Below are positions 1 to 64,000 of a stretch of DNA of 64,000 nt, in pieces. The DNA comes from Desertivirga xinjiangensis (lineage in GTDB: Bacteria; Bacteroidota; Bacteroidia; Sphingobacteriales; Sphingobacteriaceae), in the NCBI RefSeq assembly GCF_024436435.1, contig NZ_JAFMZP010000002.1:496001-560000 (forward strand), in the 5' to 3' direction. Each line of letters opens with the position of its first letter. The stretch's first letter is position 1. Below the pieces are notes generated by a model that had not been told where the DNA came from, searched no databases, and worked only from the letters and a program-made list of their open reading frames with translations. A program made the translations under genes and the position numbers.

Positions 1-127
1 TTCCTTTCCATTCAACCTTAGAAGCGTCCGCCTTAACAATGTAGGTGCTTGTTCTTTCCTCATCTTTCTGACAAGACACCAATAGTGTAAGCGCAAGTAC
101 CGGCGCAGATAAGTATTTCATTTTCAT
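1..127 (-). CDS. YceI-family lipoprotein, N-terminal part (cut by window edge)
   Basis: Only the first 42 codons are inside the window. Reading the minus strand from ATG at 127 gives a short basic start, a hydrophobic stretch and a lipobox LLVSC with the acceptor Cys at residue 19, so it is an exported lipoprotein. The mature start runs into VKADASKVEWKG, which resembles the opening beta-strand of YceI domains (lipid-binding beta-barrels). It lies 19 nt downstream of the cupin gene on the same strand, probably in one operon with it and the AraC-type regulator. A second ATG two codons on (121-119) is also possible. The family call rests on a short stretch and could be wrong; the lipoprotein signal is clear. 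Confidence 0.6.
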   Translation of the reverse strand, partial: MKMKYLSAPVLALTLLVSCQKDEERTSTYIVKADASKVEWKG

Positions 128-146
128 AATAGTAGTTTTTCCGATC

Positions 147-623
147 TTATAAGAATGTGACGCCATAAGCCTCTGACAGCCGCGATGTAAGCTGGGCAAC
201 AAGCTCTAAGGGCGGAGGTCCCATAGGAGGGAAAACCTGCAGCTCGCCGGTTGCGGGGGTACTAAACTCGATAAAGTAATTCCACAAGGCGCCCGGTGTT
301 ATTACGGTGATAAAAGTAGCCTGCTTGCTCATTATCTTGAATGTATGAGGAACCTTTCGCGGAGCAAATACTGCATCTCCTGGCTTTGCTGTTCGTTGTT
401 CCCCATCTATGTTAAAAGCCATTTCACCTTCCAACACATAAAACGTCTCATCTTCGTTTTCATGTAAGTGAAGGGGTGGTTCTGCACCCTCCGGTAAAAC
501 CATTTCAATTACGGCCATTTCACCCGAGCTTTCTTCCGGTGAAATAAGGGTTTTGAAATAGCCTCCCTGATAATTCCTGTAAATACTGTTTGCTTCTAAA
601 GCTGTCTCAATGCTCTCTTTCAT
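147..623 (-). CDS. Cupin-domain protein
   Basis: This 158-residue protein has one cupin_2 beta-barrel. The metal-binding motif 1 is visible as PPLHLHENEDETFYVLEGE (two His, Glu and a further Glu) and motif 2 as PGDAVFAPRKVPHTF. Such single-domain cupins are metal-binding sugar or phenolic-compound isomerases, dioxygenases or small-molecule sensors; the substrate cannot be read from sequence. The open frame extends upstream to 722, but the extra 33 residues are atypical and overlap the AraC gene, so ATG at 623 (MKESIETALEANSIYRNY) is chosen. It sits between the regulator and the lipoprotein on the same strand, suggesting a small regulated operon. Confidence 0.75.
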   Translation of the reverse strand: MKESIETALEANSIYRNYQGGYFKTLISPEESSGEMAVIEMVLPEGAEPPLHLHENEDETFYVLEGEMAFNIDGEQRTAKPGDAVFAPRKVPHTFKIMSKQATFITVITPGALWNYFIEFSTPATGELQVFPPMGPPPLELVAQLTSRLSEAYGVTFL

Positions 624-718
624 AAATATTTCTGCTGTATTTTTCCTGCAAAAATGGCTTGCCGGAGGGACAATGTTTTGTAAAAAACCGACATGCTCAG
701 ATGTGAGGCAAGCTACAA

Positions 719-1573
719 TCATCCATAGAGGTTAGTGAAGCATTTACCATGAGTGACATAGAACTCACCTGTTGCGTTCTTTTTAAGACGCGAAGCGCGG
801 AGGCCGGTGAGACGGGTAAAATCCCTGGAGAAATGAGCCGGGTCAAAGTATCCCAATTCATAGGCAAGGTTTGAGAGCGACTGATCCGGGTTCTTGTTAA
901 GACGAGTAAAGGCAGCATTCAGACGAATAAAGCGGCCGAGCTCTTTTGGCGAGAGCCCTACTTTTGCCCGAAAGATACGTTCCAGTTGTCGCCCGGTAAT
1001 TCCAAGCTGCTGCTCAAGGTGGGCAAGACGGTAACTGCCGGTACTTTGGTAAAGCTGCGACAAGGTATGTTCTACATAAGCTTCCTGAGCCGTCTCTGGC
1101 AATAGTTTCTGGCTGAAAAATTTGTTGAGTACCTCTACCCGCGACAGATCATCCCTGGCTTCAAACAGGCTTTCGAGTACTTCATTGGCCTGGTTTCCCC
1201 AGATATTTTCCAAAGCGATGCATGGCAGATCAGTAAATTCATCCATCTGGTAAGCCATTATACGCTGGATACCGGCAGGTTTAAACTGCACCTTTGTCAG
1301 ACGCGTATGACCATGGAATTTTAACCAGATAGGGTTTCTCAGTTGTCCGACAATAAAGGAGCGCGGGGTGGTCTTCATCTCTTCCTCAGCATTTTTCAGA
1401 CTGTATTCATGTAGGTCTCCGTAAAGGAATAACATAGAAATTTGTCCGAAAGGAATAAGTCTCCAAACATCAGACATGAAAGAATTCGTTTTCCAGTCTA
1501 TATCAACGATCATGTAATGATCGATGTATTGAGCCAGAGAAGCTTGGGGCAGGTAGACTTCGGTTGTGTTCAC
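719..1573 (-). CDS. AraC-family transcriptional regulator
   Basis: The 284-residue protein has an N-terminal sensor-like domain of the DUF6597 type (about residues 5-110) and a C-terminal double helix-turn-helix of the HTH_18/AraC type (about 170-270, with LGITGRQLERIFRAKVGLSP and ELGYFDPAHFSRDFTRLTG). It should be a cytoplasmic DNA-binding activator or repressor. The start is GTG at 1573; the next in-frame ATG is 20 codons in and would truncate the N-terminal domain. It is the first gene of a minus-strand cluster with the cupin and the YceI-like lipoprotein, which are its likely targets. A pair of direct repeats lies about 80 bp upstream. Confidence 0.85.
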   Translation of the reverse strand: MNTTEVYLPQASLAQYIDHYMIVDIDWKTNSFMSDVWRLIPFGQISMLFLYGDLHEYSLKNAEEEMKTTPRSFIVGQLRNPIWLKFHGHTRLTKVQFKPAGIQRIMAYQMDEFTDLPCIALENIWGNQANEVLESLFEARDDLSRVEVLNKFFSQKLLPETAQEAYVEHTLSQLYQSTGSYRLAHLEQQLGITGRQLERIFRAKVGLSPKELGRFIRLNAAFTRLNKNPDQSLSNLAYELGYFDPAHFSRDFTRLTGLRASRLKKNATGEFYVTHGKCFTNLYG

Positions 1574-1652
1574 GTATTGAGATTTTGATCAGGAATTAAG
1601 ATGGATAATTATGGGATGCGAATTTAGATCACTGCAAATAGCAATCAAGTTC

Positions 1653-1680
1653 TGTCGACAAAGGGCAGGATTTGTCGATA
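1653..1680. promoter_or_regulatory. Candidate AraC-type half-sites upstream of the regulator
   Basis: Two copies of TGTCGA(C/T)A start at 1653 and 1673, so they repeat with a 20-bp period, close to two helical turns. They lie 80-107 bp upstream of the GTG start of the AraC-family gene. Paired direct half-sites with this period are typical of AraC-family operators. The motif is short and function is inferred. Confidence 0.35.
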
Positions 1681-1796
1681 GAAGACAAGGTTCAAAGCTG
1701 GTTAGCAAGGGTTGAGAAACGCTTAGAAAAAGATATCAAAAAAATATTAGATAGATATCCGAAAGGATGTACTTTAACCGGGTTGCCGTGGCAGGC

Positions 1797-2522
1797 TCAG
1801 GATTGTAGGAAACGTTTATAGCAATCCTGTTTGTAATTTCGGCCAATCGGTAGTTCTTTTCCCGCTATCTTAACATAGTTTGGGTGAAAGGATTCTATAT
1901 TATCCAGCGAAACAATAAAAGACCTGTGAATACGGATGAAGTCTTTGCTTGGAAGCAGTTTTTCAACCACGCTAATTTTGTATTTAGTCGTCAGCACCCG
2001 GTCTTTCAGCACAACTTTAATATAGTCTTTCACACTTTCGATCCATAAAATATCTGAAGTTTTTACTTTCGTGTTTTCCCGCTTGATCCGCAGATATAAA
2101 AACTGCTCTTTGTTTACAACTACTTCCAGATCAGGACTTTTCTCTGCTGATGGTCGAAAGCGCGGGTCAAAGATCTCCCGCACCCGGTCCATCGCTTTTG
2201 AAAAACGTGAGTAAGGAATTGGCTTTAAAAGATAGTCTACAGCACCAAGATCAAACCCATCCAAAGCATATTCCTGGTAGGCTGTGGTAAAGATCACTTT
2301 GGGAGGATTAGTGAGACCTTTAATGAAATCTGTCCCCATCAGTGCAGGCATCTTGATATCGAGAAATAGAAGATCAATTTTTGCAGACCGTATAATTTCT
2401 GCAGCCCGAATGGCATTATGACATCTGCCGGAAATTTCCACCTCAGGGAAGTTCGTTAGGTACTTCTCAATTACCTCAATGGCGTGAGGTTCATCATCTA
2501 CAATTAAAGTTCGTAACGGCAT
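1797..2522 (-). CDS. LytTR-family response regulator
   Basis: The 241-residue protein has a receiver domain (residues 1-120) with the acidic pocket D9/D10 and phospho-acceptor D55 in LLFLDIKMP, followed by a LytTR DNA-binding domain (about 140-240, with IRIHRSFIVSLDNIESF). It is a cytoplasmic regulator that binds DNA on phosphorylation. It starts 3 nt after the stop of the sensor kinase and is certainly co-transcribed with it. Targets are unknown; proteins of this build in Bacteroidota regulate varied envelope and metabolic functions. About 220 bp separate its stop from the AraC gene; nothing else coding was seen there. Confidence 0.9.
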   Translation of the reverse strand: MPLRTLIVDDEPHAIEVIEKYLTNFPEVEISGRCHNAIRAAEIIRSAKIDLLFLDIKMPALMGTDFIKGLTNPPKVIFTTAYQEYALDGFDLGAVDYLLKPIPYSRFSKAMDRVREIFDPRFRPSAEKSPDLEVVVNKEQFLYLRIKRENTKVKTSDILWIESVKDYIKVVLKDRVLTTKYKISVVEKLLPSKDFIRIHRSFIVSLDNIESFHPNYVKIAGKELPIGRNYKQDCYKRFLQS

Positions 2523-2525
2523 AGA

Positions 2526-3593
2526 TCACACGATATAGGCAGGCTTATCAAGCTCAAGTTTAAGAATCGCAATATACACCTCTTCTTCATCAAGCAGCTC
2601 CAGGGAATATCTACCGGGGTATAACAACTCAAGTCGCTTCTTAACATTGCTAAGTCCCACTTTTTCAAAGTCTCTGTTTACTGCATTGCTGTTTCCAGCC
2701 GGCTTACTGTTGCTGACTTTAAAAGATAGATCTTTCCCGTCTATCAGTAATTCGATATTTATCCAGGGCGCCTCTACGGTTTCACTGACGCCATGTTTAA
2801 ACGCATTTTCAACCAACGGCAACATTAGCAGAGGGACTATCTTCTGCCCGTCAACGCTGCCGATAAGATTAAAATTAAGCTCCAATCGCTCTTCATACCG
2901 GATCTTTTCCAATGCAATGTAATTTTCCAGGATTTCGATATCCCGCTTCAGCAACACTTCTTCCATATTGCCTTCATAGAGAATATACCGTAAGATATTA
3001 GATAGTCCCATAACAATCTCGGGAACTTGCGTGGATTGATTAAGCGAGAGCGCGTAGAGGTTATTTAAGGTATTGAAGAGGAAATGCGGATGTATCTGAG
3101 CTTTCAGAAAATTAAGTTCAGCCTGCATGGCCGCCTGCCTTCTTTCGTACCACATTTTTATGAACTTAAGGGACACGCCAGCCCAAACGATAACATTGCT
3201 CCTTTCTACCGCATTAACAAAGTCATGAGGATTCAGGAATTGTTCGCTGAAACTTCCGTCGAGCTTTGACCAGGTAAAGTTGGGTTCGGTTGCACTTAAG
3301 ACGTTGTAGATATAAGGATCTGAAACCAGAATTTCATTGAGCCGGTAAAGGACAGCGGCAAGGACTGCACTTAGCAGGCAGGCAAAGAAGGTTAGGAGAT
3401 ACTTTTGCCTGAAAAGGATACGAGGGACCACCCAGTACGCTACAGTATAAAAGTAAAGCATGTGCACCGGAATGAGCATCAGGATTACCAAGAATCCTAG
3501 CGCAAAATTATCGAATGCAGTACCATAGATCCAGGTCAGCACAAGAATGGCCAGTAACCAGAAGCCAAAATGCCGGAGGAAGGATTCTTTCAT
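2526..3593 (-). CDS. LytS-like sensor histidine kinase
   Basis: The 355-residue protein has about four hydrophobic segments in the first 150 residues (membrane anchor and sensor, no large periplasmic domain), then a His_kinase domain with the motif HPHFLFNTLNNLYAL (phospho-acceptor His about residue 170) and an ATPase domain with LLMLPLVENAFKHGV (N box) and a G box near VGLSNVKKRLELLYPG. It should autophosphorylate and pass phosphate to the response regulator encoded directly downstream. The start is ATG at 3593; a -7-like box lies 26 nt upstream on the minus strand. Confidence 0.9.
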   Translation of the reverse strand: MKESFLRHFGFWLLAILVLTWIYGTAFDNFALGFLVILMLIPVHMLYFYTVAYWVVPRILFRQKYLLTFFACLLSAVLAAVLYRLNEILVSDPYIYNVLSATEPNFTWSKLDGSFSEQFLNPHDFVNAVERSNVIVWAGVSLKFIKMWYERRQAAMQAELNFLKAQIHPHFLFNTLNNLYALSLNQSTQVPEIVMGLSNILRYILYEGNMEEVLLKRDIEILENYIALEKIRYEERLELNFNLIGSVDGQKIVPLLMLPLVENAFKHGVSETVEAPWINIELLIDGKDLSFKVSNSKPAGNSNAVNRDFEKVGLSNVKKRLELLYPGRYSLELLDEEEVYIAILKLELDKPAYIV

Positions 3594-3604
3594 AGGAGAG
3601 AACG

Positions 3605-3635
3605 ATGGATTTTTCCGTCAAATATAAAAATCCAT
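3605..3635 (-). promoter_or_regulatory. Promoter -7 box inside an inverted repeat, upstream of the kinase
   Basis: A perfect 10-bp inverted repeat (ATGGATTTTT at 3605-3614, AAAAATCCAT at 3626-3635) encloses TATATTTG read on the minus strand (3626-3619). That octamer fits the Bacteroidota -7 consensus TAnnTTTG exactly. It is 26 nt upstream of the kinase start codon. No good -33 box was found at the usual distance. The repeat could be an operator over the promoter or an RNA hairpin in a leader. Confidence 0.45.
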
Positions 3636-3767
3636 AGCCGATGGATCTTGTAAATCGACGAAAGTAACACTTTGGTGGATGAATGACCTGGAAAACTAAA
3701 TGAGCTGGTTGTAACCATCCGTCGAGCTCTATTTCCAACTCGAGGCAACTGATAATGATGGAACGAC

Positions 3768-3805
3768 ACGCAAAAAGGATGGCTCAAATTGCCGCCTTTT
3801 TGCGT
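3768..3805 (-). terminator. Hairpin terminator downstream of the nuclease-ligase gene
   Basis: A perfect 11-bp stem (ACGCAAAAAGG at 3768-3778 with CCTTTTTGCGT at 3795-3805) encloses a smaller GGC/GCC stem. It lies about 90 nt after the stop of the minus-strand ligase gene and before the kinase promoter. There is no separate T run outside the stem, so efficiency is uncertain. Confidence 0.5.
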
Positions 3806-3896
3806 AAATGGATTGTATTGATAGAATGCCAGAAGCATTAGATTCTCGCGAAAGATAATCCATAGGTAAATCGCAGCGACGATAAATGAGGCTACA

Positions 3897-6791
3897 TCAC
3901 CCAAAAACACTTTGGGCTTTTCTAACGGTAGTTGACAGGTCAATTCCCTCACCAAGAATACCTGTAAACAGATCTCCGGTCTCTTTCAGCCGGTCAATGG
4001 CATTGTGGATCGTAAAATCACGCATAGTTAATCCTGGTTTTACCTCGTCCCATGTTACCGGCATGGAAACCGTAGCTCCGGGCTTTGGCCTGAGGGAATA
4101 TACCCCGGCAATGGTAGCTCCCGGACGGTTCTGCAAGTAGTCGAGATACATTTTTCCTTTGCGGTTGGCGATCATCCTTTCGAGGGTAGTAAAGTCAGGG
4201 ATCTGCTTATGTACCAGTTTGGCAATAATGTTGGCGAATATCTGGCTCTGATCATAGCTGTACTTCGCGCCGAGTGGGATATAGATATGAATGCCGGTAG
4301 AGCCCGATGTTTTTGGAAAGCTAGGCACATCTATGGCGTCCAGAACTTGCTTTACCTCCCGGGCTGCCTGTATCACCTGGTCGAAGGTCTGTTTGTCGGG
4401 GTCGAGGTCGATCACACAATAGTCCGGGTTGTCTGGAAACTGGGAACGGCTAAACCAGGGATTCATCTCGATGCAGCCCAGCGATGCCATCCAGAGTAAG
4501 GTAGCTTCATCATTTCCAAGTAAGTAGTCCTTTTCAATTCCTTCGCCGTTGGTGTGCGGCATGGTCCTGGCCCAATCGGGAGCCTTATCACGCACGTTTT
4601 TTTGATAAAAACTTTCACCGTGAATGCCACCGGGAAAGCGGTTTAAAGACATCGGGCGGTCTTTGAGATAAGGGAGCATGAAAGGCGCTACCTGGTGATA
4701 GTAGTTGAACATTTCGCGTTTGCTTATTCGATCTTCCGGCCAGTAGAGCTTGTTCAGGTGAGTGAATTTTAGGATGTGACCGTCAACTTCTTTTGCTTCT
4801 GTATCTTTTTGGGAAGAGAGTAATAAATTACTATTAATACTATTACTGTTCTTTGAAGGGTTAGTTTCTGCATCCTGCTCAACTTCTTCAACGATGGTTT
4901 CTGTATCCGCTTCTAACTCCAGCACCACCTCCTTTGGATTTTTATCGGTTCGCAAGCCTTTGAATGAGGCCTGCCGGACTTTACCATCACTGGTGATTTC
5001 CGCAAACTCTATTTCGCAAACAAGTTCTGGTTTTAACCAGGTAGCTTTTGCGCCTAATCTTCTTGGCCGGAATTGCGATGGTTCATCCACGTCGGGTTCT
5101 ACGTCGAACGCGCTTTCATTGGTGATCAAAGGTTTGAACAGCGCCATCATTTCTTTTTGCTTTGCCGTATTGAAACCGGTACCCACTTTGCCGATATAGC
5201 GAAGTATGCCTTTGTTATCGTACACGCCGATAGCGAGTGCGCTGAAGTACTTAACGGTTCCTTCATTTTTTGTAAATCCGGCTATAACCACTTCCTGCCT
5301 GCGTTTCACCTTAATCTTTAGCCATTCGCGTGAACGAGCATCAGAAGTATACAAACTGTCAGCGCGTTTGGCAATGATACCTTCCAGTTTCATCTTCCTG
5401 GCAGCTTCGAAGAACTCAATGCCATTTACTTCGAATGCCTGGCTCAGACGGATCTGTTTATTGTCTGAAGGCAAAACGGCTTTAAGTATTTCCCTGCGTT
5501 GGTACAAAGGTAATTCTGTTAATGATTTGCCTTCGTACCAAAGAATATCAAAAACGAAATAAACCAGGTTTGTAGTTTTAGTATTACGCCAGTTTTGTAA
5601 TGCTCCGAAATCTGCGTTGCCTTCTTCATCTAGTGTCACGATCTCGCCGTCAAGAACAGCATTTGCTTTCCAGTTCTCCAATAGCTCATTAATTGGTTTG
5701 AACTGATCGAAAGGCAGGTTGTTCCGGGAGATAAGTTCTGCGCGTCCATTTGTTACGAGCGCTACAGCGCGATAACCATCCCATTTAATCTCATAGATCC
5801 ATCCCGGGTCGTCAAAGGGAGTGTCGACCAATGTGGCTTTCATGGGTTTGATTTGGGACGGGATCTTTGCTACAGGGGCATCTTTTAACAAGGTCTCCAG
5901 GTAGGCAGCAGGGGAGGAGCTTGCGGCTTTGCCTAGCTCTTTTCCCGTTTCAGCGATCTCTATTTTTTCTTCCAAAGTGCCTGCTATTGTGGTTGATGCT
6001 TTCGATTCCGGGAAATTTTCCTCGGCAAGTTCGATCCATACAGGTGCATGATCGCTGGCTCCTTTCCAGCCGCGTACATGTTTATCAACTTGAGCGGTTT
6101 TAAGTCGGCCGGCAATTTTTTTGTTGAGGAGAAAGTGATCCAGCCTTAACCCTGCATTTCTGCCATAAGCGTCACGAAGGTAGTCCCAAAAAGTGTAGAT
6201 ACGTTCATGCGGGTAAAGTGCCCTGATCGCATCAGTCCAGCCCTGGTCTTCAAGTTCTTTATATGCTTCACGCGGTTCAATTCTAAAAAGGGCGTTCTTA
6301 AGATACTTTTCCGGTTTGTAGGTATCCATTTCTGTGGGCATCACATTATAATCACCAAGCAAGATCACGGGCAGGTCGAGATCAACCAAGTTTTGGGCAT
6401 GGAGGGCCAGGCGTTCCATCCAGCGCATCTTATAATCAAATTTCGGCCCTGGGTAGGGGTTGCCGTTGGGAAGGTAGATACAGCCGATTACGATGTCGTT
6501 GATGAAAGCTTCGATGTACCGGCTATGTGTAAATTCATCGTCCTGACCGGGCAAGTCATTACGAAGTTCCCGGATCTCCGTTTTAGATAAAATGGCAACG
6601 CCATTCCAGCTTTTCTGGCCGTGCCATATGGCATGATAGCCCGCACCGCGGATAGAGTATTCCGGAAATTTATTGTTTTCCGATTTCAGCTCCTGCAAAC
6701 AAACAATATCAGGCTGCGCTTCTTTCAGCCAGCGAAGCAGAATTTCAAGCCGGCCATTGATTCCGTTGATATTATAAGTTGCTATTTTCAT
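3897..6791 (-). CDS. ligD: Exonuclease III / ATP-dependent DNA ligase D fusion (nuclease-ligase-polymerase)
   Basis: One 964-residue frame joins three activities. Residues 1-257 are an exonuclease III (Xth) domain with the catalytic set in place: N7, E34, D147/N149 in LLGDYNVMP, D218 and D247/H248 in GASDHAPVW. Residues 310-615 are an ATP-dependent ligase with the adenylation motif KWDGYR (K336) and an OB-fold. Residues 660-955 are a LigD-type primase-polymerase (LKFTHLNKLYWPED, WMASLGCIEMNPW, DLDPDKQTFDQV, PKTSGSTGIHIY). The linker near 258-305 is low-complexity. The usual LigD 3'-phosphoesterase domain is not visible; the nuclease occupies the N-terminus instead. LigD acts with Ku in non-homologous end joining; no Ku gene is in the window. 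Confidence 0.9.
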   Translation of the reverse strand: MKIATYNINGINGRLEILLRWLKEAQPDIVCLQELKSENNKFPEYSIRGAGYHAIWHGQKSWNGVAILSKTEIRELRNDLPGQDDEFTHSRYIEAFINDIVIGCIYLPNGNPYPGPKFDYKMRWMERLALHAQNLVDLDLPVILLGDYNVMPTEMDTYKPEKYLKNALFRIEPREAYKELEDQGWTDAIRALYPHERIYTFWDYLRDAYGRNAGLRLDHFLLNKKIAGRLKTAQVDKHVRGWKGASDHAPVWIELAEENFPESKASTTIAGTLEEKIEIAETGKELGKAASSSPAAYLETLLKDAPVAKIPSQIKPMKATLVDTPFDDPGWIYEIKWDGYRAVALVTNGRAELISRNNLPFDQFKPINELLENWKANAVLDGEIVTLDEEGNADFGALQNWRNTKTTNLVYFVFDILWYEGKSLTELPLYQRREILKAVLPSDNKQIRLSQAFEVNGIEFFEAARKMKLEGIIAKRADSLYTSDARSREWLKIKVKRRQEVVIAGFTKNEGTVKYFSALAIGVYDNKGILRYIGKVGTGFNTAKQKEMMALFKPLITNESAFDVEPDVDEPSQFRPRRLGAKATWLKPELVCEIEFAEITSDGKVRQASFKGLRTDKNPKEVVLELEADTETIVEEVEQDAETNPSKNSNSINSNLLLSSQKDTEAKEVDGHILKFTHLNKLYWPEDRISKREMFNYYHQVAPFMLPYLKDRPMSLNRFPGGIHGESFYQKNVRDKAPDWARTMPHTNGEGIEKDYLLGNDEATLLWMASLGCIEMNPWFSRSQFPDNPDYCVIDLDPDKQTFDQVIQAAREVKQVLDAIDVPSFPKTSGSTGIHIYIPLGAKYSYDQSQIFANIIAKLVHKQIPDFTTLERMIANRKGKMYLDYLQNRPGATIAGVYSLRPKPGATVSMPVTWDEVKPGLTMRDFTIHNAIDRLKETGDLFTGILGEGIDLSTTVRKAQSVFG

Positions 6792-6808
6792 TTTTCCCCG
6801 GAGACGAC

Positions 6809-6830
6809 AAAGCCCCTTTCGGGGCTTTTT
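6809..6830 (+). terminator. Intrinsic-terminator-like hairpin
   Basis: AAAGCCCC (6809-6816), loop TTTC and GGGGCTTT (6821-6828) form a perfect 8-bp stem continuing into a run of T on the plus strand. It sits between the divergent ligase and dehydrogenase genes, where no annotated plus-strand gene ends; see findings. Confidence 0.65.
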
Positions 6831-7041
6831 GTGTATTTATTAATATAACAATTAAGGCAGGGCATGGTTTCTTACAGATAAATTTAGATTTCAGTGATAA
6901 AAGTGCAGGCAAGGCAAACAATCGATAGGAAGGATGTTATTTAGATGGTGAAGATAAAGAGGCTTGTGAGACATGGCTTGATAATGAGACTCATTGATTC
7001 AACAGGCTGTTGATCGAAAAAAATAACGATTATAATATATT

Positions 7042-8097
7042 ATGGAAGAGAAAAATATTAAAGCATTCGGAACTGAGGCTTCTGATGCACCCTTAGATCA
7101 GTTAAACATCCATCGCAGAAACCCAACACCTCACGACGTTGAGATCGAAATATTGTTTTGTGGCGTTTGTCATTCGGACCTCCATACCGCAAGAAATGAA
7201 TGGCATGGAACAATGTATCCCTGCGTTCCCGGGCATGAAATAATTGGTAAGATTGTTCGCATCGGTAGTCATGTCAGCAAATTCCAGGTTGGTGATATTG
7301 CCGGGGTGGGTTGTATGGTAGATAGCTGCCGCGAATGCGAGTACTGCAAGGAGGGATTGGAACAGTATTGCGAGCCCGGTGCAACACAAACGTATAATTC
7401 GATTGATAAACACTCGGGTATCCAGACCTTTGGAGGCTATTCAGAACGTGTGGTGGTTGATGAAGCCTTCGTGTTGCGAATACCTGAAAGTCTGGATCTG
7501 GCAGCTGCCGCGCCATTATTATGCGCAGGGATCACTACCTATTCGCCTCTGAAACACTGGAACGTCCTTCCAGGTCAGAAAGTTGGTGTTGTTGGCATTG
7601 GAGGCCTCGGACATATGGCTGTTAAAATTGCCAAAGCTATGGGTGCCGAGGTAATTGTATTTACAACTTCGCCGTCGAAGTTTGAAGATGCGAAACGCCT
7701 GGGTGCTGATGATGTGGTGTTGTCAAAAGACGAGGAGCAGATGAGCCGATATGCCGGAAAGCTGCATTTTGTGTTGGATGCTGTTTCAGCTCAGCACGAC
7801 ATTAACGCTTATTTGAATTTGCTTAGGGTAGATGGTTCTTTAGCCCTGGTGGGAGCTCCCGAATTGCCTCTTCCCGTGGCTGCATTTAGTCTGATACCAT
7901 CGCGCAGGAGCTTTGCGGGTTCAATGATCGGCGGCATTGCTGAAACACAGGAAATGCTTGATTTCTGTGCAGAGCATAGAATAGTTTCTGATATTGAGAT
8001 AATTGATATCCAGCAGATAAATGAGGCTTATGAAAGATTACTAAAGGGAGATGTTAAGTATCGCTTTGTGATAGATATGGCTTCATTGAGAAAATAA
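7042..8097 (+). CDS. Zinc-dependent alcohol dehydrogenase (YahK/cinnamyl-alcohol type)
   Basis: The 351-residue protein is a medium-chain dehydrogenase/reductase. Catalytic zinc ligands are C43 (FCGVCHSDLH) and H65-E66 (PCVPGHEIIG); the structural zinc lobe carries four Cys in DSCRECEYCKEGLEQYC. The nucleotide-binding motif is VGIGGLGHMAVKIAKAMG. Members closest in pattern are broad-range NADP(H) aldehyde reductases/alcohol dehydrogenases such as E. coli YahK. It is cytoplasmic, stands alone, and is followed by a strong hairpin terminator. The exact substrate cannot be told. It marks the last ordinary gene before the carbohydrate loci. Confidence 0.92.
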   Translation: MEEKNIKAFGTEASDAPLDQLNIHRRNPTPHDVEIEILFCGVCHSDLHTARNEWHGTMYPCVPGHEIIGKIVRIGSHVSKFQVGDIAGVGCMVDSCRECEYCKEGLEQYCEPGATQTYNSIDKHSGIQTFGGYSERVVVDEAFVLRIPESLDLAAAAPLLCAGITTYSPLKHWNVLPGQKVGVVGIGGLGHMAVKIAKAMGAEVIVFTTSPSKFEDAKRLGADDVVLSKDEEQMSRYAGKLHFVLDAVSAQHDINAYLNLLRVDGSLALVGAPELPLPVAAFSLIPSRRSFAGSMIGGIAETQEMLDFCAEHRIVSDIEIIDIQQINEAYERLLKGDVKYRFVIDMASLRK

Positions 8098-8135
8098 TAC
8101 AGAGGTACTGAAATCTTTGGCTCCTGGTTAAATGG

Positions 8136-8178
8136 ATAAAGATTTTGGGCTCATCAGGGATGAGCTTAAAATCTTTAT
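8136..8178 (+). terminator. Strong terminator after the alcohol dehydrogenase
   Basis: A stem of about 20 bp (left arm 8136-8155, right arm 8159-8178) with two G-U pairs and a 3-nt AGG loop lies 38 nt after the dehydrogenase stop. The arms have A/T-rich outer halves, so the hairpin should work in both directions. Confidence 0.8.
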
Positions 8179-8393
8179 TTGGTACAAGTTGACAGCTTAT
8201 ATTGTTTACGATATTGAGTTGCTGTACACCGCCTATAAGCATCGGGCCAGGTATTTATTCTTACAAGCTTATAAATACGAGCAAGTTTAAGTTTGCAGGC
8301 CTGCCTGTCTTTAAGCAAATTACTCTTTATACGATAAGGCAGGTTAATTATCGCACCCTTTTGCAGAGAATTTAAGTTGTCTCCCACTAGAAG

Positions 8394-8663
8394 ACAATTA
8401 AAGCCGTGGAAGGCCTGTACAGCTGGTTCAACTTTCCCGCTGCCAGTGTAATCGCCAGGAACAGGGATGTCACCTGCTTGTCCCAGTTTTCTACCTGCCG
8501 GTACGGAACAGATTCCGCCCACCCATGTTTTTCGGGGTTCCTGAACTTTGATGTACCAGGTAGCGTTTGACGGTCTCCAAAAAGCTAAATCAGCAATGCC
8601 TTCCCCTGTGTATTCGGCAGGAAGGGGAATATCACCTGCTTCCCCCCAGTTGCTGATCGCCAA
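8394..8663 (-). pseudogene. Fragment of an FG-GAP/VCBS-repeat protein
   Basis: Minus-strand translation shows two degenerate repeats, WGEAGDIPLPAEYTGEG with FWRPSNATWYIK, then GQAGDIPVPGDYTGSGK. These match the repeat unit of secreted VCBS/FG-GAP beta-propeller proteins (usual form GDIPVPGDYDGDGKTD...FRPSNGTWYI). The frame is closed by a stop just upstream of the first repeat, there is no signal peptide or ATG, and after the second repeat the sequence degrades into unrelated residues. It therefore looks like a remnant of a larger gene. Confidence 0.65.
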
Positions 8664-8742
8664 AGCCTTTTATATGGAACACCTGCTCAGCAGGCAGCTT
8701 TATCTCCGTTGAAATGCTGCTTTTTGTAACATCTCATGCTAC

Positions 8743-8761
8743 TTATGCAACGTATGCATAA
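8743..8761. promoter_or_regulatory. Perfect inverted repeat upstream of susC1
   Basis: TTATGCA and TGCATAA flank the 5-bp spacer ACGTA, about 215 bp before the first susC start codon. This is a typical size for a dimer-binding operator, but no binding factor can be named. Confidence 0.35.
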
Positions 8762-8974
8762 ACACCCTAAGGCCAAAATGCTCCAATTTAGCGGTCGAAA
8801 AGGAGAAACCTTTTCATGTTACTAACCAACTAATTAGAATAACCATGTTTAAGCAAAACTCTTCGGGGCAGTCTCCGGTATTAACATCCCATTTTAAAAT
8901 CGCTTTATTTGCGGTCCTTAATTAAGGTTAAGAAGAATTTTAATTACAGTTCAATTATTAAAATCTAAATTTTT

Positions 8975-11900
8975 ATGGATAGAGGATTATTACTCAGATT
9001 TTCCTTCTTTAAGCTGTTCGGTCTCATAAGTATATTGATACTAGATCCGCAATACGTAGCGGCCCAGCAAAAGCAAATTGTCACTGGAACCGTGGTTTCT
9101 TCGGATGACGGTTTGGCAATTCCTGGTGCTTCCGTTATTCAGGAGGGTGCAGCTACAGGAACATCTACGGATCAGAACGGTAATTTCCGGCTCAGTATTA
9201 CACCTGGGGCGAGGGTGATCTTTAAGTTTCTCGGCTATACCGAGCAGCGCATAAAGATCGATAATAATGAAAATGTGACCGTCCGGCTGAAACCTGCGGC
9301 TAACGATCTTAACGAGGTTGTTATAACTGGATATACCCAGCAGAAAAGGTCGGACGTCACCGGAGCAATAAGTACTATCTCCGGTCAGGAGATACTGAAA
9401 TCTCCTGTTACGAATGTTACCAATGCCCTTGTTGGAAAGGTACCAGGCGTTGTGGCTCAGCAAACAAGCGGGAAACCGGGAGCAAATGCAGCCAACTTAT
9501 ACATTCGGGGAAGGGTTTCCAATAATTCTACCGCTCTCATCATAGTTGACGGAGTGGAACGCCAGTCCTTCGGTGATATTGACCCTTCAGAAATTGAGAG
9601 TATTAATATCCTTAAGGATGCATCCTCTGCAGCCATGTACGGTATTAAAGGGGCGAACGGCGTGATTGTGGTAACCACCAAAAAGGGCCGGGATGGCAAA
9701 GCAAGAATTTCGTTGTCAGCAAATTATGGCATCGTTGGCTATACAGGTGTTCCAAAGGTTCTGGATGCTTACGAATCTGCACTCCTCCATACTGAAGGTC
9801 AGATCAACAGTGGCTCTGCCCGGACGTTTTCAGATGAGGATCTGGAAATTTTCAGAAATGGGACAGGTGATCCTTTACTTTATCCGAATGTTAACTGGTT
9901 TGAAACAGTTACCAGGGACCAGTGGTCGCAAAATCAGCAGAACCTCAATATCTCTGGTGGAGGTAAGATTGCAAATTACTTTGTCTCGATCGGGCACACT
10001 TTTGAAGACGGCATGTTAGAGGACTTTAAAAGCCCGCTAAATTATAAAACTACGCCTGACTATAATAGAACTAACTTTCGGTCGAATATAGATCTTAAGC
10101 TTACCAAAGGGACTACGGTAGGTGTAAATATTGGCGGACGTCTTGAAAATCGATACTCTATTCAGGGATTTTCTCCTTCTGCTGAGCCGGATGATATTTA
10201 TGCAAACGGCCTGGAAGGGTTTTTGAGCCGCGTGATCGCTATTCCTTCATGGGGATTACCTTACTTCCCCGAGTATACGAATACGACCGACCCGAGTCTC
10301 ATAAGACTTTCTGACCGCTATAATCATGTTCAGGATGATAATTTAGGAGTTAACACCCATAACCCGTACTCTTTGCTAGTACGTGGTGGATATCTTCAAA
10401 CTGATAATAATGCTATTGAGACAATTTTTACTTTAAATCAAAGCTTAAACAGCGTACTGAAAGGTCTGTCGGGCAAAGCTTTATTAGGATATGATGCCTA
10501 TGTGTCGAGCGGCAAAAGACAGTATGGTAACAGAGCTGTTTACAGGGTAGACCGTACCCTGAAAGATATTGTATATGTAAGTGGAAACAACGATCCGCTT
10601 AGCACCATTACGTCTTCAAGGAGTGGTTACTTCAAAACCAACCTTCAGCTTTCCCTAAATTATAATAACAAGTTCGACAAACATAGCGTTTCAGCTCTTT
10701 TACTGGGTCAGCGTGAATTCAGGGCTTCAGGTACGGGAGCTAATTACTCTACGGCACCTGCTCCCTTTACTAACCAGGGTGTTATTTATAATTTATCTTA
10801 TAATTTCGACGAGAAGTATTTTCTACAGGCCAACGGATCTTACATGGGCTCTGAAAATTATGCCAAGTCTGAAAGATACGGCCTTTTTCCTTCTTTCTCA
10901 CTAGGTTATACGGTCTCAAATGAGCCTTTCTTAAAAGATATTTCCTGGATTCAGCAGATTAAATTCAGAGGCTCATGGGGCTTAGTGGGTATACCGAGTG
11001 CCGGAACGGGAAGGTTTTACTATAATAACAATTATGGCCCGGGAACCTCCATGCCATTTGGCGAGGATCCCCTGATCAATGCTCCTACTATAATTCACAA
11101 CCTTGTTGGAAATCCTGAAGTAACCTGGGAGAAATCGGTGAAACGTAACATCGGTCTTGAGAGTTCCTTTCTAAGAGGAAAGATTGCGTTCAATGCGGAC
11201 CTCTTCGACGATAAACGGTACGACATTCTTCTCGAAAGAAACAACAGCAGCTTTGCAACCTATGGTGAAACGCTTCCGAAAGTGAATTATGGTGAGAACT
11301 ACAACAGAGGCTATGAGCTGGAGTTGAAATACCGGAGTACGATCGGAGATTTTGGATACAATATTGGAGGACAGCTTACTTATTCAAAGAACAAAGTTGT
11401 AATTGCTGATGAAGCGCCTGGTACTCCGGATAACCTTAAAAATACCGGCCTTCCTATAGGCCAGATGAGAGGCTACCGGACTTTAGGCTTCTTCAATGAC
11501 CAGGCTGAGGTGGATACATGGGCCAAAAATGGGATAACCAACATCCCGTTTATTCCGGGAGATCTGAAGTATGCGGATCTCAACGGAGATGGTATCATTA
11601 ATACTGACGACCGCTCGCCTTTTGGATTTTCTACCATCCCTGAGTATACCTTTGGAATAGACCTGGGATTTAATTACAGGGGATTCAGCATATCAGCTCT
11701 ATTACAGGGAGCAGAAAATGTAAGCTCTGATGCCCTGTTCTTCAGCAATGCCCGTAACCAATATTACGAGCCCATGATGGGAAGATGGACTCCTGATACC
11801 AAAAACAACGCTACCTGGCCGGTGATCCGTGAAGGTGTTAAGCAGGGAAACCCCAATGAACAGGTAAGCGACTTCTATCAAACCGATGCCAGTTATCTGA

Positions 11901-12127
11901 AACTTAGAAACGTTCAGGTTCGCTATCAGTTTGGTAAATCAGTAACCAAAAAACTTCATGTGAATGGTCTCAGCGTTTTTGTAACGGGCCAAAACTTAAA
12001 AACATGGACTAAATTCTATGGCTATGATCCGGAAAACGCTTATTCCCTTTCCGGCACGTACGGTAACAAAATGACCATATACCCAAGTACCCGGGTGTTG
12101 AACTTCGGCTTAAACATACAATTATGA
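8975..12127 (+). CDS. susC: SusC-like TonB-dependent outer-membrane transporter 1
   Basis: The 1050-residue protein has a signal peptide (cleavage after about residue 30, VAAQQ), a carboxypeptidase-D-regulatory-like domain (about 35-110, TGTVVSSDDGLAIPGASV), a TonB plug (about 115-235, with NEVVITGYTQQKRSDVTGA and DVNI-type signature ESINILKDASSAAMYGIKGANG) and a long C-terminal beta-barrel. With its SusD partner it forms the pedal-bin glycan importer of the outer membrane. Its stop codon overlaps the SusD1 start by 4 nt (ATGA), so the pair is translationally coupled. It opens carbohydrate block A. Confidence 0.95.
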   Translation: MDRGLLLRFSFFKLFGLISILILDPQYVAAQQKQIVTGTVVSSDDGLAIPGASVIQEGAATGTSTDQNGNFRLSITPGARVIFKFLGYTEQRIKIDNNENVTVRLKPAANDLNEVVITGYTQQKRSDVTGAISTISGQEILKSPVTNVTNALVGKVPGVVAQQTSGKPGANAANLYIRGRVSNNSTALIIVDGVERQSFGDIDPSEIESINILKDASSAAMYGIKGANGVIVVTTKKGRDGKARISLSANYGIVGYTGVPKVLDAYESALLHTEGQINSGSARTFSDEDLEIFRNGTGDPLLYPNVNWFETVTRDQWSQNQQNLNISGGGKIANYFVSIGHTFEDGMLEDFKSPLNYKTTPDYNRTNFRSNIDLKLTKGTTVGVNIGGRLENRYSIQGFSPSAEPDDIYANGLEGFLSRVIAIPSWGLPYFPEYTNTTDPSLIRLSDRYNHVQDDNLGVNTHNPYSLLVRGGYLQTDNNAIETIFTLNQSLNSVLKGLSGKALLGYDAYVSSGKRQYGNRAVYRVDRTLKDIVYVSGNNDPLSTITSSRSGYFKTNLQLSLNYNNKFDKHSVSALLLGQREFRASGTGANYSTAPAPFTNQGVIYNLSYNFDEKYFLQANGSYMGSENYAKSERYGLFPSFSLGYTVSNEPFLKDISWIQQIKFRGSWGLVGIPSAGTGRFYYNNNYGPGTSMPFGEDPLINAPTIIHNLVGNPEVTWEKSVKRNIGLESSFLRGKIAFNADLFDDKRYDILLERNNSSFATYGETLPKVNYGENYNRGYELELKYRSTIGDFGYNIGGQLTYSKNKVVIADEAPGTPDNLKNTGLPIGQMRGYRTLGFFNDQAEVDTWAKNGITNIPFIPGDLKYADLNGDGIINTDDRSPFGFSTIPEYTFGIDLGFNYRGFSISALLQGAENVSSDALFFSNARNQYYEPMMGRWTPDTKNNATWPVIREGVKQGNPNEQVSDFYQTDASYLKLRNVQVRYQFGKSVTKKLHVNGLSVFVTGQNLKTWTKFYGYDPENAYSLSGTYGNKMTIYPSTRVLNFGLNIQL

Positions 12128-13770
12128 GATTACTAAATAAATACTTATACCTTTTAACAGGTGGTTTGACCTTTTTGTCTTTCTCATGCAAAAAAGACTT
12201 CCTGCAGCGCGATCTTTCCGTTGTAGTGGATGAGAACGCTGTTTTTCAGGACACCTTGCTTGCGGAAAATTTCGCAACCAACAGCTATGCGTTTTTAATT
12301 GACGATTACGCAAGACTGAACGGAAGTAACAAGGGAATGACCGGCCAGTTTACTGACGAAAGCATCTCAAATAATAACGAGTCTTTCGTATCCTCGATGA
12401 CCGCAGGAAATTATCTGAGCACCCAGGCTACGGAGATCGTTACGATTTACGGTCAGATGTACAAAGGGATCAGAAATGCCAATACTACTTTAGCCCGGCT
12501 GGACGACTACGAGGGTAACTGGTGGAAACGATCAAGAATAAGAGGCGAGCAGCTATTTTTGCGGGCCTTCTATTATTTCGAGTTAGTAAAGCGATTTGGA
12601 GGTGTGGTGATCATCGATAAACCTCAGCCTGTTAGCGAAGCTACGACAGACCTTCCCAGGAACAGCTATGAAGAGACAGTAGCATTCATTTTAAAGGATC
12701 TGAATAATGCCATTGAGCTTCTGCCTGATGAATATCTTGACAAACGGTATAGTGGGAGGGCAACCAAGGGAGCGGCCATGGCACTGAAATCACGATTGTT
12801 GTTACTTGATGCCAGTCCCCTGAGGAATCCGGAGAATAACACTGACAAATGGCGTGTTGCTGCTGAAGCTGCTGCTGCTGTTAAATTAATCAACAAATAC
12901 AAACTGGAAGACAGTTACGCCGACGTCCTTGTTCTGCCGGCCTCCGAAGAATACATTATGATAAAACCCAGGGCTCCGCGCGTATTGCAAGGGTATCTTA
13001 AGGACTTCATTATGCCTGCAAGTTACGGGGGGGCACAAAGTACCATTTCTCCTACCCAAAACCATGTCAACTTATATGGTATGCAGGCCACAGGTTTGCC
13101 AATAGGTGATCCTCTTTCGGGGTACGACGAAAACAATCCTTATGTGGGCAGGGATCCGAGATTTTATGTGAATATACTTTATAACGGATCGTCCTGGCAG
13201 GGGCGTGCCGTGGAAACTTTTATTGGCGGCCGCGATGTTCGCGGAGATAACGTTACCAAAACAAGTTATTACGTAAAGAGACTTTGGCCTGAGTCTGTGC
13301 GGAGTACAGTGTCAAATTCGCAGGGACGGGTCAACTTTATTTTCTTCAGGTACGCTGAGATACTTTTAAACCTTGCAGAAGCCAGGAACGAACAGCTTTC
13401 AGCCCCCGACCAGGAAGTATATGACGCAATCAATGAGGTAAGAAACAGGGCGGGTATGCCCGATCTGGAGAACCTCGACAAAGATAAGATGCGTGAAAGG
13501 ATCCGGGATGAACGCGCAGTCGAATTCGCCTTTGAAGAAATGCGCTGGTGGGATGTGCTTCGCTGGAAAGCAGGGGCTGAAATTGTCGACCAAACGCTTT
13601 ACGGCATGAAGATAGATAAGGTGGGAAACACTCTTACTTACCAGGAAGTGCCTTTGGAGTCAGCTCATCAACGCCCTGGATTCCAGGAACGCTGGCATTG
13701 GTATCCCATTCCGCTGGCCGAAATACGAAAGTCTACAGGAGCTTTAGAGCAAAGTCCTGAATGGAAATAG
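12124..13770 (+). CDS. susD: SusD-like surface glycan-binding lipoprotein 1
   Basis: The 548-residue protein has a lipoprotein signal (LSFSCKKDFLQRD) and the SusD/RagB fold with its TPR-like region, including QLFLRAFYYFELVKRFGGVVII and ALKSRLLLLDASPL; the C-terminal part has NEVRNRAGMPDL and FAFEEMRWWDVLRWK. It caps the SusC1 barrel on the cell surface and binds the oligosaccharide before import. Coupling to susC1 by a 4-nt overlap confirms the pair. Confidence 0.95.
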   Translation: MRLLNKYLYLLTGGLTFLSFSCKKDFLQRDLSVVVDENAVFQDTLLAENFATNSYAFLIDDYARLNGSNKGMTGQFTDESISNNNESFVSSMTAGNYLSTQATEIVTIYGQMYKGIRNANTTLARLDDYEGNWWKRSRIRGEQLFLRAFYYFELVKRFGGVVIIDKPQPVSEATTDLPRNSYEETVAFILKDLNNAIELLPDEYLDKRYSGRATKGAAMALKSRLLLLDASPLRNPENNTDKWRVAAEAAAAVKLINKYKLEDSYADVLVLPASEEYIMIKPRAPRVLQGYLKDFIMPASYGGAQSTISPTQNHVNLYGMQATGLPIGDPLSGYDENNPYVGRDPRFYVNILYNGSSWQGRAVETFIGGRDVRGDNVTKTSYYVKRLWPESVRSTVSNSQGRVNFIFFRYAEILLNLAEARNEQLSAPDQEVYDAINEVRNRAGMPDLENLDKDKMRERIRDERAVEFAFEEMRWWDVLRWKAGAEIVDQTLYGMKIDKVGNTLTYQEVPLESAHQRPGFQERWHWYPIPLAEIRKSTGALEQSPEWK

Positions 13771-13807
13771 AATATTGGTTTAGTTTCTAATTCTAAAAAG
13801 CATTAAA

Positions 13808-16636
13808 ATGAATTTTTTAAAATACTATAGGACAGCCTTTTTGGTAATGCTGGCGTTTTCCTGGACCCGGGCCGACGCACAAGATCCTGATTCCATTGGG
13901 CGTACAATATTTTTGTCTGAAGAGGAGATCATTTATTCACCTTTTTACTCAAAGAAAAACAAAGAAACCGGGGCGGCGGTCTCAACCCTGGCAACAAAAG
14001 ACCTTCCCCAGATACCATTAGGCGGTTTGAATAATATCTTAGCCGGCAGGGTTCCCGGCTTGTATGTACAACAGACAGGAACCAAACCTGGTGCTGAATC
14101 TGCGACCTTCCGCATCCGCGGAACTTCAACCTACAACTCGGGAAACAACCCTCTTGTTTTGGTTGATGGTATCTCCAGAAGCCTGCAAAATATTGATCTG
14201 AATGAAATTGAGAGTTTTACAGTGTTGAAGGATGCGGCTTCTTTAAGCTGGTATGGTCTTAATGGAGGAAATGGGGTTATACTCGTAAAGACTAAATCGG
14301 GTAAACCATCACGCAATTTAATCAATTTTAGCTCACAGTATGGATTTCAGCAGATGGATAGGCATATTCCATCACTCGATTCCTACACGTATGCTACGCT
14401 TTATAACGAAGCGCTTTCCAATAGCGGGCAGGCCGGAGGTTTCTCACAGGAACAACTGGATGCTTATCGTTCCGGATCGAACCCGTTTCTCTATCCAAAT
14501 AATGACTATAAAAACGAGCTGATGCGCAGTTCAGCTCCCGTACAGCGCTATGTGTTGTCGGCATCCGGGGGAACGGAAGCTATCCGGTATTTTGTTCATA
14601 CCAGTTATTTTGACCAGGATGGTCTTTTTAAAAATGCTAAAGGAGACGGTTTTAATTCGCAAGTACGCTTTAATCGTCTTAATTTCAGAACAAATCTGGA
14701 TGTGAACGTGACTAAAACTTTAAGTTTTGGCTTATATGCAGCAGTCAGGGTTGAAAACCGTAACAATCCGGGAGACAACGAAACCGATGCGTTAATTAAC
14801 GACATTTACAATCTGCCACCGAATGCATTTCCTTTGCTTAATGAAGATGGTACTTTTGGCGGAACCAATACTTATGATAACAATCCATTAGCAAGGTTAA
14901 CGAGGTCGGGGAGCCGGAGAGATATACTCAGAGGTTCTTTTGCTACTATAACGGCTAAACAAAAACTGGACTTTGTTACCAAGGGGCTTTCGGCTAATGT
15001 GCTTTTTGGCTACGATGCCAGCGGAACTTATACCTCTGGTTTTGTTCAAGATTATGAACTATATGATTTTTCTCAGAGCCCGGTTCGTATAATCAGCCCG
15101 GTTACAAATCCGAACGTAGGTTACAGGGCTTCATCTTTCAGCGGAAATAACAGGAAAAATGAGATCTGGATAGGTCTGGATTATGACCGAAGCTTTGGTC
15201 TGCATTCCATTGACGCGGGTTTCAGGGGACAGCGCTCTGTCGATAATGACGCTTCACGCCTGGAGTATCGCGACCAGCAACTTGCCGCAAGACTTAGTTA
15301 CGGATACAAAAGCCGCTACTTCATCGACCTGACTGGTAGTTATGCCGGTTCTGAGAACTTTGCACCCGAACAACGCTATGATTTCTATCCTGCAGCTGCT
15401 ATTGGTTGGATCGTTTCTGATGAAGGCTTCTTAAAAGCAAGTAAAAGTGTTAATTATTTAAAGTTGAGAACCTCTTACGGGCTCACAGCGAATGGCGGAA
15501 TAGGTGGGACCCGTTTACCTTTCAGGACCTTGTATAACAGGAACGGTGGAGGTGGCGGTTATGCTTTTGGTACCTCGTTCACTGCTACAACCAGCGCCGG
15601 AGAACAAAATCCTATGGGCAATGCTGATATCCATGCCGAAAGAATCAGAAGGTTTAATATCGGCTCGGATATAAGGTTCCTGAACAACGCGCTCAGCCTA
15701 AGTGCAGATTATTTTAACGAAAGGCGATCGGATATATTAACTGAGGATTTCAGGCCAGGGATTTTGGGCATTTCCTTAGTAAGTGTAAACGGCGGGGTAG
15801 TAAGTAACAAGGGATTTGAAACTTCTTTGATGTTTACTAAAACCCTTGGTAAGTTAGATCTTGCCCTGAACGGTAATTATACTTACGCTTCTAATAAGAT
15901 TATCGCCCGGAACGAGCTTTCGGGAACGCTGCCTTACCAATCAACCGTAGGACATAATGTTGGAGGAGTAACAGGGACAGGAGGAGGAAAGCGGTTTTAC
16001 CTTTCTGATGGGCTCTTCAAAAACCAGGATGAAATTGATAACAGTCCCCGACAAACGCTTTCAGAAAACGTCTATCCGGGTGACATCAAATACCGCGATA
16101 TAAATATGGACGGAGTGATAGATGTAAATGACCGGGTAGAAACCAACTATACCGACATCCCTCACAGTTATTACGGTTTCGGCTTTAATCTGGGTTACGG
16201 CATATTTGCCCTTAACGCCCAGTTCCAGGGAATTCAGGGTCGCACGATGAGCGTATACTCATTGATTAATTCAGGTCCAGACCGTTTGAATACGTATAGC
16301 CTTGATCGTTGGACACCGGAAACTGCCTCCTCGGCGAGATGGCCGCGTCTGGCTGCTGCTGACAGGGGAAACAATGAGGCTGCCTCTGATTTCTGGCTAA
16401 GATCTGCGGACTTTTTAAAACTTAAAACGGTCGAGTTGGGTGTGTCCTTGCCGAAAGATGTTCTAAGGAGGGTAAGGCTTCAGCGTGCCAGGGTATTTGT
16501 AAGCGGATTTAATGTGTTGTCATTCTCTAAAATTCAAAAAGATTTCGACATAGATCCGGAAATGAATTATGCTGGGTATGGTAATGATTATCCAAACCTG
16601 AGAACTTATTCTTTAGGGTTAAACGTGCAGTTTTAA
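13808..16636 (+). CDS. susC: SusC-like TonB-dependent transporter 2 (lacks N-terminal CarboxypepD_reg domain)
   Basis: The 942-residue protein has a signal peptide (to about residue 25, ADAQDPD) and passes after some 30 residues straight into the plug (ETGAAVSTLATKDLPQIPLGG, SATFRIRGTSTYNSG, IESFTVLKDAASLSWYGLNGGNG). The carboxypeptidase-D-regulatory domain present in SusC1 is missing. The beta-barrel is full length, ending in the aromatic-rich strand SLGLNVQF. It follows SusD1 by 37 nt and precedes its own SusD. The two pairs may take up different fragments of one glycan, or one may be specialised for smaller products. Confidence 0.93.
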   Translation: MNFLKYYRTAFLVMLAFSWTRADAQDPDSIGRTIFLSEEEIIYSPFYSKKNKETGAAVSTLATKDLPQIPLGGLNNILAGRVPGLYVQQTGTKPGAESATFRIRGTSTYNSGNNPLVLVDGISRSLQNIDLNEIESFTVLKDAASLSWYGLNGGNGVILVKTKSGKPSRNLINFSSQYGFQQMDRHIPSLDSYTYATLYNEALSNSGQAGGFSQEQLDAYRSGSNPFLYPNNDYKNELMRSSAPVQRYVLSASGGTEAIRYFVHTSYFDQDGLFKNAKGDGFNSQVRFNRLNFRTNLDVNVTKTLSFGLYAAVRVENRNNPGDNETDALINDIYNLPPNAFPLLNEDGTFGGTNTYDNNPLARLTRSGSRRDILRGSFATITAKQKLDFVTKGLSANVLFGYDASGTYTSGFVQDYELYDFSQSPVRIISPVTNPNVGYRASSFSGNNRKNEIWIGLDYDRSFGLHSIDAGFRGQRSVDNDASRLEYRDQQLAARLSYGYKSRYFIDLTGSYAGSENFAPEQRYDFYPAAAIGWIVSDEGFLKASKSVNYLKLRTSYGLTANGGIGGTRLPFRTLYNRNGGGGGYAFGTSFTATTSAGEQNPMGNADIHAERIRRFNIGSDIRFLNNALSLSADYFNERRSDILTEDFRPGILGISLVSVNGGVVSNKGFETSLMFTKTLGKLDLALNGNYTYASNKIIARNELSGTLPYQSTVGHNVGGVTGTGGGKRFYLSDGLFKNQDEIDNSPRQTLSENVYPGDIKYRDINMDGVIDVNDRVETNYTDIPHSYYGFGFNLGYGIFALNAQFQGIQGRTMSVYSLINSGPDRLNTYSLDRWTPETASSARWPRLAAADRGNNEAASDFWLRSADFLKLKTVELGVSLPKDVLRRVRLQRARVFVSGFNVLSFSKIQKDFDIDPEMNYAGYGNDYPNLRTYSLGLNVQF

Positions 16637-16665
16637 TTGAAACAGAGCATAAGATAATAGAAATT

Positions 16666-18378
16666 ATGAAAAGGATACTAAACAATAAAATATACAAATA
16701 TGCGGCCTGTGCTTGCATGGTACTGACCTGCTTTTCGGCTTGCAAAAAAGATTATCTTACGTTTGATGTCTACGAAGGTGTAGTGGATGAAGATGATATT
16801 TGGGAAAATGATCGTTTTGCAAGATCTGTATTAAATGTTGCCTACAATGGCTTGCAGTACCGTTATGATCTTGGTGAGGGAGCATTGCTGGCCGATGCTA
16901 CCGATGAAGCAGTGATATCCCAGCCTAACAACCCTGTACTCACCATGACCAATGGCACATGGGGTGCTGGAAATGTGTTTGATGACCGGTATACCGCGCT
17001 ATATACAGCTTTACGTACAACAAACCTCTTCCTAGAAAAGGCACCTAAGAGTGCCATTTTACCGGTGTCTGATATTAATCCTCTTAGAGGGCAGGCCTTT
17101 TTTCTGCGAGCTTTTTATCATTTTGAGTTAATGAAACGGTATGGACGAATTGTTCTGGCAACAAAGGTTTTTGACAAAGATGAAGACCTTGACCTGCCAA
17201 GGAATTCTGTGGATGAGGTTGTCAGTCTCATCAAAAATGACTGTGATTCAGCAGCTGCTTATATTCCGGCGATCTGGAACGGTACCGGAACTACCACTTC
17301 TAACGGTGAAAACTGGGATACCGGAAACAGGGGCAGGGCAACGAAAGCTGCTGCCCTGGCTTTAAAATCGAGGGTCCTGCTATATTACGCCAGTCCGCAA
17401 TATAATCCACTTCAGGATGTTCAGAGATGGAAAGACGCTGCCGAGGCGGCAAAAGCTGTGATAGACTTGAATAAACATTCGCTGGTTAGCACTGCAAATT
17501 ACCCCCGGCTGTTCAATTATAGTAATGCTGCCACCTTATATAATTCGGAAGTGATCTTTGCAACAACTGCTGTCAACACGAATGCCATTGAAAGTAATAA
17601 TGCACCGGTTGGGTTCAATGGAGGGAAAGGTCGCACAAATCCGACTCAGGAACTCGTCGATGCATTTGACATGAGCAATGGAAAGGAAAGACTGGATCTC
17701 ACTTCGAATTATTCAGACAATAATCCCTATGCCAACCGTGACGCCAGACTTGCACTTTTTATTGTGACTAACGGATCCCAGTATAAAACAGGCAGTTTAA
17801 CACGTACGGTGGAGACTTTCGAAGGGGGGCTGGATAAAATTGACAAACCTACCGATAAGATATTTGCTACTAAAACGGGGTATTATCTCCGTAAATTTAC
17901 CAGTGATGCCGTGACATTTGCAGGTTCGACAGGTCTTGTATCTCAACGACGTCCCTGGGTCTTATTCCGTTATGCCGAAATACTTCTGAATTATGCTGAA
18001 GCTTTAAACGAGTCGGATGGAGATGTTACAGCAATATATTCAGCCATTAATGCCGTTCGTAGAAGAGCAAATCCTTCCTTTCCGTTACTGGCAGGCCTGG
18101 GTAAACTGGAAAGAACAACCAGAATAAGGAAAGAGCGCCAGGTAGAATTATGCTTTGAAGAACACCGGTTTTTTGACGTACGAAGATGGAAGTTAGCTGA
18201 ACAGGTTTTTAATAAACCGGTAAGCGGCATGAAGATCAAGAAAGTGGCTAACAACTCATATACCTATCAGAGGATCACTGTTGAAAACCGGGTGTTTGAA
18301 CCTAAGAATTATCTGTATCCTATTTCGCAAAATGAATTGAACCGCTCTCCGAAACTGGAACAAAACCCGGATTATTAA
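16666..18378 (+). CDS. susD: SusD-like surface glycan-binding lipoprotein 2
   Basis: The 570-residue protein begins with a lipoprotein signal (LTCFSACKKDYL). SusD family features include FFLRAFYHFELMKRYGRIVL, ALKSRVLLYYASPQYNP, a RYAEILLNYAEALNE segment and CFEEHRFFDVRRWK. It starts 29 nt after SusC2 and is its partner at the cell surface. It differs clearly from SusD1 in sequence, so the two pairs are not a recent duplication. Confidence 0.95.
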   Translation: MKRILNNKIYKYAACACMVLTCFSACKKDYLTFDVYEGVVDEDDIWENDRFARSVLNVAYNGLQYRYDLGEGALLADATDEAVISQPNNPVLTMTNGTWGAGNVFDDRYTALYTALRTTNLFLEKAPKSAILPVSDINPLRGQAFFLRAFYHFELMKRYGRIVLATKVFDKDEDLDLPRNSVDEVVSLIKNDCDSAAAYIPAIWNGTGTTTSNGENWDTGNRGRATKAAALALKSRVLLYYASPQYNPLQDVQRWKDAAEAAKAVIDLNKHSLVSTANYPRLFNYSNAATLYNSEVIFATTAVNTNAIESNNAPVGFNGGKGRTNPTQELVDAFDMSNGKERLDLTSNYSDNNPYANRDARLALFIVTNGSQYKTGSLTRTVETFEGGLDKIDKPTDKIFATKTGYYLRKFTSDAVTFAGSTGLVSQRRPWVLFRYAEILLNYAEALNESDGDVTAIYSAINAVRRRANPSFPLLAGLGKLERTTRIRKERQVELCFEEHRFFDVRRWKLAEQVFNKPVSGMKIKKVANNSYTYQRITVENRVFEPKNYLYPISQNELNRSPKLEQNPDY

Positions 18379-18388
18379 AATCCGGGTT
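18364..18388 (+). terminator. Stem-loop spanning the susD2 stop codon
   Basis: AACCCGGATT and AATCCGGGTT form a perfect 10-bp stem with a 5-nt loop containing the susD2 TAA. A T-rich stretch follows about 25 nt later. Such hairpins after susCD are thought to attenuate read-through or protect the 3' end, giving more SusCD than downstream enzymes. Confidence 0.55.
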
Positions 18389-18447
18389 GTAATCTTAAGC
18401 TTCTGTTTTTACTTACTGTAAACCAATATAAATCATTTTAAACCATT

Positions 18448-21159
18448 ATGAAATACTGCTTTTTGCTCACGTCTTTTCTATATATCCTTTCGGGGCATGC
18501 TCAGACTAACTACTACATATCCTCCTCGGGAGATGACGAAAACAACAACGGTACTTCTGTTAATTCACCATGGAAAAGTATCGGTAAGGTAAATAGTATG
18601 ATGGGCAATTTCCATCCAGGAGACTCTATCCTTTTCAAAAGGGGAGAAGAGTTCAGGGGGGAGTTGAACATCACAGCTTCAGGAAGTGCAGGTAGTACTC
18701 TTAATTTCGCGTGCTACGGCGCGGGAAACAAGCCCGTTATCAATGGTGCCATGGTAGTTGAGTCCTGGAAGCAGGAATCTGTAAATATTTGGGCGGCAGA
18801 TTATACCGGAGAGATGAGCAGCTTGAACAACTTTTTCGTCGGTACAGAAAGTCAACAGATAGGCCGCTGGCCCAACTTTAATGCTGCCGCTACAGGTTAT
18901 AACTCTGTGGATGCATTTACGGGTAATTCTCAGCTCACCGATGCCGCACTTTCGGACCGCAATTTTACCGGGGGAACCGCAATTGTAAGGGTAAGGCTGT
19001 TTATTCTCAATAAACCAATCATTACCGCTCATTCGGGAAGTACGCTCTCTTTCGCACCTAATGGTACAAATTACGATATGACTGTAGGTGATGGATACTT
19101 TATTCAAAACCATGTTTCCACGCTCGACCAGCAAGGTGAATGGTGCTACGATGCCGTTACAAAAAAGATCTATCTTTATTCTGAAACCAACCCGAATTCT
19201 TTACAAATTGAAGCCCCTTTTAAAAGCAATACATTAAGCGCCAGCAATATCAGTAACATCAGCATCACCGATCTTAAATTCATTAATGCCAATAGCTATG
19301 GCTTGAGGATTGAGAACTCAAATAGCATTAAGATTGAGAACTGTGACTTTGATAACTCGCATAATGCGATCTATCTTAATCTTATCCACAATGCAGAGGT
19401 AAATCACAATACGATTAATAATACAAACAATAACGCTATCTGGCTGGCCGGTACCTTTTACAATTGCAATTACAATATTATTAATAATACAGCGCTTCGC
19501 CCAGGAATGGGAGAACCAAATAATAATCAGTATAACGCAATAAATATGGTAGGCGCTGACGCAACGGTGATGGGTAACCGGATTAACAAAGTGGGGTATT
19601 GCGGGATCCGCTTTGAAGGCAGCAGGCTGAATGTGAAGAACAATGTGATCAATGAATTTGCATTGACAAAGTCTGATGTGGGTGGTATTTATTCTTTTAA
19701 AGGTTTTGCACCCGCAAGCTATGGCTATGGAAACAACCACATAATCGGAAACATCATCAGTAATGGCGTTCCAAACCTTTTCGGTACAAGGGCAATCCCG
19801 GTAAATACTAATTATGCTGTAGGTATCTACATGGATCAGAATACGGTGAATAACACCATCAGCAAAAATACGGTCTATAACTGCAACAGTGCTGGGTTTA
19901 TGATCAACGAAGGCGCAAACAGTCATATCGTCAGGGACAATGTGTTTTACAACAACATGTTCGGTTTCGCTTACTTTCCGACGGTTACAGGAGCTAAGAA
20001 TTTTACGGTGAAGAACAACATTTGGTTTAGTAAGCATCCATCCCAGATAGCCGGAATGTCTCAGGCAACTAATTTAAACTACATGAAGAACTTCGGATCG
20101 GTGGACAGCAATTATTTTGCACAGCCTTTTGAACCGGACAGTGCCTTGATACAAACTAATGAGAATTATTCAACTCGTATCAATAAAGTTTATTCGCTTT
20201 ACGACTGGAGCAGACTGGGTTACGATCACAACTCTTTATTATCAGGTTATAAAGTTGCCCCGTATATCCTTACTGCGGAAGGGGCGAACTCCATTACTAA
20301 CGGAACATTCAATACAGGAATATCAGGTTGGACCCTTACACCGGCAAGCGGCAGCATGGCAGCGATCTGGGATAACACAGGGGTTTTGGATGGGGGGACC
20401 ATTAAACTCTCGACCCTGACTGCTACGGGCGCCACAACATCAAGGGCTGCTGCAACTGTAGGAAGCCTCCAGTTTGGCAAATTTTACCAGGTTACATTCT
20501 CCATGAAAGGCATGACAGACACGGCCAGGTTAAAAGTCGTTCTTTTTGGCGGTCATCCTGTAGCCAAGTACCGTTACGTGAAGACAAGCACCCAGAGGAA
20601 GGAAGTAAGCCTGATCTTTAGTCCTGTGGCCAGCATAAACAATATCTCTCTTCAGTTGACGCTGAATGATCCCGGAAACCAGGTCTGGATAGATAATGTG
20701 CAGTTTAAACCGTTAACCACAACAAATACAAATCCTGACGATTACTTGTTTTTTGCTGTGAACGACAATAGTACAAGCAAGTCTTTTGATCCGGGTCCAG
20801 GAGTTTACAAAGACGTTAAAGGGAACATCTATAGCGGCTCTTTTACGTTGCCAGCGTATTCTTCAGTTATACTGATGAAAAATGATGGTGTACTTCCTTT
20901 GAAACTCATTAATTTCTATGGGTTTGCAGAGGGATGCAAGGCCAGCCTGCAGTGGAATATTCGTGATGCGAAAGCCGTTAAAGGTTTCGAAGTGGAAAGT
21001 AGTATTGACGGGAAGAGATTTCAGCAGATACATCTCATTTCCGGTAACAAATCTGGATCTTATAAATATACAACCGGCCAGATGCAGAAGGATGTATACT
21101 ACCGCTTGAAGATAGTGGATGAAGATGGCAGCAGCGTATACAGCAATGTTACCATGTAG
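18448..21159 (+). CDS. Secreted parallel beta-helix protein, T9SS cargo with interrupted reading frame
   Basis: This frame codes 903 residues. After a signal peptide (to about residue 19) comes a DUF1565-like start (NYYISSSGDDENNNGTS), then right-handed beta-helix coils rich in NN and N-I repeats (about 270-560), a CBM4_9-like beta-sandwich (about 610-755, SITNGTFNTGISGWTL) and a fibronectin-like pre-tail domain (about 815-900, LPLKLINFYGFAEG...YYRLKIVDEDGSSVYSN) that normally stands before a T9SS tail. The frame stops at 21157-21159 exactly where the tail should follow; the tail is found in another frame just downstream. Beta-helix proteins of this sort include polysaccharide lyases and some hydrolases; the activity is unknown. 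A missing base could be a real mutation or a sequence error. Confidence 0.85.
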   Translation: MKYCFLLTSFLYILSGHAQTNYYISSSGDDENNNGTSVNSPWKSIGKVNSMMGNFHPGDSILFKRGEEFRGELNITASGSAGSTLNFACYGAGNKPVINGAMVVESWKQESVNIWAADYTGEMSSLNNFFVGTESQQIGRWPNFNAAATGYNSVDAFTGNSQLTDAALSDRNFTGGTAIVRVRLFILNKPIITAHSGSTLSFAPNGTNYDMTVGDGYFIQNHVSTLDQQGEWCYDAVTKKIYLYSETNPNSLQIEAPFKSNTLSASNISNISITDLKFINANSYGLRIENSNSIKIENCDFDNSHNAIYLNLIHNAEVNHNTINNTNNNAIWLAGTFYNCNYNIINNTALRPGMGEPNNNQYNAINMVGADATVMGNRINKVGYCGIRFEGSRLNVKNNVINEFALTKSDVGGIYSFKGFAPASYGYGNNHIIGNIISNGVPNLFGTRAIPVNTNYAVGIYMDQNTVNNTISKNTVYNCNSAGFMINEGANSHIVRDNVFYNNMFGFAYFPTVTGAKNFTVKNNIWFSKHPSQIAGMSQATNLNYMKNFGSVDSNYFAQPFEPDSALIQTNENYSTRINKVYSLYDWSRLGYDHNSLLSGYKVAPYILTAEGANSITNGTFNTGISGWTLTPASGSMAAIWDNTGVLDGGTIKLSTLTATGATTSRAAATVGSLQFGKFYQVTFSMKGMTDTARLKVVLFGGHPVAKYRYVKTSTQRKEVSLIFSPVASINNISLQLTLNDPGNQVWIDNVQFKPLTTTNTNPDDYLFFAVNDNSTSKSFDPGPGVYKDVKGNIYSGSFTLPAYSSVILMKNDGVLPLKLINFYGFAEGCKASLQWNIRDAKAVKGFEVESSIDGKRFQQIHLISGNKSGSYKYTTGQMQKDVYYRLKIVDEDGSSVYSNVTM

Positions 21160-21428
21160 CCACAATTTGCAACCAGGATAAGCCAATGTTTTATCCCAAT
21201 CCGGTTAAAGGTACCGGGGTGCTGCATTACAACACAAGCGATCCGGGGATGATAAGTTATACTATTTTCAGTGCCAGCGGGCAAGCTATCCTGCGCAGGA
21301 GCATCCCGGTACAAAAGGGAAAAAATATGTTAGATCTTGACACCTCGACTCTTGCGGCAGGTTACTATGTTCTTTCTGTGATTGACGGAGGCAAGACAGG
21401 TACTTCCATCCCATTCGTTAAGCAATGA
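21156..21428 (+). pseudogene. Detached T9SS type A sorting tail of the beta-helix protein
   Basis: From about 21156 the shifted frame reads VATICNQDKPMFYPNPVKG and continues through FSASGQAILRRSIPVQKGKN and LDLDTSTLAAGYYVLSV to IPFVKQ. This is the complete Por_Secre_tail (type A) signature: YPNPV, a conserved Gly, G.N...D...L..G.Y.L. and a basic end. It has no signal peptide and cannot act alone. One added base near 21147-21160, for example ATGGTAGCC in place of ATGTAGCC, would fuse it to the upstream frame and give a single protein of about 990 residues. Confidence 0.8.
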
Positions 21429-21477
21429 CATTAACCATGCCCCTTTAACCTTATTTAAAATATCAAAATCAATAAAT

Positions 21478-22770
21478 ATGTCATTCAAATTAAGCGTATT
21501 AGCCATCGGTATGTTATGCATGTTTTCAATCAATGCCTTTGCTGGGAATGATTATGATTTGACTGACCGTCAAGGGCTGCCAATGCCCCTTTATTCGGCA
21601 AGGAAAGGCTTGCCTAACATTTACAAGAAGCTGAGTACAGGTAAGGAAGTAACCATAGCATACCTGGGAGGCAGCATCACTGAAGCAGCCAGGGGCTGGA
21701 GAGATCAATCGGCCGATAAACTCAGGCAAAAATTTCCGGCTGCCAAGATTAATACCATCAATGCAGGTATAGGAGGGACAGGATCAGATCTGGGAGTGTT
21801 TCGTTTGCGTTCACAGGTACTTAGTCAAAAACCTGATCTGATCTTTGTCGAGTTTGCGGTGAACGATATCGCAAAGCCGGCTTCTCTCATTTACAAAACG
21901 ATGGAGGGTATTGTGAGACAGATCTGGAGGGAAAGCAGTGAAACAGATATTTGTTTTGTGTACACCATAACAGGGGATATGGGAACCGGTCTTCAGAATG
22001 GAAAGATCCCAGCTTCAACTTTAGCAATGGAGGTCATTGCTGAGCATTACGGCATAGCCAGTGTGAGTATGGGCCTTAAAGTGGTAGAGCTCGCCAGCCA
22101 GGGAAAGCTTGTGTATAAAGGTACAAAAGAGCAATACCCGGATAAGATTGTGTTTTCAGGAGACAATGTACACCCTTTTCCGGAAACCGGGCAGAGATTG
22201 TATGCGGAGGCTCTCTTATCTGCACTGGATACGATATTCAACCGATCGGTTTTTAGAAAAAGCAAAAGGCTTGTGAAGCCTTATACTCGGGATAATTGGG
22301 AAAAAGCGCAAATGATAAGTGTTTCAGAAGCGGTTCAAGATGGCCTGTGGGAGAAGGTTCCCGCAAATGATCAGGAATTACTCAAAGTATTCAAAAAGCC
22401 TTTCACCGAATTTATTAAGTCTGATCAGCCAGGTGCAAGCCTTTCTTTCCGGTTTAGGGGGCAGATTGCAGGCCTCTATGACGTGGTGGGGCCGGGATGC
22501 GGTCAGTATGAAGTGACCGTAGATATGCAGGAGGCCGACATCGTTTCCCGGTTTGACAGTTATTCCACTTATTACAGGCCCCAATACTTCCTGAAACAGG
22601 ATTTAGAAAACAAGCCACACCTGGTGGAATTGAAGGTTTCGGGTAAGCAGCTGGATAAAAAGGCGATCCTCCTGCAAAGAAATAGCCAGGTAATGGACAA
22701 TCAAGCGAGATATGAAAACAATTCATGTTATGCAGGATACATCATGCTGGTAGGTAAATTATTGAGATAG
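21478..22770 (+). CDS. Secreted SGNH/GDSL hydrolase, probable carbohydrate esterase
   Basis: The 430-residue protein has a signal peptide (MSFKLSVLAIGMLCM to about residue 23). SGNH blocks are clear: YLGGSITEA with nucleophile S66, INAGIGGTGSD (block II Gly), FVEFAVNDI (block III Asn) and DNVHPFPETG (Asp/His). The C-terminal part (about 280-425) looks like a beta-sandwich accessory domain. In PULs such enzymes usually remove acetyl groups from sugars. The frame is open further upstream to 21382, but ATG at 21478 starts the signal peptide. It ends 1 nt before the GH29 start. Confidence 0.85.
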   Translation: MSFKLSVLAIGMLCMFSINAFAGNDYDLTDRQGLPMPLYSARKGLPNIYKKLSTGKEVTIAYLGGSITEAARGWRDQSADKLRQKFPAAKINTINAGIGGTGSDLGVFRLRSQVLSQKPDLIFVEFAVNDIAKPASLIYKTMEGIVRQIWRESSETDICFVYTITGDMGTGLQNGKIPASTLAMEVIAEHYGIASVSMGLKVVELASQGKLVYKGTKEQYPDKIVFSGDNVHPFPETGQRLYAEALLSALDTIFNRSVFRKSKRLVKPYTRDNWEKAQMISVSEAVQDGLWEKVPANDQELLKVFKKPFTEFIKSDQPGASLSFRFRGQIAGLYDVVGPGCGQYEVTVDMQEADIVSRFDSYSTYYRPQYFLKQDLENKPHLVELKVSGKQLDKKAILLQRNSQVMDNQARYENNSCYAGYIMLVGKLLR

Positions 22771-22771
22771 T

Positions 22772-24136
22772 ATGAGCAAGCTAAGGCATTTATATTTTTC
22801 ATATTTTCTATTCGTTATTTTCTTTCTGTTTACCGGGCTGAGGTCCTTTGCCCAGCAAGGAGCTAACCTCCCGGAACGTGAAAAATGGTTTTCAGGTCTT
22901 GGATTCGGAATGTTCATTCATTGGAGCATCGATTCTCAGCTTGGCGCAGTGATCAGCCATTCACTCGCCGGTGCTTCCAGGGATTATCGGGAGAAGTTTT
23001 TTAGGACTTTACCCGAAACGTTCAACCCCTCAAAGTTTAAGCCGGAGGACTGGGCAATCCTGGCTAAACTTGCCGGTATGAAATATGTGGTTTTTACGGC
23101 AAAGCACCATGCCGGCTTCTGCATGTTCAAGACAATTACCACTCCCTTCAATATCCTGAATACGCCTTTCAACAAAGATATTACCAGGGAGGTGATAAGT
23201 GCATTCAGAAAACAGGGTATAGCGGTTGGTATTTATTTTTCCCCGGAAGATTTTTATTTCCTGAACAAGACGGGTGCTCCGGTTGGGCGCCTGCAGAACC
23301 CTCTTCATTATCCTATAAGTAACCCGGCCCTGATGGAGTACGACAAAGCCCAGTTAAAAGAGCTTCTGACCAATTACGGAAAAATAGATATCATATTCCT
23401 TGACGGGCCGGCCGAAGTTTTAAAAGAATATTGCTGGAAGTTGCAGCCGGATATCGTGGTAACGCGTGGACAGATGAATACTCCTGAACAAAAAGTTCCG
23501 GATACCGCTATTCCTTCACCATGGGAAACATGTCTGACTATGGGAACTGACTGGCAGTATAAACCGACTAATGATAGTTTTAAATCCGGAACAGAGCTTA
23601 TCAATATCCTGATCGAGACGCGAGCCAAAGGTGGGAATCTTCTTTTAAATGTTGGTCCCAAACCAGATGGCAGCATTCGCGAAGAGGAGGAAGGGCTCTT
23701 GCGCGAGATTGCCCTGTGGAATTTTGCCAATGCAGAAGCTATTCATAATACAAAGGCTGCAACAAAAATAAGGGAAGGAAACATCTGGTACACAACATCA
23801 ACTGATGACAGCGTGATCTTTGCTTTTATAACTAATACCCCATGGAAATACGGCGAACGAAAGGAGATTGTACTATCATCGTTAAGGGGGACTGCGGCGA
23901 CATCTGTAGAAGTTTTAGGCTATGAAAGCAATCTTTTGGAGTATCAGCAAAATTTTGATGCCTCGGTGAAAACACAGATCGGAGAGATCGGTCTGGTGGT
24001 TAGCATGGTTAACGGCCAGCGGTTTTATACGAATAACAAATGGCCTAATCCGCTTGTGCTTAAGATCAGGGGGGCGGTATTTAAAGAGCAGCCAGCTACA
24101 CAAGTTAAAAAGTCTAATCTGGACGGAGCACATTAA
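22772..24136 (+). CDS. GH29 alpha-L-fucosidase 1
   Basis: The 454-residue protein carries a signal peptide (to about residue 28) and a GH29 TIM barrel: WFSGLGFGMFIHWSID, YVVFTAKHHAGFCMF and the nucleophile strand IIFLDGP (D211). RAKGGNLLLNVGPKPDG is a typical GH29 segment near the barrel end. A C-terminal beta-sandwich follows. It is expected in the periplasm or on the surface and removes alpha-linked fucose by retaining hydrolysis. The HSLAGASRDYREKFFRTLPETFNPS stretch differs from fucosidase 2, so linkage preference may differ between the two. Confidence 0.9.
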   Translation: MSKLRHLYFSYFLFVIFFLFTGLRSFAQQGANLPEREKWFSGLGFGMFIHWSIDSQLGAVISHSLAGASRDYREKFFRTLPETFNPSKFKPEDWAILAKLAGMKYVVFTAKHHAGFCMFKTITTPFNILNTPFNKDITREVISAFRKQGIAVGIYFSPEDFYFLNKTGAPVGRLQNPLHYPISNPALMEYDKAQLKELLTNYGKIDIIFLDGPAEVLKEYCWKLQPDIVVTRGQMNTPEQKVPDTAIPSPWETCLTMGTDWQYKPTNDSFKSGTELINILIETRAKGGNLLLNVGPKPDGSIREEEEGLLREIALWNFANAEAIHNTKAATKIREGNIWYTTSTDDSVIFAFITNTPWKYGERKEIVLSSLRGTAATSVEVLGYESNLLEYQQNFDASVKTQIGEIGLVVSMVNGQRFYTNNKWPNPLVLKIRGAVFKEQPATQVKKSNLDGAH

Positions 24137-24157
24137 ACAGGAATTATTTAAAAAAAC

Positions 24158-25927
24158 ATGAAAACACACCTTGATAAATTAATCACACTTTTGATACTTT
24201 TAGTATCGCTGCAAATTTCGCGTGCGCAGGATGAGTCGTATTTCGTTCTTGACATGGTACACCATAATCCCGGAGAACCTTTAACAAACAGCATCTTCAC
24301 AGACCCCGCATTTCTTAAAAAAAATGGTTACACCGGACAGGTTATCAACGATTTTACCTTTGCTCATGCAGCTATCACATTTGACGGCTTAAATCGAAAC
24401 ATCTTCCCCGAAGGGTCTGCTGAGCGCAGGTGGGTTAATGCTGCGGCTCAAAAGGTTAAAGACAATATAAAACGTGCGCATGCAGCAGGGATCAAAGTTT
24501 ATTATTTCACCGATATAATAGTCCTGCCCAAAAAGCTAGTAGAACTTTATAAGGACGAAATTACGGACGAGAATGGAAAGATTTCATTTGAACGCCCGAA
24601 AACCGTTGAGATCCATCGTATGATGCTGAACGAGCTGTTCGATACATTTCCAGATCTGGATGGCCTTGTGATCAGGACAGGAGAAACGTATCTTAATAAC
24701 GTGCCACACCACACAGGAAACGGACCGATAACCAATGGTCCGGAAAGTCACGTCAAGCTGTTAAACTTACTCAGGGAGGAAGTTTGCCAGAAGCGCAACA
24801 AAATGGTCTTTTATCGTACCTGGTCGTTCGGCGGAATGCACGAACAACCGGATTACTATCTTAAGGTTACAAACCAGATAGAAACACATAAAAACCTGGT
24901 ATTCGCCATAAAACATACGAAAGGAGACTATCAGCGTACGTTTGATTTTAACCAAACTTTGACTTTAGGTAAACATCCTCAAGTTGTTGAAGTTCAGTGT
25001 CAGAGAGAATACGAAGGTAAGGGTGCCTATCCTGATTATGTGATGGATGGTGTAATTAATGGATTTGAAGAGTATTCGTCCAACAAACCACAAAAGGGGT
25101 ACAAAAGCCTAGATGAAATTAAGAAGAGTCCTAATTTCAGGGGGATTTGGTCTTGGTCGAGGGGTGGCGGTTGGGTAGGTCCCTACATCAGTAATGAGTT
25201 CTGGTGCGAACTGAATGCTTTGGTGATCAGCAGGTGGGCCCTTAATACAAATCAGACAGAACAACAAGTGTTTGATGCGATAATGGATGAGAAGGGGATC
25301 AAGGGGGCTTCGCGGAAAAGGTTCAGGGAATTAGCCCTGTTGTCCGCGAAAGCGGTTATAAGAGGACACTCAAGTGTTAAGCTACCTTTTCAGACGAGCT
25401 GGACATGGTGGATGCGTGATGAGTTCTTATCGGGAGTTGATCCAAACTATAATCCGAGGCAATTCTCCTCTGAAGGATTACTGAATAAGGCTTTTACGCA
25501 GTTTTACAAAGATGGAGTTTTGAGCGCAGCTGTCGCGGAAAAGTTTGAAGCTGTAGACCTGTGGAAGAAGATCGAGAAGTTGAGTAAAAAGATCGATATG
25601 GAGGAAAAGAATGATAAAGAATATGTGCATGTATCTTCTGTTTATGGCTTATTGCTCCACCAGATAATTGCGGAAGGCTGGAAGGTTATGGCTTTGGGTT
25701 TTACAGGCGATAGAACAGGTAAGTATGCAGTAAAGGAGATGAGTTCTGCCATAGCTAATTACGACAAGTATTGGAACAGGTACGAACAGTTCAGGACTTT
25801 AAATTTATCAGCCGCAACACTTTATAAACCATTCGCATTTGAATACATTGCTCCGGCTTATCACGGCGACAAGGGTATGGGGGCATCGGTTAACTATTAC
25901 CGGAACAAGATTAAGAACTTGCAGTAG
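24158..25927 (+). CDS. Secreted protein of unclear family, weakly alpha-glucuronidase (GH67)-like
   Basis: The 589-residue protein starts with a signal peptide (cleaved after about residue 23, SRAQ). I do not recognise a defined CAZy family with confidence. The first 380 residues alternate like a TIM barrel: YTGQVINDFTF, IKVYYFTDI, LDGLVIRTGETY (E176 at a strand end), VVEVQCQREYEGKGAYP and GFEEY. QCQREYEG and the later segment SNEFWCELNALVISRWALN resemble patterns in GH67 alpha-glucuronidases. The C-terminal 200 residues are helical. It sits among fucosidases and before the HTCS, so a hydrolase role in the same degradation is likely. Substrate is unknown. Confidence 0.6.
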   Translation: MKTHLDKLITLLILLVSLQISRAQDESYFVLDMVHHNPGEPLTNSIFTDPAFLKKNGYTGQVINDFTFAHAAITFDGLNRNIFPEGSAERRWVNAAAQKVKDNIKRAHAAGIKVYYFTDIIVLPKKLVELYKDEITDENGKISFERPKTVEIHRMMLNELFDTFPDLDGLVIRTGETYLNNVPHHTGNGPITNGPESHVKLLNLLREEVCQKRNKMVFYRTWSFGGMHEQPDYYLKVTNQIETHKNLVFAIKHTKGDYQRTFDFNQTLTLGKHPQVVEVQCQREYEGKGAYPDYVMDGVINGFEEYSSNKPQKGYKSLDEIKKSPNFRGIWSWSRGGGWVGPYISNEFWCELNALVISRWALNTNQTEQQVFDAIMDEKGIKGASRKRFRELALLSAKAVIRGHSSVKLPFQTSWTWWMRDEFLSGVDPNYNPRQFSSEGLLNKAFTQFYKDGVLSAAVAEKFEAVDLWKKIEKLSKKIDMEEKNDKEYVHVSSVYGLLLHQIIAEGWKVMALGFTGDRTGKYAVKEMSSAIANYDKYWNRYEQFRTLNLSAATLYKPFAFEYIAPAYHGDKGMGASVNYYRNKIKNLQ

Positions 25928-25931
25928 CGAT

Positions 25932-26033
25932 ATGGAGCAGAGAAAACAAAAGATCAGAAATTACACCGTTGTTACCGTGACATACGTGTTCCTTACTGTA
26001 TTGCTGCTGTTTATTATCTATATATTTATCTGA
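25932..26033 (+). CDS. 33-residue single-span membrane peptide
   Basis: An ATG 4 nt after the preceding stop opens a 33-codon frame ending in TGA. The product has a basic head (MEQRKQKIRN) and then about 22 hydrophobic residues (TVVTVTYVFLTVLLLFIIYI) running to the C-terminus. The charge pattern predicts N-in, C-out insertion in the inner membrane. It ends 36 nt before the HTCS start, so it is placed between a degradative gene and the sensor. No family is recognised. It may modulate the HTCS or a transporter, or be a chance frame; the clean hydrophobic composition and close spacing favour a real gene. Confidence 0.55.
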   Translation: MEQRKQKIRNYTVVTVTYVFLTVLLLFIIYIFI

Positions 26034-26069
26034 CAAAAGACCATACTTTTGGCCTGAAAACCATTTAGG

Positions 26070-29000
26070 ATGTCGGTAAGGAGCTTTTTTCATTTTATAA
26101 CACTGATCATCAGCCTGAGTCCGCTTTATGCAATTGCAGGGCAGGCAAGGGCTGTTATAAGTCCGGGTGTAAGGTTCGACCAATATTTCAGCAATCATGG
26201 ACTGCCGGATAACCGTGTAAGGAATCTTTATCAGGACAGCAAAGGATATCTTTGGGTGGGCACAATGAACGGCCTTTGCCGTTTTGATGGTTATGTGTTC
26301 AAAAAATTCTATAGTAACAAGGCTCCCGAAAGTATCACTGCAACCTGGGCTTATGCAATAGCAGAAGATGATAACTCTGATCTTTACATAGGCACCCGGT
26401 ACGGATTAAGTAAATTTATAAGGAATAGTGAGAGTTTCGTATCCCTGGGGAAGGAGAACGGGGCCGGAGGACACCTGGATGGGCCGGTGAGTGCTTTACT
26501 CCTGAAGAATAAAAAACTGTGGATCGGAACGCCAAAGGGATTGCTGCAATTTGATCCTTCGACCGGCAAAAGTAGAAGGTTCGCCGCTCAACCATTAAAT
26601 CTTGGTATTTCCAAAATCATCCCGTCCCGAGGCGACTATCTATGGCTCGGCACTGAGGAGGGCATCGTACGATTCAATACCACAACATCCCGGTTTCAGT
26701 TCTTTAAAATCAATATTCGGCCTAACCCTTATGGCGACAGGATCTGGTCATTGCTCGAGGACAATGAAACCCTATACATTGGCACCGGAGGTGATGGTTT
26801 ACTTAAACTTCGGTTTGATGTTGGTGGAGGCAATGGTTTTGATTTTGAGAAGATTAAGATCTCTACGTCGAGTGGCCGAAGCCTTGGAGGAACCCAGGTT
26901 TTTGATGTGGTGAAGTCGGCCCGGGGCGACCTTTGGCTAGCTACAGAAGAAGGTCTTGGAAGGATAAAATATATTGAACGGGAGCTCGTTCTTGAGTATT
27001 TCACTAACAATTCCCTCGATAAAAACAGTATCAGCAATAACATTATCTATAAATTACTGATAGACCGTAATGGCATCCTTTGGTGCGGAACAGAATTGGG
27101 TCTTAACAAGTCAGATCTGAGTCTTCTTGCCTTTCAATACTTCACATTTAACGGTATCGGCTCGGCGGACATGGTTAGAAGTATAGCCTCTGCTGATGGA
27201 ACGAATATATTTTTGGGAACCGCTAGTTCGGGGCTTTTTAAGTATAATACTAATACGGGAACCTCCTCGACCCTCCGCTATGGAGCCGGGAAGCTTCCGT
27301 TTAATGCCTTTCGTTCGCTATATATTAACGGCGGAGCCTTATGGGCAGGTACCCTCGGAGGGGCGTTCAGTATTTCAACGAGCGACATTGCGGCTCCTTC
27401 ATCGCTTGTAAATGATCATGCGACATTTGCTACCTTAAGGGACTCCAAAGGCAATTTCTGGATAGGAACCAACAGGGGATTATATAAACTTGATCCGCAG
27501 GGGAAGCAGGTAGACCTTGGCGCCTCCAGGGATGTACCGCAAATTGTAAAAACAGGTTTTGTAAGGCAGATCTATGAAGATAAAAAGGGAGATATCTGGC
27601 TGGGTTTTGAAAATGGCGGATTGATGGTGATCCATTCCGGAAGTGGGAAGTTCGTTAAATTTGGTGATGGTGCGGCCCGGAAACGGTTGCTCGGAACCAA
27701 TATTCTGGCTATTACTGAATATCCGGCCAATGTAATCTGGGTTGGCACTGAAGCCGGTTTGAACAAGATCAGTTTCAGTGGCCGGAACCGGGAAGTATTT
27801 ACGATCAGGATCTTCAATGAAGAGGATGGCCTGCCTGATAAATCCATTAATGGCATCCTGGCATCGGATAAGGGGTTGCTTTGGATATCCACCATTAAAG
27901 GCTTAGCCCGCTTAGATGTCAAAAAGAACAGTTTTCAAACCTATCTTTCAAACGTGAACTTCAGCATTGGAAGTTGTTATAAAGTAAGTAGCAGCAAGCT
28001 GTTATTTGGAACCAGTAATGGTTTTATAGCTTTTAACCCCCAGGAAATTCCGGCAGGTGGAGATGGGCCCGTTGCAGCTATTTCGGAACTAAAGCTTTTT
28101 AACCAACCGGTTGAGATTGGTAAAATGTTTAATGATGATGTTATCCTTCATAAGGGTCTTTCATCCACAGAAGAGATTGAGCTGAATTACCGTAACAATG
28201 TATTTACCATTGGTTTTACAGCTTTGCATTACTCTAATCCCGAAGAGAATACTTATTCTTATAAGATGGAGGGCTTTGATGATCACTGGATCAGTGCAGA
28301 TGCTTCTACGAGGGCTGCAACGTATACCAATCTGGATCCGGGTACCTATTTTTTCAAAGTAAGAGCGGCAAATTATATGAACAACTGGAGCCGGAAACCT
28401 GCTGTGCTTAAGGTTACCATTTTGCCACCTCCGTGGAAAACCTGGTGGGCCATCCTTCTCTATGTAGTTCTGTTTAACGTGCTTCTGTTGGTGTTGATCC
28501 GTTATGTCCTCATTCAATCGCGGCAACGACAGGAAATCGAATATCAAAAGGTAGAGAAGGAGCAGTTGAAGCGATTAAATGAAATGAAGGTGAATTTTTT
28601 CACTAATGTTTCACACGAATTCAGGACACCTCTAACTTTGATATCCGGGCCTGTTGAGGAGTTGATGCGTGCACCGGGTATTGGAAGTGAGGAAAGAAGT
28701 AAGGTGAGCTTCATTTATCGCAACTGTAAGAAACTTTTACAGCTCCTGGACGAGTTAATGACTTTCCAGAAGGCAGAACAGGGTATGTTGAAATTAAAGC
28801 TCGCCCCGATGAACATTTCGTCCTTTCTTCAAACCATCTATACCAATTTTCAGCCCCTTGCAGAACGTAATAAAGTTAGTTTCGGCTTTGATAATACTTT
28901 CGGCGACAGGATAGTGTCTTTCGATCCGGATAAGCTGGAGATGGTATTGAATAATCTTATTTCTAATGCCCTGAAATTTACACCCCAGGGCGGCGAAGTA

Positions 29001-30146
29001 AATCTGATAGTGGCCGAAGAGTTTGTGACCGGTGAACCTTCAGTCCAATATCTGTCAATTATCGTTGAGGATAATGGAAAGGGCATCTCTACGGATGAGC
29101 TTCCCTATGTCTTTGACCGCTTTTTTTCTGAACATAACCAAAAAGGAACCGGAGTTGGCCTGGCCTTAAGCAAAACATTGGTAGAGTTGCACAAGGGCAG
29201 TATCGATGCAGAAAGTACTCCCGGAAAGAAAACGATTTTCCGGGTGCGATTGCCGGTGAATGAGCAGACAGCATTACAGGCGACGCCAATTGATTATTTG
29301 CCAGGGTCCAACGTTTATACCGAAGAACAAAACCATGTTTCTGACGATACAGACATGACCGAACGGCCCCTAGAGCATAAGATACTGATCGTGGATGATA
29401 ATAAAGAGATATTAGACTACCTGCAGTTGATGTTTACAGGACGTTACCGGATAACCCGGGCAATTAATGGAAAAGATGCGCTGGATAAATTGAAGGAAGA
29501 GGAACCTAACCTTATAGTGAGTGACCTGATGATGCCGCTTATGGACGGGAATGAACTTTGTTCTTTAATAAAATCGGATGTGAAAACAAGTCATATCCCA
29601 TTTATTCTATTAACGGCGAAAGCTACTGACGAAGATAAGTTAAAGGGCCTTCATACAGGAGCCGACGACTATATCCCCAAGCCTTTCCATCCCGAAATAC
29701 TGAAGGTAAGGGTGGAAAAAATGATAGAGGCGAACAAGCGCATCATTGAAAAATACAAGGGTGATGGTGTCATAATACCTAAAGATATTGCTAAGAATCC
29801 TCTGGATGAACAATTCCTGAAAAAGGTTTTGGATACAATAAATCAGAATATGAGCAACGATGATTTTTCTGTAGAGGATTTAGGGGAAGCGGTATTTATG
29901 AGCCGAAGCCACTTGTTTCGAAAGTTAAAGGCTTTAACAGGGCAAACGCCGATCGAACTGATTTACCAGGTCAGGATTAAACGCTCCATGGAGCTTTTGC
30001 TTGCACGGAAGCTTTCTATTTCTGAGATAGCTTATGAGGTAGGATTCAAAAATCCATCCTCTTTCACTTCGTCGTTCAAGAAGCAATACGGAAAATCGCC
30101 TAAAGAATATTTGGGCGATATACTGAAGGGCCAGAAAGATGCATAA
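26070..30146 (+). CDS. Hybrid two-component system regulator (HTCS)
   Basis: The 1358-residue protein contains a whole signalling pathway. After a signal peptide come two seven-bladed propellers of reg_prop repeats (about 35-725; repeats such as GYLWVGTMNGLCRFDG, LWIGTPKGLLQFDP), a Y_Y_Y domain (about 725-785), one membrane span (about 790-812), HisKA with H849 in NVSHEFRTPLTL, HATPase (N box LNNLISNALKFTP, G box VEDNGKGIS), a receiver domain with D1152 in IVSDLMMP, and an AraC-type HTH (about 1260-1350). The periplasmic propellers bind glycan fragments and the protein activates the adjoining susCD and enzyme genes. All key catalytic residues are present. Confidence 0.96.
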   Translation: MSVRSFFHFITLIISLSPLYAIAGQARAVISPGVRFDQYFSNHGLPDNRVRNLYQDSKGYLWVGTMNGLCRFDGYVFKKFYSNKAPESITATWAYAIAEDDNSDLYIGTRYGLSKFIRNSESFVSLGKENGAGGHLDGPVSALLLKNKKLWIGTPKGLLQFDPSTGKSRRFAAQPLNLGISKIIPSRGDYLWLGTEEGIVRFNTTTSRFQFFKINIRPNPYGDRIWSLLEDNETLYIGTGGDGLLKLRFDVGGGNGFDFEKIKISTSSGRSLGGTQVFDVVKSARGDLWLATEEGLGRIKYIERELVLEYFTNNSLDKNSISNNIIYKLLIDRNGILWCGTELGLNKSDLSLLAFQYFTFNGIGSADMVRSIASADGTNIFLGTASSGLFKYNTNTGTSSTLRYGAGKLPFNAFRSLYINGGALWAGTLGGAFSISTSDIAAPSSLVNDHATFATLRDSKGNFWIGTNRGLYKLDPQGKQVDLGASRDVPQIVKTGFVRQIYEDKKGDIWLGFENGGLMVIHSGSGKFVKFGDGAARKRLLGTNILAITEYPANVIWVGTEAGLNKISFSGRNREVFTIRIFNEEDGLPDKSINGILASDKGLLWISTIKGLARLDVKKNSFQTYLSNVNFSIGSCYKVSSSKLLFGTSNGFIAFNPQEIPAGGDGPVAAISELKLFNQPVEIGKMFNDDVILHKGLSSTEEIELNYRNNVFTIGFTALHYSNPEENTYSYKMEGFDDHWISADASTRAATYTNLDPGTYFFKVRAANYMNNWSRKPAVLKVTILPPPWKTWWAILLYVVLFNVLLLVLIRYVLIQSRQRQEIEYQKVEKEQLKRLNEMKVNFFTNVSHEFRTPLTLISGPVEELMRAPGIGSEERSKVSFIYRNCKKLLQLLDELMTFQKAEQGMLKLKLAPMNISSFLQTIYTNFQPLAERNKVSFGFDNTFGDRIVSFDPDKLEMVLNNLISNALKFTPQGGEVNLIVAEEFVTGEPSVQYLSIIVEDNGKGISTDELPYVFDRFFSEHNQKGTGVGLALSKTLVELHKGSIDAESTPGKKTIFRVRLPVNEQTALQATPIDYLPGSNVYTEEQNHVSDDTDMTERPLEHKILIVDDNKEILDYLQLMFTGRYRITRAINGKDALDKLKEEEPNLIVSDLMMPLMDGNELCSLIKSDVKTSHIPFILLTAKATDEDKLKGLHTGADDYIPKPFHPEILKVRVEKMIEANKRIIEKYKGDGVIIPKDIAKNPLDEQFLKKVLDTINQNMSNDDFSVEDLGEAVFMSRSHLFRKLKALTGQTPIELIYQVRIKRSMELLLARKLSISEIAYEVGFKNPSSFTSSFKKQYGKSPKEYLGDILKGQKDA

Positions 30147-30223
30147 CGTGTTTGAAAGGTGCGTGTGGTCATTTGGAAATACTTTTTGCAACATTTCCGA
30201 CAGGTAAAGTTCTGAATCAAAAA

Positions 30224-30231
30224 TACATTTG
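30224..30231 (+). promoter_or_regulatory. Candidate -7 promoter box before the GH141-like gene
   Basis: TACATTTG matches the Bacteroidota -7 consensus TAnnTTTG exactly and lies 27 nt before the ATG at 30259. No TTG was seen at the usual -33 distance. It would let the genes after the HTCS be expressed from their own promoter. Confidence 0.4.
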
Positions 30232-30258
30232 CTACGCTTTATTAAACACACTAACCAA

Positions 30259-32556
30259 ATGATACTAATTCCTGAAAGAAGGGCTAAACCAGTTTCCAAA
30301 ATTAAGACTATTGTGCTTTCCTGCACCTTGGTTGCTGTACTGGGAGGGCCTTTATTTGGCCAGCAAAAAAAGACGACAAACCTGTATGTTGGTCCTAATG
30401 GAAGTGATAAGAATCCGGGAACACTTAGCGCTCCATTCAAAACGATTGAAGCGGCGCGCGATCATGTAAGAGCACTCAAGAAATCCCACAGACTTCCGGC
30501 TGGTGGGCTAAATGTAATTATAAAGAGCGGAGACTATATCATGCCGACAGGTCTGAAATTCGACAAGCAGGATTCCGGGACTCCGTCATCACCGGTTTCA
30601 TACATCGCTGAAAAGGGTGCAAAGGTAAACTTAATCGCAGGAAAAGTTCTTAATTCAGCGTTATTGAAACCGTTAAGTACAACCGCGGCAAGAAGAGTTT
30701 ATCCTGGTGTTGACAGGACCAATCTAGTGGAAATCGACCTGCGGGGTTTAAATTTGGTTAATGCATCTCGTTTTGCTCCTGCAAATTGCTTTTCAGACAG
30801 CTGGCACATTATCGACTTTTTTGCGAACGATAAACGGCAGCCTTTATCCCAATGGCCAAATCCGCAGGAGAATATCCGTAATAATAATGATCCGGGATGG
30901 GTTACCTGTAACGGGTCGCAGGGTAACAAAACTTTTTATTACGGGCCGGGTGGGAAACCTGAAGATGGAGAATACGTTAATGAGCTGGATCTTGATGGCT
31001 CAGGGCGATCTGCAAGATGGGCCTCTGCTATAGGAGACGGATATGAAATTTGGTTGAAGGGATTTTGGAGAGTTCCCTGGGAGCCTTTTACCATCAAGGT
31101 AGGAAACATCAGCACGAAAGAAAATACCATAACCCTGGCTGATGAACCAGACGGGGGAATGGGGTCAAAATACAGTCCGGTGGCGAACAAAGAGCCCCTT
31201 TGGCGCACTGGTCTGGGAAAGGAAAAATGGAGGGCAATAAATCTCCTGGAAGAGATAGACTATCCTGGAGAGTGGGCCCTGGACGTCAAAGATCAGAAGA
31301 TATATTTTTATGCACCCTCTGATCCAAGGGCCCTGAGGCTTATGATCGCAGATTCTGACGAGCCGGTGATCCAACTTACGGAGGCTTCGAATATCAGATT
31401 TATCGGCTTAAATATTTCAGGTACAAGGGCTAACGGAGTTGAATTCATAAATTCCAGTCAGAATATCATTGCAGCTTGCACCATCTCCAATGTGGGTAGT
31501 GATGGTATTGTACTTAAAGGGGGGAAGAATAACCTGGTGCAAAGTAATGACATCTTTGAGACCGGAGGAGCGGGCCTGGTTGTGGCTAATTCCGGAGACC
31601 GTAAATCATTAGAGCCGTCGGGAGTGGTGCTTACAAACAATCATATTTACCAGATAGCTAAGCTTGCCTTCAAAGAAGCTATTCAGCTTGCTAATAGTGT
31701 TGCGATAAAGGTAAGCCATAATTTAATGCATGATATGCCTAAAAGTGCCGTCCGTACTGATATGGTAAACAATTGCCTTTTTGAGTATAATGAAGTGCAC
31801 AATATTGCTATGGGCGAAAGTGACAATGGCGCTTTTTACAATTACGGAGGTTGGAGCACTTATGGTAATGTATACCGGTATAACTTTGTTCATCATATAA
31901 ACCGTTCAAACGGGTTTTATTGCGATGATGGGGACAGCGGCGACAGGTTTTACAATAACATTGTTTACGATGCGATAGACGCCATTAAATTTGGCGGGGG
32001 ACACCATAATATAGCCGAAAACAACCTGTTCATTCGCTGCAAAGATCAGGGTGTGGACGACCGGGGTATTTCCCGGAATTACCGGCTTGGTACTCACTAC
32101 GAGGCACGGTTGCTGGAAATGAAACCATTTGAAGAACCATGGAAGTCGTATGGCAAAAAGCTTAAAGCCGAATATGGGTTGAAAGCCAATCTTTGGTCGG
32201 ATATTTTAAGGGCTGCCTGGCATCCAGAGTATCCAAACGGCTGTGCGTTAGTTGATAATGTGTCGGTTCAGTGCGGCCCATACCTAAAGCCAAAGCATGG
32301 GGAGGTGACTATCAGTGGTAACCTCGAACTCCCATCGGTAAAAGATGCTGCATTTTATAATTTAAGCATGCTTGATCTTAGAACAGATAATCCGGAGGTC
32401 ATTAAAAAAATTCCAAAGTTAAATTCGATTCTTCCGGCAACTGGGCTCCGGAAAGATTCGTACCGGACCACGGTACCGTCTAAAAGTGAGACCGGAGGTC
32501 TGGAAAACCGTGGAAAAGCGGGAAATGCATGGGATGAGGATCAACTCGTAAAATAA
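30259..32556 (+). CDS. Parallel beta-helix glycosidase, GH141-like
   Basis: The 765-residue secreted protein has a signal segment (about 15-36, TIVLSCTLVAVLGGPLFG) and an opening NLYVGPNGSDKNPGTLSAPF with KTIEAARDHVRALKK, the standard start of right-handed beta-helix enzymes. Helix coils run about 370-620 (SNIRFIGLNISGTRANGVEF, SDGIVLKGGKNNLVQ). This arrangement fits GH141, whose known members include an alpha-L-fucosidase from rhamnogalacturonan II breakdown and a xylanase; GH120-like or lyase functions are alternatives. A fucosidase role would fit the two GH29 neighbours. ATG at 30259 is preferred over a TTG at 30229. It is 20 nt from the GH3 gene. Confidence 0.7.
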   Translation: MILIPERRAKPVSKIKTIVLSCTLVAVLGGPLFGQQKKTTNLYVGPNGSDKNPGTLSAPFKTIEAARDHVRALKKSHRLPAGGLNVIIKSGDYIMPTGLKFDKQDSGTPSSPVSYIAEKGAKVNLIAGKVLNSALLKPLSTTAARRVYPGVDRTNLVEIDLRGLNLVNASRFAPANCFSDSWHIIDFFANDKRQPLSQWPNPQENIRNNNDPGWVTCNGSQGNKTFYYGPGGKPEDGEYVNELDLDGSGRSARWASAIGDGYEIWLKGFWRVPWEPFTIKVGNISTKENTITLADEPDGGMGSKYSPVANKEPLWRTGLGKEKWRAINLLEEIDYPGEWALDVKDQKIYFYAPSDPRALRLMIADSDEPVIQLTEASNIRFIGLNISGTRANGVEFINSSQNIIAACTISNVGSDGIVLKGGKNNLVQSNDIFETGGAGLVVANSGDRKSLEPSGVVLTNNHIYQIAKLAFKEAIQLANSVAIKVSHNLMHDMPKSAVRTDMVNNCLFEYNEVHNIAMGESDNGAFYNYGGWSTYGNVYRYNFVHHINRSNGFYCDDGDSGDRFYNNIVYDAIDAIKFGGGHHNIAENNLFIRCKDQGVDDRGISRNYRLGTHYEARLLEMKPFEEPWKSYGKKLKAEYGLKANLWSDILRAAWHPEYPNGCALVDNVSVQCGPYLKPKHGEVTISGNLELPSVKDAAFYNLSMLDLRTDNPEVIKKIPKLNSILPATGLRKDSYRTTVPSKSETGGLENRGKAGNAWDEDQLVK

Positions 32557-32576
32557 GCTATTTAATACATTATTCA

Positions 32577-34298
32577 ATGAAATTTAGATTTACCATATAT
32601 CTTTTGGTATTGGCCTGCGGCGCATTTGCCCAGCAAAAGAGGGAGAGTTCGGTAGGGGACTGGAAAAAGTTGAGCCTGAGAGAGAAGATCGGCCAGACGA
32701 TGCTGATGCTTCCTGACAGGGAAGATGAACTGCGTCTAGGGGGCGGCAGTCTGGAGGGCTTTTTTAAAAACTATCCTGTGACCGGTTTTTTTATGGGCTG
32801 GAAACTCTTCGTAAATGTACCCGAGGATCAGAAAGTAAACCATTTGAAGAAGTCGCTCGTCGAATATCAGCAAGCAAGCCGGCTACCCCTGATCTTTCAG
32901 CAGGACTATGAAAACGGAATAGCGCTTCCTGGAATGACATCACTTCCAAGGGAAATGGCACTCGGGGCAGCCAACTCTACAACGCTTACGTATGATTACG
33001 GTACGAGCCTGGCCAGGGAAGCAAGATCACTAGGAGTAAAGTGGGTACTTCATCCTGTTGCAGATCTTAGCATCAATCCCCTGAACCCTATAGTAAATAC
33101 ACGCGGTATTTCGGACGATCCGGAGAAGGCTGTCAGGCTGTTGAGCAGGCAGCTCAAAGGCTTACAGGATAATGGCGTAGCTGCCACTATAAAACATTTT
33201 CCAGGCGATGGTATGGATAGCAGGGATCAGCATCTTACCACCACTACTAATTCGCTGAGCATGCCGCAGTGGAAGCAATATCACGGAAAAGTGTTTCAGG
33301 CATTGATCGATAGCGGGGTGGCAGCAATTATGCCCGGACATATTACTTTACCCGCCTACCAGAAAGAAAAGTTGAATGGGTTCTTTCCGCCGGCAACATT
33401 GTCCAGGGAGCTGCTTACTGATCTTTTGAAAAAAGATATGGGCTTCAAGGGGGTGATTGTGTCTGATGCAATGACCATGGGCGGTTTTCGAGGCTGGTAT
33501 CCCAATCAGTTAGAAGGAGAGATCCAAAGTTTTCTTGCCGGGGTTGACGTCCTGCTCTGGCCTTCCTACGAATTTATGGATACGGTGGAAGCCCGGATAA
33601 AGCGTGGCGAAATACCGATAGCGCGTCTGGATGATGCTGTAAGCCGGATATGGGCGATGAAAAAGAAGTATGGGCTTCTTGATAAAAACAATCAACTTCT
33701 CCGCGAAATGACTAAAGAGGAGAAAAGCTTCGCCCAGTCTACTGCACAGGCGATAGCAGAAAATGCGGTGACGCTTGTGCGCGATCGTAATTCTGCTATT
33801 CCGATTGACTCAGCAAAAAGTAAGAAAATTTTGGTTATCGGGGTGACTACAGAAAGCCGTAAAGGTGGCGACGGAGGTCTTGAAGTGTTGAAGAACTTTG
33901 CTTCAGGTTTAACCAAAAAAGGCTTTGATGTTGATTTTCAACGTAACCTGCTGTATGAGACTCAGGGATGGACTGAAGATGTAACCTCCAGGTATGATAA
34001 GGTAATCGTTGCCGTTGTCCGCCAAACACATACGCCATTTGGTCCCCTTCAATTGTATGACGACGAAGCACAGACGGCGTGGGGTGTAAATGCAATGCCG
34101 AAAGATAAAGTCATAGTAGTTTCCTTCGGAAGTCCTTATCTTTTAAACGAATACTTTGAAAGAGTAAACACCTGCATTAATGCGTATTCAAATGGTCCGG
34201 AGATGCATAATGCGGTAATAAGAGTCCTCACAGGAGAGATACAGGCGAAAGGGGTATCACCTGTGATTCTTGAGCGGAAAAACCCTGAACTAAATTAA
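32577..34298 (+). CDS. GH3 family hydrolase with NagZ-type dyad
   Basis: The 573-residue protein has a signal peptide (to about residue 19). The GH3 N-terminal barrel shows the nucleophile D297 in VIVSDAMTM, and KHFPGDG followed by SRDQH. The D217-Q-H219 arrangement corresponds to the Asp/His acid-base dyad of NagZ-type beta-N-acetylglucosaminidases, not to the Glu acid-base of two-domain beta-glucosidases. A C-terminal sandwich (about 395-570) follows. It is therefore best read as an exo-acting beta-N-acetylhexosaminidase or related enzyme exported to the periplasm. It sits between the GH141-like and second GH29 genes with gaps of 20 and 7 nt. Confidence 0.85.
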   Translation: MKFRFTIYLLVLACGAFAQQKRESSVGDWKKLSLREKIGQTMLMLPDREDELRLGGGSLEGFFKNYPVTGFFMGWKLFVNVPEDQKVNHLKKSLVEYQQASRLPLIFQQDYENGIALPGMTSLPREMALGAANSTTLTYDYGTSLAREARSLGVKWVLHPVADLSINPLNPIVNTRGISDDPEKAVRLLSRQLKGLQDNGVAATIKHFPGDGMDSRDQHLTTTTNSLSMPQWKQYHGKVFQALIDSGVAAIMPGHITLPAYQKEKLNGFFPPATLSRELLTDLLKKDMGFKGVIVSDAMTMGGFRGWYPNQLEGEIQSFLAGVDVLLWPSYEFMDTVEARIKRGEIPIARLDDAVSRIWAMKKKYGLLDKNNQLLREMTKEEKSFAQSTAQAIAENAVTLVRDRNSAIPIDSAKSKKILVIGVTTESRKGGDGGLEVLKNFASGLTKKGFDVDFQRNLLYETQGWTEDVTSRYDKVIVAVVRQTHTPFGPLQLYDDEAQTAWGVNAMPKDKVIVVSFGSPYLLNEYFERVNTCINAYSNGPEMHNAVIRVLTGEIQAKGVSPVILERKNPELN

Positions 34299-34305
34299 AG
34301 ATCAC

Positions 34306-35712
34306 ATGAGAAAAAATAAGTTTTTAAATAACGCAGCACTAGTTATTTCTTTTTGTGCTATTTACCTTCAGACTGTCAAAGCACAAAATAGTGTGACAAC
34401 AGAAAAACCAGTTTGGGTTAAAGAAACGGAAGCTCAAAAAGACAAGCGGATGGAGTGGTGGCAGGACGCTCGCTTCGGTATGTTTATACATTGGGGATTG
34501 TATTCTTCTGCTGCCCGGCACGAATGGGTGCAGAACCGCGAAAAGATAAGTGCTGAGAACTACAGGAAGTATTTTGATGTTTTCAACCCTGATCTGTATA
34601 ATCCGCAGGAGTGGGCGAAAAAAGCAAAACAGGCAGGAATGAAATATGTGGTGATCACCACAAAGCACCATGAAGGTTTCTGTCTTTGGGACTCGAAATA
34701 TACCGATTTCAAAGCAACGAAGAGTCCTGCGGGAAAGGATCTGTTAAAGCCTCTGGTGAATGCTCTAAGAGCTGAAGACATACGGGTTGGATTTTACTAT
34801 TCATTGATCGACTGGAACCATCCTCATTTTCCGATCGACAGGAACCATCCTTTACGGGATGAAAAGAATGTTGCAGAACTTAACCGTAACCGGGATATTA
34901 AGAAGTATCAGCAGTTTCTGAAAGATCAGGTAACAGAACTGCTAACCCAATTTGGTAAAATAGATGAGCTTTTCTTCGATTACTCTTATCCAGGATCTAA
35001 TGGAAAAGGCCAGCAGGATTGGGATTCTGAGGGCTTGTTAAAACTAGTGAGGAAACTTCAGCCTGATGTGATAGTAAATGACCGGCTGGATCTTAGTGAA
35101 ACAAACTGGGGATGGGATTACAAAACACCAGAGCAGTTTATGCCTGCTAAATGGCCGTCTGTAAATGGGATAAATGTACCCTGGGAGACCTGCCAGACCT
35201 TCTCTGGTTCCTGGGGCTATCATAGAGACGAATATTCATGGAAGTCAAGCAGGCAGTTGATTACCATGCTGATAGAGACCGTTAGCAAAGGTGGGAACTT
35301 GCTGCTGAACGTTGGCCCTACGGCAAGAGGCCTTTTTGAAGAGAAGGCAAACGAAAGGCTCGATGATATAGCAAAATGGATGAAATTTAACGACAGGTCT
35401 ATTTATGGATGTACGCAGGCACCAGACAATTTCGAAAAACCCGATAATTGTATACTGACGTATAATGCCGGCACTAAACGTCTTTATATTCACGTTCTTT
35501 CCTGGCCATTTAAGTCCTTGCATCTGAAAAATTATAAGGGCAAGTTCAGGTATGCTCAATTGCTGAATGACGCTTCTGAGATAAAATTTAGATACGATAT
35601 CAAACCCGGAAGTCATACTACTGAAACAGCAGGTGAAAACGATGTGATCCTGGATCTGCCAGTGCAGGCTCCTGGTGTTGAAGTTCCTGTTATTGAACTT
35701 GTTTTGAACTAA
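34306..35712 (+). CDS. GH29 alpha-L-fucosidase 2
   Basis: The 468-residue protein has a signal peptide (to about residue 26, VKAQNS) and GH29 motifs: WWQDARFGMFIHWGLYS, YVVITTKHHEGFCLWD, nucleophile strand ELFFDYSYPG (D225) and SKGGNLLLNVGPTARG. Its barrel is closer to the canonical type than fucosidase 1. It is the last gene of the co-directional block A, followed by a convergent GH92 gene. It should release terminal alpha-L-fucose in the periplasm. Confidence 0.92.
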   Translation: MRKNKFLNNAALVISFCAIYLQTVKAQNSVTTEKPVWVKETEAQKDKRMEWWQDARFGMFIHWGLYSSAARHEWVQNREKISAENYRKYFDVFNPDLYNPQEWAKKAKQAGMKYVVITTKHHEGFCLWDSKYTDFKATKSPAGKDLLKPLVNALRAEDIRVGFYYSLIDWNHPHFPIDRNHPLRDEKNVAELNRNRDIKKYQQFLKDQVTELLTQFGKIDELFFDYSYPGSNGKGQQDWDSEGLLKLVRKLQPDVIVNDRLDLSETNWGWDYKTPEQFMPAKWPSVNGINVPWETCQTFSGSWGYHRDEYSWKSSRQLITMLIETVSKGGNLLLNVGPTARGLFEEKANERLDDIAKWMKFNDRSIYGCTQAPDNFEKPDNCILTYNAGTKRLYIHVLSWPFKSLHLKNYKGKFRYAQLLNDASEIKFRYDIKPGSHTTETAGENDVILDLPVQAPGVEVPVIELVLN

Positions 35713-35772
35713 GATATGGATATCGACAGCAAGTTGACAGCCCGCCTTCTACCGGATTATTCTTCGTTACAG

Positions 35773-38028
35773 TTAATTCGACTTATCGCTAAGTGAAGGC
35801 GGCGGATTCTTGCTTCCCCAGCGGCTGGGCTTATTTCCCATAACGAACTCAAGTGTTGCCCCGTTGATGATGTCGGCATGTCTGAACCAAGACTTCTTCC
35901 AGGACTTGCCGTTTAGCTTTGCCGATTGAATATAAATATTCTCTTTACTGATATTTTTTGACTTGATAGTCAGATATTTATTCGTAGATAATTTTACCGA
36001 TACTTTTTTAAATAATGGTGCGGTAATCAGGTAAACGTCCTGACCAGCGTTGGGATAGAAACCCATTGCATGCATCGCATACCATGCAGACATCGCCCCG
36101 GAGTCGTCGTTCCCAGGCAATCCCCCTCTTCCGGTACTATAGCGCGTATTACGTGTTTGGTTAACTACAAAAGCGGTCCGGTCTTGCCTTCCTGCCCAAA
36201 TATACAGGCAGGGCATTAAAAAGCCAGGTTCATTATTTACGTTGTAATACTGGTTCACAAAGAATGTATCCAGTCGGTTAACAAATGCATTTTTACCCCC
36301 TGTAAACTCCATAAGTTTTTTAACATCCTGCGGAACATATAAGGAATAGGTCCAGGTGTTACCTTCATATAAGAAGCCCGCAAATGTTCCATTTCTAAAA
36401 AAATCAAAATCATCTACCCAACTACCGTTCTTGTTTTTAGGCCAGATAAACCCTTTTGCTCCGTGATTGCTCAAAGGCCTCCAAATGTTTTGCCAGTTGG
36501 ATGCTCTTTTTAAGTACTTTTCTGCATCTGCTGTCTTGCCCAGACCTTTTGCTAGCATGGCAATGGAAGCATCATTGGCAGCATATTCAACGGTCCTTGA
36601 TCCGGCGATCGAAATTCCATAAGGAACGTAACCTAAGGATTTGTAAAGTTCGATTCCTTCTCGTCCTTCCTTTTTCGGTCTAAGGGGTTCTACCTCAGCA
36701 TTTTTAACCATCGCTTCATAGGCCTTTGAATAGTCAATGTTTTTTAAGCCTTTTAAATAAGCATCAGTAATAAGCACATCAGAATTTGTACCTCCCTGAA
36801 TTAATCCGTTATCGTTTCCACTTCTTGCGTCGGGCATATAACCTTCATGTTTATAAATATCAATCAGTGAGCGGATAATGTCTTCCTGCCTTTTTTGATC
36901 TAATAGGGTGATTAAGGGGTTCGACGCCCTGTACGTATCCCATATGGCATAAAAATCATCGTAATAGGGTTCGTCAGATTGCCATAATGGATTCTCCCCG
37001 GTCCGGTTTGAGGGCATCAAAAATACATGGTATAAGGCAGTATAAAACATTTTTTTATTGGCCTCATTATCGTCTTCAATTTGTATACGCTGCAGCAAAT
37101 CAGTCCAGGTTTCCAAGGCTTCCTGCTTGACCTGCCCGAAGTCTTTTCCTCCAGATTCCAATGCCAGATTTTGCCTGGCTTTGGCACAGCTAATAAAGGA
37201 AATGCCCACTTTAGCTACAATTTGCTGTCCGGCAGATGTCTGGTAATTGAAAACTGCCCCGCATGCTGTTTTCGATTTTTGCGTGGCTGGCTTCACTTCC
37301 TTTTCATCAGATAATACCCCGTTTTTCCAGGTTTGGGATGAGGACGCCGGTGTATTGAACACTGCATGAAAATAAACAGTATAGGGAGCGCCCTCATTCC
37401 AACCTCCGGCTATAGTGCCAAAACCTTCAATCTCTGTATCAGAAAGGATCTTTATTCCCGAATTAATTAGTTTTTGAACGCTGCTGCCTTTCACAAGAAA
37501 AGAGGCTGCATCTATGAGTATGTGCGATTGGTTTGATTTCGGAAAGGTATAACGATGTAGTCCTACACTGTGGGTAGTGGTAAGTTCTACTTTGATGAAG
37601 GATTGACTTAATGTTTTTGAACTTTCTAATTTTTTTAAGGTTGCAGAATAATATCCAGGCATAGCCACTTCATCGCTAACCTCGCTTTCATGGGATTTAA
37701 TATCCGCAGGCCCCAGGCCCGGCATCAATAGAATGTTACCATATTTGGCTCCTCCTCCGGTACCGCTCACATGAGTATGACTGAATCCATATACTGCTGA
37801 TTTGCTTACATAACCTGAATTGTTATTCGGTGATTTTCCTTTTTTCATTTTTCCGTCAGGACTTAACCTGACCATCCCAAATGGCAGGGAAGGCCCTGGA
37901 AAAACATTTCCGGAATTTTCGGTTCCGATAAACGGATCAACATATTGCAATACGCTTTTTTGCGCTTGTGAACTGACTACCCAGCAAGTGAGCAATAAGA
38001 TAAGTACAGGTCGATTGAGCTTATGCAC
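35773..38028 (-). CDS. GH92 alpha-mannosidase 1
   Basis: The 751-residue protein has a signal peptide (to about residue 23, SSQAQ). GH92 features: YVDPFIGTENSGNVFPG and PFGMVRLSPDG at the N-terminus, YGFSHTHVSGTG, and the catalytic-domain motif GGLPGNDDSGAMSAWYAMHAMGFYP. GH92 enzymes are calcium-dependent inverting exo-alpha-mannosidases acting on N-glycans or mannans. It is convergent with block A and divergent from the GH105 gene, with about 240 bp between the starts. This copy keeps the canonical PGNDDSG...WY signature. Confidence 0.93.
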   Translation of the reverse strand: MHKLNRPVLILLLTCWVVSSQAQKSVLQYVDPFIGTENSGNVFPGPSLPFGMVRLSPDGKMKKGKSPNNNSGYVSKSAVYGFSHTHVSGTGGGAKYGNILLMPGLGPADIKSHESEVSDEVAMPGYYSATLKKLESSKTLSQSFIKVELTTTHSVGLHRYTFPKSNQSHILIDAASFLVKGSSVQKLINSGIKILSDTEIEGFGTIAGGWNEGAPYTVYFHAVFNTPASSSQTWKNGVLSDEKEVKPATQKSKTACGAVFNYQTSAGQQIVAKVGISFISCAKARQNLALESGGKDFGQVKQEALETWTDLLQRIQIEDDNEANKKMFYTALYHVFLMPSNRTGENPLWQSDEPYYDDFYAIWDTYRASNPLITLLDQKRQEDIIRSLIDIYKHEGYMPDARSGNDNGLIQGGTNSDVLITDAYLKGLKNIDYSKAYEAMVKNAEVEPLRPKKEGREGIELYKSLGYVPYGISIAGSRTVEYAANDASIAMLAKGLGKTADAEKYLKRASNWQNIWRPLSNHGAKGFIWPKNKNGSWVDDFDFFRNGTFAGFLYEGNTWTYSLYVPQDVKKLMEFTGGKNAFVNRLDTFFVNQYYNVNNEPGFLMPCLYIWAGRQDRTAFVVNQTRNTRYSTGRGGLPGNDDSGAMSAWYAMHAMGFYPNAGQDVYLITAPLFKKVSVKLSTNKYLTIKSKNISKENIYIQSAKLNGKSWKKSWFRHADIINGATLEFVMGNKPSRWGSKNPPPSLSDKSN

Positions 38029-38271
38029 GCTATTTAATTAGTTCGCTTATACTGGCAATATATCAGGAACTTAGATAGTAAATACGGGATATTTGAAACA
38101 CATGTGCCGTGCTAAATGAACATTTGTTGATCTCTTTTAACTAAATTTTTTTGAAGTATTTAACATGCTGATCTGAAACAATACTCTGAATCTATTCTTG
38201 GGCGATGTAAGTACATTAGCTAGCAACAGTGCGATACACGTTGTTTGCACTTCCAGAAAATGACCATCACT

Positions 38272-39378
38272 ATGAAGCGGATATCCTTCTTTCTGTTTTT
38301 AATAGGCTGTAGCCACATAGCCGCCGCACAGGTGAAAATACATAGCAAGAAATCTATTGTTAAGGTAATGAATAAGGTGGCAGACTGGCAAATCGATAGC
38401 ATTAAGAATAAAGGTTGGCGGCATGCCACTGATGACTGGACGAATGCGGTTTTATATACTGGTTTAATCGCCTATGCCGATGAAACCAGCACCAAAAAAG
38501 TCTATTCATTTCTTAAGAAACATGTGGGCGATAAGCTGCGATATCAGTTTACAACGGACTCTAACCGGTATCATGCGGATTATTACTGTGTGGGTCAGCT
38601 TTATGCCTCGCTTTATGCAAAATACAAAGAACCTCAAATGATTGCAGGTCTTAAGGAATTAGCGGACACTTTGCTGCAAAGGCCACACACCGAATCCTTG
38701 TTATGGGTAAATAAAGTAGGCAGGAGAGAATGGGCCTGGTGCGATGCACTATATATGGCGCCGCCAGCCCTGGGAATGCTAGCCAAAGCAACGAAAAATG
38801 CAGCTTACCTGGAGCTGTGTGATACATTGTGGTGGAAAACCACTGACTATTTATATGATAAGGACGAACATTTATTTTACCGGGATAGTCGGTTTTTCGA
38901 AAGGAGAGAAGTCAATGGGCAGAAAGTATTTTGGTCCAGGGGAAATGGCTGGGTGATTGCCGGCTTAGCAAGGCTGATGACGATTATGCCTGAAACTTAT
39001 TCTTCAAGAGCAAAATATGAGCAGCTTTTTAAGGATTTGGCTAAAAGGATAAGTACTTTACAGCAAGAAGATGGCACATGGAGAACCAGTTTATTAGATC
39101 CGGCATCTTATCCTTCGAAAGAAACCAGTGGAACTGCCTTTTTTTGTTATGCCATAGCATGGGGAATGAACAATGGTCTGTTAGATAAAAACACATATTT
39201 GCCAGTGGTAAATAGAGCCTGGTCCGAGCTGGTTAATTGTGTACATGCAGACGGAATGCTGGGTTTCGTACAACCCATTGGCAACAAGGCAAAAGCCGGG
39301 ATCAAAGCTACGGATACTGAGGTTTACGGTGTAGGTGGTTTTCTACTTGCCGGAGCCGAGCTGCTAAAACTGAAATGA
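38272..39378 (+). CDS. GH105 unsaturated uronyl/rhamnogalacturonyl hydrolase
   Basis: The 368-residue protein has a signal peptide (MKRISFFLFLIGCSHIAAAQ) and an alpha6/alpha6 barrel. Family motifs include GWRHATDDWTNAVLYTGLIA, WAWCDALYMAPPALGMLA, FWSRGNGWVIAGLARLM and KETSGTAFFCYAIAWG. GH105 enzymes (YteR/YesR type) remove 4,5-unsaturated uronic acids left by polysaccharide lyases. Its presence implies that a lyase acts on an acidic backbone or branch, although no certain lyase gene is in view apart from the two beta-helix candidates. ATG at 38260 is an alternative start; 38272 gives the best signal peptide. Confidence 0.9.
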   Translation: MKRISFFLFLIGCSHIAAAQVKIHSKKSIVKVMNKVADWQIDSIKNKGWRHATDDWTNAVLYTGLIAYADETSTKKVYSFLKKHVGDKLRYQFTTDSNRYHADYYCVGQLYASLYAKYKEPQMIAGLKELADTLLQRPHTESLLWVNKVGRREWAWCDALYMAPPALGMLAKATKNAAYLELCDTLWWKTTDYLYDKDEHLFYRDSRFFERREVNGQKVFWSRGNGWVIAGLARLMTIMPETYSSRAKYEQLFKDLAKRISTLQQEDGTWRTSLLDPASYPSKETSGTAFFCYAIAWGMNNGLLDKNTYLPVVNRAWSELVNCVHADGMLGFVQPIGNKAKAGIKATDTEVYGVGGFLLAGAELLKLK

Positions 39379-39394
39379 AAGCTGGTAGCTTTTC
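39377..39394 (+). terminator. Short stem-loop overlapping the GH105 stop
   Basis: AAAGCT, loop GGT, AGCTTT followed by TC gives a 6-bp stem right at the end of the GH105 gene. It is weak as a terminator. Confidence 0.3.
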
Positions 39395-39514
39395 GATTTA
39401 AGCGTAGATCTTAGAAGCTTTGAATTCTGTGCGTGATAGGTTGTTTATCATGTAGAAACAGTATAAGTGTAGCGATATGTTCTTTAATTTCGTCATGTGT
39501 CTAAATATTTTTTA

Positions 39515-40675
39515 ATGAGACACAATTTTTTTATACTCGCAATCCTTGTTGTTTTAACAGCATGTAAAAAAGATAATGGCCCTGGAAACGAACCAGAGGT
39601 GAAAGAACTTCAAGTGCTAGGTTGGTCACAGGCGAAAGATAATACTAATTTTGTGCCCACTTTATGGACGGGTGGCGGCCAACTTAAACGGCAACTTAGC
39701 TTCCTGCCGATTTTGAACGACGCACGTTATAGGATGGCATTTAGTTCTCAGCTGGAAGGTAAGCCGGTCTATTTTGGGATAGAAGATACCCAGTCTCCCT
39801 CAAACACAAAAGCAGTTATGTGGCAGGGAGCTGAAGGTGGCCTTAAAACGATTCTTTCTGAAAAGACCCTTCACCTAGTTCAACAGGAGCGTATTAATGG
39901 TTTCTCGGTGAATCCGCTTACCAATGACATCTATGTACTGGCATCTGACCGGGATTACTACTATTATTACGAGATCAGCGATGGCGGAAACAGTATCGTA
40001 AGGACTTCGGTGAATGCAGGAGCGCACGGAGAACCTGTTTATATCCAGGCAAGTGGTGCAGATATTCATTTGTTGACAGTCACGCAGATTTATAGCGATG
40101 CTGTGCCTGAAGGAAAAACAATCATTAGACATTTGAAAAATGATGTCCTCTATGCAACTTATGAGATAGCTCTTAATGAAGAGGAATATTTGTGGAATAA
40201 CCTTTTTGTTGGTACTGCTACAATTGAAAATAATGTATGTCATTTATTGGCTGTTGCCGATCAGTCTCGTGATTATTATTATCTGAAGCTAAGTAAAGAT
40301 GTGCCTGTTGTACAAAAGCCAATTCAGATTGATGGATATACACCTTCTTTTGGTTCAGAAACCGGAAGTATCACTTCAGGATCGGGAGTATTCGAGAATG
40401 GACATTTTTATTTAGCTGCGAGAAGAGATGCCAGGGATGTGGCTTGTCTGATAGTTGATGTGAGACCGGAAGCTCCCACTACCCGTAAAGTTGTGCTGGA
40501 AGCTCCACAATTATATACTACTTATACTGCGTTTAAGACTTATAAATATGGAGATGATATCTATATCAACGGAGTGGCCGACTCTTTTGGAGTTTACTGG
40601 AAGAACGGAAAGCTTGTTGTGCCTGATAACAACGGTTTGAACATGTCACGGATTGGCTACATTAGTTTTCAATAG
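39515..40675 (+). CDS. Hypothetical lipoprotein, propeller-like
   Basis: The 386-residue protein has a lipoprotein signal (ILVVLTACKKD). I do not recognise the family. The body contains regularly spaced short beta-strands with turns (LWTGGGQLKRQL, VYFGIEDTQ, IYVLASDRDYYYYY, VYIQASGADIHLL), which suggests a six- or seven-bladed propeller. It is likely a periplasmic or surface-bound protein, perhaps glycan-binding. ATG at 39515 is chosen over GTG at 39497 because it begins the signal. It stands alone between GH105 and a convergent GH31 gene. Confidence 0.65.
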   Translation: MRHNFFILAILVVLTACKKDNGPGNEPEVKELQVLGWSQAKDNTNFVPTLWTGGGQLKRQLSFLPILNDARYRMAFSSQLEGKPVYFGIEDTQSPSNTKAVMWQGAEGGLKTILSEKTLHLVQQERINGFSVNPLTNDIYVLASDRDYYYYYEISDGGNSIVRTSVNAGAHGEPVYIQASGADIHLLTVTQIYSDAVPEGKTIIRHLKNDVLYATYEIALNEEEYLWNNLFVGTATIENNVCHLLAVADQSRDYYYLKLSKDVPVVQKPIQIDGYTPSFGSETGSITSGSGVFENGHFYLAARRDARDVACLIVDVRPEAPTTRKVVLEAPQLYTTYTAFKTYKYGDDIYINGVADSFGVYWKNGKLVVPDNNGLNMSRIGYISFQ

Positions 40676-40782
40676 GTTTTTTGGGTGATTTGGGGAAAGG
40701 GGGGAGCAACGGTAGCTTCTGGGAAGTACTTTTTTAAGCTATGTTGGTAATTCTAAGGAACCTATAGAAGTGGTCCTAACCT

Positions 40783-40806
40783 AAGGACGGCTAGATGGCC
40801 GTCCTT
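40783..40806. terminator. Hairpin between convergent genes
   Basis: AAGGACGGC and GCCGTCCTT form a perfect 9-bp stem with loop TAGATG, extendable by CC/GG across one mismatch. It lies between the ends of the plus-strand lipoprotein and the minus-strand GH31 and can serve both. There is no T run. Confidence 0.6.
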
Positions 40807-40838
40807 TGGTAATCAATGACTTCTCGTACTCATTTTCG

Positions 40839-42962
40839 CTAATTTGCCGGGACTGATATCTTGATCTTGTTACCTTTTTGAGGGTTACTATACATAATCC
40901 CCTTGGAGGTGACCAGCCCTATGCGGTAAACTTGATTAATCTTGCGTTTGCCGGCGATTTGTTTGACCGTGACCGTCAGATCAGATCCTTTCGTTTCTGC
41001 CTGGTAGTTCAATAGGGTATAGTCACCTTGGGTGTAGCCAAAGCCGTCTTTAGCATCGTCATAAAGTGATCCGGAAGCATTCCCTTTCTGGTCAGGATTA
41101 ATAAGTAAGGTAATTTCCTCTGCATTGTATTCTTCAGTGCTTTGGAAAACTTTTCCGACCGGCACTATCGCACCTGCTCTTATTTTTATCTGAGCCTGAT
41201 AGCCATCATCATAATCCTCGAGAGTAATATTGCGCCAGTTACCATTAGGTAACTTAACGTTTTTCGCCCAGCGGGGTACAATAATCAATTCACTGCCAAG
41301 CATAAAGGCTTCTTCCTCCGCACGAAGGGAAGGGTCCTTTACATCGGCAAAAAACAGAGGCTGCATGACTGGCATTCCGGAAACGGATGCCTCTCTAAAC
41401 AAGGAATAAAGATAAGGCATCAGTTTGTATCTGCGGTTAATCGCGGTGCGTGATGCCCGCTCGGTTTTCTCTCCGAAGGCCCAGGGCTCCTGAGAGACGG
41501 TTTCGATGGAAGTGTGATTTCTGCAGAATGGATAGTATGCACCCAGCGCGATCCACTGACTAAATAATTCGGCACTGCAGTCGCCAGAAAATCCGCCGAT
41601 ATCCGGACCGCTGAATGGCTGGCCTGAAAGACCTAAATTGATGGACATCGGTATCGAGGTTTTCAGATGTTCGAAGGAAGACTTGTTATCTCCGGTCCAT
41701 GTGGCGGCATAACGCTGTCCGCCAAGGAAATTTGATCTGGAAAGTACAAATGGTCTTTTACCTGGGTTCGCATCCAGAATGCCCTTACGGGTAGCCTGCA
41801 CCATCATCATGCCGTAGATATTATGGTAGCGCAAATGCGGACCATCAGGGAAACTGTTGCCGCCTTTATGCATGTTATCCGGGGGCATTGATCCTTCCGG
41901 ACCATTAAAAACCGAAGGTTCATTCATATCGTTCCACACTCCGTCTATCCCAAGGTCCATGAAATTTTTGTATAAAGACGACCACCAAGTTTGTACTTCC
42001 GGATTTATAAAATCTGGAAACACACATTGTTCTGGCCAAACTTTGCCTACGTATGGCTGGTTGCGGCTGTTCTTAATCCAATAGTTTCTTTCTTCGCCTT
42101 CATCATAAACTTCATAACCAGCTTGTTTCTTAACCCCCGGATCAATCATATAAACCGATTTTACATTTTTGCTGTGCAGATAATTATTAAGTTCCTTCGG
42201 ATCCGGATAGCCCTTAGGGTCGAAGGTGAAGATTTTGAATTCGTCCATATAGTTGATATCCATCCATATCACATCAATGGGAATTTTCTTCGACCGGAAA
42301 TTGTCGGCTATTTCTTTAACTTGTCCTTGCGGATAGTATGAAAAACGTGATTGCTGATATCCCAATGCCCACATCGGAGGGAGCTGCATAGTACCGGTTA
42401 GGCTTGCTAAACACTTAATTACTTCCTGGGGTGATTTTTTCTCAATAACAATTACTCTAAATGTCGGACCATCGCTGATGATCTGGATGGATTCGCCAAG
42501 TTTGATCTGCTGTTTCCACGTATGGTCTGCTAATATTCCGAAGGCGGTGCCCTCTTTTCGAACGCCCAGCACCCATGGGTGCGACTGATAGAGTCTTTCG
42601 CCATTAAATTGAAGATAATTTCCGTTATCTGAGTTCCATAAGGTAACGTTTTTACCGTTTCTGAGCAGACTACCTGTAACCTCACCGGTACCATACAGGT
42701 CAGTTCCAGGTTCGTATTTAATTTCTACTATGGATTTTCCTGCTATGGACTTGAACTCCGGGAGCAGCGTCCATTTTTCAGGCAGATCGTATTTCTTATG
42801 AAGTGTGTGGATGACTGCAGGAGAGGGGAGGGTTTGAACGGAATCAAAGTCTTTCGGATAGAAGACAGCTATGTCCTTTTCGACTCTAAACGACAGTTGA
42901 GCAAAGCTGTAGCAGAAGTAGAAATTAAATAAAAGAAGGACTAAGAACCGATTAGCTTTCAT
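40839..42962 (-). CDS. GH31 alpha-glucosidase-type hydrolase
   Basis: The 707-residue protein has a signal peptide (to about residue 21). A galactose-mutarotase-like N-terminal domain is followed by the GH31 barrel: PIDVIWMDINYMD, GVWNDMNEPSVF with nucleophile D345, ATWTGDNKSSFEHL with acid-base D425, and GPDIGGFSG. These residues fit alpha-glucosidases of the glucosidase II group, though GH31 also contains alpha-xylosidases and others. Being exported, it would trim alpha-glucose from the imported oligosaccharide. It is transcribed on the minus strand, downstream of the lectin-propeller lipoprotein gene, with a strong hairpin between the two. Confidence 0.92.
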   Translation of the reverse strand: MKANRFLVLLLFNFYFCYSFAQLSFRVEKDIAVFYPKDFDSVQTLPSPAVIHTLHKKYDLPEKWTLLPEFKSIAGKSIVEIKYEPGTDLYGTGEVTGSLLRNGKNVTLWNSDNGNYLQFNGERLYQSHPWVLGVRKEGTAFGILADHTWKQQIKLGESIQIISDGPTFRVIVIEKKSPQEVIKCLASLTGTMQLPPMWALGYQQSRFSYYPQGQVKEIADNFRSKKIPIDVIWMDINYMDEFKIFTFDPKGYPDPKELNNYLHSKNVKSVYMIDPGVKKQAGYEVYDEGEERNYWIKNSRNQPYVGKVWPEQCVFPDFINPEVQTWWSSLYKNFMDLGIDGVWNDMNEPSVFNGPEGSMPPDNMHKGGNSFPDGPHLRYHNIYGMMMVQATRKGILDANPGKRPFVLSRSNFLGGQRYAATWTGDNKSSFEHLKTSIPMSINLGLSGQPFSGPDIGGFSGDCSAELFSQWIALGAYYPFCRNHTSIETVSQEPWAFGEKTERASRTAINRRYKLMPYLYSLFREASVSGMPVMQPLFFADVKDPSLRAEEEAFMLGSELIIVPRWAKNVKLPNGNWRNITLEDYDDGYQAQIKIRAGAIVPVGKVFQSTEEYNAEEITLLINPDQKGNASGSLYDDAKDGFGYTQGDYTLLNYQAETKGSDLTVTVKQIAGKRKINQVYRIGLVTSKGIMYSNPQKGNKIKISVPAN

Positions 42963-43071
42963 GCTTAAATTTGTTGATTATCAAATGATGAGGTTTGTAA
43001 ATATTTATCAGGAAATTAAATGGTAATAATGCAGTAGAACACATGTTTATCCCGCTAATTTTAGAGGAGGG

Positions 43072-43116
43072 TTTTGTAATTCTATCTGAGCTTTCAAGGC
43101 TCAGATAGAATCAAAA
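43072..43116 (-). terminator. Long hairpin after the lectin-propeller lipoprotein
   Basis: A perfect 13-bp stem (43079-43091 with 43099-43111) and 7-nt loop extends by TTTTG/CAAAA (43072-43076 with 43112-43116) across a 2-nt bulge. It starts 3 nt past the stop of the minus-strand lipoprotein gene. The outside flank is not T-rich, so it may act as a factor-dependent terminator or mRNA 3'-end stabiliser. Confidence 0.65.
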
Positions 43117-43118
43117 TA

Positions 43119-45038
43119 TTATAATCCAAACATTTCGTACGGAATACGCACACCTTTTACCCTATAATAGTAGGGATCGTAGTTGCCGTCGCTTTCCTTT
43201 ATCGCCCCGTCACCCGTATTCACGCAAGCGCCGAAATTGATGCTGTACGTTAGTAGTAACTCCCTTTTTCCGTTGTCTGCATGTGCATGTATCAATGGCG
43301 TATAAACTCTTGCATTAGAGCCTTTATAAAACTCGGTGAAATGGTATACCATTCTTTGATTAATAAAAGGACCTGTAGGACTTGTTGAAGTAGCGATGTA
43401 CATTTTAAGGGAAGGAATATCACAATAAAATCCCTGCTCCATGGTCAGATGAATGTATTTGCCATTTAAGTAGCTTACAAAGTTAGTACCTTTGCCTTTG
43501 GCCACATGGGCGTTAGATACTATCGACGCAGTTGCTACCCAGGCATTTCCGTTCCAGAATGTCCAGTCCAGCGGGTTGTTTTGCGGATAGCGGGCAGTGT
43601 AAAGATATGTTTCAAATCCGAAACTATTAGGATCAGTTCTAGTTCCGAATACATAGACAAAACCGTCGTTGGCTTTCACCATTCCGGATGCATAACCAAT
43701 AAGTTTTTCCGAAGCTGTCAACCCTGCCGGCGCCAGACGTTCTGTTTTCCAGTGATTTGCGGTAACAGGGCTAAGCTTAAACAAGGATTGATGATCGTCG
43801 TCGGTACCCAAACCTTGTCCTTCTCTGTTGTGAAGGTAGACATCATCACCGATTTGCACCCCTGCACCGGGCCAGCTCCAGGTTTTACCAGGGTATTTAG
43901 GAATGAGGTTCCCGATACCTCCATTTGCTCTTCCGTCAGCCGTCATCATTGGTGCAGCCGGGCTCCAGTTGGTGGCCGAAGGTTGAATGATAACCGAATT
44001 AGTGTAAGAAATGAAGTGGTTTCCAAAAAGGTTCCCATTAGGAGCCAGGGATCCCTGATACCAGGCATCCTGAGTTACCCAAAGCACTCGCCCGTCAGAT
44101 AACGGAATACTATTGCCCTGATCGAAAGCCACCGAACCGGTTGTCCTGTTGAAGAAATTAGTTACATCTCCATCACGATAACTGTCATTTGGAAGCTTGG
44201 TTATTACCCATTTTTGTTTGTCGGCGTTTAATTTAGTTTCCTGCGTGATCTGTACATTGTTGCCATTTCCGCTCATGGTAAGAAAGAGTCCGTTAGCTTT
44301 ATTAGAAATTTCATATTTCCCTTCCTGAGTAGATTCTTCGATTTTCCACAACTGCACATCGTTTGTATTCTTTAGCTCCCACTTCTGTTTTATCGGCAGA
44401 CCAGCAGCGGAACCGTTTCCTGCATTTAAGAACAAGCCGCTAAACAGGTTTCTAATCTGATAATATTTCACACCAGCTACTGTGGAGTTGTAAATGATAT
44501 GCCATTCCTGCCACCTGTTTAAGTTCTCGCCACTGCTGATCTCGGCCTCAGCAACATTCATTCCCGCGTTATCGAGATACTTTTCGTTAAAGTTACTGTT
44601 TCCTGTCACTTGCATCACCCTCGAGTTCACTGCGCTGGCAATACTATAAGTGGCATAGTCGGTGATGTTTGTTTCAAAGATCCTGAATTCAACTTCCCAC
44701 TTTCTGCTTTGCCCTGAGGCAGCAGTAATAGTGTATGTAACAGTTTTATTTACCGATACATCAATAACTTCTCCCGATGCAGGACTGATAATTGCGTCGT
44801 CCGAAATTTCGATGATCGGCTTCAAGGCTTTGAGGTTGGCGTCCGGCTTTACCCTGACCAATACCTTATAGTTTTCATTTTCGGAGTAGATGCTCGCACT
44901 TCCATATTGGCCAGCCTCCAATGTGAAATTTTTGATCATCCTGCCGGGACTTGGTGGCTGAAGGTGATCTTTTTTACAAGAGATTATTAAAATAAAAGCT
45001 ACAAAATAGAACAGGTTTCTCTTTATTAAAGCATTCAT
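43119..45038 (-). CDS. Lipoprotein with Ig-like, ricin-B-type lectin and beta-propeller (DUF5005/DUF4185-like) domains
   Basis: From ATG at 45038 the product has 639 residues with a lipobox (ILIISCKKDH). Residues about 30-125 resemble a DUF5018-type surface domain (NFTLEAGQYGSASIYSENEN). Residues about 135-290 form a ricin-B/CBM13-like beta-trefoil with QW-type repeats (RWQEWHI, VQLWKIEE, KQKWVITK). The remaining 345 residues look like a five-bladed propeller (VLWVTQDAWYQGSL, FVYVFGTRTDPNS, MYIATSTSPTGPF), close in pattern to DUF5005/DUF4185 proteins and reminiscent of GH43-type folds. It is probably a surface glycan-binding protein or a hydrolase. It is divergent from GH92-2, and its promoter carries a LacI-type operator. 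Confidence 0.75.
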   Translation of the reverse strand: MNALIKRNLFYFVAFILIISCKKDHLQPPSPGRMIKNFTLEAGQYGSASIYSENENYKVLVRVKPDANLKALKPIIEISDDAIISPASGEVIDVSVNKTVTYTITAASGQSRKWEVEFRIFETNITDYATYSIASAVNSRVMQVTGNSNFNEKYLDNAGMNVAEAEISSGENLNRWQEWHIIYNSTVAGVKYYQIRNLFSGLFLNAGNGSAAGLPIKQKWELKNTNDVQLWKIEESTQEGKYEISNKANGLFLTMSGNGNNVQITQETKLNADKQKWVITKLPNDSYRDGDVTNFFNRTTGSVAFDQGNSIPLSDGRVLWVTQDAWYQGSLAPNGNLFGNHFISYTNSVIIQPSATNWSPAAPMMTADGRANGGIGNLIPKYPGKTWSWPGAGVQIGDDVYLHNREGQGLGTDDDHQSLFKLSPVTANHWKTERLAPAGLTASEKLIGYASGMVKANDGFVYVFGTRTDPNSFGFETYLYTARYPQNNPLDWTFWNGNAWVATASIVSNAHVAKGKGTNFVSYLNGKYIHLTMEQGFYCDIPSLKMYIATSTSPTGPFINQRMVYHFTEFYKGSNARVYTPLIHAHADNGKRELLLTYSINFGACVNTGDGAIKESDGNYDPYYYRVKGVRIPYEMFGL

Positions 45039-45076
45039 TGGTTTAATTATTTGGTTCAATCTTAGTAAGTGAACGA

Positions 45077-45107
45077 TAAAGATATGCGTTAAAAAACGTT
45101 TTAGCAA
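45077..45107 (-). promoter_or_regulatory. Promoter with LacI-type operator for the lectin-propeller gene
   Basis: On the minus strand TTG (45107-45105), 20 nt and TATCTTTA (45084-45077) form a -33/-7 pair; the -7 is one base off TAnnTTTG. The spacer contains CTAAAACGTTTT, a 10-bp palindrome AAAACGTTTT centred on CG as in LacI-family operators. The 15-mer TTGCTAAAACGTTTT recurs exactly at 57922-57936. The predicted transcript start is about 30 nt before the ATG. Confidence 0.6.
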
Positions 45108-45254
45108 GAGAGTCTGGAAAGAATTTTTTGTGGAAAATTTATTCGTTTATCAAAAAAAATGAGTTTGCGTGTTCACTGCTGGCTTTTTGCACACCGTTAA
45201 GCATCTAAAAAAAATATTCTATCAAATAAATTTTAAAGCGCATTTTAATAATTA

Positions 45255-45268
45255 GCTAAATCGTTTTA
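45255..45268 (+). promoter_or_regulatory. LacI-type operator upstream of GH92-2
   Basis: GCTAAATCGTTTTA differs by one base from GCTAAAACGTTTTA and ends 37 nt before the GH92-2 start codon. The -33 and -7 boxes around it are poor, so the promoter position here is less clear than at the other two sites. Confidence 0.45.
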
Positions 45269-45305
45269 TATTGCAGCCCATTTAAACCAAAAACATACTC
45301 TATAC

Positions 45306-47483
45306 ATGTGCATAAGGAAGATCACTTTGCTGCTACTAAGCGGCGTCGCACTAACGCAAATAAGGACTACAGCCCAGGAAAATAGCTACCCGCATAAGGT
45401 GAATACGCGAATTGGAACGGAGGGTAAAGGAGCCAGCGCTCATGAGGCTTACCTCGAAGCCGGCTATACTTTTCCCGGTGCGATGTATCCCTTTGGTATG
45501 GCTCAGTTTACACCAACTTTTTTTCATCCAAACAAGGGTTTTGTTATCAACCAAATGAGTGGTGCAGGTTGTGAGCATATGGGCAATTTACCATTATTGC
45601 CACTACCAGGTGAACTGAAATCTTCTCCTGAAGACATGTTGGGTTATAAGCCGGAGTTTAAAATAAGAAATGCGTATGCCGGTTTTTATGAGGTTCTTGA
45701 CAGGGGAGGGGTAAACAGTGCGCTCACCGTAACCACAAGAACGGGTATGGGAAAGTTTGACTTTCCCGCTAATAACAGCGCCGCTTCAATTATTATTGGT
45801 ACAGGTTTAAATGCCACTACTATGAAGGAAGCTAATGTGAATATTACAAGTAACAGAAGTTTTGAAGGTTTTGCGGATGGGGGCGCTTTCTGCGGCACTC
45901 CGGTTAGCTACCGTATTTATTTTGCAGCCGAATTTGACACAGAGGCCGCGGGTTTTGGAACTTGGCAAGGCGAGAAACTAAAAAGAGGTAACAGGCAGGA
46001 GACGCAGCCAGGTACAGGTATTTATTTTACGTTCAAAACTGCCGGAGGTAAAAGTGTACTATATAAAGTTGGCATTTCTTATGTGTCATTGGCAAATGCT
46101 AAGGAGAATTTAAAAACGGAAAACCCTGGATGGGACTTCAATAAAATAAAAAATTCGGCTATAGCAGCCTGGAATAAACAGCTGAGTAAAATTGAGGTAA
46201 AAGGTGGTTCACGTGATCGTACCACACAATTCTACACTCATTTGTACAGGGCGCTTGCTCACCCAAATGTTTTTAATGACGTTAACGGTGAATATATTGG
46301 CGGAGATAACAAGGTTCATCAGGCCAGGGGATTTAACTATTACACGGCTTTCAGCAATTGGGATACCTATAGAACGCAGACGCAATTGATCAGCATGCTG
46401 GCCCCGAAGGAAACATCGGATATGATGAAATCAATATTGCTGTTTGCTGAGCAAAGTGGTGGAGGTTTTCCTCGTTGGGTGTTAAACAGTACCGAAACGG
46501 GAATTATGCAGGGTGATCCGACTGCAGCTATGGTTTCGGTAGCTCATTCATTCGGCGCAAACGATTTCGATACACGGAAGGCCCTTCAGATTATGAAAAA
46601 AGGCGCCGAAGATCCATCGGCGAGATCCCAGGACCAGCTTACCCGGCCATTTCTAAAACAGTACCTTGAAAAAGGCTATATGAATGCCTCCATGATGCTT
46701 GAATATACTACTGCGGATTTCGCTATTGCTCAGTTCGCTAAACAAGCTTTGGCAGATGATGTAACCTACAAGCAATATTTAAAACGAGCTCAGAATTGGA
46801 AAAACCTCTACCATCCTGAAACCAAATGGCTAAACTCCAGGAATGAAAACGGAACCTGGAAAAAACATGACGAAGACTGGAGAGAAGCAAGCTATAAAAA
46901 TTACTTCTGGATGGTTCCTTACAACCTCGGCAAACTGATCGATACAATTGGAGGCAAAGACGTAGCGGAAAAAAGACTAGACGAGTTTTTCGTAAGGTTG
47001 GATGCTTCATATTCGCAGGAATGGTTTGCGGCAGGAAACGAACCTGATTTTCAAGCGCCCTGGATTTATAACTGGACAAATGCACCATATAAGACGCAGG
47101 CTCTTGTAAAGCGAATTATCAGGGAACAGTATCGCAATAAAAATAATGGCTTGCCTGGCAATGATGATTTGGGGGCAATGGGTGCCTGGTATGTCTTTGC
47201 TAACATCGGTTTATATCCGGTGATCCCGGGAGTTGCTGGATTTTCGGTAAACAGTCCTTCCTTTAGTTCAGTGAAAGTCCATTTGAAAAATGGTACGATC
47301 GACATTCTGGGTGGTGATGAAAAGCTTGAATATATTGAATCCTTGAAACTGAATGGCAAGCCCTTAAACAGCACCTGGATAGAATGGGAGCATTTAAAGA
47401 ATGGCGCCAGGCTTAATTTTAAGCTTTCTAATCAAATAAGTAAAACCTGGGGTACAAAAATAAGTCCTCCTTCTTACAATTAG
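45306..47483 (+). CDS. GH92 alpha-mannosidase 2
   Basis: The 725-residue protein has a signal peptide (to about residue 23). GH92 motifs are present but divergent at the N-terminus: VNTRIGTEGKGASAHEAYLEAGYTFPGAMYPFGMAQF, GAGCEHMG, YYTAFSNWDTYRTQ and NNGLPGNDDLGAMGAWYVFANIGLYP. It begins the long plus-strand run of block B and has a LacI-type site before it. It is expected to be an exported exo-alpha-mannosidase; linkage cannot be told from sequence. Confidence 0.93.
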   Translation: MCIRKITLLLLSGVALTQIRTTAQENSYPHKVNTRIGTEGKGASAHEAYLEAGYTFPGAMYPFGMAQFTPTFFHPNKGFVINQMSGAGCEHMGNLPLLPLPGELKSSPEDMLGYKPEFKIRNAYAGFYEVLDRGGVNSALTVTTRTGMGKFDFPANNSAASIIIGTGLNATTMKEANVNITSNRSFEGFADGGAFCGTPVSYRIYFAAEFDTEAAGFGTWQGEKLKRGNRQETQPGTGIYFTFKTAGGKSVLYKVGISYVSLANAKENLKTENPGWDFNKIKNSAIAAWNKQLSKIEVKGGSRDRTTQFYTHLYRALAHPNVFNDVNGEYIGGDNKVHQARGFNYYTAFSNWDTYRTQTQLISMLAPKETSDMMKSILLFAEQSGGGFPRWVLNSTETGIMQGDPTAAMVSVAHSFGANDFDTRKALQIMKKGAEDPSARSQDQLTRPFLKQYLEKGYMNASMMLEYTTADFAIAQFAKQALADDVTYKQYLKRAQNWKNLYHPETKWLNSRNENGTWKKHDEDWREASYKNYFWMVPYNLGKLIDTIGGKDVAEKRLDEFFVRLDASYSQEWFAAGNEPDFQAPWIYNWTNAPYKTQALVKRIIREQYRNKNNGLPGNDDLGAMGAWYVFANIGLYPVIPGVAGFSVNSPSFSSVKVHLKNGTIDILGGDEKLEYIESLKLNGKPLNSTWIEWEHLKNGARLNFKLSNQISKTWGTKISPPSYN

Positions 47484-47506
47484 ACTACAATTAAACCATC
47501 ACACGA

Positions 47507-48643
47507 ATGAACCCTGTATTGCATTTCTTTTTGAGCCGTTCTGCCGCTGGGATTCTTGCCCTGTCGTTTTCGGTATCGGGCTGTGCCCAGACGACAACTC
47601 AAAGTATAAGGCAATGGAGTTTGGCGCCTTTTCTGCGGCCTGCGAATCCTCAGCCAATCATATCTCCTAATGCGAAATCAACTTTCCAGGATCCAATGAG
47701 CGGCAAAACAAGCTTTTGGGAGGCGAATGATACTTTTAATCCAGCAGCCGTTGTAAAAGGTGACAGTATATACGTGTTATACCGGGCCGAGGACAAAAGT
47801 GGTGTGGGAATAGGCGAACGTACGTCCAGGTTGGGCCTGGCATCCAGTGCTGATGGCCTGACCATGCAAACGAGGCCGGAGCCTGTGCTTTTCCCTGCGG
47901 ACGATAGTCAAAAAGAATTCGAGTGGCCAGGAGGTTGCGAAGACCCACGCCTGGCAGTCACTGAAGATGGAACCTATGTGATGCTTTATACTCAATGGAA
48001 CAAAAAAGTTCCCCGTTTAGCTGTCGCAACTTCAAGGGACTTAATCAGCTGGGATAAACATGGTTCTGTTTTCAGAAAAGCATATAACGGCAGGTTTTTC
48101 GATGTACCAAGTAAATCGGCTTCAATAGTAACTAGTTTGAAAAGTGGAAAGCAGGTCATCACGAGGGTTAATGGGAAATATCTGATGTATTGGGGCGAAA
48201 AGTTCATCAACCTCGCCACTTCGGATGATCTGATCAACTGGACGCCTGAGGTGGATACAAGGGGAGAACTTTCAGCCCTTGTTTCACCACGACCGGGCTA
48301 TTTTGATAGTCAGCTCACCGAATGTGGCCCGCCGGCAGTACTCACGAAACAAGGTATTGTATTACTTTACAATGGCAAGAATGAGCCAGGCAAAAAAGGC
48401 GACGAAAAATACACAGCCAATACCTACGCCGCAGGGCAAGTTTTGTTCGATAAGAAAAACCCTGGTAAGGTGTTGGACAGGCTGGACAAGCCCTTCTTCG
48501 TTCCGCAGGAAAGTTTTGAAAAAAGTGGACAGTACCCCGCAGGGACTGTGTTTGTGGAGGGCTTAGTGTATTTTAAAGACAAATGGTTTTTGTACTACGG
48601 TTGCGCAGACTCCAGGGTAGGCGTTGCCATCTATAAACCCTAA
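47507..48643 (+). CDS. GH130 mannoside hydrolase/phosphorylase, lipoprotein
   Basis: The 378-residue protein has a lipobox (SFSVSGCAQ). The five-bladed propeller shows GH130 signatures: NPAAVVKGDSIYVLYRAEDK, WPGGCEDPRLAV (about 140-152), ECGPPAV (about 271), GIVLLYNGKNEPG and FLYYGCADSRVGVA. GH130 includes cytoplasmic beta-1,4-mannosyl phosphorylases and exported beta-1,2-mannosidases. Export here argues for a hydrolase rather than a phosphorylase, but this is inference. It lies 23 nt after GH92-2 and 43 nt before GH78. Confidence 0.88.
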   Translation: MNPVLHFFLSRSAAGILALSFSVSGCAQTTTQSIRQWSLAPFLRPANPQPIISPNAKSTFQDPMSGKTSFWEANDTFNPAAVVKGDSIYVLYRAEDKSGVGIGERTSRLGLASSADGLTMQTRPEPVLFPADDSQKEFEWPGGCEDPRLAVTEDGTYVMLYTQWNKKVPRLAVATSRDLISWDKHGSVFRKAYNGRFFDVPSKSASIVTSLKSGKQVITRVNGKYLMYWGEKFINLATSDDLINWTPEVDTRGELSALVSPRPGYFDSQLTECGPPAVLTKQGIVLLYNGKNEPGKKGDEKYTANTYAAGQVLFDKKNPGKVLDRLDKPFFVPQESFEKSGQYPAGTVFVEGLVYFKDKWFLYYGCADSRVGVAIYKP

Positions 48644-48686
48644 ATCCGCTTTATCGGGAATCAAAGATTAACTAATTAAGAAACAA

Positions 48687-51044
48687 ATGATGAAGAACCG
48701 CCTTTACCTGTTTGTCTTATTCTGCAGCTGTTATGCTGCTCAGATAAGCAATGCTTTCAGCAATTTACGAGACAACAGACGCCCATGGAATGCTCAATGG
48801 ATTGCGCCACAAAATGGTAACGGTACAGAGTATGGCGTTTTCTATTTTCGGAAAACTGTTGATTTGAAGGAAAAGCCCCATGTTTTTAAGGTACAGGTAT
48901 CTGCTGATAACAGGTATAAGTTATATGTCAATGGGAAAATAGTTTCGATGGGGCCGGCCCGGGGTGATACTTTTTTTTGGAATTATGAAACTGTTGACAT
49001 AGCGCCATATCTGATCGTAGGAAAAAATTCACTGGCTGCTCTCGTATGGAACGAAGCTCAATACCGGCCGGAAGCACAGATTTCGGTTCGTACCGCCTTC
49101 ATCCTTCAGGGTAAATCGGAAGCGGAAGAAGTCCTGAATACGAATGATACCTGGAAGTGTATCAGGGACGAAGCTTATCAACCAGTCCCGGGCTACTTTT
49201 TTGCGGCCAGCAAAGGACAACTTGTTGATATGGCGAAAGCAGTTAAGGGAGATTGGACCAGCGTTCATTTTGACGACAGCAACTGGCCTAATGCCGCGAA
49301 ATTATTTGACGGTAAACTAAAGGGGATGTCTGATGGCCTGGCCTGGCAGTTGGTTCCCTCCCCTCTGCCACAAATGGAACGGAGCTACCAACGTATCCCA
49401 AAAATGCGTATGGTAACAGGGATGAAAGTGCCTGCTGGATTTCCAGCTGAGAAAACTCCGGTTGCCATCCCCGCAAACAGTCTGGTTACCTTACTGCTCG
49501 ATCAAACGTTTTACACGAATGCATATTTAACGCTGGACTTCAGTAAAGGGAAGGGAGCTGGAATTTCTATTGGGTATGCCGAAACTATGTACGATCAGGG
49601 AAGTAGTGAACTACGTAAAAGCGATAGAAACGACGTGCAGAACAAGAAATTCGTAGGCAGGATAGATAGCTTGCTTGCAGATGGAAGTGAACATCAGTCT
49701 TTTACTACACTTAATTACCGGTCATATCGCTATATCCGGTTGATTGTACAAACGAAAGATGAATCACTGATCATCGAGGATATCTACGGCACTTTTACGG
49801 GCTATCCCTTTAAGAAAAACTACGTTTTTCATTCGGCAGATCCGGAGATCAAAAAAATTCTAGACATCGGTTGGCGCACAGCAAGATTGAACGCTATGGA
49901 AACCTATATGGATTGCCCATATTATGAGCAATTGCAATATATTGGAGATACGCGCATCCAGGCCATGATATCTTACTACAATAGTGGTGATGACCGGTTA
50001 GCAAAAAATGCGATCAATTTGATAGACCGCTCACGTTTAGCAGAAGGGGTAACAATGAGCCGCTATCCTACACATAGTACCCAAATTATTTCCACCTTTT
50101 CGATGTGGTATATCGGTATGTTACACGATTATTGGATGTACCGCCCTGATGATGGTTTCCTTAAAGATAAACTGACAGGGCAGCGTGCAATTCTGGAGTT
50201 CTTCGCCAAACACCAGCAAGCTGACGGATCTTTGAAAGATTTACCTTACTGGCGGTTTGTTGACTGGGTTGGTGATATGGGCTGGGGACCAATGGGACCA
50301 AACGGCAGTGCGGCAATTTATGATGTACAGTTATTGCTGGCATATCAATGGGCTTCTGATCTGGAAAGAGCTGTTGGAATACCTTTTTACGCCGATTATT
50401 ATGCCGGTAAAGCATCGCAATTAGCAAATACCATCAGAAAGAGGTATTGGGATGAACAGAGGAAGCTGTTTGCCGACACTGAAGAGAAAAAGGGCTATTC
50501 CCAACATGTGAATTCCCTGGCTATACTAGCTGGCATCGTTGATGCCGGGGATGTCGCCGCAGTGGGCAACAGTCTTGCAAATGATAAGAACTTAACTCAG
50601 TGCACCATCTATTTCAAATACTATCTGCATCAAGCCTTGGCTAAAGCAGGTTTAGGCAGTAACTTTATGAATTGGTTAGGGATTTGGAGAGATAACATCA
50701 GACTTGGCTTAACCACCTGGGCGGAAGATTCAAGTCTCAACACTGTTAGATCAGAATGCCATGCCTGGGGAGCAAGTCCCAATATTGAATTTTTCAGAAT
50801 TCTGTTGGGGATAGATACTGATGCGCCAGGTTTCTCAAAAGTTAAGATCGAACCGCATTTAGGAACAATGACGAAGGTTGGCGGTGAAATGCCCCACCCG
50901 AACGGAAAAGTGTCTGTGAGTTACGAATTGAAGAGAAATAAATGGCAAATTAATATTGCTTTACCTCAATCTACAACAGGGAGGTTACTGTGGAAAGGCA
51001 AAACGTATGAATTGAAACCCGGACTTAACGCGCTGGTGGTTTAG
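48687..51044 (+). CDS. GH78 alpha-L-rhamnosidase
   Basis: The 785-residue protein has a signal peptide (to about residue 23). An N-terminal sandwich (FRKTVDLKEKPHVFKVQVSADNRYKLYVNG) leads to the alpha6/alpha6 barrel with YMDCPYYEQLQYIGDTR (about 407-423, containing E414), DWVGDMGWGPMG and VRSECHAWGASP. A C-terminal sandwich ends the protein. It should release terminal alpha-L-rhamnose. It stands among mannosidases, so the target glycan probably carries rhamnose as well, or the family label hides a related specificity. Confidence 0.9.
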   Translation: MMKNRLYLFVLFCSCYAAQISNAFSNLRDNRRPWNAQWIAPQNGNGTEYGVFYFRKTVDLKEKPHVFKVQVSADNRYKLYVNGKIVSMGPARGDTFFWNYETVDIAPYLIVGKNSLAALVWNEAQYRPEAQISVRTAFILQGKSEAEEVLNTNDTWKCIRDEAYQPVPGYFFAASKGQLVDMAKAVKGDWTSVHFDDSNWPNAAKLFDGKLKGMSDGLAWQLVPSPLPQMERSYQRIPKMRMVTGMKVPAGFPAEKTPVAIPANSLVTLLLDQTFYTNAYLTLDFSKGKGAGISIGYAETMYDQGSSELRKSDRNDVQNKKFVGRIDSLLADGSEHQSFTTLNYRSYRYIRLIVQTKDESLIIEDIYGTFTGYPFKKNYVFHSADPEIKKILDIGWRTARLNAMETYMDCPYYEQLQYIGDTRIQAMISYYNSGDDRLAKNAINLIDRSRLAEGVTMSRYPTHSTQIISTFSMWYIGMLHDYWMYRPDDGFLKDKLTGQRAILEFFAKHQQADGSLKDLPYWRFVDWVGDMGWGPMGPNGSAAIYDVQLLLAYQWASDLERAVGIPFYADYYAGKASQLANTIRKRYWDEQRKLFADTEEKKGYSQHVNSLAILAGIVDAGDVAAVGNSLANDKNLTQCTIYFKYYLHQALAKAGLGSNFMNWLGIWRDNIRLGLTTWAEDSSLNTVRSECHAWGASPNIEFFRILLGIDTDAPGFSKVKIEPHLGTMTKVGGEMPHPNGKVSVSYELKRNKWQINIALPQSTTGRLLWKGKTYELKPGLNALVV

Positions 51045-51113
51045 AAAGCCGTACATATATACCACACACATAGCTACCTCATTCAAAGCGGTAGGATCAA
51101 ACTTTCAAAAAGA

Positions 51114-53393
51114 ATGATGAAACGTAAATTTTGTATTGCAGTTCTTTTCACGATGCTGATGGTTGGCACGCTGTCGGCACAGGATAAAGACCTTGTAAAA
51201 TATGTAAATACCTTACAGGGAACAGATTCAGAATGGTCCTTGTCTTACGGAAATACTTATCCTACTGTGGGCTTGCCTTTTGGCGTGCATTATTTTTCAG
51301 CGCAAACTGGTAAAAATGGCGACGGCTGGAAATATCAATATAAGGCGAATACTATCCGGGGTTTCCAGCAGGTACACCAGTGCAGTCCCTGGATGAACGA
51401 TTATGCGGTATACTCTCTAATGCCCGGAATCGGTACCCTCAAAGTAAATGAAGATGAACGGGCTTTGGAATTTCGGCATGCCAATGAAATTGCAAAGCCA
51501 AACCATTATGCGGTGAAGTTCAATAACGGTATACTGGCAGAGCTTAGTCCGGTGGAACGCGGCGGACATATGCGTTTTTCGTTCCCTGATGCTGGTAAGG
51601 CGTTTCTCGTGCTGGATGGCTTCCTGAAAGATTGCGAAGTGACAATCTTGCCCAAGCAACGCAAAATTATTGGCTATGTTAACAACGGGAGATTTGTACC
51701 GGCTAATTTTAGGAGCTATTTTGTTCTTGAGTTCAGCCAGTCATTTAAAAGCTTTGGCACCTGGGAGAATGTGAATGGAAAAATCAAAGAATGGAATTCA
51801 GCAGACTCAGGCAGGGGAGTGGGAGCCTATTTAGAGTTTAGACCCGGAGCCAAGGTAGAAGTAAAAATGGCTTCGTCCTACATTAGTCCCGAACAGGCTC
51901 AGTTAAACTTTGATCGTGAACTGGCCATCAATAAAAATTTCGAGGTAACTAGGCGCAAAGCTTTCGGTGTGTGGAATACGCTGTTAAACAGAGTTTTGGT
52001 AGAGGGTGGGACGGATGAGGAAATGGCGACATTTTATTCATGCATGTTCCGTGCTAACCTGTTTTCGAGGAAGTTTTATGACCTGGATAAAAAAGGGATA
52101 CCTTATTATTATAGCCCGTATGATGGCAAGGTTCATCAGGGGTATATGTATACGGACAATGGTTTTTGGGATACTTTCAGGGGGCAGTTTCCGTTGAGCA
52201 ATATTTTGCATCCTCAGATGCAGGGCAGATATATGCAGTCCTTATTGGATGCCCAGAAGCAATCCGGTTTTTTTCCGACATGGTCAAATCCTGGCATGTC
52301 GGGAGTGATGATCGGCAACCACGCTATTTCTCTTCTTACAGATGCCTGGGTAAAGGGCATCCGTACGTTCAATCCTGATAGTGCATTAAAGGCATATTAT
52401 CATGAAGCAACCAACAAAGGACCCTGGGGTGGCTCAAATGGCAGAGATGGCTGGAAAGATTATTTTACTAAAGGATATATCCCGTACGGTGATATCCACG
52501 AAAGTACTGCGAAAACACTGGAATATGCTTATGACGATTTTTGTGCTTACCAGCTAGCCAGGTTAACCGGCAACAAATTTTATGAGGAAGTTTTCGCCCG
52601 TCAGATGTACAACTATAAAAATGTCTTTGATAAGAAGGCGAATTTCGTACGGGGCCGTTTGGGCAACGGCGACTGGAAGCCAAATTTTGATCCGGTAGAA
52701 TGGGGAGGAGCTTTTACTGAAGCCAATGCCTGGCAATATACGTGGTCGGTAATGCATGATATTGAAGGTCTGATCAGTCTAATTGGCGGCGAAGACAGAT
52801 TTAACTCAAAACTTGACTCCTTCTTTACTATGCCTCAGGATATTAGATACGGCTCTTATGGTAAGGAAATCCACGAAATGAAAGAAATGCTACTGGCAAA
52901 AATGGGTCAATATGCTCATGGTAATCAACCCACACAACACGTTCCATATTTATACAATTTCAGCGGCCAACCCTGGAAATCGCAGAAGCAGCTTCGTATG
53001 GTTACTTCACAGCTTTATAATGCCACTGAAAAAGGCTATCCGGGAGATGAAGATCAGGGTCAAATGTCGTCGTGGTATGTATTAAGTGCTCTGGGTATTT
53101 ACAGTGTTTGTCCAGGTACAGACGAGTACATTATAGGAAGCCCCGTTTTTCAAAAAGCTACCATCCGCTTAGAGAATGGAAAAATATTTATCATTAAGGC
53201 AAATAACAATAATTCACGGAACGTATACATCAATTCAGCACGGCTTAATGGTAAAAATTATGATAAGAATTATATCAGGTATAAGGACATTATGAATGGG
53301 GGCATTTTGGAATTCGAGATGTCAGACCAGCCCAATATGAGTAGGGGGACTTCTGATTCAGCAAGGCCTTTTTCGCTAAGCTTAAACAAATAA
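51114..53393 (+). CDS. GH92 alpha-mannosidase 3 (divergent)
   Basis: The 759-residue protein has a signal peptide (to about residue 22, LSAQDK). The N-terminal domain has YVNTLQGTDSEWSLSYGNTYP and PFGVHYFSAQTGKNGDGW; the catalytic domain has YTDNGFWDTFRGQFPL and KGYPGDEDQGQMSSWYVLSALGIY. The usual PGNDD becomes PGDED, a conservative change at the family signature. It belongs to a distinct GH92 branch and may act on another linkage than copies 1 and 2. A CA-repeat lies between its stop and the GH2 start. Confidence 0.9.
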   Translation: MMKRKFCIAVLFTMLMVGTLSAQDKDLVKYVNTLQGTDSEWSLSYGNTYPTVGLPFGVHYFSAQTGKNGDGWKYQYKANTIRGFQQVHQCSPWMNDYAVYSLMPGIGTLKVNEDERALEFRHANEIAKPNHYAVKFNNGILAELSPVERGGHMRFSFPDAGKAFLVLDGFLKDCEVTILPKQRKIIGYVNNGRFVPANFRSYFVLEFSQSFKSFGTWENVNGKIKEWNSADSGRGVGAYLEFRPGAKVEVKMASSYISPEQAQLNFDRELAINKNFEVTRRKAFGVWNTLLNRVLVEGGTDEEMATFYSCMFRANLFSRKFYDLDKKGIPYYYSPYDGKVHQGYMYTDNGFWDTFRGQFPLSNILHPQMQGRYMQSLLDAQKQSGFFPTWSNPGMSGVMIGNHAISLLTDAWVKGIRTFNPDSALKAYYHEATNKGPWGGSNGRDGWKDYFTKGYIPYGDIHESTAKTLEYAYDDFCAYQLARLTGNKFYEEVFARQMYNYKNVFDKKANFVRGRLGNGDWKPNFDPVEWGGAFTEANAWQYTWSVMHDIEGLISLIGGEDRFNSKLDSFFTMPQDIRYGSYGKEIHEMKEMLLAKMGQYAHGNQPTQHVPYLYNFSGQPWKSQKQLRMVTSQLYNATEKGYPGDEDQGQMSSWYVLSALGIYSVCPGTDEYIIGSPVFQKATIRLENGKIFIIKANNNNSRNVYINSARLNGKNYDKNYIRYKDIMNGGILEFEMSDQPNMSRGTSDSARPFSLSLNK

Positions 53394-53401
53394 CAATATA
53401 T

Positions 53402-53420
53402 CACACACACACACACACAC
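53402..53420. repeat. CA dinucleotide repeat upstream of the GH2 gene
   Basis: Nine CA units plus a final C lie 8 nt before the GH2 ATG, in the 35-nt gap after GH92-3. It is outside both reading frames and could change the leader spacing by slippage. Confidence 0.9.
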
Positions 53421-53428
53421 TTATAATA

Positions 53429-56374
53429 ATGCAAACAACAAGAAGTTACATATTCAATGGATTTCTGCTCCTGGCGTTGATGGTCAGCTCTCAAGTCTTT
53501 GCTCAAATCGCAAAATACTCACTGGATTCTGACAAGCAAAACGTTTGGATGCATGCTTCTCAGGCGGAGATTGGCAGGGACAGCATCAATATCTTCAAGC
53601 CTGGTTATATTTCGACAAATTGGGTGAAAGCCACCGTTCCGGGCACAGTCTTTAACGATTATGTGGAAGCTGGTTTGGAAAAAGATCCGAATTTTGGCGA
53701 TAATATTTACAAAGTAGACAAAAAGAAGTACGACAGGAATTTCTGGTATCGGATTGCTTTTAAGACGCCAGCGAACTATCAAAACGATCAAAAATTGTGG
53801 CTGAACTTTGAAGGTGTAAACCGCAAAGCAGATGTTTACCTCAACGGAACCTATCTCGGAAAATTGAATGGTTTTATGGACCGCGGCAAATTTGATATCA
53901 GCGGACTCGTTGATAAAACGACGGATAATATACTGGCTGTGTTGGTACATTGGCCGCAAACCCCAATTCCTAATTATGCCACTCCAACTTATATTTCGTC
54001 TGCCAGCTGGGATTGGATGCCTTATGTACCAGGCCTGTTGATGGGCATAACTGACAATGTGTATCTGAGTACCTCGGGGGCGGTTACCTTAACTGACCCC
54101 TGGGTGAGGACTAAAGTTCCCTCTTCGAACAAAGCCAGTTTGCAACTTAATGTGGAACTAAGCAATGGTACCGCACTTGACAAAGAAGGTGAACTCACCG
54201 GTGTTATTCAGCCTGGAAATATAAGCTTCTCGCAAAAGATGAAGATTGAAGCTTATCAACAACGAACTTTCACGCTTGATACAAATAAGTTTAAGCAATT
54301 CATCATCAGTAATCCCAAATTGTGGTGGCCCAATGGCTACGGTGATCCAAACCTATACACCTGTGAACTGAAATTTAACGTGGATGGAAAGGTGTCGGAT
54401 GTTAAGAAGATCAGCTTCGGGATCAGGGAATACAGCTATGATACCATTGGCAATGTATTCCATATCAGCATCAATGGTAAAAGAATTTTTATAAAGGGTG
54501 GTAATTGGGGGATGTCTGAATATTTGCTGCGTTGCAGGGGAGAGGAGTACAATTTGAAGCTGAAGTTACATAAGGATATGAACCTGAATATGATCCGTAA
54601 CTGGATAGGCTCGGTTACCGATGCCGAGTTTTATGAGGCTTGCGATAAATATGGAATCATGATCTGGGACGATTTCTGGTTAAATTCTCACAAGAACCTG
54701 CCCCGGGATATTTTTGCGTTCAACCACAATGCTGTAGAAAAAATTAAACGATACCGAAACCATCCCTCGATTGCAGTCTGGTGCGGAGATAATGAGGGGT
54801 ATCCTGAGCCGCCACTAAATGGCTGGCTTGCCGAAAATGTTAAGACTTTCGATGCAGGAGATCGTTGGTATCAGGCTAATTCTCATTCTGATGCATTAAC
54901 CGGAAGTGGTCCCTGGACCAACTTCGATCCACAGTGGTACTTTACGAAGTACCCGGGAGGCTTTGGAGGAGATACTGGCTGGGGAATGCGTACTGAAATA
55001 GGAACTGCCGTCTTTACCACTTTTGAAAGCTTCAAGAAATTCATGCCAGAGGAAAATTGGTGGCCACGAAACGAGATGTGGAATAAACACTTTTTTGGTG
55101 AAAGTGCCGCCAATGCCGGTCCTGATCGTTATCAGGAAAGTATAGACCATCGCTACGGAAAGGCTCTTGGGATTGAGGATTTCTGTTTAAAAGCCCAATT
55201 GTTGAATATTGAAACGAATAAGGCTTTATACGAGGGTTGGTTACATCATATGTGGAACGATGCCTCGGGGGTAATGACCTGGATGAGTCAATCCGCTTAC
55301 CCATCATTTGTATGGCAAACTTATGATTACTATTACGATCTGAATGGTGCATACTGGGGTGTAAAGAAAGCCTGTGAGCCATTGCATATTCAATGGAGTT
55401 ATGCCGATAACAGCGTAAAAGTGGTAAACAGTTCAGGTAAAACATACGACAAGATTAAAGCGGTAGCGGAGATTTACGATATCAAAGGCCGGAAGTTGAA
55501 AGACTATACAAAAAATGTCAGGTCTGCCAGCAATACTGCCGAGGAAAGTTTTGTAATGGATCTCTACACTATTCGTGATAATCTGGCCTATCAGAAACCC
55601 GTATCCGCTTCAACAACTTCTGATGAAGCTGGCCGGCCAATGGCTGTCACTGACGGTAACTCTGGCTCGAGGTGGACCAGTAGTTATACAGATAATCAAT
55701 GGGTTTCTGTCGACATGGGGAAGACAGAGCAAATTAGTCAGGTGACCATTGAATGGGAGGCAGCGTTTGCGAAATCATATAAAATCCAGGTATCTGAAGA
55801 CGAGAAAAACTGGCGAGACGTATTTACAGAGCATAGTTCTGACGGTGGCAGCGATAGGATAACCTTTAGCAAGACAAATGCCAGATATGTGAGAATGTAT
55901 GCGTTGAGCAGGGCTACTCAATATGGCGTTTCAATCTACGAGTTTGAGATTTACAAAGAGCAACGAGTTAAATCGCCGGAAGTTCAGCTAATCAAACTCT
56001 TTTTGAAGGATGAAAAAGGTAATACACTTTCTGACAATTTTTATTGGAGAAGCAGTGCGCATAATGATTATACGCAGCTGAATACATTGGCTCCGGTTAA
56101 TCTTAAAGTAAGTTCTAAAATGAGCCAAAATGGAGGTAAAAAAACTATTAGTGCTAAAGTTACGAACGCTTCGAGCGAGATCGCTTTCGCAGTTAAAGTG
56201 CAGGCTGTAAATGCCCAGACCGGCGAACGAATCTTACCTGCTATGATGAACGATGATTATTTCACGCTGTTTAAAAATGAATCAAAAGATATCGTCATCT
56301 CTTTTGATTCCAGTTTGCTAAATGGCAAGAATTATAGGTTGGAAGTAACACCTTATAACAACAGGAAACGATGA
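53429..56374 (+). CDS. GH2 beta-mannosidase-type hydrolase with embedded F5/8-type (CBM32-like) domain
   Basis: The 981-residue protein has a signal peptide (to about residue 25). The GH2 sandwich (KLWLNFEGVNRKADVYLNG), Ig-like and barrel domains follow, with the acid-base E456 in AVWCGDNEG and MNLNMIRNWIGSVTDAEFY. The pattern fits the beta-mannosidase, endo-beta-mannosidase and exo-glucosaminidase side of GH2. About 717-845 is a discoidin fold (NLAYQKPVSASTTSDEAG, GNSGSRWTSSYTDNQWVSVD, NARYVRMYALSR) placed before the last Ig-like domain, not at the end. This should bind sugar. The gene overlaps the esterase start by 4 nt (ATGA). Confidence 0.9.
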   Translation: MQTTRSYIFNGFLLLALMVSSQVFAQIAKYSLDSDKQNVWMHASQAEIGRDSINIFKPGYISTNWVKATVPGTVFNDYVEAGLEKDPNFGDNIYKVDKKKYDRNFWYRIAFKTPANYQNDQKLWLNFEGVNRKADVYLNGTYLGKLNGFMDRGKFDISGLVDKTTDNILAVLVHWPQTPIPNYATPTYISSASWDWMPYVPGLLMGITDNVYLSTSGAVTLTDPWVRTKVPSSNKASLQLNVELSNGTALDKEGELTGVIQPGNISFSQKMKIEAYQQRTFTLDTNKFKQFIISNPKLWWPNGYGDPNLYTCELKFNVDGKVSDVKKISFGIREYSYDTIGNVFHISINGKRIFIKGGNWGMSEYLLRCRGEEYNLKLKLHKDMNLNMIRNWIGSVTDAEFYEACDKYGIMIWDDFWLNSHKNLPRDIFAFNHNAVEKIKRYRNHPSIAVWCGDNEGYPEPPLNGWLAENVKTFDAGDRWYQANSHSDALTGSGPWTNFDPQWYFTKYPGGFGGDTGWGMRTEIGTAVFTTFESFKKFMPEENWWPRNEMWNKHFFGESAANAGPDRYQESIDHRYGKALGIEDFCLKAQLLNIETNKALYEGWLHHMWNDASGVMTWMSQSAYPSFVWQTYDYYYDLNGAYWGVKKACEPLHIQWSYADNSVKVVNSSGKTYDKIKAVAEIYDIKGRKLKDYTKNVRSASNTAEESFVMDLYTIRDNLAYQKPVSASTTSDEAGRPMAVTDGNSGSRWTSSYTDNQWVSVDMGKTEQISQVTIEWEAAFAKSYKIQVSEDEKNWRDVFTEHSSDGGSDRITFSKTNARYVRMYALSRATQYGVSIYEFEIYKEQRVKSPEVQLIKLFLKDEKGNTLSDNFYWRSSAHNDYTQLNTLAPVNLKVSSKMSQNGGKKTISAKVTNASSEIAFAVKVQAVNAQTGERILPAMMNDDYFTLFKNESKDIVISFDSSLLNGKNYRLEVTPYNNRKR

Positions 56375-57843
56375 TAAAGTTTGCTAAACATATTTTAATA
56401 TTTGGCCTTTTACTCGCCTTATCAAAAAAAGGATTTTCTGCGTTGAAACTAGCAGATGCTTTGCAGAATAATATGGTAGTTCAGCAAAATAAGCCGTTCA
56501 GAGTTTGGGGAAAGGCAGACCCCGGAAAGACAGTCAAAATATCTGCAGACTGGCTAGACAATCCGCTATCACTTATAGCGGATAAAGAGGGTGGTTTTTT
56601 AGGCAGTATTGAAGTGCCTCTGGCTAAAAAAGGAGATTTTACCCCACATACACTCAGGGTACAGACCTCGGATGAACAGATCACGCTGAATAACATATGG
56701 ATCGGAGATGTATGGTTTTGCAGTGGGCAATCCAATATGCAGTTTGCGGTAAAAGAAATGCTAGGGGCGGAAGAGGTTATTAAGGATGCTGATCAAGCTG
56801 CTATCCGCCTGCTAAATGTGGGATTAAATTTCAGTGCAGTGCCAATTGGAACCTTTTCCGGAAAGTGGCTTGAATGTTCGCCAGAAACTGTTAAGGGTTT
56901 CAGTGCAGTTGCTTATACCTTCGGTAAAAAGTTGCATGAAGAGTTAAGTATTCCGATAGGGCTCATTTTTTCCGGAATCGGCGCTTCTGCGGTACAGGCA
57001 TACATTCCGCAAGAGGAACTGGCCAGCGATGTTTTGTTGAATGACACGTACCTGCTGCCTTTCCTCAAAAGCCCCAAATCTAAGGAAACGGTTGACAGTG
57101 GCTTTTCCTTCGAAAAGGTAGTACGTCCTTTTTTGCTATATAATGCAATAGTCAATCCTTTTGTTAATCTTTCTATAAAAGGTTTTTGCTGGTACCAGGG
57201 CGAAGCTAACCACATGGAGCGGGAAAGCTATGTCAAGGCTACGCAGGTGTTAATAAAATCCTGGCGAAACAATTTTAAGCAAGGAGATCTGCCATTTTAT
57301 TACGTACAAATCGCGCCGTATTTTCATGATAAAGAGGATGACAAACTCGCCTATGATGCTTTCTTTAGGGAAGCTCAACAAAAAGTCTCAGAGCTTAACA
57401 ATACGGAAATGGTGTGCACAATGGATGTAGGTGAGGCAAGAGATCTCCATCCCCGGAATAAAAAACCGGTCGGTTTACGACTTGCATCAGCAGCGTTGAA
57501 CAGGACTTATAACCAGCACCATATACCTTATCAGGGGCCAGAGTACAATTATGTCAGCTTTAAGAAAACGAAGGCTTACGTTCACTTTAAACCTGGAACT
57601 ACCGGAGCAGGGCTAACGACCAATGATGGAACAGCACCGAAATTTTTCTACCTGGCAGGTGAAGATCATGTATTTCACCCGGCCACAGCCATTATTAGTG
57701 GGCACTCGGTTATTCTGAGCACAAAAAGCGTTAAACGTCCGGTGGCGGTTCGTTATGCCTTTTTCAACTACCCGGTTACAAACCTGCAGAATACCGGAGG
57801 TTTTCCGGCGCTGCCTTTCAGGACCGATAACTGGAACGAATAA
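56371..57843 (+). CDS. Sialate O-acetylesterase-like carbohydrate esterase
   Basis: The 490-residue protein has a signal peptide (to about residue 24). The N-terminal sandwich shows LQNNMVVQQNKPFRVWGKADPG; the SASA/SGNH hydrolase domain has WFCSGQSNMQF (nucleophile S121), FSGIGASAVQAYIP, CWYQGEANH and DLHPRNKKPVGLRLA (Asp/His). Family members remove O-acetyl groups from sialic acid or from plant and bacterial polysaccharides. With no sialidase nearby, a general deacetylase role is more likely. It overlaps GH2 by 4 nt and ends the first cistron group of block B. Confidence 0.87.
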   Translation: MIKFAKHILIFGLLLALSKKGFSALKLADALQNNMVVQQNKPFRVWGKADPGKTVKISADWLDNPLSLIADKEGGFLGSIEVPLAKKGDFTPHTLRVQTSDEQITLNNIWIGDVWFCSGQSNMQFAVKEMLGAEEVIKDADQAAIRLLNVGLNFSAVPIGTFSGKWLECSPETVKGFSAVAYTFGKKLHEELSIPIGLIFSGIGASAVQAYIPQEELASDVLLNDTYLLPFLKSPKSKETVDSGFSFEKVVRPFLLYNAIVNPFVNLSIKGFCWYQGEANHMERESYVKATQVLIKSWRNNFKQGDLPFYYVQIAPYFHDKEDDKLAYDAFFREAQQKVSELNNTEMVCTMDVGEARDLHPRNKKPVGLRLASAALNRTYNQHHIPYQGPEYNYVSFKKTKAYVHFKPGTTGAGLTTNDGTAPKFFYLAGEDHVFHPATAIISGHSVILSTKSVKRPVAVRYAFFNYPVTNLQNTGGFPALPFRTDNWNE

Positions 57844-57920
57844 AAGAAATTCTTTATGGGAAGCCGGTCTTTGCCGTTTTAATCATCGGCAAGCTCCTGC
57901 CTAATCTTTTCAATTTTATA

Positions 57921-57952
57921 TTTGCTAAAACGTTTTAATTGTTTTTAATTTG
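57921..57952 (+). promoter_or_regulatory. Promoter with LacI-type operator for the GH38-like operon
   Basis: TTTG at 57921-57924, a 20-nt spacer and TTAATTTG at 57945-57952 (one base off the -7 consensus) form a promoter whose spacer contains the 12-bp perfect palindrome TAAAACGTTTTA (57926-57937). The sequence and geometry copy the site at 45077-45107. The ATG follows about 30 nt after the predicted start. Confidence 0.6.
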
Positions 57953-57988
57953 TTTTGGCCAATTATAACTGAATTCTTTATTGTAGAA

Positions 57989-60529
57989 ATGAAAAAACTG
58001 CTTTTCACCCTGTTTTTATTACCTTACCTGGTATATGCGCAAAAGGCATATTTCATTGATGGTTTTCATGGGGGGATCTGGGGCCATTATCCTGCAGGTT
58101 ACACCTCCTACATTGTAGAACAATTAAACAGAAATCCGGCCTGGAATATCAATCTTGAGATTGAACCAGAAACCTGGAAAAGAGATTTAAAGTCAGATGT
58201 TGCTGGCTTCAGAGCAATTAGGGAACTTTTGAAAGATACCTCCGCTAACTCCCGGATAGAGTATGTTAATCCAGCTTACGGACAGCCTTATATGTTCAAT
58301 ATTTCAGGTGAAAGTATCATCAGGCAGTTTTCATATGGGATGAAAATGTTAACAGGATATTTCCCGTCAATAACATTTAGGACATATTCTTCGGAAGAGC
58401 CTTGCTTTACCAGTGCTTTGCCGCAAATACTAAAGTCCTTTGGTTATAGTTACGCTTCGTTAAAAAATCCAAACACTTGTTGGGGCGGTTATACGAGGGC
58501 TTATGGGAGGGAATTAGTGAACTGGATTGGTCCGGACGGTACCTCGATCTTAGCTAGTCCCCGCTACGCGATTGAAGCCTTAAAGCCTAATTCTACCTGG
58601 GAAACCATTGGAAATGCGAATTCGAGAGAATTTATTGCCAGCGCTTTCGCGGACGGAATCAAAAGTCCTGTGGGTATGTGCTTACAGGATGCGGGCTGGC
58701 GGTTTGGCCCCTGGCTGAAAGGCGATTTTTACAAGCCCACAACATATACAACCTGGAGGAACTATTTCGAAAATATCACGGACAGGACGAACGTTTCCGA
58801 CTGGAAGTTTACCCAGGAAGATGTGCAGACAAGCTTAGTATGGGGTGCGCAAGTATTGCAGCGGCTAGCGCAACAAACACGGATTGCAGAAAACAAGGTG
58901 GTACAGGCGGAAAAAATTGCATCCCTGCAAAAGCTGGAGAAAAATATTGCTTATCCATCAGCTTCGATCAATGATGCATGGCGTAACTTAATGTTAGCCC
59001 AACATCATGATTGCTGGATCGTTCCTTATAACAGGGACGGGGGAAATACCTGGGCGGATAAAGTTAAGAACTGGACGAATAAGACGAACCAGGTCGCAGA
59101 TAGCATTTACCGGAGAATGGCTAATGCGGAATTCGCTGAAGACGGATTTAAGTTCAGGGTTTATAATACACTGGGAAGAGAACGTACCGAATGGCTTAAG
59201 GTTCCGTTGCCGAAAAATGTTTCAGATACGCAGGGCTTAACGATGGTGGATCAAAACAATAAAAAGTTGCCGGTACAAGTATTGAAAGACAGGAAGTCAA
59301 TTCTGTTCAAAGCCCGGGTGCCGGCAATGGGATATGCTGTGTTCGAGTTGAAAAAACAGGCTAGGTCTATTATTGGATCTAATGGTAAAAATGCAACAAT
59401 TAAATTTCTGCAGAACGGCGACTGTATCCTGGAAACAGACCTCTATAAGATACATATTGATAAAAGTAAAGGAGGGACGATTAAGAGCCTGGTCGCAAAA
59501 AAGCTAAAAGAGAAGGAATTTATTGACGCTGATTCGGAGAGGAAGTTTAATGAGTTAAGAGGGAACTTCTACAAAAAGGGAGGTTTTATGACCAATACAG
59601 ACCAACCTGCTAGGATCTCAGTTTTAGAAAACGGACCTTTTATGCTTAGCGTTAGTATCCGGACCGAAATTGCTGGTAATCCGGTCACTCAGGTTATCAC
59701 CATGCAACAAGGGGAGCCGCGGATAGATTGTAACTTAAGGATAGACTGGAAAGGAAATGAAGGTATTGGTGAATTTGAAGAAAGCAATTATAAGGCCACT
59801 ACCTTGAGGAAAGCTTTCTATAATGATAAATATAAGCTGCTTACTTTGTTTCCCCTGGCTTTGAAAGGACAAAGGGTTTTCAAAGATGCACCCTTTGATG
59901 TCGTAGAGAGCCGCCTGGAGAATACTTTCTTTGGCAGCTGGGATAGTATTAAAAATAATGTTGTGTTCAATTGGGTAGATGTACTGAGCGGCGACAAGGA
60001 GTTTGGAATGGCCCTGTTTTCGGATCATGTAACTAGCTATTCACACGGAAGTGACTTTCCTTTAGCCTTAACCACCCAATATTCGGGAAAAGCACTGTGG
60101 GGACGTAACTATGTGCTTGACGGGCCGACGGAAATCAGTTATAAACTTTTGCCACATATGGGAGACTGGCAGAAAGCAGAGATTAACTATCGGAACGAAC
60201 AAATAAAAGAACCATTACAAGCTATAAGCATTAGTTCAGATCCTGGGATAAAACAGCGATCCTTTATCGAAAGTTCTACGGGTGCTTTAGAGATCAGCTC
60301 TTGTAACTTTGAAGGTGAAGATCTGTATATCAGGATATTCAATGCAGCAAAAACAAAAACCAAAGGGACGATCAAACTCAATTTTAACGTGTCTGCGGCC
60401 TCATTTGTCAATTTAGACGGAAGCAAGATGTCAGATACGGCGCTTTCTGCAAAAGGGGAGGGTATAACCGAAATTGCAGTAAACTTGAATCCATTTGGTA
60501 TAACCACCTTAAAAGTCTCAAAACAATGA
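57989..60529 (+). CDS. GH38-like alpha-mannosidase
   Basis: The 846-residue protein has a signal peptide (MKKLLFTLFLLPYLVYAQ). The N-terminal domain begins FIDGFHGGIWGHYP, in place of the usual HxHxDxGW zinc motif of GH38. The middle helical domain carries AWRNLMLAQHHDCWIVPYN (H339, H340, D341), matching the HHD zinc-binding site of GH38. C-terminal mannosidase sandwich domains follow. It is therefore a divergent exported member; the shifted N-terminal motif makes exact specificity uncertain. ATG at 57989 is preferred over TTG at 57950. Its stop overlaps the SGNH start by 4 nt. Confidence 0.8.
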   Translation: MKKLLFTLFLLPYLVYAQKAYFIDGFHGGIWGHYPAGYTSYIVEQLNRNPAWNINLEIEPETWKRDLKSDVAGFRAIRELLKDTSANSRIEYVNPAYGQPYMFNISGESIIRQFSYGMKMLTGYFPSITFRTYSSEEPCFTSALPQILKSFGYSYASLKNPNTCWGGYTRAYGRELVNWIGPDGTSILASPRYAIEALKPNSTWETIGNANSREFIASAFADGIKSPVGMCLQDAGWRFGPWLKGDFYKPTTYTTWRNYFENITDRTNVSDWKFTQEDVQTSLVWGAQVLQRLAQQTRIAENKVVQAEKIASLQKLEKNIAYPSASINDAWRNLMLAQHHDCWIVPYNRDGGNTWADKVKNWTNKTNQVADSIYRRMANAEFAEDGFKFRVYNTLGRERTEWLKVPLPKNVSDTQGLTMVDQNNKKLPVQVLKDRKSILFKARVPAMGYAVFELKKQARSIIGSNGKNATIKFLQNGDCILETDLYKIHIDKSKGGTIKSLVAKKLKEKEFIDADSERKFNELRGNFYKKGGFMTNTDQPARISVLENGPFMLSVSIRTEIAGNPVTQVITMQQGEPRIDCNLRIDWKGNEGIGEFEESNYKATTLRKAFYNDKYKLLTLFPLALKGQRVFKDAPFDVVESRLENTFFGSWDSIKNNVVFNWVDVLSGDKEFGMALFSDHVTSYSHGSDFPLALTTQYSGKALWGRNYVLDGPTEISYKLLPHMGDWQKAEINYRNEQIKEPLQAISISSDPGIKQRSFIESSTGALEISSCNFEGEDLYIRIFNAAKTKTKGTIKLNFNVSAASFVNLDGSKMSDTALSAKGEGITEIAVNLNPFGITTLKVSKQ

Positions 60530-61908
60530 AAAGGATTACCGCATACTATTTACTAGCGATACTTGCCGGGTGGCAAGTAAAGGCTCAAACGCTAAGTCCC
60601 TTCAAAAAGGGGGACAAAGTAGCGTTTATGGGAAACAGCATTACTGAAGCTGGCTATTATGGTTCAAACATCTGGCTTTATTATATGACCCGCTTCCCGG
60701 ACCAGCGAATTACCATCTACAATGTTGGTATTGGAGGAGACGTTGTGGGGCAGATGAACGAACGTTTTGAATTTGACGTATTGCCAAAAAAGCCGAATTT
60801 CCTGGTACTTACCTTTGGGATGAATGATACTGGTTATTTTGAGTTTAATCAGGAAAATGCCGAAGAAACAACCAAACAACGTATACAAACATCATTTCAG
60901 AACTTCGGTCTTTTACAGGCTAAATTAAAAGCCCAACCGGGAATTACTCCGATAATTATGTCGTCGGCGCCTTACGATGAGACGATGAGGAACAAGAACA
61001 ATTACTATAAAGGAAAAAGTAAGGCAATGGAGCAGATTGTGGCTTTCCAACGTGAGGCAGCTCAAAAAAACGGCTGGCCTTACGTGGATCTTTTCCATCC
61101 GATGACTGAAATCAATCTGCGGGAACAGAAGGTTAAACCAGAGTTTACTATCACCGGACCAGATCGTATCCATCCGGGAAGAGGAGGCCATTTGGTTATG
61201 GCGGCTACTTTTCTGAAAAGCCAGGGGCTGGCAGGTAAACCGGTGGCAAAGCTCGATCTCGACGCTAAAAAAGGTGTGATCTCCGTGGAAAATGCCACCG
61301 TAGCGATTAACAAAAAACCAGGGGTAAGCCTAAGTATTAATTATTTGGCGAAGGCTCTTCCTTTTCCGATAGATTCAGTTTCAGGAGTGTGGGAAAATCC
61401 TCAAACCCAGGCAGATGCTTTAACGGTCTATCCTTTTATTGAAGAATTTAACCAGGAGATCTTAAAGGTGAGGAATCTTAAGAAAGGGAGGTACGACCTG
61501 GTGATCGACGGTCAGAAGATAAGTTCTTTTAGTTCTGATACTCTGGAAAAAGGGATAAATATGGCTGTGCTGGGTAACACGCCCCAATACCGGCAGGCCG
61601 CCGAAATTATGTATCTAAACGATTTAAGGCTTGATTTGGAGAAGAAGCTAAGAGAATACTATTGGTTGCAGTATAATTATTTCAAAGGACAAAATATGCT
61701 ATTTGAAGATTCGCAGCTTGCTTTTGAAAAGGCTGAGGAGAAAGCTAAAGCCGATTGGTTTGTAAAGAGTAAAATGGGAACCTATCAAACTGCTCGTTTT
61801 CCTGAAGTGAGAAAAATGTGGCAGGACAACATTGACCAGCTTACGAATAAGATCTACCAAATGAATGTTCCGAAAATGCACTTAATAGAAATTGTAGCAG
61901 TAAAATGA
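60526..61908 (+). CDS. Secreted SGNH hydrolase 2, probable carbohydrate esterase
   Basis: The 460-residue protein has a signal peptide (to about residue 20, VKAQTL). SGNH blocks: FMGNSITEAG with nucleophile S38, YNVGIGGDVVGQ, LTFGMNDTG (Asn) and GPDRIHPGRGGH (Asp/His). The last 200 residues are helical and charged, with unknown role. It is coupled to both neighbours by ATGA overlaps, so GH38, SGNH and GH92-4 form one tight operon. An acetylesterase that clears the way for the mannosidases is the simplest reading. Confidence 0.85.
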   Translation: MKRITAYYLLAILAGWQVKAQTLSPFKKGDKVAFMGNSITEAGYYGSNIWLYYMTRFPDQRITIYNVGIGGDVVGQMNERFEFDVLPKKPNFLVLTFGMNDTGYFEFNQENAEETTKQRIQTSFQNFGLLQAKLKAQPGITPIIMSSAPYDETMRNKNNYYKGKSKAMEQIVAFQREAAQKNGWPYVDLFHPMTEINLREQKVKPEFTITGPDRIHPGRGGHLVMAATFLKSQGLAGKPVAKLDLDAKKGVISVENATVAINKKPGVSLSINYLAKALPFPIDSVSGVWENPQTQADALTVYPFIEEFNQEILKVRNLKKGRYDLVIDGQKISSFSSDTLEKGINMAVLGNTPQYRQAAEIMYLNDLRLDLEKKLREYYWLQYNYFKGQNMLFEDSQLAFEKAEEKAKADWFVKSKMGTYQTARFPEVRKMWQDNIDQLTNKIYQMNVPKMHLIEIVAVK

Positions 61909-64000
61909 ATAAGAAATCGGCATATATAACCATGGGTGTCATAGCTACCTTTTTAGCTTGTAAAACTACCAGCAGGCAATTCGACAACGCAAAATATGTT
62001 AATCCTTTTATTGGTGCGAGTACCAGTGTTGGAGATGCCGGTGTTTACCATGGATTGGGAAAGACATTTCCGGGAGCAACAACACCTTATGGTATGGTTC
62101 AGGTTAGCCCAAACACTATTACCGGCGGCGATAACGGTTCTGGCTACAGCAATGAACATACCAGCATTGAAGGCTTTGCTTTTACGCAGATGAGCGGGGT
62201 AGGATGGTTTGGTGACCTTGGAAACTTTTTGGTGATGCCAACGACAGGACCAATGAAAACCAATTCAGGAACTCTTGAAAAGCCGGATTCAGGGTATCGC
62301 TCGAGGTATGATAAATCTTCGGAAAAAGCTTCAGCTGGTTATTATAGTGTGTTTTTAACGGATTATAAGATAAAGGCAGAAGCCACAGCTACACCTCACA
62401 GCGGAATGTTGCGATTTACTTTTCCAAAGAACCAACAGTCAAGGTTGCAGATTGATTTGGCAAGAAGGGTAGGGGGGACCTCGACAGAACAATACGTTAC
62501 AGTGGTGGGCAGTAATGCTATAAAGGGCTGGATGAAATGTACGCCGGAAGGTGGCGGTTGGGGAAATGGAGATGGACAAGCCAACTATACCGTCTACTTT
62601 TATGCCGAATTCAGTAAGCCATTAGTGAATTATGGCGTTTGGTCAGCAGATATCCCCGACGGCGCAGTCAGGAAACGCGAGGAAGTTACTAGCGCCGCTT
62701 ACCAGAAAATTATAGCGGAATCTGAAATTTTGAAAGGCGTAAAAGATAAACAGGGGAAACACTTAGGTTTTTTTACCGAATTTGATACTAAAGACAATGA
62801 GGGGGTCTTGCTAAAGGCCGGAATTTCATTCGTAAGTATGGAAGGGGCAGAAAACAATCTCCGGAACGAAATTGAAGACTGGAATTTTAATGCTGTAAGG
62901 AAGAAAGCCACGAGGTTATGGAATGAATCCCTTTCAAAAATTAACATCGAAGGTGGAAGTGAAGAGCAGCGCAACGTTTTTTATACTTCGTTGTACCATA
63001 CTCAGATAGATCCAAGAGTATTTGAAGATGTAGACGGAAACTATATCGGCGGAGATTTTAAAGCTCACCAGTCGAAGGATTTTACCAAGCGTACTATTTT
63101 TAGCGGCTGGGATGTTTTTCGCAGTCAAATGCCCTTACAAACTATGATTAATCCAAAACTGGTGAATGATATGATCAACTCACTTGTATCGCTGGCGGAT
63201 GAGAAAGATAAAGATTACCTGGAAAGATGGGAATTTTTGAACTCTTATAGTGGCTGTATGATCGGTAATCCGGCAGTCTCTGTAATTGCCGACGCCTATG
63301 CTAAAGGTATTAAAGGGTTCGATATAGAAAAAGCATACCGGTTGTCTGTAAACAGTGTGGAGAAGTTCGGCAATGGTGAAAAAGGCTATGTCAGCGAGGG
63401 TTTTGGAATTTCACATACCCTTGAATACGCTTATTTCGACTGGTGTGTGGCGCAGATGGCCAGATCATTAGGAAAAAATGCTGATGCAGAGAAGTATCTG
63501 AATAGATCGCAGGCGTATCGAAATATCTTCGATGCGGAAAAAGGTTGGTTCAGGCCGAAAGATAAAAACGGAAACTGGGAGCCCTGGCCACAGGAAGGCC
63601 GGCTGAAACAATGGTACGGTTCTATTGAAAGCAATGCTTATCAGCAAGGATGGTTTGTTCCCCAGGACGTAGATGGGATGGTTGCTCTCATGGGAGGAAA
63701 AGAAAAGGTGCGTCAGGATTTAACAACTTTTTTTGACAAGGCACCTGAGGATCTGATGTGGAACGACTATTATAATCACGCTAATGAACCGGTTCATCAT
63801 GTGCCGTTTCTTTTCAACCGCCTTGATGCGCCCTGGTTAACTCAAAAATGGACGAGGGAGATCTGCAGAAGGGCTTACAAAAACTCGGTAGAGGGTTTGG
63901 TCGGTAATGAAGACGTTGGTCAGATGTCTGCCTGGTACGTGTTAGCGGCTAGTGGGTTGCATCCGATAGCGCCTGGCGACACCCGCTATGAGATTACCAG
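61905..64000 (+). CDS. GH92 alpha-mannosidase 4 (cut by window end)
   Basis: The frame opens with ATG overlapping the SGNH stop and stays open to the window end (698 codons). A lipobox (VIATFLACKTT) predicts a lipoprotein, unlike the other three GH92 copies. Family features: YVNPFIGASTSVGDAGVYHG, TPYGMVQVSPNT, GWDVFRSQMPLQ and VGNEDVGQMSAWYVLAASGLHP. The usual GND becomes GNED. It is expected to be surface- or periplasm-anchored and to act on mannose branches. The last C-terminal sandwich strands are missing because the window stops. Confidence 0.92.
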   Translation, partial: MNKKSAYITMGVIATFLACKTTSRQFDNAKYVNPFIGASTSVGDAGVYHGLGKTFPGATTPYGMVQVSPNTITGGDNGSGYSNEHTSIEGFAFTQMSGVGWFGDLGNFLVMPTTGPMKTNSGTLEKPDSGYRSRYDKSSEKASAGYYSVFLTDYKIKAEATATPHSGMLRFTFPKNQQSRLQIDLARRVGGTSTEQYVTVVGSNAIKGWMKCTPEGGGWGNGDGQANYTVYFYAEFSKPLVNYGVWSADIPDGAVRKREEVTSAAYQKIIAESEILKGVKDKQGKHLGFFTEFDTKDNEGVLLKAGISFVSMEGAENNLRNEIEDWNFNAVRKKATRLWNESLSKINIEGGSEEQRNVFYTSLYHTQIDPRVFEDVDGNYIGGDFKAHQSKDFTKRTIFSGWDVFRSQMPLQTMINPKLVNDMINSLVSLADEKDKDYLERWEFLNSYSGCMIGNPAVSVIADAYAKGIKGFDIEKAYRLSVNSVEKFGNGEKGYVSEGFGISHTLEYAYFDWCVAQMARSLGKNADAEKYLNRSQAYRNIFDAEKGWFRPKDKNGNWEPWPQEGRLKQWYGSIESNAYQQGWFVPQDVDGMVALMGGKEKVRQDLTTFFDKAPEDLMWNDYYNHANEPVHHVPFLFNRLDAPWLTQKWTREICRRAYKNSVEGLVGNEDVGQMSAWYVLAASGLHPIAPGDTRYEIT

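Follow-up and report, generated by a model that had tools for sequence, protein, structure and literature searches.

The window, a 64-kb stretch of the Desertivirga xinjiangensis genome, contains a gene whose product is a variant of LigD with an exonuclease III-family (Xth) domain at its N-terminus and without the phosphoesterase (PE) domain (Table 1), and which is a candidate single-chain heal-fill-seal enzyme. We think it probable that this variant, in which PE has been exchanged for an Xth of the NExo-like kind, cleans, fills and seals DNA ends within the Ku/LigD pathway.

An exonuclease III domain in the place of the LigD phosphoesterase

The open reading frame begins with ATG and has no internal stops, and its product matches, above the Pfam cut-offs, Exo_endo_phos at residues 4-248 (105.9 bits), DNA_ligase_A_M at residues 326-494 (120.4 bits), DNA_ligase_A_C at residues 514-617 (85.2 bits) and LigD_Prim-Pol (PF21686) at residues 691-942 (306.8 bits). 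Similarly, it exceeds the NCBIfam cut-offs of the profiles for exodeoxyribonuclease III (TIGR00195, 237.2 against 182.55), ligase (TIGR02779, 293.9 against 227.75) and DNA ligase D (TIGR02776, 554.4 against 373.2), bearing out the claim of a preliminary description that an exonuclease III is here joined to a LigD-type ligase-polymerase: Xth, ligase with OB fold and primase-polymerase (Prim-Pol) all lie within one protein of 964 residues. The ligase domain, which matches both PF01068 and PF04679, is intact in motif I (the nucleophilic lysine K336 lies within EIKWDGYR), in motifs IV and V and in the OB region, as is the polymerase in its catalytic DxD pair (within IDLDPD) and motif II.

Table 1. 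Features of the fusion gene and its product in the window
Feature	Coordinates	Strand	Evidence
Xth-Lig-Pol fusion gene, 964 aa	3897..6791	minus	ORF and Pfam/NCBIfam domain search; architecture recurs in other genomes
NExo-like domain of the exonuclease III (Xth) family, residues 1-257	6021..6791	minus	Pfam, NCBIfam, residue alignment
Xth catalytic residues N7, N9, E34, Y106, D147, N149, D218, D247, H248		minus	Residue alignment
Codon of L168, equivalent of NExo H167 (AP-site gate)	6288..6290	minus	Alignment; role of H167 from PMC6294502
Xth-ligase linker, residues 258-309, unconserved	5865..6020	minus	Alignment of 23 fusions and AlphaFold2
ATP-dependent ligase domain of LigD type, including the OB fold; residues 310-625, with lysine K336 in motif I	4917..5864	minus	Pfam/NCBIfam, motifs
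Second linker, residues 626-671, mostly unconserved	4779..4916	minus	Alignment and AlphaFold2
Primase-polymerase domain of LigD type, residues 672-945; catalytic pair D795/D797, SGSTGIH as motif II	3957..4778	minus	Pfam, motifs

The ligase and Prim-Pol domains belong to the same families as those of LigD and score above the LigD cut-offs. The LigD of Pseudomonas has the order PE-LIG-POL; the fusion differs in having Xth in the N-terminal place of PE. In its LIG-POL order it resembles the LigD of B. subtilis, which is described as lacking PE, a domain present in many LigDs but not all (PMC8656161). That PE is absent from the fusion, as the preliminary description held, was confirmed by the lack of any match to the PE profile (LigD_N, PF13298) in the protein even at an E value of 1. 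A PE domain hidden in the linker was likewise rejected: the Xth-ligase linker has about 52 residues, i.e., about half of the 107-position PE profile, shows no conservation among 23 aligned fusions, and falls below a pLDDT of 50 at residues 262-293 of an AlphaFold2 model that was poor overall (mean pLDDT 66) and also of low confidence at residues 627-654.

The fusion recurs in Sphingobacteriaceae

The fusion was found in at least 21 of 399 sampled genomes of the window's family (Sphingobacteriaceae, window genome counted) and is full length in a single open frame in at least 19 of the 399; these counts, like those for the order, are drawn from best matches with two candidates scored per genome, and shortened fusions may be missed. 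Among the matches listed, the 18 other family genomes with an open frame have fusions 65-82% identical to that of the window. Because the same open frame is present in these 18 genomes, an assembly artefact or a missing stop, raised in the preliminary description as a possible source of the fusion, is excluded. Incomplete copies in the family end at query residue 868 (G120) or are interrupted by the end of a contig (G305). An order-level sample of 400 genomes, overlapping that of the family, yielded G406 as a further carrier among the matches listed, and in a phylum-level sample of the Bacteroidota the fusion was present in 2 of 395 genomes, only the window genome (G000) and G036, both Sphingobacteriaceae. 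The named carriers belong to Mucilaginibacter, Pedobacter and Paradesertivirga, and the two other genomes of the window's genus that were examined are without the fusion.

A phage or viral origin was rejected, as none of 81 matching phage records reached 80% coverage; a scan of viral contigs returned a single locus, with ligase only. No description of an Xth-LigD fusion was found among the titles and abstract openings listed in searches of open-access literature. A survey that covered some 6,000 genomes of bacteria gives every NHEJ-bearing member of the Bacteroidetes the conventional form, and the word "exonuclease" is absent from its text (PMC7719229).

The fused Xth is predicted to be a 3'-phosphatase

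The preliminary description had called the Xth domain intact, and the nine catalytic positions that we checked are indeed kept in all 24 distinct fused sequences, a count that excludes duplicate sequences and the partial Xth matches L024 (in two pieces), L043 and L057. Its reading of the domain as an AP endonuclease was not supported: all 24 of these sequences carry Leu at the gate position (NExo 167), as opposed to the Gly or Ser that marks AP endonucleases (NApe, APE1 and Mth212), and the window genome has a separate ExoIII (L008) that has Gly at 167 and bears the AP-endonuclease signature, both of which argue against AP-site incision by the fused domain. The canonical ExoIII of the window's genus has Ser108, Gly167 and Arg204 (3/3). 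The best solved matches of L008 include 3g91/3w2x and 2jc5/4b5h, which we take to be Mth212 and NApe, respectively; the nearest solved relatives of the fused Xth are NExo of Neisseria meningitidis and 2voa, presumably the A. fulgidus enzyme, an AP endonuclease. As the latter has Cys at the gate position in our alignment, Gly/Ser is no absolute rule for AP endonucleases.

NExo acts as a 3'-phosphatase but not as an AP endonuclease: its His167 blocks AP sites, substitution by Gly or Ser (H167G/S) gains cleavage, and its Asn108 aids the phosphatase chemistry (PMC6294502, where 4b5h is named as NApe). In the Xth of D. radiodurans, an AP endonuclease, the residue at the gate position is Gly198, which is reported to be critical for binding and cleavage (PMC7548837). 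With regard to the two marks of the NExo subtype (His167 and Asn108), the fused copies all have Leu at the first and, in 19 of 24 cases including the window protein, Asn at the second, with Phe in the remaining 5. The equivalent of NExo position 204 is Leu in 22 and Met in 2 of the 24. The fused Xth resembles NExo, which is among its closest solved structures, in its catalytic set and mostly in Asn108, but differs in having Leu for His167, Leu or Met for Arg204, and a ligase and polymerase attached. Leu at 167 is equally found in standalone NExo-like xth genes (61/61) and is therefore no mark of NHEJ; the five NHEJ-linked xth genes have it as well (5/5). From these residues, we predict that the fused Xth acts, like NExo, as a 3'-phosphatase/exonuclease and not as an AP endonuclease; the window genome would then hold a pair resembling NExo and NApe, with the fused Xth as its NExo-like member. 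The resulting prediction for the fusion is sharp: 3'-phosphatase yes, AP endonuclease no.

The ligase-polymerase half is nested among PE-bearing LigDs

In a tree of the Lig-Pol region that was built with care from 60 rows (support given as bootstrap/SH-aLRT), the 23 fusions form a single clade (100/100). The Lig-Pol protein L046 branches closest to this clade (99/93), and seven PE-LigDs, six of Mucilaginibacter and one of G158, join next (100/98), the whole being nested within a larger group of PE-LigDs (100/100). Because the Lig-Pol half is nested among PE-carrying LigDs, Xth stands where PE stood: the ancestor of the fusion most likely carried an N-terminal PE at the site now taken by Xth, which suggests that the end-cleaning module of LigD is exchangeable for an unrelated enzyme. 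The replacement of PE by Xth put forward in the preliminary description holds within the polypeptide, whose Lig-Pol comes from a PE-Lig-Pol, but not for the cell: a search of 23 genomes, 22 of them carrying the fusion and one an Xth-Pol protein, showed a PE domain retained elsewhere in every one, so that the replacement is limited to one paralogue.

The history of the Xth half was followed by a quicker method than that of the Lig-Pol tree. The fused domains group with eight standalone genes, the ku-linked gene of L064 and L191 in a clade (SH-aLRT 100) to which the family's remaining standalone NExo-like xth do not belong. The fused domains are not monophyletic inside this clade, since standalone L005, L187 and L188 are interspersed, and thus either the history of Xth is more tangled than that of Lig-Pol or Lig-Pol has been lost from some members. 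Standalone members of this clade adjoin PE-LigDs of the sister group in L064 and L200, so the xth and ligD partners were neighbours in sister lineages; given their convergent orientation, however, a fusion would not have arisen by plain read-through. At L064, which is from M. pedocola, a gap of 2 nt separates ku from the sister-type xth, assuming a GTG start, and the LigD frame has a stop within Pol, at codon 823.

Several relatives have lost domains: L191 is an Xth-Pol protein without ligase, nested among the fusions; L005, in the window genome, consists of an Xth copy and part of the linker, similarity to which continues weakly beyond its stop; and the fusion L056/G120 has a frame change in Pol. 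Such losses would fit a neutral fusion whose parts have no joint function, a reading to which we give very little credence, given at least 19 full-length copies, the others 65-82% identical to that of the window, and catalytic Xth residues kept in every distinct fused sequence.

Carrier genomes have Ku and retain a PE domain

The window genome has one Ku gene (G000 C1:57289), which is not linked to the fusion; neither the window, with its 64 kb, nor the 19.5 kb surrounding the fusion gene gave a Ku match. Beside Ku lies a LigD (L010) composed of PE, a degenerate ligase and Pol, in which motifs I, IV and V are changed (KLKG, SGFIAKE and WLEIS, respectively) and the OB region is gone, whereas its relatives in the genus, L013 and L014, retain all of these. 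The Ku-linked LigD of the window genome hence seems unable to ligate, and the fusion might supply the ligase to it in trans, Xth then being a tether or an additional activity. We regard this as improbable: the adenylation domain of L010 is still matched in part by Pfam (45.0 bits), an intact Lig-Pol paralogue of the same genome (L004, C19:204452) could serve equally, and the longest PE-bearing open frame, 700 aa in the window genome, is at least 843 aa in 22 of the 23 genomes, so that supplying a ligase in trans fails to explain the fusion in general.

Ku was present in each of the 23 genomes (22 fusion carriers and the one with Xth-Pol), compared to 107 of 151 for the family, and this co-occurrence is weak as proof of Ku dependence. 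Around 20 fused loci (about 8 kb per side, L165 being shortened by its contig), a second, PE-bearing LigD lies within 1.5 kb of the fusion in five, one of which also has Ku, and at the other 15 the fusion is the sole NHEJ-type gene over that distance. Ku is thus near the fusion in one of the 20 loci. Of three further named loci, L054 has Ku 1.4 kb away, overlapping an Fpg-family gene, and no NHEJ gene was present in the flanks of L058 and L059, examined up to 6 kb. At two of the 20 loci (L168 and L180), the fusion has an Fpg-family gene some 1.4 kb away. A general linkage of NExo-like xth to NHEJ within the family is rejected: of 60 stretches centred on other NExo-like xth (the best 60 of 113 non-fused rows, about 7 kb per side, some shortened by contigs), 58 were without an NHEJ gene, the two exceptions being L191, itself an Xth-Pol fusion, and L200.

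A proposed order of healing, filling and sealing

Breaks that arise from oxidation or from the action of Fpg/Nei often carry a 3'-phosphate or a remnant of the sugar, and such ends stand in the way of repair (PMC6294502, PMC3825254). From the architecture of the fusion, its conservation, its active-site residues, the single origin of its Lig-Pol within PE-LigDs and its neighbourhoods, we infer the following activities, substrate preference, order of steps and relation to Ku. The Xth domain would clear damaged ends of 3'-phosphates and 3'-phosphodiester remnants, trim a few 3' nucleotides and leave a 3'-OH; the Prim-Pol domain would then fill the short gap, and the ligase domain would seal it. 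The fusion would act in this way on broken ends in the Ku/LigD pathway, probably alongside a separate PE-LigD, and its recruitment by Ku is likely on account of its LigD descent and neighbourhoods. It probably also mends gapped or nicked DNA without Ku.

The chief rival to this end-joining reading is that the fusion is a one-polypeptide enzyme of gap or base-excision repair, mainly independent of Ku, in which Fpg/Nei leaves a gap with a 3'-phosphate that Xth cleans, Pol fills and Lig seals. The same steps have been reassembled from separate mycobacterial proteins, namely LigC1, Prim-PolC and ExoIII, XthA or EndoIV, acting after Fpg (PMC5663958), and the Lig-Pol LigD of B. subtilis has 5'-dRP lyase activity and acts in reconstituted base-excision repair (PMC4770248). 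In addition, Fpg-family genes occur near the fusion at the two loci mentioned, one overlaps ku in L054 and two lie near a ligD-xth pair of Dyadobacter, and 19 of 20 fused loci have no Ku nearby. However, the Lig-Pol of the fusion is LigD by family and by clade, Ku is encoded in every one of the 23 genomes searched, and the Leu gate speaks against the fusion itself incising AP sites; we therefore consider a mainly Ku-independent role rather unlikely.

The mycobacterial complex carries out the same three types of step with related enzymes, but as separate proteins, whereas the fusion is one chain and descends from LigD, not LigC. EndoIV, which is without strong exonuclease activity, performed best in that system (PMC5663958). 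Covalent coupling of Xth to Pol and Lig could limit resection.

NExo-like xth genes often lie near ku and ligD on plasmids

There is a strong association of NExo-like xth with ku/ligD on plasmids. In a sample of 12 of 289 plasmid records taken at even steps, ligD and/or ku lie within 9 kb of xth in 10 (L022, L249-L252 and L254-L258), which are not independent because the sample includes several relatives within the Rhizobiaceae; the unlinked records are L244 and L253, the latter with a broken xth. Of six further loci picked by hand, four have ligD or ku within 9 kb (L243, L245, L246 and L248), and neither was found within 9 kb at L247 or at L244, which is also in the even-step sample. Canonical xth on plasmids served as a small control, in which none of 4 loci (from 8 listed of 30 records) had ku or ligD nearby by annotation and tblastn; the Pseudomonas xth among these controls resembles Crc and may not be a repair enzyme.

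The plasmid xth copies checked have Leu at the gate in 16 of 16 cases and keep the catalytic residues in 15 of 16 (the exception being L258); the xth of L023 has Glu for Asp at position 217. Alphaproteobacterial xth at the loci examined, many of them beside ku/ligD, are 53-67% identical to the fused Xth, but in these plasmid islands they are adjacent genes rather than fused ones. On plasmids of Sphingobium and Rhizorhabdus, a ligD of Lig-Pol form, in which no PE was found, overlaps xth by 4 nt, and on a Dyadobacter plasmid a PE-LigD is followed by xth, with two Fpg-family genes near the pair.

Like the fusion, these arrangements suggest that end joining in bacteria has a partner in one subtype of exonuclease III. 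We tentatively propose, at less than even confidence, that NExo-like Xth is an overlooked third component of bacterial end joining, a nuclease dedicated to the healing of 3' ends. On plasmids of Alphaproteobacteria, Betaproteobacteria and Bacteroidota its gene would lie next to ku and/or ligD, and in Sphingobacteriaceae it would have become part of LigD at the site of PE, so that one chain would heal, fill and seal; in the window genome, such trans-acting LigD variants would also stand in for a Ku-linked LigD with a decayed ligase. A different arrangement is found in the betaproteobacterium Mycetohabitans B12, in which Xth precedes PE-Lig-Pol in one frame; this Xth is damaged, with Asn at the equivalent of D146 and a changed C-terminus.

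LigD and Xth proteins of various domain orders

Adjoining the Xth-Lig-Pol fusion at four loci (L173, L174, L178 and L182) is a second LigD, in which the phosphoesterase domain (PE) lies between ligase and polymerase domains, as read by Pfam for L174 and by tblastn for the other three; this Lig-PE-Pol order is not known from other LigDs. The Xth-Prim-Pol protein of genome G163, which has no ligase domain, is nested among the Xth-Lig-Pol fusions. The reading frame in Mycetohabitans rhizoxinica B12, annotated as DNA ligase D, is damaged in its Xth part. Where B12 has this single frame, a pair of distinct genes is present in strain B49 (L023).

Lig-Pol LigD proteins from Parachlamydiaceae MAGs (L081, L082 and L083) are 48-49% identical to the fusion and cluster with Chitinophagaceae/Bacteroidota in the Pol tree, a possible case of gene transfer.

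Ku-linked genes and repair islands

The Ku-linked LigD of the window's own genome has a degenerate, OB-less ligase domain; in L013 and L014, from the same genus, the ligase motifs are retained. The NExo-like xth of Mucilaginibacter pedocola and the fusions share one Xth clade, and the PE-LigD frame near the ku-xth pair of this species has a stop within Pol. Genomes G365 and G396 each contain four matches to Ku and four to PE.

By annotation, xth and ligD also occur together in plasmid repair islands (L020, from a Dyadobacter plasmid, L245, L252 and L260), which add some of the following: Fpg-family glycosylases, SOS response-associated peptidases (HMCES-like), ImuA and error-prone polymerases.

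Coordinates of the individual features
Locus	Position	Source	Feature
L010	C1:57289-60098	G000 (own genome)	Ku-linked LigD; PE and Pol intact
L054	6536-8090		Fpg-family glycosylase gene overlapping ku; fusion adjoins
L064	8993-10545	M. pedocola	ku, then NExo-like xth 2 nt on
L191	5868-7805	G163	Xth-Prim-Pol, 646 aa
L258	9001-12531	M. rhizoxinica B12	Xth-PE-Lig-Pol frame, 1176 aa
Window	8975-16636	Desertivirga xinjiangensis	ORFs resembling SusC/SusD-type outer-membrane uptake proteins (judged by eye)
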